Shown in pieces: positions 1 through 64,000 of a stretch of 64,000 nucleotides of DNA. The DNA lies in the NCBI RefSeq assembly GCF_029962835.1, contig NC_080574.1:26200001-26264000 (forward strand). The letters run 5' to 3'. Each line of letters begins with the position of its first letter. Within the stretch, counting starts at the first letter, position 1. This DNA is from Magnolia sinica (lineage: Eukaryota > Streptophyta > Magnoliopsida > Magnoliales > Magnoliaceae). Both the position numbers and the translations under genes were made by a program. The notes beneath the pieces are model-generated. The model had not been told where the DNA came from. It saw nothing but the letters and a program-made list of their open reading frames with translations, and searched no databases.

Positions 1-173
1 TCTACTTGGATTTTAAATTTGCAAGGCCAGGCCTATTCAAAATTTGAATGTGCCCCGTAAATTCAGCCCATTGACAACCCTACTAAAAGCCTACCAACTC
101 ACATGTGTCCAGCATGATAGTTATATTTTGTATGATCATCACATTTGTGTATACCTATCGGACGGATTGGATG

Positions 174-348
174 TCATTGGAGCACTGTATACTCTTTTAT
201 TTCATTGGAGCACTGTGTGCTCTTTTATTTTTTTACACGTGCCCCATACACTTGCACCATAGTGAGATTTCACCACAATGAGTACCCGAACTTATGACCT
301 TGCGATGAAACTCTTGTGAGTCTACCACTCAGGCATGAATAAAGACCT
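174..348 (-). mobile_element. tRNA-derived SINE copy (degenerate) beside a 27-bp tandem duplication
   Basis: Read on the minus strand, the segment from about 348 down to 224 resembles the SINE copies at 27053-27180 and 29989-30129. It shows an A-box-like 'GTGGTAGACTC' region, a B-box-like region, a 'GGTGAAATCTCAC' stretch and an A-rich tail (the T run at 224-234 on the plus strand). Next to the tail, at 174-229, the phrase 'attggagcactgt' with flanking bases is tandemly duplicated with a period of about 27 bp. The TSD is not clear, so the limits are approximate. Confidence 0.5.
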
Positions 349-349
349 A

Positions 350-1560
350 AGCACTATAATACTTGACTCCACGACTAGGGTGGAAAAGGTTGAGGTCGAT
401 GTAGACCTTATCTTGGACTTGGTCTCCCAAATTCTTGCCCAGACGCCTAATTGCCTTGGCCCTAACACTAGGTAAGGTTGGTAATCCACCTAGAAAAATA
501 AAAAATTTGAATAAGGCGTGCCCAATTAGCTAAAAATCTAAGCCCAAGTCTCACCCATTGCCAGACCTAGCTCCAAAGCCATGGTGGGAACCGTCCAAGG
601 AAAACTAAAAATTATTAAGGGTTTGAAAAGGTCCATTCTAAGAACTTTTAGATTATTCTTAGTCATAAGTCCCATCACATGAGCAGTTTGGTAAATTTGG
701 AAGTTCTTACCTATAGAATTACAGGGCAATCCACCTGGCTTGAATCAGCCTGCTATTTGGAATCAAGGATAAAGAAGGGGTGAAGAGGCGCTGCTATATA
801 TTTGGAATCAAGCACAAGTGGTGGAGTGCATACTAACAGTACTAGCAGTGAGATGCAGCCCATCCATTTTTACATGTCATTTTAGGGCATGAGCTTAGAA
901 CTAATAAAAATCCAAATCACAAAAAAACAGGGTGATTGAATGCATATTATTAAAAATTTCTTAGGGCCCACCGTAATATTTATTCAACATCCAACTGTTG
1001 TTTATGTCACATAGACATGAATAAAGGGAAAACTCAGAATGTTAGATTCCTTCCAAACTTTTCTAAGCTGAAGAAGTTTTCCATGGTGGATATGCAATCT
1101 CCACTATTTCTTTTGGTGTAGTCCACCTGAGATTTGGATCTACCTCATTTTTTTGACCCATGCCCTAAAATGATGCGAAAAAAAAGATTGACAATGTGGA
1201 TAGCTACTGCCTAATGACAGGGTGAAGCACCTGATGGACGGGGGTGGATTCATGTTCGAACCTTTGGACGCATGATCCAATATGCATTCTCACTCAATGG
1301 CGCTGTATGCTAAGATGATCCAATGATTGAACCGTCAATATTCCAGATACTATTGTAACTAAGTTACTATCTTATAATCATACTTCATTTCTGATTATAA
1401 CCTTTTAATGCAAGCCACTGAAAATCTTCTTATCAGCGATCCACATTGGGCACGCCATTCGTTTAGAGTAAGTTCTGCCCGTCGTCCTTATAGCATGTAC
1501 TCGCCAATATGGACGGTTCAGATCATCAGGACACTGAGCAAGAGGCTCCAATGGGAGGCG
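350..1560. other. Intergenic, repeat-derived; no gene seen
   Basis: No open frame here looks like a real protein. The stretch at about 840-1230 carries phrases of the foldback MITE family, such as 'gggcccaccgtaatatttat' and 'gtccacctgagatttggatc', so it is a worn copy. The rest (350-840) has no structure I recognise. Confidence 0.5.
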
Positions 1561-1563
1561 ATA

Positions 1564-1628
1564 CACGCTAGATCATGCATGAGTCACGACCGATGCCACG
1601 CTAGATCATGCACGAGTCACGACCGATG
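1564..1628. repeat. 33-bp tandem duplication
   Basis: Two adjacent copies start at 1564 and 1597, both beginning CACGCTAGATCATGCA and ending in GACCGATGC. They differ at only a few bases, so the duplication is fairly recent. It lies outside any recognised gene. Confidence 0.85.
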
Positions 1629-1894
1629 CCGCGCGAGCTGTCGTGTCCTAAAATTATGGATTTTTCCATATGACCGCTTGCCTTTTTGGCTATGGCCCCA
1701 AAAACTACCGATTTTAAGTTATTTCTCAAAACCAGCTTACAATTTCAACAGTTAGACACTAAATCGCTTGATGTTAGTTATATATCTGTACAGATCAGCT
1801 TGTGTATTTTCATATTGGCAAAACTACCCTCGATTTACAGAACTTGCAATCTCCTTAATGCGTTGGATTCATTGTGTTGCCAACCATCATCTTG

Positions 1895-3400
1895 ACCACA
1901 CGTGGAGCACACCTTCGTGTTTGTTTGAAATCCACGCCGTTCATCTGTCTTTCTAGCTCATTTAAAGTTACCATATAAAAAATGAGGCAGATCTAAACCT
2001 CAAACTAGGCACCATGGCAGCAGGCATTTATTTCTCACTCTTTCCCGTCATGTGGCCCACTTGAGCTTTGAATCTGTGTCATTTTTCGTCAATGCTCTAA
2101 AATGAGTTGGTTTACCTGATGGACATAGTAGATTTGTCACAAACAATATGTGGCACTGGGAACAGTTCAATGGTCAGTGTTCAATCTCCAGTCTTTCTTG
2201 TTCGTGTGGCCCACTTAAGCTTTTTATTTGCCACATTTTTTGTCCCTATGTGCCAAAATAAGATGAAAAATCTAAAAGACGGAATGGATTTATCACAAAC
2301 ATCATGTTGGGCTCCATGTACGGTCTAGTCCCTTGACTTAAATGTCCAACAAGCCCATTGGTAACTTTTAATTAACATGATTTCGTGCAACCCTTACTCC
2401 GATAGTACGTTGGGCCCACCTTGTTGTTTATGAGAAATCCTCTCCAAACATCTGTTTTTCAGCTCATTTAAGGGCATGGCCCCAAAAATGAGGCAGATCC
2501 AAGGCTCACAATAGGCTCAAGGTATTTTACTAGTGGTCGTTCTTTCCCACTATTTCCTGTCATGTGGTTCATTTGTGCTTCCACTTGCCTCATTTTTGGG
2601 CCAAAAATTAGCTCATTTTTTACCCAATGCCCTAAAATGAGCTCGAAGAATAGATGGACCAATGGATTTGCCATGAATAATTTGTAGCCCTGCCATTGTT
2701 TCGATGTGACGTGGCCCACTTGAGATTTGTATCTGCTTCATTTTTAGGGTCCTGTCCTAAAATGAGCTGGAAATTAGATGGACGTGGTAGATTTGTCTTA
2801 AGCGATAGGTGGGCTGCTCTTACAGTCGGGCATCCCTCTTACCTGCACTCAAGTGTCCAGCATCTCCTGTGAGTCTTGGTTTTGTGCAACCCTCACCACC
2901 ACTTGCATCAGCCCACCTTGATGTTCATGAAAAATCATTCCCCTCCATCTTATTTATCAGCTCATTTAAAAGCAAGGGCTCCAAAAATGAGGCAGATCCC
3001 AGGTTTAAAGTACCCACAAGATGGCCCAAGATATTTCAATGGTGCACATACTTCCCACTGGTTCCTGTTGTGTGGCTCACTCGAGCTTTGGATGTCCTCA
3101 AAATTGAGATAGAGAAATAGATGGATGGGGTGAATTTCTCACAAATAAGCTACGGCCCCACCAATATTTCAATAAATGGCATTCAATCTTCAATTTTTCT
3201 TGATCGTGTTGGTTCACTTGGATAAGTTTTTAACCGCGGGTGTTCAATCACCACTGTTGCTTGTGGTGTGGTCCACGAGAGATTTGGATCCGCCTCATTT
3301 TGGGATCACACAGTTAGAAAAATTGGATGTACAACGTTTATAGAATACATAAATCACTGTGAGCCCACAAATCACCATTCAGACCTGTAGTGTCCGCATG
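1895..3400. repeat. Cluster of degenerate half-copies of the foldback MITE family
   Basis: The stretch is a mosaic of the same phrases found in the intact MITEs further right: 'ccacgccgttcatctg', 'agctcatttaa', 'aatgaggcagatc', 'gtggcccacttgag' and 'ctaaaatgag'. They recur about every 150-250 bp in alternating halves (about 1.90-2.12, 2.13-2.33, 2.40-2.66, 2.67-2.80, 2.90-3.12 and 3.13-3.31 kb). No clean terminal repeats or TSDs remain. It probably formed by repeated insertion and unequal exchange of old copies. The short frames here are by-products. Confidence 0.6.
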
Positions 3401-3611
3401 TAATCCCGTGTCGACCCCTCACACAATGAGGTTGCGGCATGAACCATTGAAACAGTGGCAAAATAGGAGAGTTATACTGTAATTTGGAAAAGGTAAAAGT
3501 ACGAGAAGATATAAGATAGTAATGTGCAATCATTCAAGGATAAAATTGTCTTTTACCCACTTAATGGCTTTATTCATTTGGTGCCCGTTAGTGCATGTGA
3601 TTATAAGGACG

Positions 3612-4212
3612 TAGGGTTGTACATGAGCAGAGTTAGCCCGATTAGCTTGCTCGGCCCAACTCGAAAAAGCTTGATTCAACTCGGCTCAAAATTAAGTTTG
3701 AGTCGAGTTGATTTTTGGAACTCAAAAAAATTTTGAGTTGAGTTTGAGATTGCTCGAGCTTGATCCAACCCAACTCGAATCGAACCAGTTTGGTGACTTG
3801 GTTACTTTGAAATTGTTGTTGCTCACCAAGTGTTCGATGAAATGACTCAATGAAGTGCTACTGGTGGGAAGGAAAGTATTTATATAAAAAATTATCATTT
3901 AAAAAAAAAAAAAAATTTATGCTGTTTACAAGGTGTTTGACAAAATACCTATAAAACCACTGTTACTGTTTTACATACATTGAGATTTTGAAGGTACAAA
4001 TTATGTGTTTGTGAAAATGCTGCATAGGTGAACTTAGCTTGATCTTGACTTGAAGTCAGCTCGATTTGGCTCGAGCTGCTAACCGAACCAAGCTGAGCTG
4101 GCTAATTAAGCTCGAGGACCAAGTTGATCCAAGTTCGAGATGGGGTCAACAAGTGGCCGAGCCGAGTCTGAGCTGTGCCAAGCTCGACTCAGTTCGCCTT
4201 TGTACACCTCCA
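3612..4212. mobile_element. MITE with TAGGGTTGTACA / TGTACACCTCCA ends
   Basis: About 600 bp bounded by imperfect inverted ends: TAGGGTTGTACATGAGC on the left and a right end whose complement begins TGGAGGTGTACAAAGGC. The inside is rich in 'gctcgag', 'aactcg' and 'ttgagtcgag' phrases that pair between the two halves. An A/T run lies at 3899-3915. The ends resemble the hAT-like elements at 42160-42710 and 46473-47132, but the flanks do not give a convincing 8-bp TSD, so the class is inferred from the ends. Confidence 0.5.
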
Positions 4213-4639
4213 ATGGGATGTATAAGAAATTGATAGGCAGATTTTAACAAATAGTTTAAAATGGGAGGTTATTGGCTATAAATGAAGAGACGGGCGTCAA
4301 ATATAAAACTCCCTAAAAAAAATCAAAAAAATGAGTTTAAAATACCACAAATGATACGTGACACACAATTTCACCGTTGCAAACGATCTTCTAATTCTAA
4401 CAAGTGGGGTCCATTGAAAAAAGTAATCCATGCCACTCGTCTGTTTAGTCCACTGTCGATGTTGATTACTTAAATATCTCTGGATTGGAAGATACCAGTG
4501 GCCAGTATCAGGATATCTTTCAGTTGAATATGTTGTATTGCGATTATTAACCGTCCGTATCTGGACCAGACAATAAAATTTTTTATTAAAAAATATTTTT
4601 AGTAATAGTTCATCCAGTATGAAAACCAATCTATCAATG

Positions 4640-4883
4640 GTCAGGATTACCCAAAAAAGGGTCCCCACTTCTGAGGTTGCAAGCGCGTGAATACCGTAAA
4701 AATATGGCTGCCACGTACCACATTACTCCTCAGCCATAAAACCCTTACCTCTTATCTTCTTCGCCTCTCTCATTTCTCAGACCTAAACGAGCTGAGAGAA
4801 GCCACACCTTCCTTCCTTGCGCATCTCTTCTAGGGTTAGGGTTTTTATTTTTTCCTTCGGAGAAACCCTAATTCCTTGAAAAA
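4640..4883 (+). promoter_or_regulatory. Probable promoter and 5' UTR of the plastid Hsp70 gene
   Basis: The segment just upstream of the Hsp70 start contains an ACGT core in 'gccacgtacc' (about 4711), a TATA-like 'cataaaaccc' (about 4735) and a pyrimidine-rich leader with 'cttcttcgcctctctc', as is common for highly expressed plant genes. I see no clear run of alternating GAA/TTC heat-shock elements, which fits a constitutive 'cognate' plastid Hsp70 better than a strictly heat-induced one. The transcription start is not determined. Confidence 0.35.
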
Positions 4884-10069
<5,186 letters not shown>

Positions 10070-10730
10070 GAATAATTAGCAAAGAGCGCTTTGTTTTGTT
10101 TTGTTATCAGTATAGGATATGATTTCGAAGGAGGGTCCTTATTCTTTGAATGAAAAATTAGAGTAGAGGATATTTTGTGTTGGCAAATGCTGACAATAGT
10201 AAAACAAGCTTCTTTGCAAAAGCTCTTAAGAAGGAACGAATACAGTATCTTTGCCCGTGTAAATTTCTAGCATGCATACATAACATTGGAGGATGGCCCA
10301 TCTTAGATCTGGACTGTCCATACATATAATGACCCCACCTTTGTCCAAATGTCTAAATGACCTGTAGAGCAGCCCATCTTAGATCTGGGCTGTCCATTCA
10401 TTCATAACATTGGAGGCTTGCAAGCCACGCAACAAAAAAGATGCTGATTGATGGGCCTTCCCATCCGATCTATAGCATGCAAAAAATGGACAGTCAATAT
10501 CAAGGGTAGAAACAAAATATGCGGAATCATCACCCATGAAAAGCCTATTCAGTAGGCCCCACTACACTTGCTTAGGATCTCAAACTGGCACTTTGGTTTA
10601 TGGTGCTAACCTTCTGATCTGTGGCTCCTAGAGAATGGACAGTTGTAAACGAAATGACCCCACATTCAAAGGCATGCTTTATGTTGGTATTTAATATCTG
10701 GACCAATTTTTATCTCCCTGTACTTTAGTG
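10070..10730. other. Hsp70 3' UTR and intergenic DNA
   Basis: The first 120 bases downstream of the stop are AT-rich and include 'aatgaaaaatt', a possible poly(A) signal region. At about 10290-10410 the phrase 'cccatcttagatctg', followed by 'ctgtccat', occurs twice some 90 bp apart, a small direct repeat of unknown origin. No gene is seen. Confidence 0.5.
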
Positions 10731-12506
10731 AAAGAGAACTTTGGGTGGGGACCTTTGGGTGGGGCCATAAGCGTAGACCACCCTCGAAGGTTAAGGGTGT
10801 GGTGGTAGCTAAGGGGGTTTCTCAAATGGATAGTTTGGAGAGGGAGGGGCTGGCGGGTGTCAGGGGGTCAATGCCTACAGGCCTGACGTCTGTGGCAGAT
10901 AGATCTGGCTGTCAGGAAATCTAAGGGGGGAGTTGGAGATGTCAGTCGAGAGTCGAGACTTCTATGCAGTTGACACGTGTAGGCTTAGTCACCATCATTG
11001 GGGAGAGTGGAATAGGGAGGGGGTAACAAGTGGCCCCTATTTGCCATCTATACCTTCTGCTTCCAGGTCACTTTTTAATTCGTATGACGAGGGGTCTCTT
11101 ACCTTCCTTTCAGGGGCTGGTTCCCCTTACCCTCATTCAGATTCTTCCCTCCAATCTCCGACCTCTCTTGAATGGTTTCATGCCCCCAGCTTCCTCTTCT
11201 ATTTTCCTATTTCCCCCAGAAGATGTTATCCCTGCTTTGGATGCCAGGGAGTTCCGTCTTGTCAACTCCTTGATGGTGGATCTCTCTCTTTGGTGGCAGT
11301 GCTCAATTCCTCAGGCCTAAGATGTAACGGAGATGGGTTTCCTCAACGTGACTTTGGGGATCGAGACAAAGAAGCCCTTGGTAGAGGGGGTTAGGATTGT
11401 TTCCTTAAAAAGATTCTCAGTTGGAACGTGAGGGGTCTTGGGAGCCAGCAAAAGAAGCTTCAGGCAAGGGAGGTTTGTAGAAAATATAAAGTTGGCGTGA
11501 TCATCATCTAGGAGACCAAACTTTGGCTAATTGATCATGGTGTGGTTGAGTCCATTTTGAGGTGCAAGGGGTTCAAGTGGGAAGCCTTGGTTGTTGTGGG
11601 TTTGGTAGGAGTTGTGATTATTCTTTGGAATCCCACAATCTAGGTTAAGGAAGATAGTTGGTGTGGGAGGTTCTCGTTCTCGGTTGTTCCTAAAGATGTT
11701 GTGTCATTTTTTTGTTGGATCATCTACGGGGTCTACAGGCTGAACCAGCCAACTCTTCAGCCCTTGTTTTGGGAGGAGTTGTCTGCTGCTTGGGAAAGGT
11801 AGCATTTCTCGTGGTTTGTGGGAGGGGGACTTCAATGTGGCTTGCTTTGCACTTGAATATAAAGGGAAGCGTATCCCCAGTAGTATGTAGGGATTTTCGG
11901 ATTGGGTTCAAAGGCACGAGCCTGTTGATTTGCCAATGGGAGGGGTGAAGTTTACTTGGTCCAATGGCAATGCGAATCTAGTTATATCCAAGTTTTGATA
12001 GATTTCTGGTCTCACCTATATATATATATATGTGGTCCAAATGGGTCTTCCCAAACCCATCCTTGACCATTGTCCAATTCTTCTTGAAGTTGATGATGGC
12101 AGTTGGGGGCCAAAACCTTTACATTTCCAATTGGCTGGGCATGAAGTTAAAGGATTCTTTGATTTGGTGTCAGATAGGTGGAAGTCTTTGCAAGTTCAGG
12201 GTTTCACAAACTTTAGATTGTTTCATAAGCTTAAAGCCCTCGAAGGCAAGTTAAAGGATTGGAGGAAGTAGGTGTACAAGTTCAGGGTTTCACAAACTTT
12301 AGATTGTTTCATAAGCCATCCAAGAGTTATTAAAGAAGGTGGGTTTCTGTCTAAGGCTGAGCAGGCGGAAAGGAAGGAGCTTACACTAGGCGCTTAAAAG
12401 AGGAAGAAATCAATGGTGCCAGTGATTTAGGGTTCTATAACTCAAAGAAAAGGATAAAAACATGAAGATTATTCGTGGAATTGCTAGCTCTCGAGCTAGA
12501 TGTAAT

Positions 12507-13476
12507 CAGTGTTCGAAATATCGGTATTGCGTTACGTATCATATCCTTGAGATACAGATATGTATCGGTTATTGCACAGGATATATCGTTTGTATCGGAT
12601 AATTTATTGCACTTTTTAGGAAACATTGGGGAAATTGTTGAATTTTTCAATGAAACTTCATGGATTGTTAAAAGGGACCTTATACACACTTTTAAATCAT
12701 AACATCTCAAAAAAAGTGCACATAATAGGTATCCTTTGTATAGGGTCCTAAGCGATGCTTTGTTTGACTGAACTAATACAATTATATTCAAATTGAATGC
12801 ATACCATTTAGAGCGTATGTGATGATCATTTCATCAAACACTCCTAAATACTTCGAAATTAGTCTCAATTGATAGTTGGTTGAAGGGAAATTTTGAAAAA
12901 AAAAATAAAATTTGAATAATTATTTTATTAATTTTTAATCAAAAATTATTTTTATTTTCTAAAAATTGACAAAGACTTAACAAATCAGTAAATCGGCCGT
13001 TATCATGCTTAATTTCATATTTGGAGTGCAACATTGCAAGCAATTTGGGAGAAATTTTGAATTTTCTCCATTTTTTTCCAAATCGGACCACCGACATTTA
13101 AATTTCGAAATTAGAGTATATGTGATGATCATTTAAATGCTCCTACATACTTTAAAATTAGTCTCAATTGATAGCTGGTTGAAGGAAATTTTTGAAAAAA
13201 ACATGGAGAACGTGAAGAACCAATGGATATTGAAATCAAAGCTCCAACTATATGATTTTTCATGCAAAAACATGAAAAACTATTGGATTTGTAATCATTT
13301 GGCACTGATTTAACATATTTTCCAAAAAAAAAAAAAAGGGATAGAAAATTGAAAATGCTCACTTGATCAAACATATGGGATATATTGGCACTACATGTAC
13401 ATTTCGTATCACACAGGTGGGATACAAGGTATATCATGGGATATAATGGCCGAAATCGTTGATATTTAAAACACTG
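12507..13476. mobile_element. Non-autonomous hAT element nested in the LINE
   Basis: A 970-bp element begins CAGTGTTCGAAATATCG; its other end, read as complement, begins CAGTGTTTTAAATATC. These are hAT-type ends. It is flanked by an 8-bp TSD, GATGTAAT (12499-12506) and GATGTAGT (13477-13484), one mismatch. Removing it restores the LINE reading 'SSRARC...', which confirms the borders. There is no transposase; the inside is AT-rich. An internal block of roughly 100 bp is present twice (about 12810 and 13112: 'gtgatgatcattt', 'agtctcaattgatag'). Confidence 0.85.
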
Positions 13477-14477
13477 GATGTAGTAGAATCACATCTCTAT
13501 CAGTTGGTGGCATGTGCATCGACGGTAAGAACCAAATCTGCTCAATCATTGATAGTTTTTATTCAAGGCTCCTCTTTGAGGAAGATTGGGATCGGCCAAG
13601 TTTAAATAACTTGGATGCCGACGTTATCTTGACCAGTGAAGCAGAGGTTCTTGAGGTTCCTGCATCGGGAAAAGAGGCAAGGACTACTCATGGCATTCTG
13701 GTGAGGCCTTCCTCAGGGTCGGATAGGTTCCCAATGGCCTTCATTCAAGTCTTCTGGGAAATCCTTAAGGATGATCTGTTGAGTTTTTTTAGTCGTGTTG
13801 GCTGCTAAGAGAAATTGGTTCTCATTTCTAAGGGTAAGGGAGCAATGTCTTAAAGACTTTTGTCCCATTAGTTTTATTGGTAGTCCTTATAAGATTATTG
13901 CTAAAATCTTAGCCGAGTGGCTCAATTCTATTTTGTCAAAGGTAATCTCTCTCTCAAAGTAAGTTTATCTCTAATAGGCAAATCATTGATAGTGCATTGA
14001 TCACTCGTGAATGTATTGGTGCCATAGGGACGGTAGTAAAGGGATAGTCTGTAAGCTGGATCTTGAGAAGGCCTATGACCATGTTGACTGATTCTTTCTG
14101 GATTATATTCGTGTCTCCCCTGTCAATTTTTCAGTCCTCGTCAATGGATATCCATTTTGCTTCTTTAAAGCATCCAGAGGTCTTTGTCTGGTGGATTCCC
14201 TCTCCCCCTTTCTATTGTCTGAGGCCCTGAGTAGAATGCTCAACAAAGGGCAGTTGGTGGGGTTCTTTTGAGAGCTGCAAGGTTGCTAACGCTATTAGCT
14301 TTATCTCTCACCTTCAATTTGCGGATGATACACTTATTTTTTGTGATGTTGTGAAGTCAAGGGTGGACATTTTGAGTAAAACGCTTTGAGGTTGTCTCTG
14401 GTCTAATGGTTATAATATTTCAAAGTGTGAACTTCTGGGGTTCCATTTGGAGGTGGGGAAGGCACCATGCAGTTACT

Positions 14478-14615
14478 GAAAGAATGAAGAGGAAGCTGTC
14501 ATTCTGGAAAGGAAGACTTCCATCTCTGGGTGGGAGAATGGTTATTGAAAGAATGGAGAGGAAGGTGTCATTCTGGAAAGGAAGACTTCCATCTCTGGGT
14601 GGGAGAATTATTCTG
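14478..14615 (+). repeat. In-frame 69-bp tandem duplication inside the LINE reverse transcriptase
   Basis: Two copies start at 14478 and 14547, each encoding an ERM.RK.SFWKGRLPSLGGR block. The period is 69 bp, exactly 23 codons, so the frame is kept. This block is normally single in plant L1 proteins, so this is a copy-specific duplication, most likely after the element died. Confidence 0.85.
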
Positions 14616-15790
14616 ATCGATTTTGCCTTTTTGAACCTTCCTCTTTACTACATGTCCTTATTTTGTTGTCGGAAGTTGGTTCTTCTGAGAATCGATAAGC
14701 TGCATAAGGATTTTCTCTAGCAAGGTGGAGCACAAAAAGGGAAATTCCGTCTTTTGAATTGAGGGGAGGTATGTGGGCCTCTCAAGGAGGGTGGGGCGGG
14801 AATTAGAGGGTTAGAGGAGGTTAACTCTGCTCTGTTGGGAAAATGTGTGTGGAGATTTGGGGTAAAGTGTGTGGAGATCAGTTATTGTTGGCAAGTATGG
14901 AATCTCCAATTCGGATTGATGGATTAATGAGTCCTTGATCTATAGAGCCTCTTTCTTCCGGAAATTGATTGCTAGGATGGCGGAAAATGTTTTCTCTAAG
15001 ATCGGACTTTCAGTTGGAAATTGTGAAAGGGTCCAATTATGGGAAGATATTTGGAATAGAGTGGAGTCTACTCTTAGATCTGGTTTCCCTCGAATTGCAA
15101 GCCTGTGCTCGATTTAGAACATCTCAGTTGCCAGGTGTTTCAGGTCAGGATAATGATGGTGTTGGGCTTCCCCCTTGTTGCTGTATCCTTTCTGATGTCG
15201 TAGTCAAGGACTTGGCTAGGCTTTCTCGCTTACGTGGGAGGCATCTGCCCCAATCCAGCTGTAAAGGATGAGTTGATCTGGTTGAGAGATTGGTTAGGAG
15301 GATTCTCAGTTCGCTCCTTCATCAAGGTGGTCTCTGGTCCTACTTTCATATGGGCTTCGTCTAGCGGTATGGAGCCCCTCCGAAAGTAGCTGCGCTTGCG
15401 TGGCTCGCCGGTAGGCATTAGTGCTTCCAAATGTTTCTCCTTTGTTTGAAGAATGAGCAATCAGTGGAGCATTCCTCCATCCATTATCCTTTTGTGAAGG
15501 GGGTTTGGGATGGCATTCTTTCAGCCTTGTGCTGTGTCATACCAAGGTGTATGGAGGGGGGGCTCTTCCTGTCGTGGCATGAACGGGTCCCTGATCCAAA
15601 GATAGGCTGAGTTGGTGGCTTGCCTTGCTTGCAGTTTTGTGGTCTATTTGGCTCAAAAGGAATAATAGATGCTTTAGGAACAGTGGCGAGTCCATAGTTA
15701 TCATTGTTAGAAAGATCTTATTGCTGTTAGGGATTGGTTCCCTAACCTCTTGGGGGTTGGGTTGTTGTGGTTCCTTGCATCCTTTTTTCT

Positions 15791-16159
15791 GTTTTTCTTA
15801 ATGTTGTCTTTTGCCTTGTGGCTTCTTCAATTATCTCCAAAAGCACACCCATCTCAACCTTCAAATCTCTGACCATAATGATACAATAGAAATTATAGAA
15901 TACCCCTCCAATGTGTCATAAGACAATAGTTTTGTTACTCCCTCAAAACCAATGCAAAAATCCAGTATAATACAAATAAAAAAGTTTTTCAAAAAAAAAA
16001 AAACAAAAAAGAAGATAATTTGTTATACTTTTTTACATATGCCCAGTTGAATAAAGGATCACCATCTCTATTTCTCTCTCTGATTTCTACTCACATCTCT
16101 GTCTCATGGAACTTCCCCATTTCTGTTTCCCGGTACTTTCAAGAAAGTTTCTCTACATC
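15791..16159. other. Intergenic between LINE and PB1 gene 3' end
   Basis: AT-rich, with an A run at about 15991-16008. The part next to 16160 would be the 3' UTR of the minus-strand PB1 gene. Nothing else recognised. Confidence 0.4.
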
Positions 16160-18154
16160 TCAGGATCCACCATTCCTGTAAACGCTGCTGGATCCTTCCA
16201 TGTGTCCGTACCCGATGCGTCCGCTGCTTCCACCTTGGTGGTGTCCAATTGGTACGCAGTATCTTCTGGCTAGCTGACCAATCTGGTACCTTGAATTATC
16301 GCTCCGCACTGTCTGTAAATTCCCTGCTTGCCTTCCCAACCTTGACTGGATACGTTGGTGTTGATGGTGGTTGGGTTGCTGCGCAGTGCTAAGTAGATTT
16401 GGGGAGCTGCGAACCCTACCCAATCCAAACTCTTGGGTCTTGTAGCGGCTAATAGGCTCGGTTGCATCTCCGGTGCTGCTTTTATACATTGTAGCATCAT
16501 TATTATTAGAGTCATGGGAGTAGGTGTCTGGTCCAGTGGACCTAGGCGACCCTGCTGAAGAAGATATGCTGAAGACTGGGTGGCCCACATTGCTAGTTGT
16601 CCTCACGAACCCATTGATAGCGTCTATGTAACGCTGCTCCAGCACATTGGTTTCCACTGTTCTGGAAGGGATGTGGTTCTCGATCACTACTGGATTGGAA
16701 GGGAATAAGAACGCCCGGAGCCTCGGAGCAGCACTGTTCCTTGATAACATGGTATCGTGGCGGTCGTACTCGGTAAGCATGTGCTTGATGTCCTCGTCGC
16801 ATGTGACAGAGACTAGGGCATCAAGGTCTTCCGGTACCAACTGGTACTTGAGGATACCTTCCACGTTGAACAAGCTAGCCAGCTTCTTCATTAGCTCTGG
16901 ACATTCAGGAGGGGGAAAAAGAAAAAGAAAACGAACAGAACTTTTATTTGTTTTGGGTGAGGATTTGAGATTGTGATCTTTGAAATTCATGGATTTCAAA
17001 TCTTCTCTGTTTGATTTTCGCTGAGGGCTCGTTTGGCCGGTCGGATTGGAAGGGATTGGATGGTATTGGAAGGGATAGGAAGTTAAATCTCGGGATTGGC
17101 CGGGCGTGCCAAACAGAGTCGGTGATCTGATCCCAATCCCATGGATCTTAAGGCAATCCACTGACAACACCATCATTACCTTTAAATCCCATCCAATCCA
17201 CCTTAATCTGTTCAAATTTGCCTGGGACGTGTTTGGTTCGAAGGATTGGAAGGGAAGGGAAGGTTTAATCCCGGATTGGCCGGGCATGCCAAACAGACTG
17301 GATATAGCAATCCAGGGATAGAGCAATCCCATGGATCTCAAGACAATCCACTAACAACACCATCATTACCTAGAAATCCATGCCATCCACCTTATTACCA
17401 TTCAATCCCTTCTAATCCCTTACAAAAGTTAGTGAATTTCCCATGAGCCCTGCGACCTGGTCCTGCTCTGGCTTGCCCAGCTGGAAATGGCATGGCCTAG
17501 CCGTTTACAGCATAGGGTGGGCCTAGGTTGGCCCATTTCATGCTATGATCCTGTAGCAGATGTGGATTATGTCCTCAAGCCTTTTGTTTGGATGGTCTGT
17601 CCACAGATAGGTGATCCAGACGGTTGATCAGATGGCCTCACCGGTATAGATCATACTAAAAAATCAGCCCGACTGGGTCCTCGCAATTGATGCAACTTTG
17701 TTTTTTTCCCCTGTCGGTTTAACAAGGGCTAGGATCGCTCAATGGGGTCTCGCTAACCGTGCAGATCATACATCCATGGGCCCCACCTGTTAAAATGGAA
17801 GGCTCAAGTATACCATCCATTATCCTGAGCTGGGAAATGTTCATGACCGTTCAAATTCAAGGAGCGAAATTTCGAATAGATAGATGGGCCACGTGGCATC
17901 TGCGATGTGGCCCACCTTGAGATAAGGCATACACGTGAGAAAGGTGAAAGAGGAGGGAAAAAAGAAGAAAAAAGAAGAGGCTTGCCTGAGAAAGTGACAT
18001 TACGAGGGACAGCCACAACACGGGTCTCGCCACCCACGTACTTGAGCAGACCGTCGGATGGCCTCGGCAGTATCTTCCCGCCGTGGCTGCACAAGAACTT
18101 CACCCTATTCCTCGGCGATGACAGGGCCTCCTCGCTCGCTCCCGCAATCCCCAT
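16160..18154 (-). CDS. PB1 (Phox/Bem1p, octicosapeptide) domain protein, 2 exons, 301 aa
   Basis: Probably a protein-protein interaction adaptor, since PB1 domains pair with other PB1 domains; the partner is unknown. Exon 1 is 18154-17986 and exon 2 is 16896-16160. Exon 1 encodes MGIAGASEEA..., then RVKFLCSHGGKILPRPSDG.LKYVGGETR, the classic plant PB1 opening with the basic Lys. Exon 2 continues ELMKKLASLF...LKYQLVPEDLDALVSVTCDEDIKHMLTEYD, with the acidic D.D.D-like cluster, followed by PRLRAFLFPSN and LEQRYIDAINGFVR. The rest is Ser/Asn/Gln-rich and looks disordered. The intron (17985-16897) starts GC rather than GT: TCAG|GCAAGC, ending TCCAG|A. Splicing there joins ...NVTFS to ELMKK, exactly as the family requires. 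I chose the ATG at 18154 because upstream codons lack an ATG before a stop. I do not assign a paralogue name. Confidence 0.88.
17024..17451. mobile_element. Double MITE (hAT-like) in the PB1 intron
   Basis: Two related units lie head to tail, at about 17024-17223 and 17224-17451. Each begins with a '(C/G)GTGTTTGG'- or 'CTCGTTTGG'-type end and goes on to 'ggattggaaggga', 'cgggattggccggg', 'gtgccaaacaga', then 'aatcccatggatctcaag' and 'caacaccatcattacct'. The outer limits, AGGGCTCGTTTGG and CCCATGAGCCCT, are imperfect inverted ends. No clear TSD. A related element is at 44138-44765. It lies fully inside the intron, so the coding sequence is unaffected. Confidence 0.65.
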
Positions 18155-18724
18155 TCCTTCCCGATAGAGTCGCCGATTAAATCCCTCGCACCCCTCTCTA
18201 GGAAATCCCCCGATCCGCAACTGGAAGTTCCACTCGCCGGAGCTATTGCCGATGAATTCTCTCCGAGTAATCGACGAGGAATGCGATTCTACTTTCTACT
18301 CGAGATTCCGGTACGAGTCAAGCTGCGCTTCCAATCAACGCCCCGTTACGCTCCTGAATATGAAAAAGATGAAAATATCGGATTTTTGTCTGACTCTTCC
18401 TTCTCTCCGCGCCATGGAACGGTAAAAATTAAAAAAATAAAATAAAATACACATTCTAGTTTTATAACCATGATGATGATGATACTGCCCCGACATGCGA
18501 TGATCCTGACCGTTCACCTATTGTCCATCTAAAAGAAATGTTTCTAACTCACCTGACAGGTGCTGATCGGTTCTTAACATAGGGGGACGAGTGAAGAAAA
18601 AGGAAGGAAAAGATGATAGTCTTCTTTCAACTGACACAAGCCTTCAATCCACAAGGTAAAATGCTAGCCTAAAAATTGTTCCTTTATACCAACCAAGAGC
18701 CACCTGAGTGGACATTGGATTGCT
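18155..18724. other. Upstream region of the PB1 gene and intergenic
   Basis: Bases just upstream of the PB1 start (18155-18420) are GC-richer than the surroundings and would hold the 5' UTR and promoter. I see no clear TATA box. Short 'gatgatgatgat' runs lie at about 18470. No other gene. Confidence 0.4.
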
Positions 18725-19040
18725 TGACACCGCGTAAGTGGGGCCCACTGTGATGTGTGTGTTTTATCCGTGCCGTCCATCTGTTTTGCCAACTCATTTT
18801 AGAGCATGAGCCCAAAATTAAAGCATGTCCAAATCTCAAGTGGACCACACGGCAGGAAACAGTGTGGATGATGACCTAACCTTCCTAGGTCCCACAGTGA
18901 TGTTTATTTGTTATCCAAGCTCTTGATAAGATCACACAGACCTGGATGAAGGGACGGCAAAACGGATGAATGAAATGGATAAAATACATACATCACTGTG
19001 GGCCCCACAGAGCCCTGTGTTGGGTCACCCCGCATCCCCA
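18725..19040. mobile_element. Foldback MITE (MULE-like), internally deleted copy
   Basis: The core phrases are 'ggggcccactgtgatgtgtg', 'gccgtccatctg', 'aactcatttta', 'gtggaccacacggcaggaa' and, near the right, 'aatacatacatcactgtgg' followed by 'gccccacagagcc'. The left and right ends pair as complements. At about 310 bp it is shorter than the roughly 500-bp full copies because most of the second half is missing. Exact limits uncertain. Confidence 0.6.
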
Positions 19041-21900
19041 TCCTGTGAAAGTATAACCTTCTTGAGATCCACCCCGTCCATCAGCTGCACTGCCTCATGA
19101 TCACCGTGGAACCAAAAAATCATGATGATCTGATACTCAGGTACGCCCCACCATAGGCAGCAGTCGGGCTGGGATGTCCACCATTAGTTTTGTGTAAGGC
19201 CCACCAGTTTATATGCTATCCAGTCCTGATATGCCTCATCAGGATACATAATTAGCCGGAAATCACACTTTTCCAAAACTCAAGTGATCCATGCCACTTG
19301 AATTTAGTTGTTTTATATATAATTTTATACTAGGTGGTCTAGCCCACACCTCTTTTCTAGCTACTCGAGAATCAAACCACCATTTCCATAGAGCCTTCCT
19401 GCCCACTGCTTGAAAATACAATAGAAGAATAGTTATTCTGCCAAACGATCATTTTACTATTTCATTCCCTACTAGAGTAAGCATATGGATCCAATTAGGA
19501 TTCCAAGCAGCTGGATCAATCGAAATTTTGACTCTATCCGACCTACTTATTTTTCAAATGATATATATGTTGTTCACAAATATTCATTTTTAACTTAAAA
19601 TAGCTTTAACAGTTTATTCATTGAACTCATAAATGTTTGTGTTTTTTATTTACATTGAAATCATTGAATCTTCCTCTTATATTATTGCCATTGAACGAGT
19701 TGGGTATTGGTCCATTCGATTTAGTAGTGTTTTACTTATATATAAGTATTTTTGTCATTTTCATTTCTTTATTTCAACCTAGGAAAACATTCTTGTTAGT
19801 TAGTTCATGATCGACATCATGTATCGATCTGTATTGTAATTTCTATACGTTTCTCAAAATCAAATTGATACAATCTCCTTGGGACTCCTCTTTTGAGTGA
19901 TATTTGATAGGGTGGGTAGAGACCATGTCTTCATCCATAGGAAGTGCCTGGATCAATTGAAAGTTCCATTCTACCTAAATTACTCATTTTCAAATGATAT
20001 CCACATTGTTCACAAATATTCAATTTTGACTTAAAAAGTTTCTTATAATTTAATCTATAACAATTTTTACACCGAAACTTGTAAATGTTTGTATTTTTTT
20101 ATAGTTGAAACACCCTAATTACTTGAATTAAAGTCAAACAAGGGTTGGACGGCCTGATAGATATGAGGTGGATTGCATATACGTTAAATCATTATCACAG
20201 CGAAGAAAGTGACCCTGGTGGGTATTTAGACGAGGTACCTAAGCTTTTTCCAATTGATATGGCTATAAGCCTAAACTCTCTTACTCCAAATTGTAAACTA
20301 TTTCAAAATAGTTAACTTATTAAAAATAGTAAAAATGTCTAAAATAACTCGGAATCACTTAAATTATTCAAATATTAAAACAACTAAAAATAACAACATT
20401 TTAACTTTTTAAAAAATAATAAAATTTGACTTTAAATTGAAATTAACCCTAAAGAAATTTTATTTTTACAAAATAATTAAGGGTCAATTAACTTTGTTCA
20501 TTGAGGCATGTTATGAGATCTATCAATAACTTTCCAATGACATCTCCCATCTTATATGCATAATTCTAATAACTGTTCACAAAGTTAGGTTCTTTTTAAC
20601 CCCACCTCAATCCATGTGGTCTAATTTCTTTCGATCTTGATGCTTCATAAAGTCATCCATACCATCTCCTACATAAGTGGTAATCTTAAACTAGTGGGAT
20701 TCATTTCACTGTTAACCATACACTATAGAAATGCATGGATGAATAGTCCGGATCATCACATGGAGGGCAGAGAGGGTGAGCCTCTATAGGAATAGCTTTC
20801 GTGACTAAGGCTAGGAATGGTCCAAGCATGTGCTAAGCATAGCCCACGTATTCAAAATCCAGGCTTGAACGAGTCGCAACCCTACCCATTCCTACCCCTA
20901 TCAAAACCAAACCTCATAATAGAAAGGATTGGGTACTTTGTGTTGTGTACTTAAAAGGAGTGCTTGAATTTGGGCAAAGTTGCGTCCTTAATCATAAACA
21001 AAGTTACATGTACATGGTTTGTCAACCTTGTGCATGAGAATCAATGCTCAAGTAGCCAGGCATATATGATTGTTGGACCATGGATTGGGTATCTTTAATG
21101 GAACAATGGAATTGCTTGACAATGACACTTTATATCTTGACTGCACATGAGGATCACACACATTTGTTCACATGTCTTGCATGTTTCAATATGCCATAGT
21201 ATGATTGTTCAAGTTGAAGTATACCACATGTGTATATTTCCCCTTATCGATCTTCGAGTACTAAAATGTGACAATGTGCATGTGTCACATTTACACATGC
21301 ACATATGTAAATGTGCCACTAACTAATATTTTATTTATTCATGTGTTACAATTCATCCTATCTATAATTTAAGGTGTTTGACAAACAAATAACAAACAAC
21401 TAGCCTATAACAATATGTCCAATTAACTTCGACATCATATATTAGGTCGCTAGTTGTAATATAGCTTTGCACAAATCCAAACATGCCTAATTGTTCTAGT
21501 GCCTGAATGTAAGGCTCTAGTTGAAGGATCCAAATCATTGTTGGTAGGATGCATTGGGTTTGGTCTTTCTCTTACATAGGAAGATCATAGCCATTCAATA
21601 TTTGGTGTTTCTTCCCTTGAATGCCGTGTGTTTTTTCACACTGTTCTGTCCGTGGGCTATAAATCAAAGTTTAGGTCCTAGTTGGCGAGATATGTGGGCC
21701 ATCCATCATCCACAATGGACCAATCATATCTGCCGCTTAATTAAGCACTAAACTAAGGGCCCCGCATGCATACGGTGAGAGGATCGCAACGAAAGAGGAC
21801 AAAAAAAGTAGACTCGGTAAATACCAAGTTCCCTCATGCCATGGCATGACACTATTTCATTGATCCACCGAACACAGATTGGAAGAATGTGTCCTGCTCC
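19041..21900. other. Long intergenic stretch without a gene
   Basis: AT-rich. A block of about 150 bp occurs twice in direct orientation, at about 19512-19670 and 19950-20110 (shared 'ttgttcacaaatattca' and 'aaatgtttgt'). Runs such as 'aaaatagtaaaaatgtc' appear at about 20320. At 20800-21500 there are repeated 'cacatgtgtac'-like words but no gene. Only short frames are open, none with a domain I can see. Confidence 0.5.
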
Positions 21901-21914
21901 TCTGCTTGGATGGA

Positions 21915-22361
21915 CTTGGTCTAGGTAAGGGCATTGTGGAGCTCACCATGATGTCTGTATTTTATTCATTACGTCCATCCATTCTGTTAGATCATTCTAG
22001 GGCATACAAGGTCCACAATGAAGTAGATTCAATGCACAGGCGAGATTGAATGACTACCATTAAAATCTTCTTGACAGCCACTTGAAGTTTTGATCAAGCT
22101 AGTATTGTGTCTTCCCTTTGTTCAAGCCTACGTGACCTTATGAATAAGCTTGATAGCAAATAAATATCAAGGTTGGCCATAGGAAGGTTTCAATGGGGAC
22201 CATCATCATCACTATTACTTCTTATGATGTAGTGCACTTGGTCCTCATTTTAAGATAATACTTTAAAATGATCTAACAAAATAGATAGATGGCATGGATA
22301 AAACACATACGTCACGGTGGTCCCTATGGAGCTCCTGGCTTCTAGGCAAGGGCAGGATGCA
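21915..22361. mobile_element. Foldback MITE (MULE-like), old copy
   Basis: Left half phrases 'gctcaccatgatgtctgta' and 'cgtccatccattctg' pair with right half 'ggataaaacacatacgtcac' and 'ggtccctatggagctc'. Direct repeats TCTAGGTAAGGGCA and TCTAGGCAAGGGCA lie near the two borders and may include a worn TSD. Limits approximate. Confidence 0.55.
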
Positions 22362-22437
22362 ATCCAAATCATACTTGACTTGCAACCTTTTAGAAGGAGA
22401 GTCGATTAGGTGTAACCTAGGTAACACCGACAAGGTG

Positions 22438-22972
22438 GGAAACGGATTGGCTACTCCCCCTGACACCAGCCAATGGCTGGTGGTCGGTGCCATTTGGGCC
22501 CCACTATGATGTATGTGTTTCATCCATGCCGTCCATCTATTTTTACATATCATTTTACAGTATGAATTCAAAAATAAGGTATATCCAAATCTCAAGTGGA
22601 CCACATTACAGGAAATAGTGTTGAATGAGGGTCGACCATTACAAACATTTTGGGGGCCATAAAAGTTTTGGATCAAGCTGATTTTTTTTTTCTCTTCATC
22701 TGGGCCTGTATGACCTAATCAACAGATTGGATGTCAAATAAACAGTATAGTGGGCCTTAAGAGGATTTTAATGGTGGATATCCAATCATTATTGTTTTTA
22801 TGTGGTGTGGTCGACCTGAGATTTATATTCCTCTCATTCTATAATTAAACCATAAAATGATCTGTAAAAATGGATGAACGGAGTGGGTGAAAAAAATACA
22901 TCATGGTGGGGCCCACAGAGCACTGACCATCAGCCACGGAGCTGGTGGCAGGGGAGTAGCCAATCCGTTTAC
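22438..22972. mobile_element. Foldback MITE (MULE-like) with perfect 9-bp TSD
   Basis: A 535-bp element starts GGAAACGGATTGGCTACTCC; its right end, complemented, starts GTAAACGGATTGGCTACTCC. It is flanked by GACAAGGTG at 22429-22437 and 22973-22981, identical 9-bp copies. The arms pair along most of their length: ends, then 'ggtgc..tgggccccac.atgatgtatgtg', then 'ccgtccat'. A short unpaired centre remains. No coding capacity. The 9-bp TSD and long terminal inverted repeats point to the Mutator superfamily. Confidence 0.85.
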
Positions 22973-23009
22973 GACAAGGTGTACCTCTCTGACATGGCAT
23001 CGTTTCATT

Positions 23010-23537
23010 GGAATCGGATTGCGTACTGAGTTACTCAATATGCTCTTATCGTACTGAGTAAACTCAGTTGGGCCCACCATGAAAATAAGTGGTTTGTCCA
23101 CGCCGTCCATACATTTTTTTTCAGCTTATTTAAGGAGCTGAGCCCAAAGTTGAAGCACATACAAATCTCAAGTGGATCATACCACAGGAAACAATGGGAG
23201 TAATGATTTCCACCCTTGAAACCTTCCTAGGCCCTACAATAATGTCTATTTGTCATCCAAGCTGTTAATAAGATCACAAAGACATGGATGAAGGTAAAAA
23301 ACAAATATAAGCTTAATACAAAAATTCTGTGACACTCAAGAATTTTTCAACGGTATAAGTTCAATTCACACTATTTCATGTGGTGTGGTTCATTTGAGCT
23401 TTGGATATTCTTCAATTTTGGACCCATGCCATAAAATTATCTAATAAAATAGATAAACGGAGTGGATAAAATACATAGATCATGGTGAATCCCACAGAGT
23501 TTAGCGTACTGAGTTACTCAGTACGCAATCCGCTTCC
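23010..23537. mobile_element. Foldback MITE (MULE-like) with perfect 9-bp TSD, ACTGAG end type
   Basis: A 528-bp element with ends GGAATCGGATTGCGTACTGA and, complemented, GGAAGCGGATTGCGTACTGA, flanked by identical CGTTTCATT at 23001-23009 and 23538-23546. The inner arms carry the usual family core ('gggcccaccatga', 'ccacgccgtccat', 'aagtggatcat'). It lies only 37 bases right of the previous element. Its first roughly 60 bp differ from that element apart from the GGA.ACGGATTG start. Confidence 0.88.
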
Positions 23538-23550
23538 CGTTTCATTAGCA

Positions 23551-23640
23551 TGCAAAAGCTGTTAAAGTGGGTAAATCAACTTTCACAGGTTGAATGCGAA
23601 AGCTGTTAAAGTGGGTACATCAACTTTCACAAGTTGAATG
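23551..23640. repeat. 44-bp tandem duplication
   Basis: The words AAAGCTGTTAAAGTGGGTA and 'catcaactttcaca.gttgaatgc' occur twice, starting at 23555 and 23599. Few differences, so relatively young. It borders the right TSD of the MITE ending at 23537. Confidence 0.85.
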
Positions 23641-23726
23641 CATAACCCTTCCTTGATAGGCATTGGCACGCTAATGATATCATGCCACGTCGAGGGTAAC
23701 GTATAATCCACATGAGCCAAGTAGAA

Positions 23727-24309
23727 GTAGGCGTAGGTGATACCCGAGTAACACCTTAGTGGGTGTTACCCTTATCTCAGGGGCCTACCTTGATGATGTG
23801 TTGTATAACCATGTCCTCCATCTGTTTCTCTAGCCCATTTTTGGACCGGATCCTAAAAATTAAGTAGATCCAAATCTCAGGTGGACCACATCATGAGAAA
23901 CATGGGTGATTGATCAGTACCTCACCATTAAAAATTCAGAAGGGCCTATCCTAAGGTTTTGGTAATGTTTATTTGCCATCCAATCTTTTGATAATGTCAA
24001 AAACAACGGTATTAAAGGAAAATACAAGGATCAACTTGATCCTAAGCTTTTGTAGCCCACGAAAACTTTCTAATGATCATTCATTACATTTTCTAGTAGT
24101 ATGATCTACCTGAGATTTGAATCTTCTCAAGGTTAGGGATCACGTTCTAAGATAAGATGGAAAAATAGATAGGTTCACCACCCGGCATAAAATGAGATTG
24201 AAAAATAGATGGATAGCATGAATGTACAACAAATACATTAAGGAGAGCCCCCACATGGTCAGTATAACACCAACTAAAATGTTATCTAAGTAACAGCTAA
24301 TCCGTTTCC
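23727..24309. mobile_element. Foldback MITE (MULE-like), GGTGTTACCC end type
   Basis: The arms pair as 'gtaacaccttagtgggtgttaccc' (left) and 'ataacaccaactaaaatgtt' (right), followed inward by 'ggggcctaccttgatgatgt' and 'gccgtcc'-like core words. The right end 'taatccgtttcc' matches the GGAAACGGATTA start of the family. A TSD is not convincing. A sister copy with the same end type is at about 31010-31506. Confidence 0.65.
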
Positions 24310-24330
24310 CTAGTCCACTCCCTTTTGAAA

Positions 24331-24819
24331 GGACGCCGTTTGGCTATGATGCTGCCACTAGCCAGGTGGCTAGTGGTTGGTGCTATGTAGGCCCCACCAT
24401 GATGTAAGTGTTTTATCCACGCCGTCCATCCATTTTTAAAGATCATTTTAGGGCTTGATCCCAAAAATAAGGGAGGTATAAAAATCAGTTGGACCACACC
24501 ACCGGAAAACAGTAGTGATTGAATGTCCACCATTAAAAACCTCCTAGGACCCAATCTAATATGTTATTAGACATCCAACCTGTTGATTAGGTCGTACAGA
24601 CCTGGATGAAGGGGACAAAGAAACATCAGCTTAATCCAAAACTTTTGTGGCCCACGAGAAGTTTTTAATGGTGGGCCTTCAATCAACAGTGTGGTCCACT
24701 TGAGATTTGGATCAACCTAATTTTTGGGCTTATTTCATAAAATGATCTGAAAAAAATGGACGGATGGGATGGATGAAACACATACATCATGGAGGGGTCC
24801 ACATAGCCAATACGTTTCC
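24331..24819. mobile_element. Foldback MITE (MULE-like) with perfect 9-bp TSD
   Basis: A 489-bp element begins GGACGCCGTTTGGCTATG; the right end complemented is GGAAACGTATTGGCTATG. The TSD CTTTTGAAA is identical at 24322-24330 and 24820-24828. The arms mirror each other for about 230 bp each ('gccccaccatgatgtaagtg' against 'catacatcatggaggggtcc'; 'attaaaaacctcc' against 'gaagtttttaat'). Only 21 bases separate it from the previous element. Confidence 0.9.
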
Positions 24820-24828
24820 CTTTTGAAA

Positions 24829-25892
24829 GGTGATGGAATCTGACAGGCCATTGAAACAGTGCCATGTAACGGTCTGACCGAATCTGCTCGTAAAAACCAA
24901 ACAAAGCATTCATAGGAAGTTTGATTGAGGTACGTACCATTCTCCGGCCAGGGTTTGCACCGGGCATTCAGATTGCGTAGTGGGGCCTGTGCCAAAGTGA
25001 TCCAAACCGTTGGTGTGATAGGTCTAAACGTGGACACTCAAAGAACCAAAAACGGGAAGATTAAAAGATCTCAACCGCTGAATTTTGTCCTTCTATGTAT
25101 TGAAAGAGAACCCCTGCCGCGTTTTTTGTTTAAATCATCTACTTCTCAGCCGCCTATTGAACGGCCAGGACTTTCCCATATTTTGTTCTTTTGGAGAGGC
25201 CCATCGTTTTAACGGTTTTAAATAACTGAATCACGGCCCCCCACTTGCACAAACCGAAATCCATAAACGTCACCGTACCAACACTCGCCTCGAGTATCTA
25301 CGCCCGATACCGAGAACAGTTTTGTAAGGATCTTTCCAGTTCGTCGTGCAACGAAACGCGATTGATTCGTTGCCTCTCCATCGTACACGTGGTTGTAAGA
25401 TTGTGAATCCTGACCATCCATCTGGCGGGTATTAGGGCATGTTGACTCTCCTAATAAAACCACACTAACAAAGAATCTTAAACATCCATCTGGTAGACCG
25501 CACTCTTGTATTTTTACACTAAATCAGGCAGGTAGGACAGCTAATACCATATGATTTTTCTACTGTGGGCTCTCCGCAATATGGCCCCATCAGGCTACGG
25601 TCCAGATTCAGCAACAGTTTACAACCACTTGTACAGTACACAGGCTACGAACCAAGTTCGGGTTCATCACTGGGCCATCCAGGCCCATGCACCGATAAAA
25701 AAGGGTCCACTTATCGGATGGGCCACACGTGTATGCTAAATAATCCAACCGTCCATTTTACCTGTACACGTGAAACTCACCTGATGAATGGCCTGGATGG
25801 CTGGATCTCCAGTGGGGTTGAGAATTCGGTAAAATAGAAAAGAAAAATAAAATCAGATTCGTTTTCCTGCATACAGAAAAGAAAAGATCGCT
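24829..25892. other. Intergenic, no gene seen
   Basis: Moderately GC-rich, unlike the AT-rich DNA to the left. Short frames up to about 100 codons show no recognisable domain. Part of it (about 25560-25810) has words like 'gggccatccaggcccatg' and 'ccgtccatttta' seen in repeats. Confidence 0.4.
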
Positions 25893-26110
25893 ACCTTAAT
25901 GCGAGAGAGGAAAGAAAAGAGAGCTCTCTGTAAAATGAAATTGCGAAGGCGAGCAGAAGCGTAAGCTCTCTCTCTCTCTCTCTCTCTCCCTATCACTCCG
26001 TCGCGATGGATTGAAAGAAAGAGGGATGTTCGGAAAATCCTCTCTTTCTCCCCTTTCTCTCTTTCTTTCTTTTTTCTGGTTTTTCTTCGCTGGATATATA
26101 AATCCGGGAA
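25893..26110 (-). promoter_or_regulatory. Orphan promoter with 5' UTR and splice donor, no downstream gene
   Basis: On the minus strand there is a TATA box TTTATATATCC (about 26090-26102), then a purine-rich leader, a (GA)n run (complement of the CT run 25965-25989), and a leader ending CATTAAG|GTAGCG at about 25893, a good splice donor. That is the layout of a plant promoter plus non-coding first exon. Downstream (below 25890) I find no coding exon, only repeats and short frames. It may be a gene remnant or a promoter cut off from its gene; equally it could be chance. Confidence 0.3.
25965..25989. repeat. (CT)n microsatellite
   Basis: About 25 bases of uninterrupted CT dinucleotides. It sits in the putative leader of the orphan promoter. 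Confidence 0.9.
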
Positions 26111-26363
26111 TGGAGGGATTTTCTCTTTTGAATGAATGACTCTGTTTCTTCATTTGCCCCCAACCACAGGTTTTCTCCCCGAGATTGGTGAATTGACGAA
26201 AATGACCTTCTCTGTTTAGCAATTACATGGGAGAAATTTACGACTGTAGACCCCACCTTTTATCCATTGAATATTCATGAAGCAATACAAACTTAACCTC
26301 CGAACTTAGACCTCCTCGTACGGACGACAAATTCCAGGACGAAAATATCCCTCCTTTTCGAGG

Positions 26364-26835
26364 AAACTGATTGGGTACTCCCCCTGCCACCCGCCAATGA
26401 TGTATGCTTTTCATCCTTGCCTATCCATATATTTTTCCTGATCATTTTATGGCAGGAGACCAAAAATGAGGTATATCCAAATCTCCAGTGTACCACATCA
26501 CAAGAAACAGTGTTGAATGAGCGTCAACCATTAGAAACTCAGCTGGAGCCCACTGTGATGTTTGTGAGAAATCCTCCCCATCTAAGTTCATTCATAGGGT
26601 CACAGAGACCTGGATGAAGAGGAAAAACAAATTTCATAATGATCCAAAACTTCTGTATCCCCTAAAAGGTTTTCAGTGGTAGACGTTCAATTCCCCACTA
26701 CCTTTTATAGTGTGGTTCACTTGATAGTTAGATCTATCTTATTTTTCGTCTCAACCCTTAATATGAGCTCGCCAAATAGATGGACGGTTTGGATATGACA
26801 AAGACCTCATGATGGGACCCATAAAAGCAACAGGA
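26364..26835. mobile_element. Foldback MITE nested in the left arm of element A
   Basis: Starts GGAAACTGATTGGGTACTCC (26364) and carries the family core. Compared with its mirror copy in the right arm it lacks about 33 bases around 'gggccccaccatgat' at 26397-26399. Its inner end 'gatgggacccataaaagca' is followed by an A run. It pairs with 30365-30867. Confidence 0.75.
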
Positions 26836-27052
26836 AAAAAAAAACAGACAACCGTAGTACGGCGGCAGTGCCGTGGCAGTCTGGCAATTTTTATTTTTAT
26901 TTTTTTACAAGGAGAACATTTTCTCCCTTACATTTTTCTCTAATACATAATTATGTAAATATGTATATATAAGTATATAAAAATATTTTTCTATCTTTTA
27001 ATTCATTTCTTTGTCTACTTATTTAACAAGCAAATCTCCTAGGTTAGAATGA

Positions 27053-27180
27053 TTTTTTTTTTTTTTAAACACACCCCCACACACTCACACTAGTGGAATT
27101 TCACCACTTATGGATACTCAAATACTTGATCGGGTATTGAAACTCCTAAGAGTCTACCACCCGAGCAAGAGTAAGGATCC
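27053..27180 (-). mobile_element. tRNA-derived SINE in the left arm of element A
   Basis: Minus-strand copy with its A-tail seen as the T run at 27053-27066. It is flanked by AGGTTAGAATGA (27041-27052) and AAACTAGAATGA (27181-27192), a worn 12-bp TSD. It mirrors the copy at 29989-30129, so both descend from one insertion. Confidence 0.8.
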
Positions 27181-27340
27181 AAACTAGAATGATTTACTTA
27201 ACGTACCACATATGATCCTGGTGTAGGAGAAGCTAATTTAGCCAACCAACCTAGTTATTTTCCAAGATTTTATCGGGTCGATGGTCGAAAATCCATTTCA
27301 TTCAGTTCGTGGTTAATTTCAATCACTTCGCAATCAAACT

Positions 27341-27959
27341 GGAAATTCAACGGGGCAAACATGAAATTGAGCGGGGCAAACAAGAAATTCAGCGGGGCAA
27401 ACTAGAAATTTAGCGAGGCAAACATGAAATTGAGTGGGGCAAACATGAAATTGAGTGGGGCAAACTAGAAATTATATGAGGCAAACATGAAATTGAGCGG
27501 GGCAAACAAGAAATTTAGCGGGGCAAACTAGAAATTTAGCAGGGCAAACATGAAATTGAGTAGGGCAAACATTAAATTGAGCGGGGCAAACTAGAAATTC
27601 AGCGAGGCAAATTAAGCAGGGCAAACATGAAATTGAGTGGGGCAAACATTAAATTGAGCGGGGCAAACTAGAAATTCAGTGGGGCAAACATGAATTTCAG
27701 TGGGACAAATTAAAAATTCAGCGGGGCAAACATGAAATTGAGCAGGGCAAACTAGAAATTGAGCGGGGCAAACTAGAAATTGAGTGAGGCAAACATGAAA
27801 TTGAGCGGGGCAAACTATAAATTCAGCGAAGCAAACTAGAAATTGAGCGAGGCAAACATGATATTGAGCAGGGCAAACATGAAATTTAGCGGGGCAAACT
27901 AAAAATTCAGTAGGGCAAACTAGAAATTGAGCGGGGCAAACATGAAATTGAGCCGGGCA
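27341..27959 (-). repeat. 21-bp minisatellite, left array of element A (about 29 units)
   Basis: Units such as GCGGGGCAAACATGAAATTGA and GCGGGGCAAACTAGAAATTCA repeat with a constant 21-bp period. On the minus strand the unit reads TCAATTTCATGTTTGCCCCGC. Two main variants (ATGAAATT and TAGAAATT) alternate irregularly, suggesting homogenisation by short blocks. Unlike a CRISPR array there are no unique spacers. Confidence 0.95.
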
Positions 27960-28069
27960 AGTATTTATATAGAAATTGCACAGATAAAAATTCCTAACAC
28001 CAATTCATTCCTAACACCCTAGCCTTTGAAATGAGAATTCTCCTGATCACTTTATAAATGTTAATGTTC

Positions 28070-28340
28070 TAGTCAATCATCACCACTATCATCGTAGGCT
28101 TGTCTCGACTATTTGGCATCAGCTTTATTAATCCTATTTTGCACATACTTCAAATCTAAAGACCTTATCCTTGGTAAGTGAACAAGCTTTCATATCCTTC
28201 TCACCACTTCAATCCAACTTCTTTCACGCCTTCCCCTGTTCTTCTTTCAACCCTATTAAAGTTCCTCTTGGACCATGTCTAGTATCTCATGTTGAACCAA
28301 ATCAATTACTTCTCCATCATTTTATCTCCAATTGAGGCAT
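28070..28340 (-). mobile_element. Fragment of an RTE-type LINE 3' region
   Basis: The stretch 'catcgtaggcttgtctcgac' followed by 'tatttggcatcagctttattaatcct' matches, as I remember it, the 3' part of plant RTE LINEs (and SINEs that borrow it), read on the minus strand. It continues with RTE-like words to about 28340. Truncated. Tentative. Confidence 0.45.
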
Positions 28341-29126
28341 ATAATCCATTTTGATAAAAACTAAAATTGCTATCTTGGATAGGTATTTTTCATATAAATT
28401 TCATAAAATAAATATGAATAGCATGTTACAAATGGGATGCACATATGCATGTGTGCTGGATTCTGTGAAATAAGGAGTCCTATTATGCTCCCTGTATGCC
28501 TGTCCATAATTGTATCTGGGAAAGATAAAATGTGGTAGCTCAATGAATTTTTTTTAACTAATCCTGCTTTATTCAAAAATGGGGTGGTTTCAATAATTTT
28601 ATCATAAAGCTAATGCATAAGTTACTGGAATTCACCAGGGAGATACAGATCTAACTCAAGTGCAACAGCTAAAACTGCGCACTTGAAGTGAATCGGACAC
28701 TAAATACGGAACCCTTTGAAGGTCTACATGGTCTAAATTTGAATTCTAAAATTCACCAACAAGTCCGGTACCAAAATCATTATGAGGTTTAAAATCAAAC
28801 TGCATAAAGAGAAAAGACTTGAAGACTAGTCAGACACAACAACTACAATACAAGAAGATTTTTTAAAATGCAATCTGGAGATTATAAGTCATACATTTGT
28901 GGAAAAATAAAAAAAAACAAAAAAAACTTCAGAGACAAAACAGAAGACAGGTAGGCAAAATGAAATGTTGCCCTATTGAACAAGTCTTGCTAAGCATGCT
29001 GGACGATTTTGACTACAATGGACAAGCCGCATTATAAAAACATTGTTTGCAGAAGTCCCACTTCTTTTGATATAATTCCATGGGGAGAAAATAGAGACTA
29101 AAATATCACCCTTGCTCCAAGGTGTC

Positions 29127-29303
29127 TCATGTGACTAAATCATCAGACTGGTACCTGGAATGCAGGTAATACAAGCTGAAGCCTCTTGGTAGACCTAGAC
29201 CTTTGCAGTCCCTACATCTAAAAGTGTATTGAACACGATTTTGAAGTGAATACCAGTATGGTAACACCAGAGATGCCATCACTGACTCTGGAAGTGAATA
29301 TTT
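29127..29303 (-). pseudogene. Possible captured gene fragment (58-codon open segment)
   Basis: On the minus strand, a stretch starting after an acceptor-like CTGCTAAG at 29303 is open for 58 codons and ends at a stop at 29127. It reads KYSLPESVMASLVLPYWYSL, then a part with RCRDCKG, then GFSLYYLHSRYQSDDLVT. It has normal-looking composition with Cys and Trp. I do not recognise the family. Mutator elements often carry host gene pieces, so a captured exon is plausible, but chance is not excluded. Confidence 0.3.
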
Positions 29304-29556
29304 CTTAGCAGGTCAATAATACGATATTATGATTTCAATTGATAGCAAGCCCCTAAACCCTAGATAAGCGGAACCCCAATGGTGTTTCTTCCCATAATTT
29401 CAGTAAATTTAATGAATTCTCTTGATGGCTTTGGTGGGCTAAATATACCACATTCATCTTTACACCAATTACAAATCAGACAAATTGGAGAAGTGTAGAA
29501 ACAATTACAACTCTATCATGATTTTGGATTGGATGCCCCAATTAAAACCATTTCTA

Positions 29557-29832
29557 GTTTGCCCCGCTCAATTTCATGTTTGTCCCGCTCAATTTCTTGT
29601 TTGCTCAGGTGAATTTCTAGTTTGCCCCGCTCAATTTCATGTTTACCCCACTCAATTTCATGTTTACCCCGCTCAATTTCATGTTTGCCACGGTCAATTT
29701 TTAGTTTGCCTCGCTCAATTTCATGTTTACCCCACTCAATTTCTAATTTGCCCCACTCAATTTCATGTTTGCCTCGCTCAATTTCTAGTTTGCCCCGCTC
29801 AATTTTATGTTTGCCCCACTAAATTTTCAGTT
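29557..29832 (+). repeat. 21-bp minisatellite, right array of element A (about 13 units)
   Basis: Units of the type TTTGCCCCGCTCAATTTCATG, complementary to the left array, period 21 bp. Fewer units than the left arm (about 13 against 29), so the two arrays have changed length independently. The in-frame heptapeptide reading of this array (CPAQFHV-like) is a by-product of the 21-bp period, not a gene. Confidence 0.95.
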
Positions 29833-29988
29833 TGATCGCGAAGTGATTCAAATTGACCACAAACTGAATGAAATGAATTTTCGACCATCGACCCAATGAA
29901 ATCTTGAAAAATTAATAGGTTAGTTGGCTAAATTAGCTTCTCCTACCCCAAAATCATATGTGGTGCGTTAAGTAAATCATTCTAGTTT

Positions 29989-30129
29989 GGATCTTTACTC
30001 ATGCTCGAGTAGTAGACTCTTAAGAGTTTCAACACCCAGTCAAGCGTTCGAGTATCCATAGGTGGTGAAATTCTACTAGTGTGAGTGTGTGGGGGTGTGT
30101 GTGCGTGTGTAAAAGAAGAAAAAAAAAAT
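29989..30129 (+). mobile_element. tRNA-derived SINE in the right arm of element A
   Basis: A 141-bp SINE with an A-box-like 'tgctcgagtagtag', a B-box-like 'gcgttcgagtatcc', a GT-rich segment and an A-tail. It has a perfect 12-bp TSD TCATTCTAGTTT (29977-29988 and 30130-30141). Element B's right arm (35890-35903, 'actcattccgattt') shows the empty site. Confidence 0.85.
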
Positions 30130-30364
30130 TCATTCTAGTTTAAGAGATATGCTTGTTAAATAAATAGACAAAGAAATAAATTAAAAGATAGAAAAATATT
30201 TTTATATACTTATATATACGTATTTACATAATTATGTATTAGAGAAAAATGTAAGGGAGAAAATGTTCTCCTTGTTTACAAAAAAATAAAAAAAATAAAA
30301 TAAAATAAATCTGCCAAATTGCCTGCGGCGAAGATCTTTTTTTTTTTTTTTTTTTTTTGCTTTT

Positions 30365-30867
30365 GTGGGTCCCATCATGAGGTCTTTGTTATATCCAAAC
30401 CGTCCATCTATTTGGCAAGCTCATATTAAGGCCTGAGACGAAAAATAAGATAGATCTAACTATCAAGTGGACCACACTGTAAAAGGCAGTGGGGAATTGA
30501 ATGTCTACCATTGAAAACCTTTTAGGGGTTATAGAAGTTTTGGATCATTATGAAATTTGTTTTTCCTCTTCATCCAGGTCTTTGTGACCCTATAAATGAA
30601 CTTAGATGGGGAGGATTTCTCACAAACATCACAGTGGGCTCCAGCTGAGTTTCTAATGGTTGATGCTCATTCAACATGTTTCCTGTAATGTGGTACACCT
30701 GAGATTTGGATATACCTCATTTTTGGTCTCATACCATAAAATGATCTGGAAAAATATATGGACGGCATGGATGAAAAGCATACATCATGGTGGGGCCCAC
30801 AGACCACCGGCGATCCGCCATTGGCGGGTGGCAGGGCAGTAGCCAATCCGTTTCCGTGCAAAGGAGG
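30365..30867. mobile_element. Foldback MITE nested in the right arm of element A
   Basis: Mirror copy of 26364-26835, and more complete. It keeps 'catcatggtggggcccacag' and ends 'gccaatccgtttcc' at about 30858, the complement of GGAAACGGATTGGC. It closely matches the MITE in element B at about 36150-36625 ('atccaaaccgtccat', 'gacgaaaaat.agacagatct'). Confidence 0.8.
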
Positions 30868-31009
30868 GGTATTTTCGTCCTGGAATTTGTCGTCCGTGCG
30901 AGGAGGTCTAAGTGCGTATGTTAAGTTTGTATTGCGTCAGGAATATCCACTGGATAAAAGGTAGAGTCCACAGTCGTAAATTTCTCATAATATGGGAAGT
31001 TGATCAGGT

Positions 31010-31506
31010 GTTTTACGGGAAACTCTTTAGTGGGTGTTACCCTTACCATGTGAGGCCCACCTTGATCTATGTGTTGTATATCCACGCCGTCCATCTGTTT
31101 TATCAGCTCATTTTAGGACGTTATACCAAAAATTAAACAGATTCAAATCACCAACGGATCATACCACTGGAAAAGGTGGTGAATGAGTCATGACCATTAA
31201 AAACTTTTTATAGGGCACAAAAGCTTTGATTCAAGATGATATTTTTATTTCACCTTCATACACGTATGTTTGACCTTATCAACCGGTTGGATGAAAAATA
31301 AACATTAATGATATGCTTACGGTGGGCCTTCTGAATTTTTTAATGGTAAGAATTCAATCACCACTGTTTCCCATGGTGTGGTCCATATGATATTTGAATC
31401 TGCTTAATTTTTGGGCCCACATCCAAAAAAAATCTGGAAAAATAGATGGACGGCATGGATATTGAAAAATCATCAAGATGGCCCCACGGTAGTGGTGACA
31501 CCTTTT
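31010..31506. mobile_element. Foldback MITE (MULE-like), GGTGTTACCC end type
   Basis: Begins close to the right TSD of element A with 'tcaggtgttttacgggaaac' and 'agtgggtgttacccttacca', and ends with 'gatggccccacggtagtggt' and 'gacaccttttcc'. Inner core words are those of the family. The same end type is seen at 23727-24309. Limits approximate. Confidence 0.6.
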
Positions 31507-31800
31507 CCGCTCCGAATCTCATCTAAAACTCGATCGAGGTTTTTGTTTTTTTGTTTTCCCGCTTCACACGCGTCCAAGCTGGTCACGTGTGAGCGAGATC
31601 AGCAGCTCGAAAGGGGGGCCGACTGTTTAGAGTCTTATACTTGATAGATGGGCCACACATGCATAAAAGATATTTTCTAGAGGTCGTTGCTCAAACGAAG
31701 GGCAGCATGATCTTGGTGAGACTCAAATGATGAACGGTCGTAATTTTTCCGGTGACTAATGTTGTCTCCAAATTCTGGTACTTGAGTAGGGCAACTCGAT
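31507..31800. other. Short intergenic stretch
   Basis: GC-rich start ('cacgcgtccaagctggtcacg'), then ordinary sequence. No gene seen. Confidence 0.4.
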
Positions 31801-33640
31801 CGGACTTGAATCCCAAAATCCTTAAAAGTATGAAACCTAAGATAATTACATTATACATATTCATTTACATTTTTATTCATACCAAGCGTTCTTTAACATC
31901 AAACTAAACATAAAATGAAATTTACATCACATAATGTCAAAATAAGTAGATAATTCTAAATCTGAACAAAATCAATTCAATTTACATTTCATCAACAATT
32001 AACTATAACAAATCCAAATATTAGAAAGAATATAATTCAAGGAGTCCATCTAACTCTGCATAAACTGAAATAGTCTAAACTAAATCAAGAATGACAAAAA
32101 AAATCCTCATGACCGAGCCTAGATCTAGCTTATAAATAATAGTCTACCTCTTTAAAATATTCAAATCCGGTACTAGAAATGTTTTAAATATTATAAGTAT
32201 GATAATTCAATAGGATTACTTCTATCCCAATCAAGATTTGTATACTAATAGCATAACACAATTTTCTAATAACAATGATAGATTAACCTTAAAGTGACAT
32301 ACATTTTCTAATTAGAATTTAAAGGAATATACTCCATGAATGATTAAATCAGAAGAATCTACTATCCACATCCGTAAATAAATCTAAAAATAAATATACG
32401 TGATGATCATTTATGAAATGACCCCAGGCAAAGCACTATGTGATATATTTTACAGAACAATCTTGGGCAGACCAACATGTAATATCTTTTAGGGGGTAGG
32501 CTAGGGCAGAGCACCTATATGTGTGTATCTTTTAGTGAATCACCAAAGGTAGAGCACCTTTGCTGAGCTTTCAAAAGTAATCTTAGGCAAAGCACACACT
32601 TGTATTATCTTTTAGAAAATTAGCCAAGGAATATGTTGATCTTTTGGTAATGACCAGGGCAAAACACCTGTGATGAAACCCGTATAAGTACATTTTGCAA
32701 TTTCATAAACTCTTTATATTGATGAAGATTAAACAATCACATCTTATATCCAACGATATGTCCTCACTAGAGTTAGCATACGAGCGTGTTTTTACTTCGT
32801 ATATGATGTTTTCTTAAATTTTTAATCGCTCCCATTCGATGACGTGTGAAGCGTCCAGCTCTTACTCATGAAGCATGGAGACATGGAATATATTGTATAT
32901 ATTAGACAACTTAGGCAACAAAGCTAGCTTGTATGTTAAGACACCTATTCTTTGTTAAATCTCAAAATGTTCGATATAACGAGGTATGAGTTTTCCTTTC
33001 TTTTCAAAATGCATAACTTCTTTCATTAGAGAGACTTTTAAAAATACATCATCTCCAACAAAAAAATTCTAATCATTTATGTCGATTATCCACGTAGCTC
33101 TTCTAGTGACTTTGGGTGGTGTGCAAACGTTCTTGAATAATGATGATCTTCTAGGAGGTCTCTTAAACAAGTTGTAGTCGCAACAATGTCATCTCTCTTG
33201 CTTTAGTTCAACAACTTAGTGATGTGCAAATCTTTCATATAAGGCCTCAAATGGTGGCATACCGATGCGGCTTAGTAGCTATTGTTGTAGGCGAAATTCA
33301 CTAATGGCAGGTGGTCATACTAATTTCCCTTAAAGTTAAAGATACATTTGTGCAACATATCTTTTAAATTTTGATTCATCCTCTCCGTCTAACCATCTGT
33401 TTATGAGTGAATTATTGTGTTGTAGTCAAGAGTATTGCCCGATGCTTCCTGTATACTCACCCAAAAACATGATTTAAAACCAAGGATCTCAGCGTGAGAC
33501 AATAAATGCTTTAATATTGTGAAGTTTGACGATGTCCTTAATGTAGGTTTTATTAACTTATTTGCAGATGTGAAAATCTTTATTGGAATGAAGCATACGG
33601 ATTTCGTTAACCTATCCACAATTATTCATACATTGTTAGG
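31800..33640 (-). mobile_element. Ty3/gypsy-type LTR retrotransposon fossil (partial)
   Basis: The minus strand at about 33060-33620 shows integrase-region words of Ty3/gypsy pol, such as DRLTKS and the motif around 'NFAYNN', in the right order. The AT-rich stretch to the left (31800-33000) includes about six degenerate 60-bp units with 'aggcaaagcac' (32420-32680) and may belong to the same element. It is broken many times and incomplete; no paired LTRs found. It looks old. Confidence 0.65.
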
Positions 33641-34282
33641 TGTAACTCACAAGGATTAAGGGGGGCTACAATGCGTTAACTTAGAGGTTTTACGAATTAT
33701 TTTACGCTGTTAACAATGGTATGGCCCATATGAATAGTTCATTGGGTTGATATTTTGTATATTTGGTTAAAATAAGGGTTATTACCGGATGGACGGAGTA
33801 GATTTACATATAAAATATGGTGGGTCCCACGGAGTTCGGGTGATTTACGCAGAGCCGCAGAGGTGTCGTAGACAATTCGGGTCGGGTTTTGATAGGGTAC
33901 TTTGCGCGTCGTACCCAAGCTACCATACATGGGTCGATTTTAGCCCAGGATTGCATCTAAGATGAAGATCTGAAGCGTTCATATTATAGATTCCAGGCTA
34001 CAAGGCCCATCATCAAAAATATTTGTTGAACGGCCGGATGATTGTGTATGCAGATCATTTCAGAACATTGAAAAGTAAATTCTGAATGGCTCATACTCAA
34101 ATATAATAGCCAAAAGGTTAATATCATTAACGAAGCATGATTTTCATAAAGGACATCGTTTGTATAAGGCAGTAATGAAAACACAAACGGTTCAGATCTT
34201 CATCTAAGATGTAATCTGGGGTAAAAGGCACATGGTACCGTACTAAAGTACTAGTGCACCGCACCCCACCAGCGACTTCGAC
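33641..34282. other. Intergenic between the gypsy fossil and element B
   Basis: The stretch around 33770-33990 has words like 'tggtgggtcccacgg' seen in the MITE family, but no clear element. No gene seen. Confidence 0.4.
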
Positions 34283-34438
34283 TTTCAAGCGGAGAGATTT
34301 CCTACTGTACGACCCATTTATGGGCCATTCCCAAAAATAAGCCCACTTATTTTGAGCTCCCAAGAATAAGCCCCAGTTGTATGGCCTCATTTCTTTGGTA
34401 AAAAATGCCTCTGCTTTTTCAGCTTTTTGATATTTGAA

Positions 34439-34455
34439 AGTAGGGGGGGGGGGCT
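34439..34455. repeat. Poly-G run in the left arm of element B
   Basis: About 13 G in a row at 34443-34452 and neighbours ('gtaggggggg...ctccc'). Unusual in this AT-rich DNA and prone to slippage and sequencing error. Confidence 0.7.
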
Positions 34456-34861
34456 CCCTATGGCTACGGATTATGACCATAGCCATAACCGTAGCCATAA
34501 TTCACCGATTGCCAAGGGGTGGACAGTGAGTCGGGGTCAACCAGGTCAGTGGGACAGTGACTCGGGGTTGACCGGGTTCAAACCCGGTCGACCCCAACTC
34601 ATTGTCCAACCTGTGTACTTAGTTTGTTTTTTTTTTTTTTTTTGTACAAGGAGAACTTTTTCTCCCTTACATTTTTCTACATTGCATATGTATATAAATA
34701 TGTATATATAAGCATATAAATTTTTTTTCCTTTTTATTCATTTATATCTTTATTCATTTAATAAACATATCTCTTAAACCAGAATGAGTTACTTTAGCTA
34801 ACCAACCTACTTATTTTCCAAGATTCCATCAGGTCGATGGTCGAAAATCCATTTCATTCAC

Positions 34862-35770
34862 TTCGCAGTCAATTTCAATAAGTTTGCGGTGAATTTCATT
34901 CATTTCATTTCACAGTCAATTCCATGCATTTCACGGTTAATTCCCTTCACTTTTACGGTCAATTCGCTTCACTTCACGGTCAATTTCATGCATTTCACGG
35001 TTAATTTACTTCACTTCACAGTCAATTCCAACGATTCTCCTTCACTTCACAGTCAATTCCATGCATTTCACGGTCAATTTCCTTTACTTCACAGTCAATT
35101 CAATGCACTTCACTGTCAATTCCATGTATTTCACGGTCAATTCCCATCACTTCATGGTCAATTCCATGCACTTTACGGTCGATTCCCTTCACTTCATGGT
35201 CATTTCCACACATTTCACGGTCATTTCGCTTCACTTCACGGTCATTTGCATGCATTTCATAGTCATTTTCGCCGATTCCCTTTAGATTCACGGTCATTTC
35301 GATGCACTTCACGGTTAATTCCCTTCACTTCATGGTCATTTCCATGCATTTTACGGTCATTTCACTTCACTTCACGGTCATTTCCAGCATTTCACGATCA
35401 TTTCCAGTGATTCCGTTTAGATTCACGATCATTTCGATGCACTTCATGGTTATTTCTATGCATTTCATAGTCAATTCCGGCGATTCCGTTTAGATTCATG
35501 GTCATTTCCATGCATTTCACGATCAATTCGCTTCGCTTCACGGTCATTTCCACGCATTTGACAGTCATTTCGCTTCGCTTCACAGTCATTTCCATGCATT
35601 TCACGATCATTCCTAATTATTCCGTTTAGATTTACAGTCATTTCGATGCACTTCACAATTAAATCCATTCACTTCACAGTTATTTCCTTGCATTTCATGG
35701 TCAATTCACTTCACTTCACGATCATTTCCATGTATTTCACGGTCATTTTTCGCGATTCCGTTTTGATTTA
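34862..35770 (+). repeat. 21-bp minisatellite of element B (about 40 units)
   Basis: Units like TCAATTCCATGCATTTCACGG and TCATTTCGCTTCACTTCACGG recur every 21 bp, with occasional longer units carrying 'gattc.gtttagattcac'. The first 11 bases, TCAATTTCATG, are the same as in the unit of element A; the last 10 differ (CATTTCACGG against TTTGCCCCGC). Only one orientation is present, so B lacks the inverted array pair of A. Long open frames across it are a by-product of the 21-bp (7-codon) period. Confidence 0.93.
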
Positions 35771-36149
35771 CCACGAAGTAAATAAAATGGATTTTCGACC
35801 ATCAACCTGATGGAATCTTGGAAAGTAAGTAATTTGGTTAGCTAAAGTAGCATCTCTTACTCCAAAATCCTATATGGCACATCAAGTAACTCATTCCGAT
35901 TTAAGAGATATGTTTATTAATTGAATAAAGAAATATATGAATAAAAAGAGAGAAAAAAAAAATTATATGCTTATATGTGCATATTTATAAAAATATGTAT
36001 TAGAAAAAAAATGTAGGAAAGAAAAAGATATCCTTGCAAAAAATATTTTTTAAAAAAACAGAAAAAAAAAATACTCAGGTGGGACAGCGAGTCGGGGTCG
36101 ACCGGCCGGATCAGGCTGTTTTGTTTTTGTTTTTTTTTTTTAAATTGTT

Positions 36150-36625
36150 GTAATCCCCATCGCTTTATGTGAGTTTCATTATGATGTATGTGTTATATCC
36201 AAACCGTCCATTTATTTGGCGAACTCGTATTAAGGCTTGAGACGAAAAATTAGACAGATCTAGCTATCAAGTGGACCACACTGTACAAGGCAGTGGAGGA
36301 TTGAACGTCTACCATTGAAACCCTTTTATGGGTCACAGAAGTTTTATATCAATACGAAATTTGTTTTTCCTCTTCATCCAGGTCTTTGTTACCTTATGAA
36401 TAAATTGGATGGAAAATATATGTTATGGTGGGCCTTACGAAAATTTTAACAGTGAAAATCAAGTTTCCCGCTGCTAATTGTGGTGTGGTCCAGTTGATTT
36501 TTGGATATGATTTTTTTTTCCGATAATGCTCTAAAATGATCTCGAAATATGGATGAACGGTGTGGATATAATAAATACATCATTGTGGGGCCCATGTCAA
36601 GGAGCGTCAGCGCTCGTCTTCGCAC
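36150..36625. mobile_element. Foldback MITE nested in the right arm of element B
   Basis: Core words 'tatgatgtatgtgttatatc', 'caaaccgtccatttatttgg' and 'gtggaccacactgtac'. Nearest relative in the window is the MITE in element A's arms. This shared nested MITE shows A and B descend from an element that already carried it. Confidence 0.75.
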
Positions 36626-36789
36626 ACCAGCCAATCGTCTTCCGGAAGGAAGGAATGACGGGGTATTTTGGTCAGTTGAAAAGTCGTCCGTACACAGGGG
36701 AGTATTCTTGGAAGCTTAAAAAGAAGTGGGCTTAAAATGTCTGGTGGGCCATAAAAGGGTCGTACAGTAGGAAATTTCTCTTTTAACAG

Positions 36790-38476
36790 GGACCACGAAA
36801 GGGAGCTATTTGATGCATTCATACTGCATGGAAACTCTTGCGTGACTTTCGTAGGCAGACGGGACGTAACTTTCACAAGGTGGATGGAACCACTTATTAG
36901 GATTAAATCCACACTGTCCATCAGGTGGACCACCCTCCGTTTGGACCAGGTCCCAAAAATCAGACCAATTCAAGACTCAGATGGACTAGACCGTCGCCAT
37001 GGGAGACAGAACAGCTGAGATGTCAAGTCCCAGCCCCCATTAAAATCGACCAATTTATGGACCTTGGACATTTTTTTTATATCCATCGAATCCACTCATC
37101 TGGCGAAACAGACCAGGCCGAATGCATTTCCTAATAAATCAAAACATTTCAAAACTTTATTTAGCCACACCAAGTTAATTTAGAGATTTTGAGAATGATT
37201 TTCAACTTTCCCACATGGTGTGGCCCACCTAAGTCATATTTGTACTTCTTTCAAGATCTATAGTGAAAATTTTTCTATACACCTGATGGACGAGGTGGAT
37301 CTGATAAATGCTTATTCATCGAAGTGCTAGCCAGGCCTTCCACGGTGGATCCCTGGGGGGGCATATCGAGCATGATCCTAAAAATAAAGCAGATCTAAAT
37401 CTTAGGCTGGCCACACGATAGGAAACAGTGGTGATTGAATACCCACCATTAAAAACTTCCGGAGGAACACTGGGATGTTTATTTTCCATCCAACCTATTG
37501 ATGAGGTCACAAAGACAAGGATACAGGGGACCACACAAATATCTGCTCGATTCAAAACTTTCGTGGCCTAGAAGAAATGTTCAACCACCCCATTAAAAAA
37601 CAAAAAAAAAAAATCCTCAGATTTGAGGTTTCAAATCTAAGATGCCTGTAGCTGATGGAGAAACAACAATTCTAGCAAGTGAATCTTTTGAATTGTGATT
37701 TCAGCCCTTGGAGACATATTACATCTAATACGACTAATTGCCTACTCGACTTGACTCGGTACTTTGACCGGATTGGACTTGGTCCAAGTTACTCCAGGCC
37801 AAACTTAGAGTCAGATCAGCTCAGGCATGCTGGACTTGGTACCGAGTCCGGTCAAGTTTGAGCCAGGCATATTTCAAAAACAGATTGAGTCAAGTCAACC
37901 CCAACTCAGTCCGGCTTGACTCGATGCCCAGCTCTACTCATGGTGGTACGTAGAACCGTTCAATCTGACAGGGACATCACCGCAGAATCCAAGGCCCCAA
38001 CATCCAACTGCTTCAATGTTCATAACTAATCTGATCCATTCCCCGTTTTTGGAACGGTTGGGATTTGTTATTGAGCAATCATGGCGGATTAAATCTGCTG
38101 ATCAATGGTTAGAAAAACCTATTGCTTCCGTACTGTCTCAATAGCCGTAAGTTCATTAAGTGGCTTTAAAAAATTCTTAGTTAAATGATTTTTAGTAAAT
38201 TTTGCATTTTAAAAAAAAAAAAATTTAACTGGTCCAGATCTTGAAATGACGGTAGGCAATGGGCCAAACGTTTCTTGGGCAAAATCAACATTTTGAAAAA
38301 TATTTGTTGGGCTTTCATAAAAATCTATACTTCCCACTTAAAATTTTCTGATCGATCCGTTGATTAAGTGGGCCATTTGTAAGCAAAGCAATAAACACTT
38401 GAGAGGGATGAATGGGTTGTGTGATTGAGGATTAGAATATCATATTTGGATGATATAAGACAGGTACACTTCAAGC
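36790..38476. other. Intergenic with worn MITE pieces
   Basis: About 36870-37280 and 37370-37590 carry degenerate core words of the foldback MITE family ('gatctaaatcttagg', 'gaaacagtggtgattgaa', 'ccatccaacctattgatgag'). An A run is at 37600-37612. 37730-37930 is rich in 'gactcg' and 'ggtccaagt' words like the hAT-type elements. No gene seen. Confidence 0.45.
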
Positions 38477-38631
38477 AGGCCCACCCACGGTGCCGGGCCC
38501 GATTATTCAAAATCCGGCCTTGAACCCACCTCAGGACCGTCCATTGCAAGGCCCACCCACGATGTCGGGCCAGATTATTCAAAATTCGGGCTTGAACCCA
38601 CCTCAGGACCGTCCATTGCCAGGCCCACACA
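38477..38631. repeat. 72-bp tandem repeat, two full copies and a stub
   Basis: Copies start at 38477, 38549 and 38621 with AGGCCCAC(C/A)CAC. The first two run through 'gattattcaaaat', 'ttgaacccacctcaggaccg' and 'tccattgc'. They differ at few positions. Confidence 0.9.
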
Positions 38632-39391
38632 CAGCATTTACACACATATTGCCGAGATTTTGGAATTATCGAGATTTTTTGCGAAAAATTCATTCAATTG
38701 TATTATCACGAACAGATTAAAAATTTTAAATTAATTCAATTTTTGCGACTTTATTGTGATTTTAATAAGTAAATAGTTAAAAGTTTAAATTAATTTAAAA
38801 TTTCCTATATTTTTAAATTATTTATAATTATTAATTTATATAAATATTTTTATAGTTTATTTTCAGCAAGAGAGAAAAACGTCGAATTACGTTAGTAAAT
38901 ATCCGATGAAATTCTCAAGCCAAGAAATTGACAAGAACGATGAGAGCATCCCGATTCTCTTAATAAATCATTTTTAATCAAGCAAGGGTATTCTCGTCAT
39001 TTAAAACTAATTGGTGGAGATTTTGGAAATCCACAGTCGCTCCGCCGTCTATATCGCATGCAAAGAATCTTAAACGCGTAAAACCGGATGGGTGGGATGT
39101 GTCTCCGCCACGTGTCAAAAGGCCTATCGCCTTCCATGGGTGGGTCCCACGGAGAGCGTCGTGGCTCAAGTGCCACCATGCTTTAGAACGTGTGGTGGGT
39201 CCCACTTTCTGGCCGTGGCTTTAAACTCTTCTGTCGGATTGCTGACGTGACATCCAATGGGTTGGACGCTGAAAGGTCGGGTGGGCCCACAGACCTCCAT
39301 TCCTTATTTGTTTGCTGGTCCCCGACGGGTTTTCGTGCGTGTGGGGCCCACGTTTGCGCTCCTTCTCTCATCCTCGAGCTCCAGGGGACAC
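38632..39391. other. Intergenic, no gene seen
   Basis: 38640-39000 is strongly AT-rich; 39030-39390 is GC-richer, with 'gtgggtccca' words. Short frames have no recognisable domain. Confidence 0.4.
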
Positions 39392-39895
39392 GGTTTGGCT
39401 AGTGACCCCAACAGCATCAAGTTAGCTGATGTCAAAGATCTATGGGCCCCACCATGATGTATGTGTTTTATCGATGTCGTGCATCCATTTTTTCAGCTCA
39501 TTTTCGGGCATGAGCCCAAAAATCAGTTAGATTCAAATTTCATGTGGACCACACCACAGGAAACAGTGGGGATTGAATGGTTACTGTTGAAAAGTTTTTG
39601 GGGGCCACAGAAGTTGTGGATCAAGCTGATATTTGTGTTTTTCCTTCATCCACGTCGGTGTGATCTTATCATAACAGTGGGTTCTAAGAAGTTTTTAAGG
39701 GTGGATATTCAATCTACACTGTTTTCCTGTGGTGAACCTCACCTGAGATTTGGATCTGCATTATTTTTAGGCTCATGCCCTAAAATGAGCTGTAAAAATG
39801 GATAGAGGGCATCAATAAAACACATACATCATGGTAGGGCCCACAGAGCTTTGACACCAGCTGGCTGGCTGGTGCTGTGGTCACTAGCCAAACCA
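39392..39895. mobile_element. Foldback MITE (MULE-like), GGTTTGGCTAG end type
   Basis: A 504-bp element whose ends are GGTTTGGCTAGTGACC and, complemented, TGGTTTGGCTAGTGACC. A probable 9-bp TSD, AGGGGACAC (39383-39391) and CGTGGACAC (39896-39904), matches at 7 of 9. This is one of the best-preserved copies: 'atgggccccaccatgatgta', 'gtggaccacaccacaggaaa' and the complementary right arm are clear. Central region unpaired. Confidence 0.85.
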
Positions 39896-39904
39896 CGTGG
39901 ACAC

Positions 39905-41082
39905 TGAGCAGGATGATATGCTAACTGTCCTCCAACGTTTAATTCCAGGGGCTCACAGCTGTGTGATCCCTGACATTCATTTGATGGAGGATTCCCCATT
40001 CGACCGCTTGAGCTAGGGGTAGCAATGGGCCAGGCTGGATCTGGGCCCTAGCCACGCTCAAATATTCAAGGCCCAGCCCACATGGGACTAGCACAGCAGG
40101 CGCAAACGGAGCCAACAAAATTGGACCAGACACATACCCGACCCGACCCGCTCGGCTTTACTGATAAAATCTCTATTTCCCACATGAATGTTCACAATCT
40201 ACCACTTTATCAAGTGGGTCACACATGCAGAATGTGTGTTGCCGGATCAAGGACTAAAATGGCATGTTTGTAGAATGTAAGACGGCCATGCTAAAAGAAC
40301 TCGAGTCCAAGTCCATCCAGGAAATTGATGGGTCATCCATGCCAGCCCCAAACTCAGCCCAATGGCCGAACCAAAAGATCTAAGCCAGGTCGGGCTCGTC
40401 AGGTCATGTGGGAGACAACATACCAACGGTCCAAATTGTTGAACCATGGCTCTATTTGCCAAAATTAAAAACCCAAGAACATTCTACAAGTTGCAGGCCA
40501 GACGAGTTGCATGGTCAGCTGGTCTGACTCAGTTGTATTGCCTGAGTCCCTAGTGACGAATCAGTCCAAATCAGCTCAATTCACCTCTAATTTCTGCTAG
40601 ATGTCTACTCCAGTCTGAGAGAGTCTGAGTTGACTCGGACGAGTTGCAAATGACTCGTCCAAATCTTAAAACCGTAGTGGGGCCATCATCAACAGCTTGC
40701 ATAACCAAACGACAGATCTTGTTCGTACAAACTCTAAGGCTTTAAGTACGGCTCATATACTTGAATTAAAGGAGATTAATGCTAAGTGTGAGATTACTGT
40801 TGTGTCAGGATCTGATAAAAGAGGTGAGATTTCCAGCTGACCCATAAAAAAACTCGGTTCTGAAATGGACTTGGGTCTGACTCGGGAAGACTCAGCTGAC
40901 TCAACAGAGACTCGAATCGAGTCACCCGGTTGGTGAAGGCGCTTTATTAAATAAATAAAAATAACCATGAAAAGTGAATGGGAGTCAAACCTACAACCTA
41001 TAACGAAGACAAGCAAGAACCTAAAACAAAAGACGACATGTTAAGTTATTGTTTATTGTAGTATTTTATATTACTAGAACAG
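39905..41082. other. Intergenic; part of a GGGTAGCAATGGG-type repeat
   Basis: From 40014, 'taggggtagcaatgggccag' resembles the left end of the TAGGG-type hAT-like elements, but no matching right end was found. The stretch 40490-40930 is rich in 'gactcag' and 'ctgactcg' words. No gene seen. Confidence 0.4.
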
Positions 41083-41555
41083 GGAAACGGTACTACGAGA
41101 TCGGCCTCTGTGGGCCCTACTGTGATCTATGTCGGACGCCCACACCATGCATTAGGTGGGGGTCCCCTCTAAGTTATGGGATATCCCAAAAATCAGCTGT
41201 ATCCGGAGCTTAAGTGGGCCATACCATCTGAAACCATATGAAATTGTGCCTAAAACCACTTAGTGGGCCCCACCTAAGTTTTGATAGGGCTGAAACTTAG
41301 TGTGACCACTCATCCAAGTGGGACACGCACAATGGATGGCTAGATTTCTGAACCACATCTCATTGGGACATATATATGATCATAAAGGTTTCGGAGAGTA
41401 TCTATTATCTGTGGTGTAGCCCACCTAAGTTGTTGATTGGCTTGATTTTTAGGCAGCGACCCAATATGGAAAGATGCTTCTGATTGATGGGGGTGGATGT
41501 CTGACATAGATCAAGGTGGGACCATCCCATGAGGTCGGCCTCATAATACCTTTAT
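41083..41555. mobile_element. Foldback MITE, second subfamily (GGTCGGCCTC ends)
   Basis: Left end GGAAACGGTACTACGAGATC pairs with a right end whose complement contains AAAGGTATTATGAGGCCGACC. The inside has 'tgggccctactgtgatctat' and 'ttaagtgggccataccatc', and the right arm 'gacatagatcaaggtgggac'. Related to, but distinct from, the main family; 43172-43602 is the same subfamily. No TSD recognised. Confidence 0.6.
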
Positions 41556-42159
41556 TTTAATGTATAAAGCTTAAATAATTTCAACAAACTCATTTATTTT
41601 TAATATCATAATTATTAATATTGACACGATTTGAGTCGAGTCTTCAAGTGAACTTGCCCCAACTAACATTTGAATTTTTGAACAATGATAAAACTTCCCT
41701 AAAGGCCTATGTGGCCCATCTTATTCTGTATATGTCATCAAAGCCATTCATTAGATACCCTCCAAGAAGAAGAATAAAACTCATATAATTGATTTTAGAA
41801 CTCTGTGTCATCAGAAAGATACAGATTAAAAGCATAAACTAATTTAAGCACGTCTTTTTCAAAAAATCATTCTATTCGGATTTTTAAAAAATTATGAGAT
41901 TTTAAAAATAGATATTGGCTGTCACCATCCATCGACGAAATTAAGTAGGTAATTTTTTTTAGCGGAGAGAGGTCATCCACGCAAGGATTACTTGAAAATG
42001 AAGGATTTGAGAAAGGTGAGTAATGATATTAATCCACCATTTTATTACCTACGTAATAATTCCAAAAAAATAAAATAATAAAATAAAAACCATTTTAATA
42101 GAAGTTCTGTATTTTAATTTTATTTATATGTAATTTATGAGCTCACATGCGCTTATGAA
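41556..42159. other. Intergenic, AT-rich, no gene seen
   Basis: Nothing recognisable besides A/T runs at about 42064-42090. Confidence 0.4.
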
Positions 42160-42449
42160 TAGGGGTGCACACGGGTCGGTTCGGTCCGGTCCTAGGGTGA
42201 AATCGGTACCGAATCATTCCTAACAGTTCGAGGATATTCGGAACCGGAACCAAATTGTTAGCACTCTAGAACCAAATCGGAACCGGACCGTTAAAACCGT
42301 TTCGATTCCGAATCGGTTCCACAATTCTGGGCAAAGACCAGTGACAAAGAGAGAGATAGCAGTAAGAGAGAGGACTAGAGAGAGAGAGAGAGAGAGAGAG
42401 AGAGCCACAGCAAGGTTAGGGGGTCAGTGTGAATAGGGGTTAGGGTATT

Positions 42450-42503
<54 letters not shown>

Positions 42504-42710
42504 TTCAATTCCTGGTTTGGTTCTAAGTTCGGTTCTATGGATCGGTTCACAGATCGGTTCAATTCTACGTACTCCTAAATCGAGAACCGAACTGATGTAA
42601 TCGGTTCTTTGATTTTTGAAACTGAAACTGGAAGCGGTGCGCTCTAGAATTGGACCGTTGGTCGATTCTGGTCCGGTTCCACATTTCAACCAATTTGATG
42701 TGCACACCTA
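42160..42710. mobile_element. hAT-type MITE with two microsatellites
   Basis: A 551-bp element with inverted ends TAGGGGTGCACAC and GTGCACACCTA, flanked by the 8-bp pair CTTATGAA (42152-42159) and CTTATAAA (42711-42718), 7 of 8 matching. The two arms share 'ggttcggt.cggt' and 'aaccggaacc' words that pair. The centre contains an (AG)n run (42376-42406) and a (TA)n run (42454-42501). Confidence 0.75.
42376..42501. repeat. (AG)n and (TA)n microsatellites
   Basis: (AG)n at 42376-42406 and (TA)n at 42454-42501, separated by about 47 bases. Both lie inside the hAT-type MITE, so they probably grew after it inserted. Confidence 0.95.
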
Positions 42711-43171
42711 CTTATAAAGCCATATTTTTTGCTTTTTCTAGTCAAAGCCGCCTTGCTGTTGTTGTAGTCTCATGTGGTCTTATATTATATTAGTGGCTAT
42801 GACTGCAAGGCACACGAAGAGAGATAAGTAATTTTCCCAACAAGAAAGGGTGAATATCCTACCTTGGCGTTACAATTGATAATTAGGCATTTTGAATTAT
42901 ACACATAGCATGCATTGATACAATTAAACCGTCCAAATTGTGAGGCCCACATTAGATAGGCTATTCTTTAAAATTAGATTAATTTAATATTTTTAATCTT
43001 TGATTAATATTTATTTATTTGTTGAATTTAGATCATTAAAGGATTTTTTAATCATCCATTAATTAACTTCCAATCACATGATTAAAGAATCAAGTCACGT
43101 ACACGTGATTTGTATAATTACTCTTGATTTCATGCTTAGTTCTTGTGAACACAATTATATTATGCAAAATG
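42711..43171. other. Intergenic, AT-rich
   Basis: Contains 'accgtccaaattgtgaggcc' and 'cacattagatagg', words shared with the repeat at about 47180-47530. No gene seen. Confidence 0.4.
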
Positions 43172-43602
43172 GAAATGATACCGTGAGGTCAAATTTCAGG
43201 GAGCTTTCCATGATGTCGAGCACTGTGGGCCCCAACATGATGTCTGACAGACATCCATCCCATCAACCAGATGCACCGTTTCATGGTGAGCCATGGGTCT
43301 AAAAATCACTCCAAGCCACGACTTAGGTGGACCACATCACAGATAACGGCTGAGAGCGGATGTCTGACTTTTAGAAAACTCAGGTGGCCCATCAAGTGCT
43401 TTAGATGTTTTAGAAATCATTTCTCATCATTTCAAATGGTGTGGCCTACCTGAATTCTGGATATAGCTGGTTTTTGGCACATCCCATGACGTAGAGAGGG
43501 ACTTACTAAATGGCATAGATGTCCATCACACACCACGGTGGGGCCCACAGATCTCGACCTCAGGGGAAGCTCCCATGAGGTCGATCTGATATTACCTTTT
43601 CC
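43172..43602. mobile_element. Foldback MITE, second subfamily
   Basis: 431 bp. Left GGAAATGATACCGTGAGGTC and right end complement GGAAAAGGTAATATCAGATC pair over about 40 bases, including 'gggagctt.cc' in both. The core has 'actgtgggccccaacatgat' and 'caccacggtggggcccacag'. No TSD seen. Confidence 0.65.
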
Positions 43603-44137
43603 CCCTCTCAAAAATATCAGTCTCAATTGCTACGCTACCAGAGTAGGTAGATTCGCAGGTACTAGAAGTCGTACATGTGAACGAAAATCAAACCCATGCA
43701 GCTCTCCTTTGCTTAGTGGGTCCCCAAATCAGGTTGGTGGAACAATCCTAACCACCATAGGACTATTATATTTCATTTCAACCTGGTGTACCTTATTTTT
43801 GACATTTCTTAGAATAACCAATTAAAAAAGAATGTGTCATTTCACGAGATATATACAACATGAGTAATATCGGTAAAGATAGGTGAAGCGCTTTCTATGC
43901 TGATTACGGTGTTATACGTCAGATACTAGACAGAAGCGTGATCGAGAGGCTCGAAAGACAAACTATACTAGAGAGAGACGTGCTAAGGCGGTTACTTGCT
44001 ATAACCGACTGGACATGAAAAGAAGCAATGGATGACTATAATGAGGAAATCTATAAATGATAAAGGAATTCAACGAATCAAAGTGTTTCATACAAACCCC
44101 ATCAAACCAATCAAGCATATTCTTCAATTATACCATT
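43603..44137. other. Intergenic, no gene seen
   Basis: Ordinary composition. No repeat structure or gene recognised. Confidence 0.4.
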
Positions 44138-44765
44138 TAGTGGTCGTTTGTTGGCACCGTGGATTGGAGGGGTTTTGAGGTAATTAGAAATCCCCTGGTT
44201 GTTTATCAGCATAAAGTAATTGGGGGTTTCAAATTCAAGGGGTTTCCAATCCCCTCTTTGAGGTGGTTTGTAATCCACAGGGAGAGCTTGGATTACACCT
44301 AAAATCATTTCAATAGTTGCATGTGTAACATGTGTGCCACCATACACTATCATTCTATTGGGCACATGGCTCACTAATGACGATCAGCACCGTCAAAACA
44401 TTGTTCATGTAAATTAGCACTGTCCAAACATTGTCCATGTATATCAACGATTAAAAATTGGTTACTCACTCAGACATGATCTTGTGCTTGTGGCCCATCT
44501 GAGACTTGGAATTTCATCATTTTTGGGAAAATATATTTCAACAACTTATCACAACCATTGTGTCAAAAATTACATATCTCACCAATTAGAGATATTAAAG
44601 TTAATTTAGTAATTAAATTCAAACCCCTGTAGATATATCATGGATAGGTACTTTTGGTTTAAAGTTGATTTACACTCTAGGGTGCCAAACACACTGGGAG
44701 GATTGTAAATCCAGGGGGTTTCTAATCCTAGGGGATCCAAATCCATGCTCCAAAATAGGCCCTTA
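44138..44765. mobile_element. hAT-like MITE related to the PB1 intron insertion
   Basis: About 628 bp. The left end TAGTGGTCGTTTGTTGGCAC and the right end, complemented TAAGGGCCTATTTTGGAGC, pair imperfectly, followed by 'tggattgg'. The inside has 'ggggtttccaatcccc' and 'gggtgccaaacacact', like the GTGCCAAACAGA words of 17024-17451. No TSD recognised. Confidence 0.6.
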
Positions 44766-45857
44766 TGTTCCTTACCATAAATTATCTTTTACATTCATTA
44801 GCATAACCAGTAGCTTAATCCTATATAGAAGTAGCAGTAACTCAATAGCTATAATCCTTAGTTGTAATTTGAATCTACATTGATATGTTGGACGATTTTC
44901 ATTGCAATTCAAGCCGTTCAAATGTGTTTTCCAGTTACTTCTTGTGATCGACTGTAAATGTTTTATTTTTATCCATTGTTTTTGTATTTGAAAGTCTTTT
45001 AGTAAGTAAATCAACAAGCAATCCATTCTCCAAGGATGAACCCTATCCTACTATGATTGTTTTATTATTTTAAACAACAACTTGTGAGTGATTAAATAGG
45101 CGACCATTCTCCTCATATCTCAGTCAGATAAGTTCAATTCTGACATATCTTACTATCCTGCTGCTTGGGGTCAACCCGCACAATACCTAGTGACCAAATT
45201 CTTGAATTCGGTATATAATGAACAACACGATCATCAAATAAATGTCCACTGATTTGATAGTCTGATAACCAAATAATCGTAATTTTTGGTTCACGGTATT
45301 TCTAACTAACTTATTCGATTATCAATGGATGGTTGGTTTGTCTGACTAGTGTGATTTTTATTTTTTACAACTGATATTGCATACATACCCCATCCAGGAT
45401 CCACGTGATCCAAGTTGCCTGGACAGATGCGCACGACTCTCGCATTTGACGAGAATGAGTCACCACGTGTAAGGATTATTCCGTCGGTGTAGCATCAGGG
45501 CACCGTCCATCATATTAGGGTCCAGTTTATGAACTGTACGGATCTAGTATATGTGCGCCACGTGTATGAACGTAAAGTGCTTGATAACAACTAAGAAGCA
45601 GGGATAGAGGGACCGAAGGACCGGAATCCTCTACAGCACCACCACCGGTTGTCGAAAGAGCGGGCAACATCCAAGCTTTGTGGGCCAACACTCTGTTTAT
45701 ATACATCCAGTCCATTCATCAGTTGTGACACGTCATCTTAGGACCTAAGCCCAGTAGTCAGGCCGATCCAAAACTTAGGTGGGCCACGCTACAGGGAATA
45801 GCTGGTATAGGATGCTCACCGTAGAAACCATCGGAAATATACGAAAGCGTACAACAC
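44766..45857. other. Intergenic, no gene seen
   Basis: 44766-45370 is AT-rich with no structure. 45480-45850 has MITE-like words ('ccagtccattcatcagttgt', 'aacttaggtgggccacgcta'), so it contains part of a worn foldback copy. Confidence 0.4.
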
Positions 45858-46395
45858 CCCCTAGTGGCACGACGTGGCTCAGGCTCCGTAGGCCACACCG
45901 TGATGTATGTGTTTTATCCACACCGTCCATTTCTTTTCTGTGCGTGAGCCCAAAAACGAGTCCGATCCAAAGATCAAGTGGACCACACCACAGGAAACAG
46001 CAGGGACGAAGACGCCCACCGTTGAAACCTTCCTACGGCCCACAGTCAATGTTTTTTGCCATCCACCCTATCATAAGGTCACACAGACCCGGATGAAAGG
46101 AGAGCACAAATATCAGCTTGATCCAAAACTGCTGTGGCCCTCAAAAAGTTTTCAACGGTGGGCGTTCAAACCTTCCGATCGTGTGGTCCACTTGATATTT
46201 GTATCTGCTCTCGTGAAACATGATCTTTGGCTCGCTGGGAAAGGTGGTTTTGCAAAACCTCGGGAGACATGGCCTGCCTCGTAACTTAAAATGAGCTGGC
46301 AAAATAGGTGGACAGCATGGACGAAATGCATACATCACGCTGGGCCCCGTAGAAGTTGGGCTATGTCCTGCCACCAGCTGGCAAAACGCACGGAT
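45858..46395. mobile_element. Foldback MITE (MULE-like)
   Basis: Left core 'ggccacaccgtgatgtatgt' and 'ccacaccgtccatttc'; right core 'ggacgaaatgcatacatcac' and 'gctgggccccgtagaagttg', with 'tcctgccaccagctgg' near the right border. Arms pair over about 200 bases each. A foreign-looking 'ctcgctgggaaaggtggttt' stretch at about 46230-46270 interrupts the right arm. Limits approximate. Confidence 0.65.
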
Positions 46396-46472
46396 TACAT
46401 CGTACGTACATACATCAAGGTGGGAGCCACGTAGTCGCGCCACGACGGTTTAGGGTTTCAGGGTGATGGCGG

Positions 46473-47132
46473 TAGGGCTGAAAGTTGGGCGGGTTCAACC
46501 CTACTTACCCATGACTGACCCGGCATTGGGTTAGGCTTGGGCAGGATGTATCGGGTTTGGTTTCGAGCTTGGGCTATACAAACACCGGCCTGATAAAACT
46601 TGGGTCTGGCTCGAGTTGAGATCTCGAGTTGCCTGACCCAATCCGAACCCGGTCAATATATAAGTTCCTTAAAAATTAATTATAATTGAGTGTTGATCAT
46701 CTGTATTGAAGGCACTAGAAATTCCAGTGCCATCGGGTTTCATTGGTCCACGTCATTTCCGATGACTCAAGCTAACAAGATATGCTGAATTTCTCTCTCC
46801 ATAATAAACTGCTTGATACACAATATGGCTTTTAAATGAGTAGTTGTCCTCTATTTTAACTTGGTTGTTTAGAAAAAATAAACTTTCTATGATAAATAAT
46901 GACATATATAATTAATAAAATTATAAGTAAACGTGTATTGAAAATATAATAGACTAATGTAATAATGAAAATATTAACATATATCTACCCGTCCAACCCG
47001 GTTAACCCGACCGAGCCGCTTGGGTTGGACTTGGGTTAAGAATTCTCAACCCAAGGTTGGGTTAGGTTGGGTTGAGGTACGGGAACCTTCGGTTGGGCTA
47101 GGTTGAGCACCAACCCGCGACTTTCAACCCCA
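46473..47132. mobile_element. hAT-type MITE with perfect 8-bp TSD
   Basis: A 660-bp element with ends TAGGGCTGAAAGTTGGGC and, complemented, TGGGGTTGAAAGTCGCGGG. It is flanked by identical GATGGCGG at 46465-46472 and 47133-47140. The ends are rich in 'gggttgg' and 'caacccg' words; the centre is AT-rich. No transposase. Confidence 0.88.
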
Positions 47133-47159
47133 GATGGCGGGTGCTGCGGCAATCATAGA

Positions 47160-47535
47160 ATTTTTTTTAAAAATGATACTCCGTTATGGAGTGATAGTCC
47201 ATACGCATGCACTCACAAATTGTGCACGTGGCACAAATCTAACTCAAATTAAACCGCCCAAAATCTTGACCCCACATTAGATGGTCACAAACGAAGATTC
47301 AATTAAATCTCATAATCCTACGTGTCTCGATTGGTGAACATAAAATGAACGGTTGAAATGGAAAATAGGAAACTGTCCAAATTCAACCAACAAACCGTCG
47401 ATTACCTCTCCCATAGGGCACGTGACTTGCCTATCAATCTGATCTTGAAGTAATGACCTATCTACATTGGGTCACACAATCTGGACGGTTTGACTTAAAT
47501 GACGTCCGTGTAACCCTAAAACAAGGTAAGGAATA
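47160..47535. repeat. Interspersed repeat of unknown class
   Basis: The stretch 'gagtgatagtccatacgcat' followed by 'gcactcac' and 'cacgtggca' reappears, diverged, at about 55325-55400; 'ccccacattagatggtcac' reappears at about 42945. Left and right parts pair only loosely ('aaaccgcccaaa' against 'ggacggttt'). Could be another MITE family. Confidence 0.45.
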
Positions 47536-48422
47536 TAGGCATGGGCCCACCAGATCCACTTAAATTAATCTCGCGGACTACACAATTTCTACAACCATTT
47601 CAAACAGTAACTAAAGAAACCCAAAAATATTGAGTCGGCATCTTTGTACAGTATACGCTAGTTTTCAATTTGGACCATTGGGGCAGATGGATCCGTAATC
47701 CAGGCCGTTCGTCTGCTGAATCTTGCTGTGGATGGACCACAATCTTAAAAAAAACTCCCCGATAGTATTATCTCAACCGTTCTTTTGTGGGTAATACCGA
47801 TTAAGGAGAGAAATCAACACGGGTCCACGTTCAACTGCATAGTGTCCTAAGATTGGCCGATGGTAGCTTCCAATACTAGAGATTTTTGGAGAGTGGTCCA
47901 TCCAAGATGGGATGCAACAGACTAGTGGCCTAGATTACCATCCGATGGGCCCCAGTTGTCGGAATCAGAAACGTGCGAGAACAGTGCAAACACGCAGGAA
48001 CGTACAACGTATAACTCCAGTTGACTAATAATACAGAAATAGTACTTTTGCCTCTGTCGCGATTCAGAATCCACCGTGTGTCGCTGCCCACAGGGTCCAC
48101 ATGCCGAGAAAGTCGATTTGAACGGTCCATATTTTCTGAACGAATGTGGGTAACATACCGTTTCGTAGTTACGCTTCATCGATAATCCTAATCTTTGATT
48201 TGAGAGTTGAATGCGAGCCATTGAAAATCCTTTTTAATCGTTCTAAATTCATATGCAGACAGTGATCTGCAAATGTTTAGAGTACAGGTTGCACAATATG
48301 GACGGTGCTGATCACCAGACAAACTAGCACGTGGGCCTCAGTGAGCTGCGACAGACGCTAGATCCAAAACAACGACAGATGGAAGACGAACTCTAAAATA
48401 TTTAAAAAATAAAAATAATTAA
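47536..48422. other. Intergenic and 3' flank of the 148-aa gene
   Basis: Nothing coding recognised. The part next to 48423 would be the gene's 3' UTR. 'gggccc' words at 47540-47560 and 47945 suggest traces of repeats. Confidence 0.4.
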
Positions 48423-48869
48423 TTAAGAAAATCCGAAAAGGCGCTTACAGGCTTTCAGGATACTGCCCCTCTTCTTCCTAGATCTCATCTGCATCATGTC
48501 CACACCATCAGGTGGAGGAGGAGAGAGTGGGCCCCACTGATCATGGATCCTGCAATACCCTTCTGATACGGATGAGGATTTCCTCATTGAGAAGGCTCTC
48601 CTTACAGAAGGCCTTCCAAACTTCTGAGAAGAAGTAGAAGAGTAGGAAGAAACAGAGTAGTTCCTTCTCAAAATCACCCCAAATCTCTGCCCTTCATCTT
48701 CTTCGATCTTTGCTTCTTCTTCCTCCGCGAACGGTTCACGGGCCTTGTTGCTGGTTATTGTGATTTGGGGTCGTTGGGTTTTTGCAGGAGGAGAGAGGGA
48801 GACGTCTGAAAAATCAACGGATCTTGATCTGGTGGGGTTGAATGCTCTGATCTTTGTATACCCATCCAT
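48423..48869 (-). CDS. Uncharacterised basic protein, 148 aa, single exon
   Basis: Function not recognised. The ATG at 48869 has a good context (ACCATGG), and the frame ends in GSILKACKRLFGFS followed by TAA. The protein is Ser- and Arg-rich: an N-terminal TRSRSVDF-type segment, an acidic stretch around EEEEAKIEEDEG (residues about 50-61), a Ser-rich SVSSYSSTSS block, then RRAFSMRKSSSVSEGYCRIHDQ and a basic C-terminus RSRKKRGSIL. This order (acidic patch, RRSF-like motif, SSSVSE.Y.RI, basic ...ACKRLFG tail) resembles small plant-specific proteins of unknown function that I recall. No signal peptide or membrane segment. Phosphorylation-prone and possibly nuclear, by composition only. Codon use and GC content are higher than in the flanks, which supports a real gene. 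Confidence 0.75.
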   Translation of the reverse strand: MDGYTKIRAFNPTRSRSVDFSDVSLSPPAKTQRPQITITSNKAREPFAEEEEAKIEEDEGQRFGVILRRNYSVSSYSSTSSQKFGRPSVRRAFSMRKSSSVSEGYCRIHDQWGPLSPPPPDGVDMMQMRSRKKRGSILKACKRLFGFS

Positions 48870-49410
48870 GGTTTTAGGGGAAGAGATGGTGGAGTAGCTT
48901 GATTTTGGGGGGTGATTTCGCTAGTTTTGGAGAATAAAATGGAGCGTTTGTGAGGTTGGAGGTTGAAAAAATGGTTCTTTTGGGAGGGAAGAGGGGCCTA
49001 AAAATCAAACTCTCTGTATTGGTTTGAAAAAAAAGGAAGGGGGTTCTTTTTCAAGATTGGAAAGGATGGAGAGAGATGCTCTTTTGTAGTGGGCTTGGAG
49101 ACAAGGCGCGGTTCCTACTGCCGCAGATGCTCGTGCCTTTGGTTTCATTTTTCAACTGTGTTATATGATACTCGACCCTGAGGCTTTGTGCAGTATACGC
49201 TGGTTTAGGGTTTAAAGAATCAGGGGCCATGTTTGGGCAATCCAGACCATTGGTGTGCTGGGCTTCTCCTTTGATGGACCATAGTTGAAGATTTCCTTCA
49301 TTGAAACAATTTTATCCCTTCTATCTTGTGGCCTACAAATAGACGGTGGAAAGTCATTTAACTGAAAAACGTCCAAAGATTAGTCAACATGGGACCCACG
49401 TCAACAACAC
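48870..49410. other. Upstream region of the 148-aa gene
   Basis: On the minus strand this holds the 5' UTR and promoter. Pyrimidine-rich on that strand near the gene; no clear TATA box. No other gene. Confidence 0.35.
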
Positions 49411-49414
49411 CTGT

Positions 49415-49870
49415 TTTACGCAAGCTCTGTGGGCCCCAGCTTAATATAAATCCACTCAGTCCATCCGTTGATTACGCTTTTATTTGAACCGTACATATAA
49501 AAGATCAGCCCCGTAAAAATACTCAGATGAGCCGCACCGATGGTGGGAACAATGTAAATTTTCTCCTAAAACCTCCAAATTCACGAGGTGTGGCCCACTT
49601 GGGTTTTAGATCGGGCTGATCTTTTTATCTTCACTTCATCCAAATGAGTTACACCTGATTAACGGGTTTGATGAAAGATACACACCATGGAAGCCCCACA
49701 CAAAAGCCTATGGTTGGCGTCCCCTCCCCAATTTTTTCCTGTAGTGTGTCCCATCGGTTACTTGAATCTGGCTGAATTTTATTGCTTCACAGCCTAGAAT
49801 CGGGTATGGAGCCTGATAGACGGAGTGGATGTTACATATAGAGGATTCGGGTCCATTTGTGGGCACGGTC
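49415..49870. mobile_element. Foldback MITE-like element, second subfamily
   Basis: 'ctgtgggccccagcttaata', 'gtccatccgttgatta', 'gaggtgtggcccacttgggt' and 'gatggacggagtggatgtt'-like words in mirrored order. Ends not defined. More diverged than the main family. Confidence 0.5.
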
Positions 49871-50105
49871 TATCAATAGGGGGAGGCCACGATAATATGG
49901 TTTGGATGACCGAAGCATGGCCCCACAAATGAAAACCCGCAAAGCCTCGGTCAAAAAGTCTAGTTATCGGGTTAATAATCCGGTTTGATCGGGTACGATC
50001 AGTTTCATGTGATGGACAGGGTTGAATTAGTTTTAATAGTTAAATTATGTTGTTTTAATATATATTCGTTATTATAACAGAAGAGACGAGGTTTCCTAAG
50101 CCACA

Positions 50106-50195
50106 CACGTGTAAGAGAGATGGTGTACCAACCATGCAAGTGTAGAATGGCACGTGTAAGAGAGATGGTGTACCTACCAACCATGCAAGTGTAGA
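50106..50195. repeat. 45-bp tandem duplication
   Basis: CACGTGTAAGAGAGATGGTG begins at 50106 and again at 50151, each followed by 'accaaccatgcaagtgtaga'. The second copy has a 4-base insert. Confidence 0.85.
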
Positions 50196-50224
50196 AGTGG
50201 CATGTTTGTGTAGTCTGATCCATG

Positions 50225-50715
50225 GATTCGGTGGTGACCCCTCCATTACCGGTGCTGTGGGCCCCACAATGGCGTATTTGATTTATCCATACCGGACATC
50301 CATTTTGCCAGCTCATTTTAGGGTGTCATCCCAAAAATGAAAAAGATACTAATCTCATATGGATCCCACCACAGTAAACAGTGGTAATTAAATACTGGCC
50401 ATTAAAAACTTCTTGAGGTCCACAGAAGTATTGGATATAGCTGATATTTGTGTTTTCCCTTCATAAAGGTCTGTGTGACCTAGTCAATAGGTTGGATGGC
50501 AAATGAACATTACGATTGGCCCTAGGAAGTTTTTAACGGTGAGCATTCAATCACCACTATTTCACGTGGTATGGCCCACCTGAAATTTATATCTTCTTCA
50601 TTTTTTAGATTATGCCATAAAATGATATCCTAAAATGGATGGACAGAATAGATAAAACATATACATCATGGTGGGGCCCACAGCACCCACCATCATTGAG
50701 ACATGGGTACTGGAG
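50225..50715. mobile_element. Foldback MITE (MULE-like)
   Basis: Left 'ggattcggtggtgacc' and 'gtgctgtgggccccac'; right 'catcatggtggggcccacag' and 'cacccaccatcattgagac'. Arms pair over most of their length ('ccagctcattttagggtg' against 'cataaaatgatatcc'). No TSD determined. Confidence 0.7.
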
Positions 50716-51545
50716 GGATCACGTAGCTCTTGATCCACCATCATTAAGTTCTGTTTCGTCCATTTGTTTGCTGAAGGACATCTTCTACTTTTCATCTCGT
50801 CCATCCAATAAATGTCCACCTATCAACTATTTAAGTTATCAAACTAATGTAACTTTTTGTTTATGATACATCCAAAGTGGGGCTCACCGTTTTGACGGTT
50901 TTCAATTTGAGTGACGTGTATGCAACAAGCACAATTTCTCAGTTCCTGTGTATCAACCATCGGACACCCCAGAGTATCAACGAAGAAATCAAACGATCCT
51001 GGAACCGAAGTTTCACAAGGCATCCCACGTTTTCAGCTCTGACAAGTGGTCACGTGATCTACGTGTCCTACCAAGGTAGTCCAGTGCGAGGGTGGATCAT
51101 CCACCAGTGGGCCCCACTGTCACTGGACAAGTGCACCAATATCCGGCAGCGAGACGATCCTCGTGCCTGATCAGCGACACGTAAACGGACGGTCAAAATT
51201 AAAAAAAAGAAGAGTAGGCGTCGGGCCCCTTATCGGATCGGTGGCCTGCCAAGTGCCAAAGGTCCAAAGTTGGATTGTGTCGGTCGGCGGGTCTGAAAAA
51301 CGGGCTGCTAACATGCATTCGGGCACGTGTCCTGCCGACCTTTTTTTTTAACGTGACTCGCGTCTTTGTTCAGTGCATACAGGGTTACAATTCTGACAAG
51401 TGGGCCCATGGTTTGGTAATCTAGACCATTGACTCACTTAGCAACGCTAGCGTTGGGCCTGGCTTGGCTCGGTCCTAACCCTGGCAGCATCACTCATCTT
51501 GAGTTGGAGGTGACCCATCCGAGCTGACTCGTACTCTTGAGTCCG
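50716..51545. other. Intergenic, no gene seen
   Basis: The region 51000-51350 is GC-rich with open frames of 60-97 codons but no recognisable domain. 'gggccccactgtcactgg' at about 51110 is a repeat-like word. Confidence 0.4.
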
Positions 51546-51735
51546 ATCCTATTCAACATCACTGAATCAGTGTTCAATTACCACTGCTTCCTGTGGTGCG
51601 GTCCACCTGAGATTTGGAACTGTCTCATTTTTCGGGTCATGCCGTAAAATAAGCTGAAAAGATAGATGCACGGAGTGGATAAAACACATACAACATGGTG
51701 GGTCCACAAGGCCTTTCCAGTAGCACACGGTACTA
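51546..51735. mobile_element. Right half of a foldback MITE
   Basis: 'tcaattaccactgcttcctg', 'gcggtccacctgagatttgg', 'gccgtaaaataagctgaaaa' and 'aaaacacatacaacatggtg' appear in the order of a right arm; the left arm is missing. Confidence 0.6.
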
Positions 51736-51904
51736 TGCTGTGTGCTAAACTATTCCATCCGAGTCCGGATCATGAAGAAGAAAATTAGCACGGTAGGCGC
51801 TTACTTTCATGCATTTTTATTTTTATTTTATAAGAATGGCCAAAAACTTATACCCTGAAAGTAGATTTTTAGGGTACGGAAAATTTTAGATAAAAATATC
51901 TTTG

Positions 51905-54700
51905 ATTTTCAGGTAAATGTAATGCCCCGAGTTTTCAGAGGCTGTATAGGAACTCGTCTCCCGAATTCCCAAGTACCATGGGTGCCCTAATGGACTTCAG
52001 ATTTTAATTACATTTAAATAATCTCGTAAACAATGGAGAATTTATCAAGGCATAAAGCATGAGTAAGTCATAAAGTAGTATCAAGTGTTACTAAATATAA
52101 AAATATCCAAACCATAAATCCAAAATCATCTAAATAGGAAACTAATCCCACCCATACATGACCCAAAGTGACTAGAGTCATGTCTCATACCCCGCAGTAG
52201 CCCGAACTCAAACTAAAAGGATCCACCGAAAGTCTGAAAACAGGGAAGCTCCCTTCCTCATCCATGCTCCCCGCTCAGCTCGTCGAGCTCTGCCTCACCA
52301 GCATCTAATGACGTGTTTGGTTGATGTTTTAAAACACCGTCCTAGAGTGGGGAGTAAGTAGCTAACTCAGTGGGTGTAATTAGCCATAAGTTACATCAAA
52401 TAACAATTTCATGATGAATTTAATAAAAAATATAAATTCATAAATCGCTAAATAGCCTTTGTTAATGCGTATGCATGAGTTATGTATGATGCATGACCTT
52501 ACCCACAACACTCTTTCGAGCGACTTCGTCTCACGGTCGCACATGACCAATACTCTCTCATTTCAACCTCAACTGTTAAGTCGCCAAATCCTAGGTAATG
52601 CGATACGTGAATAATGTATTAGCTGAGTTTTTAATTAATTTCGTTCATCCAGCAGGTTGGGAAAACTGGTATACCCCGACGATATCAATACCTTCATCCA
52701 TTTGCGAGACAAGGATCCCTCAATGTGCTAAGCCAAGACCCCGCGATCCTTGATCCTACCGGAGTCCCCACCCCCGATTTCAAGCACGTAGGGAGTGCTG
52801 GGAAGCGGGATCGCTCGTGGTCACTATAGGGAGGTTCGTCACTCCGGCGTAGGCCGACAGCTTGGACATAGTGTCTCATTCAACCATGCCCTGCTCACGA
52901 GACTGTGAATCAGTTTCTAGCTGTTGTTAGTAGGCATCAGTGGACGAGGGGTGTTACAGGTTCCAAACAAGCGTGAGCAAACATGGTTAACAAATATAGT
53001 TGGTCAGTCGGTGGACTAGACCGCTCAAGTTCAGGCGAGCACGCAACGCATGACATCGGGTGCAAGCAACCCATGTAGTCCCACTACCGTCGCCCGTTCG
53101 CGTTCGCCCAAATTAGTCAGACTAGTCACAGGACGGCCCAATTAACGGGACCTCCTTCACAAATCTCAGTTCCCTGATCAACTCAGGAAATGGGTCACAT
53201 TCTATAACACTTCTAGTAATTAAGAGTTCATCTTCTAGTACAGGTGGAATCATGTGTACAATACATGAAGCATAAAATTTCAGATTATTAAAATGAATGC
53301 AACTACTCATAATAGCATAAGTTAGACATGTGTGCATGTGATGCTTGATTACCTAAGAGACCAAGAACAGTACATCATTCATGGTACAGATAAACACAGT
53401 AAGAAATAATGCAACCATATATGCTACAGGGAAGATCATGCAAAAATCAAAGGCGTAAATGAACATGCAACACCAATTCCATGCCTAAACATGTTGAAGA
53501 CCAATTAACAACAATTAATCATTGCATACAAGTTGGGTGGACTTATCATGTAGGTTCTTAGCTAGGTTTTCTCTAAATTACTCATGCACTTCACCCTAAC
53601 ATTTATAATCATTAAATTCATTCTAAAATTGGCACTTGGCCACCTAAGGATAATAGTCCGCACCTATAAGTCCCTGAGGGCTTGCGGAATCGTCTTAGGG
53701 ATGTTGGACTCACGGGAGGGTTTGCCGAGGTCCTGAGTCAAATGCACCCGCATGTTAGGATACATGCAAAGGCGTAGCTTATAAAACGCATATATGGAGA
53801 AAAATGGTGATTACTTGGGAATCTTGCTCTTGTGGTGGTGGACGCAAGGTTTCTATGGTTAGGGATTTAGGGAAAATCACAAATTCCTATATAAACACCA
53901 AGAACTATATGAGATTCATGTAATCCATTTTAGAAAGAACCTAGGTTAGAAAGTAGGTTTGTTTCTTACCTCCAAATCGCAAATGGGGTGGATTCGGCGG
54001 AGGAAAGTGATCGATGCTAGGGATTTGATTGGAGGAAACCGATGAAAAGAAGCACTAAAGCTTCCCCACTCCTACTCTTACTCTTTTTCTCTTCTTCTTT
54101 CTCCTTCTCTTTCTCTCTTTCTCTCCCTTAGAGGATGTAAATTCGTATGGAAAGATGGGGTGCCCAAATGAGGCCCTTATATAGTGTCAGATTTGGTGTA
54201 AATATCCTCAATGGTTGGATTTTTACTATACTAGCCCTATCGGAGGGTTTTTCTAACCTTCAAGGCCCATTATGGGGTGTACATGTCGATATACACCGTA
54301 GGATAGTTAGCCCTAATGATGATCTACATATGAACATGATTAGTCCGCCATTTGGATGCGCCGATCGACAGATATTATTAGAAGTCTATTCAACGATCAC
54401 CGATGGTCGATCGGGGCCGCGGCTATATGGATATGAGCAGGAAAATATCCTTACTTTACGTGTGAAATTTGGTCGTAAACTAACGGTCCGAAATTCTCAA
54501 CTTTGCATGAGAGTGGACAACCCAATTCATTTAAGTTTCAGCTTCTTCCTTTAAGGTATTTGCAATTCTCGTGCACTCGTCCTTCGGCTCAAGTTGAGCA
54601 GTTCTGGACACCACCCGGGTCCAACTTCCACGATGGATGTCGAGCCCAATAAAATAGACATTATTTTATAGTTTTGGAACTAGTGACCCACTAACGAGCG
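51905..54700. mobile_element. Probable LTR-type retroelement fossil, non-coding
   Basis: A region without MITE words. 'tgtaatgccccgag' (51908) and, reversed, 'tgtaacacccc' (complement at about 52950-52960) look like LTR starts. On the minus strand there is a TATA-like 'actatataagggcc' near 54180 with a pyrimidine-rich leader downstream. I find no pol words, so it may be a large non-coding derivative or nested solo LTRs. Family not determined (Ty3/gypsy-like by the CCCCGAG/ACACCCC starts, weak). It appears broken. Confidence 0.35.
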
Positions 54701-55988
54701 GTTTAGAGCTTCTTCGAAAAATCGAAGCATTTCTGGAATGAATTAGATATTGAGATTTCTTGTGGGCAATGATTAGGGTTTTGATTAAATATGTTCATAG
54801 TGTAGCCTATTTATAACTAGTGAAAGTGGAGATTTGGTCATGATTACTCTAAACCGTCAATTTTAGGCTAAAAGAATAACGGGGTTGATTTGATCTATTA
54901 GTCAAGATCCGGACTTTATCTAACTCGGTTTCGAGGAGATCTTTTAATTTAGTTACAATTGTCTTAATTAATCAATGGTAGGTCGGTTAGATTTAGGCTC
55001 TGTGTGAGCAAATCATGTGGCTAAATTCAGTGTTTAAGTAATTATGCGTATTTGTTGGCTTCCTACGGTTGATTAATCGGACTTGTGCAGTTCTTTACTG
55101 GTACCACCCATGTAAAAACTAATATTGAGAGCTAATGGTCAGTAAATAATAATATAAGTTAATTACATTGTAAAAAAAATTCAAGGATTTTTAGAAATCC
55201 AAAATAGTGAAAATCTCAGACGTTATAAAAAATGTATGGGTATTTTCGTCTTTATTGATTCATTCATACAAATAGAGGTGTAAATTAATGAGGTAAGTTT
55301 TGTCTGTTTCCATCCACTAGATGCTCTGTGAGAGAGTGATAGTTCATACTCATGCACTCTGCAATCACATGACACGTGTATCAAATTAAAAGGCCCAAAT
55401 CGCATTCATAACCCAAAGTTGGATTGATTGGAGAATCCTAGCCGAAAATTAACTAAAAATTGTTTGTTAACCATGGGCCATCATCGTTATTCATTTCAAC
55501 CGTCCATTAGTTACCCTACAACTGGCCATTGTAACATCAGAAAATTTCTGCTCTTGGGCCATCTATAGTGGGACCAACGAATTGGGACGGTCTGATTTTA
55601 CTAATTCTCTGTGGCATGTACAATCTCCGAGTGCATGCGCATGAACAATCTAATCTGCCTGTGTGTATTGCCCCGAGATCATATACGTTTCTAGGGGCGA
55701 GACTCTGATAAACTGGTCAAAGTGCCCGTGGTTCATGTGCATGTATAGCCTATTTTCGGCCTATTTTCAAGTGGACAAGGCCCACTGTTGAAGACCCAAC
55801 TGATTGAAAGGTCTTAAGCATCCAAATCGGTGGCTTCAAATGGACCAATAGAAAATTCTGGAAGGAGACTCGGCCGTCCAAATTCAATGGGCAAAATCTT
55901 ATGGTCGAGATCAACGGACCAGATTTTCTGGCCGTGCTCCATAATAGGTCATCCCAAAGCGGGCTGGGACCCGCTTTCAGGCCTTATC
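54701..55988. other. Intergenic, no gene seen
   Basis: AT-rich to 55200. About 55325-55640 holds a diverged copy of the repeat at 47160-47535. Nothing coding recognised. Confidence 0.4.
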
Positions 55989-56103
55989 AGGGCTGTCGAT
56001 GGGCTGAGCCTGCAGATGGCTTACACCTGGAATTTTAAATCGGCCCTGTTGAAGTTGAACATTCTGATTTTCCTTGGGCTGAACCCGGTGCATCGACAGC
56101 CCT
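55989..56103. mobile_element. Short AGGGCTGTC-type MITE
   Basis: Only 115 bp. Ends AGGGCTGTCGATGGGCTGA and, complemented, AGGGCTGTCGATGCACCGG. The inner parts pair less well. It shares its ends with the elements at 57349-57651 and 61378-61831. Confidence 0.7.
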
Positions 56104-56589
56104 AGTCCTGTGATTTATGGGACACCATCAGGACAGTCCTTTAGCTGTGACTTTTAGTACCGGGGCCCACCTGCACTAGTGGGACCCACCACGTTTTGGA
56201 AGGGCGTGAGACATTACAGTTTTCTGGAATATTAAACACGTTCCCCTTGAGAGAGTCCGGGTCTTGAATGTTCCGCGTTGTACAGCTATATATTTTTGAC
56301 GGTCGCCAGGCACGCTACGTGGCAGATAGTGGGCATCCTATGTTGCGAGCTTGAACAACCACCACATGTCATCGTCACAAATCCATCAACTGGAGCCCTG
56401 CTTAAGTATACTCGCCTTAGTGCGCTTTGTGGTCGACGTCACTCATACGTGTGCCAACTTGGCACATGCGCGTGACCGTTCCAAGCAGCTCCTAAGACGA
56501 GAAGCCTACAACCAAAAATAGGAAGGTTCACTATCAGTTTGGCCAAAAGCGTGCGAAAGAAATGGACGGTTAAAAGAGAAATCTCCAGC

Positions 56590-56865
56590 AGTTCAAATTC
56601 CTGGGGCCACAGAAGTTCTAGATTGGGCTAATATTTGTGTTTTCAGTTCATCCCAGTAGAAGTAACCTTATGAACGGTTTGGATGGCATGTAAACACCAC
56701 GACGGGCACCAGGAAGATTTCAACTGTTAGGTCCTGTGGCCCACTTGAGTTTAGGATCTGTCCCATTTTTTGTCGCATGTCCTAACATGGGCTTGCAAAC
56801 CTGATGGACGGAGTGGATTTCTCACGGACATCTCCGCAGGCCCCACATAATTCGCGTCCAATAGC
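56590..56865. mobile_element. Partial foldback MITE
   Basis: 'tggggccacagaagttctag', 'gctaatatttgtgttttc', 'ggcccacttgag', 'ctgatggacggagtggattt' and 'ctccgcaggccccacataat' appear in order of a right half. The left arm is lost. Confidence 0.55.
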
Positions 56866-57348
56866 CATGAAGTTAGACAGCAGCAACGGTCGAGATTCAA
56901 CTCAGGAAGTGCCAAAAATTGGTAGATACAATCTTCTTAATATGTAGGAGAACATCGGGTCATGGTCAGTCCAAAGTAGGAAGGATCAGGCCAGCGGTCT
57001 GGATCATTGCGTGCCCAACTCATATTAGTTGGAAACCCGAACATACTCGGCCGAAGGACAGGAGCTAACGACGGGAACATTTGATTTGCGGGGCCGAGGA
57101 GGAGATGGTCCACCCGTGTACTTCCAAGGTAGACATATAAACATGGTCCTCATGGGCGTAGCCGACATTCCCATTGTCTGTTTGTTTTACAAAAATGACA
57201 TTTCCAACCCCATCTTTCGTCATTGCAGAGACATTTATTAAAAAGCATTGTTATACTGTCCGGGTTCTAGAAATAACTAATATCCAGCTTGGAATTACTG
57301 GTCTAACAGTGACAATATCCAAACTACAATTTCCTTGCATTCTTACTA

Positions 57349-57651
57349 TAGGGCTGTCAATGGGACAGTCTTGGCCCACTGGCCTTTGGGCAATGGCCAT
57401 TTCAGGCCGGCTTGGGCTGGTCTACCTAAAGGCCAGGCCCAGACCTAAAATTTAAGCTCCTTTATTAAATGGACCAAGGTTGTGTTCCCTAATAGCCTGT
57501 CGGCCCAACCCGACACGGTTTAGTGTTTCGGGGGCATTTTTGTCTCGCGCAAAAGTTGGGCTTGTGTCAGTTTGTTTTGGCAAGGGCCTAGGATTACTAT
57601 AGAAGCCATGATTGGACAGAGCTCTGCCGGGCCTGGACCATGGACAGCCTA
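57349..57651. mobile_element. TAGGGCTGTCAATGG-type MITE
   Basis: 303 bp with inverted ends TAGGGCTGTCAATGGGACAG and, complemented, TAGGCTGTCCATGGTCC. The inside is rich in 'ggcccag' and 'ggcctttggg'. No TSD recognised. Confidence 0.6.
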
Positions 57652-58055
57652 CTTGCCAGGATATATAGACTCGTGAATTGCAATTTCCAGCCATATGTAG
57701 TCACCGAGTTGCCTGCTCGTGGTTTCTGTTACATGCCCCATAGCTCGGGCATGGCAGCCCTTCACTTTGGTAAGCTAGATAGCTTTGTTTGAAACAGAAG
57801 GCAAGTTTCCAGCTAACATAAATGCTGGGTTGGCTGATGCTGCCTACAGGGAATGCACCGTAAACAAGTCAGACGAAGGATGTGGCCTTGGGTCTGATTT
57901 TCATACTTGACAGACATTTCACAGTCAAAAGTTAAGACAGCTAGAATGTCGTTAATCCTTCTGAAGAGTAGAAGCGACTTAATCTCTGATGACAGATGAA
58001 TCTCATTCACAAGACAATGGGTATCCGGACAAGAACTCCTCATTCAGTTTGTGTT

Positions 58056-58626
58056 TCAGTTCACAAGCTCAATTCCCATAAATGGTGACCCTGAATGCAG
58101 TTGAAGAGCGCAGTCGCCAACAACCTACAAAAATCAGAAGAAAAAAGTCAGCAGATGGAACAAAATGACGCAACGAACCAGTGTTTGGATGAGCCGTTAG
58201 GGGCTGGAGAAAGTTTTCTTGTGTTTCCAAACCAAAAGAGAAGGCAATACATGTTCACAAGGAGCTGTAGGGCCCGCATTATAAAAAACGATTGGAATCA
58301 AAATGGTTTTTCAATTCATCTATCCAAACAGGCCCGATGTGAAAGGAAGGTTGATTAGTAAATACCTTAGCCATTTTTCTGTAAGAATATTCAGTGACAC
58401 CGGCAACATGAGGCGTGACCAGGACATTTGGAAACTTCAATATTGGATCCTCAGGATCAAATGGTTCTGTCCAAGTAACGTCAAGGCCTAATCCTCCCAA
58501 GTGGCCTGATTCAAGGTGATGCTTTACAGCTTCATAGTCTAGGAGACCTCCTCGAGCAATATTCACCAGAAGGGAACCCTTGACAGGAAAATTTAAAAAA
58601 TAAAAAAATAAAAAAATAAAAAAAAA

Positions 58627-58667
<41 letters not shown>

Positions 58668-61600
58668 AAGAGTTTCAAAATTATGATTTGAAATACAAGT
58701 TGTTGGAAATGCAACACTGTTCATGCTCTCAATTCAATTATATGATTTTCTTTTCAAAATTCGTGTGTTTACAATTCTAGCGGCAAAATTCTGCCAATGC
58801 ACTTCAGTCTCTTTTAATAATTAGCTACCTGCTATAATTAGCTCGGTATCTACAAAGTCAACTAGCTACCTGCCAGAATTAGCTTGATATCTATAGAGTC
58901 AACTCTATAGTAAATACAGACAAGGATCGAGTGCTGATATGGAAGACGGCCAAAAATCAGCCCAGCTCATTTCTGCACAAATGGCTGATAATGAAAACAA
59001 TCTACAAACCAAAAACAAGTCCCCAAGCTGTTGCCAATTTTAAGTTGAAAATGAGTCAGCAAGACGGGGTTTATCTCGCAGCCTGCACATGTGCCGATGT
59101 ATCGCAAGTGGGAGTGATCCAAAACCATAAATTAGGTGGGTCGTTCCATTACCACACCCTGACTCAAAAATCAAGCCCATCACCCTTCAGGTGGGCCATA
59201 AGAGTACCAAAAGATCTGCACCATTGATAATAATTTGTTTGAAATAGTAAAATGTCCAACCACAGCCTGACACACCTGTGGTCATTGTATGTTATAATTC
59301 TATAGAAATGAGTTGGGATGATTTATGGGCATCATCTTTTACTTTTAAAACATCATACGTAGTGACATATAAGATGTCTAAAAGCATGCAAATTGTAGCA
59401 CAAGTTGCTGGGTTCTTCTAAGCATGATACCATCAGTGTTCTTTTTTTCTTTTTCTTTTTTTCCTCATCAATCTAGAGAGAGATTCTCCATTTGCAGATG
59501 AAAAGTAATACTTGCACGTCCACACCTTCGACTAGAAACCCACTAAAATTTAGGGGATTAGTAGTTTTTTTCGGGTACTCATCATAGAGACGAGATGATG
59601 TGCTTAGTTGCACATTTATAGGACCAATACATAGCCATATTAAAACCATACTTCGGGTTTTACTACCAAGTTATACTCATCACACCTAAACATCTTATCC
59701 ATATAGATGTGAATGTCTGTGATCATGGTTCAAAAACCCCAAAATGTGACTTGGTTTGAAGTCCGGACTGGTCAGTTTGACGTGAAGACTTGACCGAGTC
59801 TTTGCTCGACTCAACTTGATATTTAATAATTAGATTAAAATATCTGGCACATTAATAATGATTCAAAATAGTTACTGTAAAGGAAATAAAATTTCAAGGC
59901 AAACAGTTCAACTTTGCATGGTGCGTTGGTTAAGTACCTATGCTTTCTTAGAAGAGGTCATGTGTTCAAAATGCCCCGACTTCTCCCTTAAAAAAGAAGA
60001 AGAAGATTGACTAGGAGAGTAACATGGCTCGAGTCACCATTAGACGATCGAAGCAGTGAGCCAACTCAACAAGTCTTGTTGAATTAGAACCGAGTCACTC
60101 TCACGGAAAACTTTCCCAGAGACCTGACTGGAAATCTCACCGAGTCAATTTGACTTGGTTGAGTTCTGAGTCGACTCTGCTAGTTTTAGAACTATGGCAG
60201 GGATGCATGTTTGTTTCATCATTTCTGCCTTCTAGCATGTCTCCCACTCATTAGATGAGCAGCCAGGTAGAGACTACAGTGCGTGCGAGTGACCCGGGGT
60301 TCCATCCCTGGCAGTGTTAGATTTCAAAAAAACATCTATGCTAGGAAATGAGTGAAGTTATTCTCGAACGTAAATCATTCCGTGCCATTTCTCCCTCCAA
60401 GCTAGCATAGAGGGTCAGAACCTTTTTACAGATAAAGAAACCAAACCCACCATTTTAAACAAAAGCCAGCAGGTCATATGAATCGTTCAAATTATAGATT
60501 TCACACCTTTTTCATTGAAGAGAGAAATTCCTTGTTCACTATGCCAGCCTGAAAGTTGCATCAGCCAAATAAAATATAAGGGTGTTAGATGACATCAAAT
60601 GTATTATAGCACGTAAAAGTGTACAAAGACAAGATAGGAGGAGGAAAAAAAAAAAAATACCGTTTCATTATTCAAGGATAAGCAAGTAACAACTATGTCA
60701 GCCTCTCCAGCAAAATCATAGAGATTCTCAGGACCACCCTTCTTATCAACCAGACCATCAATGCCATCACTTCGAATGCTGACTGAAGATCTATCATTGG
60801 AACCTACAATGAATGAGAGGTTCAGCAAACACATGTTTGTTGCCGCAACTCACTAGACAGCTTATGTAAATACTTTCCCATACCATTTGACAGGGTGGCA
60901 TCGGGTAGATTCAAGGGCCAACTCCGTTTCGTTGCAATAATTCTTACACCAAATGGCCACAAACGTTTTGCAATATCATTTCCAATGTTTCCAAATCCCA
61001 CAATCAAGACCTGCACGCAACAATAGATTCTAGTATGAAATCGATGCATGATCTCTAATGAAATTTACCAAGAAATATGACACTTAAAAGTTGACAAATG
61101 GAACTACTGTCAGAAAATCAATGATGAAACATAAAAATAGAAATCAACTTCATTTTTAACCTATCAACAACCTTGCATGAATCTCTCCAAAACATGAAGG
61201 AAAGAAATTTGATAGAAAAGAAGAAACACTACCGACCACCCTAATAACAATGGGGACCCGAAGAGTCCCCTTGGTTCGTAAAGGGCTGAGGATGATGATC
61301 AACTTCTAATCTTCGTTGAGTTGATATGGGGTAGCCAAGATAAGTCTGCCAAAATCCAGCGAGCGCTGTGTTCTCAATAGGGCTGCCAAAGGGTCGGGTC
61401 CTAGTCAGAGTTCTAGTCTTGCTGGGTCTGGGACTAGTTCTTGAATACCCAGCATGGATCCGATCAGGTTTTGGTACCTGTCAGATCTTTGGATCTAGGT
61501 TTCAAGTCAGGTTTGGCAAAAACAAAAGCATTTACATGGTTGGGCCCACCCGATGTACGAATCAGAGCACACAACATGTGCCACTTTGACATGTATGGTG

Positions 61601-63271
61601 TGTACATGGGCCCTTTTACTTGTGTTTGGCTTAGGAAACCTCATTTTCTAGCTTAAATCATCAATAGATATTAAAACTATCAAAAACTAATCAGACCCAA
61701 CTTTAACTGGGTCTAAAAGGTGAGACTCAAATCCAACCCGATTTCTCAACGGGTTCGAGAGATGGGACCCATACCCATTAAAATCGGGTCCATACGGTAC
61801 TCGTGGGTCTGGGCACCCATTGACAGCCCTAGACCACTCCAAACAGTTTGAGCATGTTTTCAACAACAAATTCATGAGTACTGCCATGATGCATTCAAAG
61901 TACAACAAGATTAGTAAACTGAAAAGAAATAGAAGCCTGACAAATGTATATGTAAGACCAAGCAACAAATTCTGTCTAGAATTAGTCAAGATGATTCTAT
62001 CGTTAGCTATGCTCTCAACCACCAATCACAGAATTTTATCATGCAATCAAACTTAAAAGAAAGACAAATAACAAAGTAAATGACCTTGAAGATGCAATAC
62101 GCACTAAAATAGGTTCCATATACAACCCTATGGCCCTTACAGGCTGGGTTTGCTATCCCACAAATGGGTATGGCCCTGCCCACCTACATGTCAGTGCATG
62201 TGCCAATATGGAAAACACGAACAGGACCTGAGCAGTCCATCAGGTGGCCACACCATGTGCACATTATGGCCCAAAAATAAGCCCAGTCAACTCATCAGGT
62301 GGGCCATAGTTTGTGAAGCAACTACATATAAAATAAGTTTTTATCTAGCTGCTAATTTGCTTAAAAAATTCCCACCTGATGAGTAAACTTGAGGGATTTC
62401 TGAGCTAGGTAATCTACAGGATGTGGCCCACCTGATGGAATGCTTGGATATTGAATATGTGTGCCACATTAGCATGTGCGCTGGCATGTAGATAAACAGG
62501 TATGTATACAACTATGGAGTAATACTTACAATTGGACTTGTGGGCCCCCATGGTGCAATCAGTTGATATCTAGGCCCCTAACTGGGTTCCCAATCTTCTT
62601 CCAGGACCCTTAATCTGGTACAGATCTTCACAAGGAATTTCTTGGATGGGACTAAGCTTCACTCTACCAGCAATGGGGCCGTGTATAGATGATCGGATGG
62701 CCTGGGTGCATATGCACATGTATTCCATTGAACGACACTTGCAAAAGTCCCATGCAAACATATGCACAAATATGTGAAATATATGCATGAATATGTGCAT
62801 ATACACATACATAACAAGTGTACTTCTATGAAGGCATGCAATGTGCATATAGACAGACATATAAATGCGTACATTAACGTACATTGATTCAGTCAGGCTA
62901 GATCAATACAAAGAATGACCTGTGTAATTGCCCATACTTGTTTCTGCCCAGTTTCAGCAGATACAAATCAACTCAAGGCCAACATGATCAACTAAGATTT
63001 GCAGCATGAGATTTTAACTTATCATCCAAGGTAGTTACATCAGTTTGGAGAAATTGCAAAAACTAACAAATCAAGCGCATTTGAAGCAACTGCAGTTCAA
63101 CATGAACTAGGAAGTATGCCATAACTGAATAAACAAAAACCCAATGAGGGAAACAACAAAAACATACTAGGGAGAAACAAAAGAAGAATAGAAACCCACA
63201 GTTTTTCCAAATAGAGTTTCACCAAGCGGCTCTCCTAACCTTTTCTGTTTTACAGCAGCTTCCATCTCCTT
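58056..63271 (-). CDS. D-isomer-specific 2-hydroxyacid dehydrogenase, last six exons (5' part outside window)
   Basis: NAD(P)-dependent oxidoreductase of the 2-hydroxyacid dehydrogenase superfamily; substrate not determined. Exons on the minus strand: 63271-63200, 61010-60884, 60803-60661, 60548-60507, 58578-58366, 58124-58056 (ends TGA). All introns are GT-AG and phases agree, giving 221 residues. Order: KEMEAAVKQKRLGEPLGETL; the Rossmann loop VLIVGFGNIG; ADIVVTCLSLNNET; AGIVNKEFLSSMKK; GSLLVNIARGG with the catalytic Arg; GLGLDVTWTEPFDPEDP with the catalytic Glu; VTPHVAGVTEYSY with the catalytic His; and the tail ALQLHSGSPFMGIELVN. All three catalytic residues and GxGxxG are present. It agrees with Arabidopsis At1g72190 as I remember it, which would leave roughly 150 N-terminal residues beyond position 64000. 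Long introns hold repeats; exons look intact. Confidence 0.93.
58631..58666. repeat. (AG)n microsatellite in a dehydrogenase intron
   Basis: About 18 AG units next to an A-rich run (58595-58630), only some 50 bases from the exon starting at 58578, on the acceptor side. Being purine-rich on the plus strand it gives a pyrimidine tract on the coding strand. Confidence 0.95.
59911..60012 (+). mobile_element. Possible tRNA-derived SINE
   Basis: A-box-like 'tggtgcgttggttaag' and B-box-like 'gtgttcaaaatgcc' spaced about 40 bases apart, followed by an A-rich tail 'aaaaaagaagaagaag'. No TSD checked. In a dehydrogenase intron. Confidence 0.35.
60241..60340 (+). mobile_element. Possible tRNA-derived SINE or tRNA-like relic
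   Basis: 'ccaggtagagactacag' (A-box-like) and 'ggggttccatccctgg' (B-box and T-arm-like), then an A run. It does not fold as a complete tRNA, so it is not a functional tRNA gene. Confidence 0.35.
61378..61831. mobile_element. TAGGGCTGCCAA-type MITE in a dehydrogenase intron
   Basis: 454 bp with ends TAGGGCTGCCAAAGGGTCGGG and, complemented, TAGGGCTGTCAATGGGTGCCC. The inside has 'gggtctgg' and 'aacccgattt' words that pair. It lies in the 2189-nt intron 63199-61011. No TSD recognised. Confidence 0.65.
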
Positions 63272-64000
63272 CTGCAGATATAATTTTTATCAGAAGTTCT
63301 TTTCATTAGAATGACATAGCAGAAATCAATTATAGACACTTATGTTTACCATTTCCATGACATTCATACAGTGACTAGTAGTCCAATCACAACACAGATC
63401 AGACCAAAAAAAGGTATGAGCTTACAGCTACAGCTGGGTTGGGTCAAATAGACAAACTTTCAGGACTGGCATGCTTTTGACCATTTAGAGCTAAGCCTAG
63501 AGGATCACAGGCTAGACCAGGTCCAGACCTGAATTTTTAAGGGTGCTACGCAATAATTAGGCTGGTCCCAGCCCTATGTCCGCCTCAAGCTGACCCAGCT
63601 AGACCCAACTTATTAGACACCGTCTAATCTGAGAGTTCAGCTGGCAGGTCGGGCTGGGCTTGGGTCCCTGTCCTAAGCTCACAGCCTCGGACCAGACAAA
63701 GCTTGGGCGTTCCCATTACCCAGTTACTTGTCTTGATGTTCATGACGAATCAACTCCTCAAATCTTCTAGTTCTTGAGTTTCAATTTTATCCTCAACCTT
63801 TGGTTGCCTGAACCAAAAGCTTCCCAAATGCTTAATGAGGATTGCAACCATGTCACAAGCCCTCGAGAGAATACGCATTCACTTGTACCTAAGTGGCTGG
63901 AGTCGATGACAAAACTAAGCTCTGTCTCAACTATTGGGTTAAGAAACCTACTTGCTTTTTGAGAAGGCCCAACATCAAGTATATGGCCATTTCTGCACAT
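63272..64000 (-). other. Intron or upstream DNA of the dehydrogenase gene; no exon recognised
   Basis: The next upstream exon should end in an 'LLRKQ'-like reading, but none is found before the window edge, so it lies beyond 64000. A 77-codon open frame at 63767-64000 runs off the edge and has no recognised domain. 63430-63720 is rich in 'gggctgggc' and 'gacccagct' words like the AGGGCTG-type elements. Confidence 0.5.

Follow-up and report, generated by a model that had tools for sequence, protein, structure and literature searches.

The segment at positions 26231–30986 of the window (the whole 64,000-nucleotide stretch of Magnolia sinica DNA analysed here) reads as its own mirror image, raising the question of whether it is a transposon, of which superfamily, and how its two arms came to hold the same parts. 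We consider it very probable that this element, E1, belongs, as an old and non-autonomous copy, to a family of foldback DNA transposons, most likely of the Mutator (MULE) type, with arms built from shared modules and passengers that spread by exchange. Shared ends, 9-bp duplications, module anatomy and SINE insertion history support this reading directly; a transposase acting in trans, its MULE type and arm exchange via homologous arms and arrays would complete it.

E1 forms an inverted repeat whose ends match and whose modules are mirrored, with two 21-bp arrays in inverse orientation and a loop of 1.6 kb. Positions 26231–27614 align with the complement of 30986–29555 at 85% over 1,439 columns (E-value 0.0), bearing out the long arms proposed in the preliminary description, and the remainder of the left arm (27615–27960) consists of more 21-bp units. 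Each arm holds, from outside to inside, a terminus, a MITE, module M1, a SINE site, module M2 and a 21-bp array; the module maps of the two arms agree on this mirrored order, which had also been claimed. The left arm comprises the L-type terminus (first 127 bp, 26231–26357, forward strand; placed by end consensus, module map and arm-type columns), a MITE-like passenger (26389–26823, forward) with relatives elsewhere in the window outside E1, M1 (26897–27055, forward) and M2 (27195–27331, forward), both drawn from arm alignments, with a SINE-like insertion between them (27067–27185, reverse; flanked by copies of about AACTAGAATGA, with a relative at 242–368), and the left array (27335–27960, forward; 30.1 copies by tandem-repeat analysis). 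Beyond the central loop (27961–29549) follow the right array (29550–29834, reverse; 13.6 copies, inverted relative to the left one), M2 (29838–29974, reverse), a SINE-like insertion (29984–30100, forward) whose site and flanking duplication are those of the left arm, M1 (30127–30289, reverse) and a nearly full-length MITE-like passenger (30366–30788, reverse), M1, M2 and the MITE being placed by the module map, and finally the 127-bp right terminus (30860–30986, reverse). Two traits of foldback elements are therefore present, namely long inverted arms that make up much of the element and tandem repeats, here the 21-bp arrays, within those arms. The loop had no match among 26 fetched loci, of which 24 belong to the family, and the open reading frames of at least 130 amino acids that reach into it overlap the 21-bp arrays; a peptide translated from the right array found no homologue at an E-value of 1e-3 or better among 117 candidates.

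The flanks of E1, ATTACATGG (26222–26230) and ATAATATGG (30987–30995), are identical at 7/9 positions, whereas flank lengths of 5, 8, 10 and 11 bp give 0, 3, 3 and 4 identical positions respectively; random 9-mer pairs of the window reach at least 7 in approximately 0.2% of 200,000 draws. The probable 9-bp target-site duplication (TSD) suggested earlier is thus upheld, with 9-bp duplications present at other family loci.

A second, more diverged element of 2,489 bp with ends of the same kind, E2 (34292–36780; delimited by end consensus and alignments), lies in the same window. Its flanks (34283–34291 and 36781–36789) are identical at 6/9 positions, a weak match on its own, while 10 and 11 bp give 5; 21-bp arrays in a single direction run across its middle (34851–35771, forward; tandem-repeat analysis and module map), with no central loop. 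A degenerate 23-bp end consensus, derived from these same ends of E1 and E2, scores at least 20/23 at only four positions of the window, which are the ends of the two elements; the next best score is 16, and five Markov-simulated windows gave at most 18. At sites comparable across all four arms (M1 and part of M2), 16 join arms by element, one joins the left arm of E1 to the right arm of E2 and none joins left with left, which argues that the arms within one element share a history, by exchange or by common origin. An earlier count from whole-arm alignment (44 by element, three left-with-left and four left-with-right) was set aside as it included columns that are non-homologous in the left arm of E2. 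A short mirrored module, CCGGTCGACCCC with its surroundings, is present in E2 but absent from E1; the motif occurs in the arrays of two longer family members (L029 and L031) and, reverse-complemented, in a third (L030). A link by descent between the array units of E1 and E2 (13/21 matches in opposite orientation, shuffle P 0.02) was too weak to claim.

Across the genome (1,838,573,281 bases in 127 contigs), the 23-bp end pattern had 1,782 matches with at most two mismatches (897 forward and 885 reverse), while the pattern read backwards had none on either strand. A protein of the host has its best named match in Asimina, at 53% identity. We listed 100 exact ends, a part of these 1,782, from contigs C1–C3 only and regardless of their flanks; neighbours within 40 kb formed 20 facing, three back-to-back and five same-strand pairs. 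The 9-bp flanks of the 20 facing pairs were identical at 9/9 positions in eight, 8/9 in five, 7/9 in two and four or fewer in five, one of the last (L073/L074) showing by eye an exact 10-bp duplication. Sixteen of the 20 therefore carry a duplication (15 at 7/9 or better plus the 10-bp case), including one 8/9 case in a poly-T flank and one 7/9 case from a 696-bp pair that may be due to chance. Among 380 mispaired flank comparisons a single one reached 7/9 and none scored higher. This contrast is decisive evidence for transposition, and the E1 family therefore transposes.

A separate sample was selected by arm rather than by end. The left arm of E1 used as a genome query gave at least 46 matches (40 of 9,896 candidates scored), and from the 38 remaining long matches we fetched the best 20. 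A facing inverted terminus was present at 15 of these 20 loci, and no partner end lay within the fetched stretch at the other five; the search for facing ends that had been proposed thus yielded many other loci with both ends, in this sample as among the exact-end pairs, contrary to the first refuting outcome named in the preliminary description. The flanks of the 15 paired loci matched at 9/9 in seven and at 8/9 in three, L024 showed an 8/9 duplication after a one-base shift, and four (L010, L016, L021 and L025) had no convincing TSD. The ten elements with 8/9 or 9/9 duplications are 2.9 to 7.8 kb long. The family thus consists of dispersed copies with both ends in common and with TSDs, as is characteristic of foldback transposons. 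A segmental inverted duplication without transposition could account for the imperfect duplication of E1 and for arms that are only approximately 85–92% alike, yet it has to face the 1,782 matches that the end pattern has across the genome and the duplications at 16 of the 20 facing pairs; with target duplications found family-wide, we rejected this explanation on the TSD evidence and regard it as extremely improbable.

The most likely superfamily of the E1 family is Mutator, an assignment that rests on TSD length and end structure. Duplications of approximately 9 bp, as expected of Mutator elements, were found in both samples (15/20 exact-end and 10/15 arm-selected pairs), the facing termini are alike over 101–128 bp at every one of the 15 paired loci except L025 (49 bp) and so exceed the 100 bp of long terminal inverted repeats (TIRs), and the GAGA..AATT terminus appears to resemble the ends of maize Mu. 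All of this, together with a reported consistency of 9-bp duplications with MULE transposases in the available part of PMC3169594, stands against a foldback element of another superfamily, for example a P-type element like Galileo, which has a similar duplication length. Such an origin, which would bear on the superfamily only, is in our view unlikely; in its favour, the foldback structure is described as occurring with different transposases, that of Galileo being a P-element transposase (excerpts of PMC3169594 and PMC4079207), and no transposase belonging to the family was recovered. In more general terms, we found no transposase for the E1 family, including in approximately 10 kb of each of four 10–11 kb members; the two MULE transposase loci that were read are without E1-family ends; and all 30 listed PF10551 matches on contigs C1–C3 lay more than 50 kb from each of the 100 listed ends, a weak negative result given 150 of 1,104 candidates scored and 100 of 1,782 ends. 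In the Mutator reading, a transposase made elsewhere would recognize the observed GAGAAATTT(A)CGACTGT ends, and the 9-bp duplications would be left by cut-and-paste movement.

The preliminary description had regarded a Mutator-like end combined with a tandem array and mirrored passengers as a kind not yet described, a view that is not supported: foldback elements of Mutator type whose arms contain tandem repeats have been published in animals (PMC3169594 and PMC5225508, as far as their accessible parts show), and FARE is cited as a plant foldback element of the MULE class. The accessible parts of these and related papers give the following comparisons. Tm1, a Mutator/Foldback element of Meloidogyne (PMC3169594), shares with the E1 family 9-bp TSDs, composite inverted arms and mostly non-autonomous copies; its arms contain varying numbers of an approximately 14-bp motif, and it differs in its nematode host, its short repeat motif and a known copy encoding a Phantom-type transposase. 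Muta1 of Aedes aegypti, termed a type 2 Foldback element (PMC5225508), is likewise a MULE with long inverted ends, subterminal tandem repeats and 8–9 bp TSDs, but has 145-bp TIRs and 12-bp repeats, is autonomous and transposes in yeast. Tetris of Drosophila virilis (PMC4079207), assigned to Mutator by its TSDs, resembles the E1 family as a foldback element with arm tandem repeats, 8–10 bp TSDs and no autonomous copy found, and differs in its approximately 220-bp repeats and fly host. Among plants, FARE of Arabidopsis, likened here by description only, has long palindromic ends and is grouped with the MULEs as a foldback element (cited in PMC3169594 and PMC4486113), and MuTAnT is another plant foldback MULE (PMC4486113). 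The E1 family itself looks new, its kind being already known: the part of the open-licence literature searched held no description of the exact set with mirrored passengers or of this large foldback family, here added from a magnoliid, and, in the portion available, the main text of the M. sinica genome paper (PMC10999834) never uses the terms foldback, MULE or Mutator.

The supposition that mirrored passengers mark the family was not supported. The SINE site is filled in some family arms and empty in others, including both arms of E2, and where both sides are preserved the expected duplication is present. Among 14 elements whose states were read by eye (16 had both arms; the junction was not found in the right arms of L010 and L012), the SINE occupies both arms in three (E1, L009 and L018), the left only in six, neither in five and the right only in none, and it is hence single-arm or absent in 11/14. 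The MITE is essentially full length in the left arm of all 20 fetched loci, a figure to be read with the over-representation of left-type arms with a full MITE among loci found with the left arm of E1, left and right being defined by the orientation of the match to that arm; among the 15 paired loci, the right-arm MITE is cut short in 11 and nearly full in one, and went undetected in three. Mirrored SINE and MITE in both arms are thus not the family norm. The SINE identity and strand of the insertion are suggested by its A-rich tail and flanks; the window gave no matches to Rfam at the gathering threshold or in a tRNA scan, so a kinship with tRNA is something we infer.

Relatives of both passengers elsewhere in the window would make independent insertion into each arm conceivable, but the two SINEs of E1 share the same site and flanking duplication and the MITE sits in the same place in both arms of E1 and the right arm of E2, and we give such a coincidence almost no credence. 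Instead, SINE and MITE would each have entered an arm and later spread by arm copying or exchange, whether by gene conversion, by template switching or by recombination through the arrays. L009 and L018 have an R-type right terminus together with a SINE in that arm, a combination that points to exchange within the arm. As shared insertion markers, SINE and MITE make arm exchange in inverted-repeat transposons traceable copy by copy.

The arm types L and R were defined from ten reference arms each (E1 and L027 in neither set; L009, L010 and L018 in both), which are separated by 11 columns of the terminus; differences lie almost wholly there, with one column in the MITE, none in M1 and one in M2. 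The right arm of E1 reads L at 10 of the 11 columns and R at one, as does that of L027, and reads L at the single MITE and M2 columns; E1 therefore looks like an L/L element. In a tree of 36 arms, which left out E2, the ten R arms form one branch (91/98), the right arms of L011, L012 and L024, which fit neither type, form their own (100/100), and the right arm of E1 falls among the L arms; constraining it into the ten R arms, groups having been named after a first tree, gave a p-AU of 0.036. Columns and tree together are moderate evidence that this arm belongs with the L arms. Two L-type arms would make E1 a mirror image, other members being L/R or R/R.

The two arms of E1 are not sisters in the tree, so a different L arm, and not copying within E1, may have supplied its mirror. 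The same topology is also predicted if the L/L symmetry is ancestral, the arms of E1 having simply diverged and R-type arms being a later derivative, an alternative that would affect only the arm-exchange step. We find it doubtful, though deserving of some weight, since typing by script of the 20 exact-end pairs (a sample biased towards exact ends on C1–C3) gave ten L/R, seven R/R, three unclear (two look R/R by eye) and no L/L, and 11 of the 14 right arms scored together with their left arm are SINE-free, in a sample biased by the use of the E1 left arm. Among Tm1 elements, the available part of PMC3169594 describes one that bears the same end motif on both sides, lacks a TSD and is suggested there to have arisen by crossover; E1 likewise has similar arms on its two sides but differs in retaining its 7/9 duplication, and from this survival we infer that a simple crossover between two inserted elements is not its origin.

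Larger rearrangements are evident among longer members. Facing exact ends are 0.7 to 17.6 kb apart in 17 of the 20 pairs, and three wider pairs, known from their ends alone, measure 22.4 kb (with a 9/9 duplication), 33.4 kb (with a 10-bp duplication) and 38.7 kb (with flanks identical at 2/9). Four copies of 10.5–11.1 kb, of which approximately 10 kb each was covered, contain extra arm modules, with three, five, three and seven M1 modules in both orientations, plus several 21-bp arrays; judged by eye, all but one (131 amino acids) of their open reading frames of at least 130 amino acids seem to derive from repeats or arms. The multi-TIR MULEs of tomato and other plants are comparable in carrying extra arm copies inside TSD-bearing elements, but there, in the accessible part of PMC3310237, whole TIRs are duplicated, mostly in tandem, whereas in the long E1-family copies it is interior modules that recur, in either orientation, around the 21-bp arrays. 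Tentatively, this could be a plant MULE family in which the 21-bp minisatellites serve as exchange points and arm units, by swapping, inversion and chaining, build up non-coding elements of at least 10 kb that still transpose, a possibility that we rate below an even chance. The arm units of such a scheme would be of L, R or other type, carrying whatever SINE or MITE they hold. The longer copies offer a natural case of foldback elements breeding minisatellites and palindromes. The longer blocks common to L029, L030 and L031 are 88–97% identical, compared with 86–88% over the queried arm for the best relatives of E1, and some members therefore probably spread more recently than E1.

Sequence comparison inside the window detected five self-complementary copies of approximately 430–530 bp each (22440–22970, 24382–24807, 31033–31502, 39392–39894 and 50251–50687) that are related to the MITE carried by E1, the foldback transposon copy at 26231–30986, and partial copies of these relatives are also present. 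The relatives of the E1 MITE are a high-copy family within the window. In the second foldback element, E2 (34292–36780), the left arm has no MITE and is missing a large share of its outer portion, and the centre of E2 consists of a single run of 21-bp arrays, all in the same direction.

The 21-bp arrays contain uninterrupted reading frames of 7-residue repeats (27612–28004, minus strand; 29443–29835, plus strand; and 34802–35410, plus strand), which can stay open because the period is divisible by three. The peptide from the frame in the right array of E1, one of these three, had no homologue at an E-value of 1e-3 or better among 117 search candidates. Within the E1 loop, the stretch 28045–28330 may resemble the 3′-terminal part of an RTE-type LINE from plants, in antisense.

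We take the exons at 4872–10069, identified by eye, to belong to a putative plastid HSP70 gene. The 11-kb family member L031 contains a 131-amino-acid frame (L031:1005–1397), which by eye has a stretch like GIKPS-PFQSF-PNTS in common with the window ORF at 16160–17350 (minus strand); this common sequence is possibly captured or repeat-derived.
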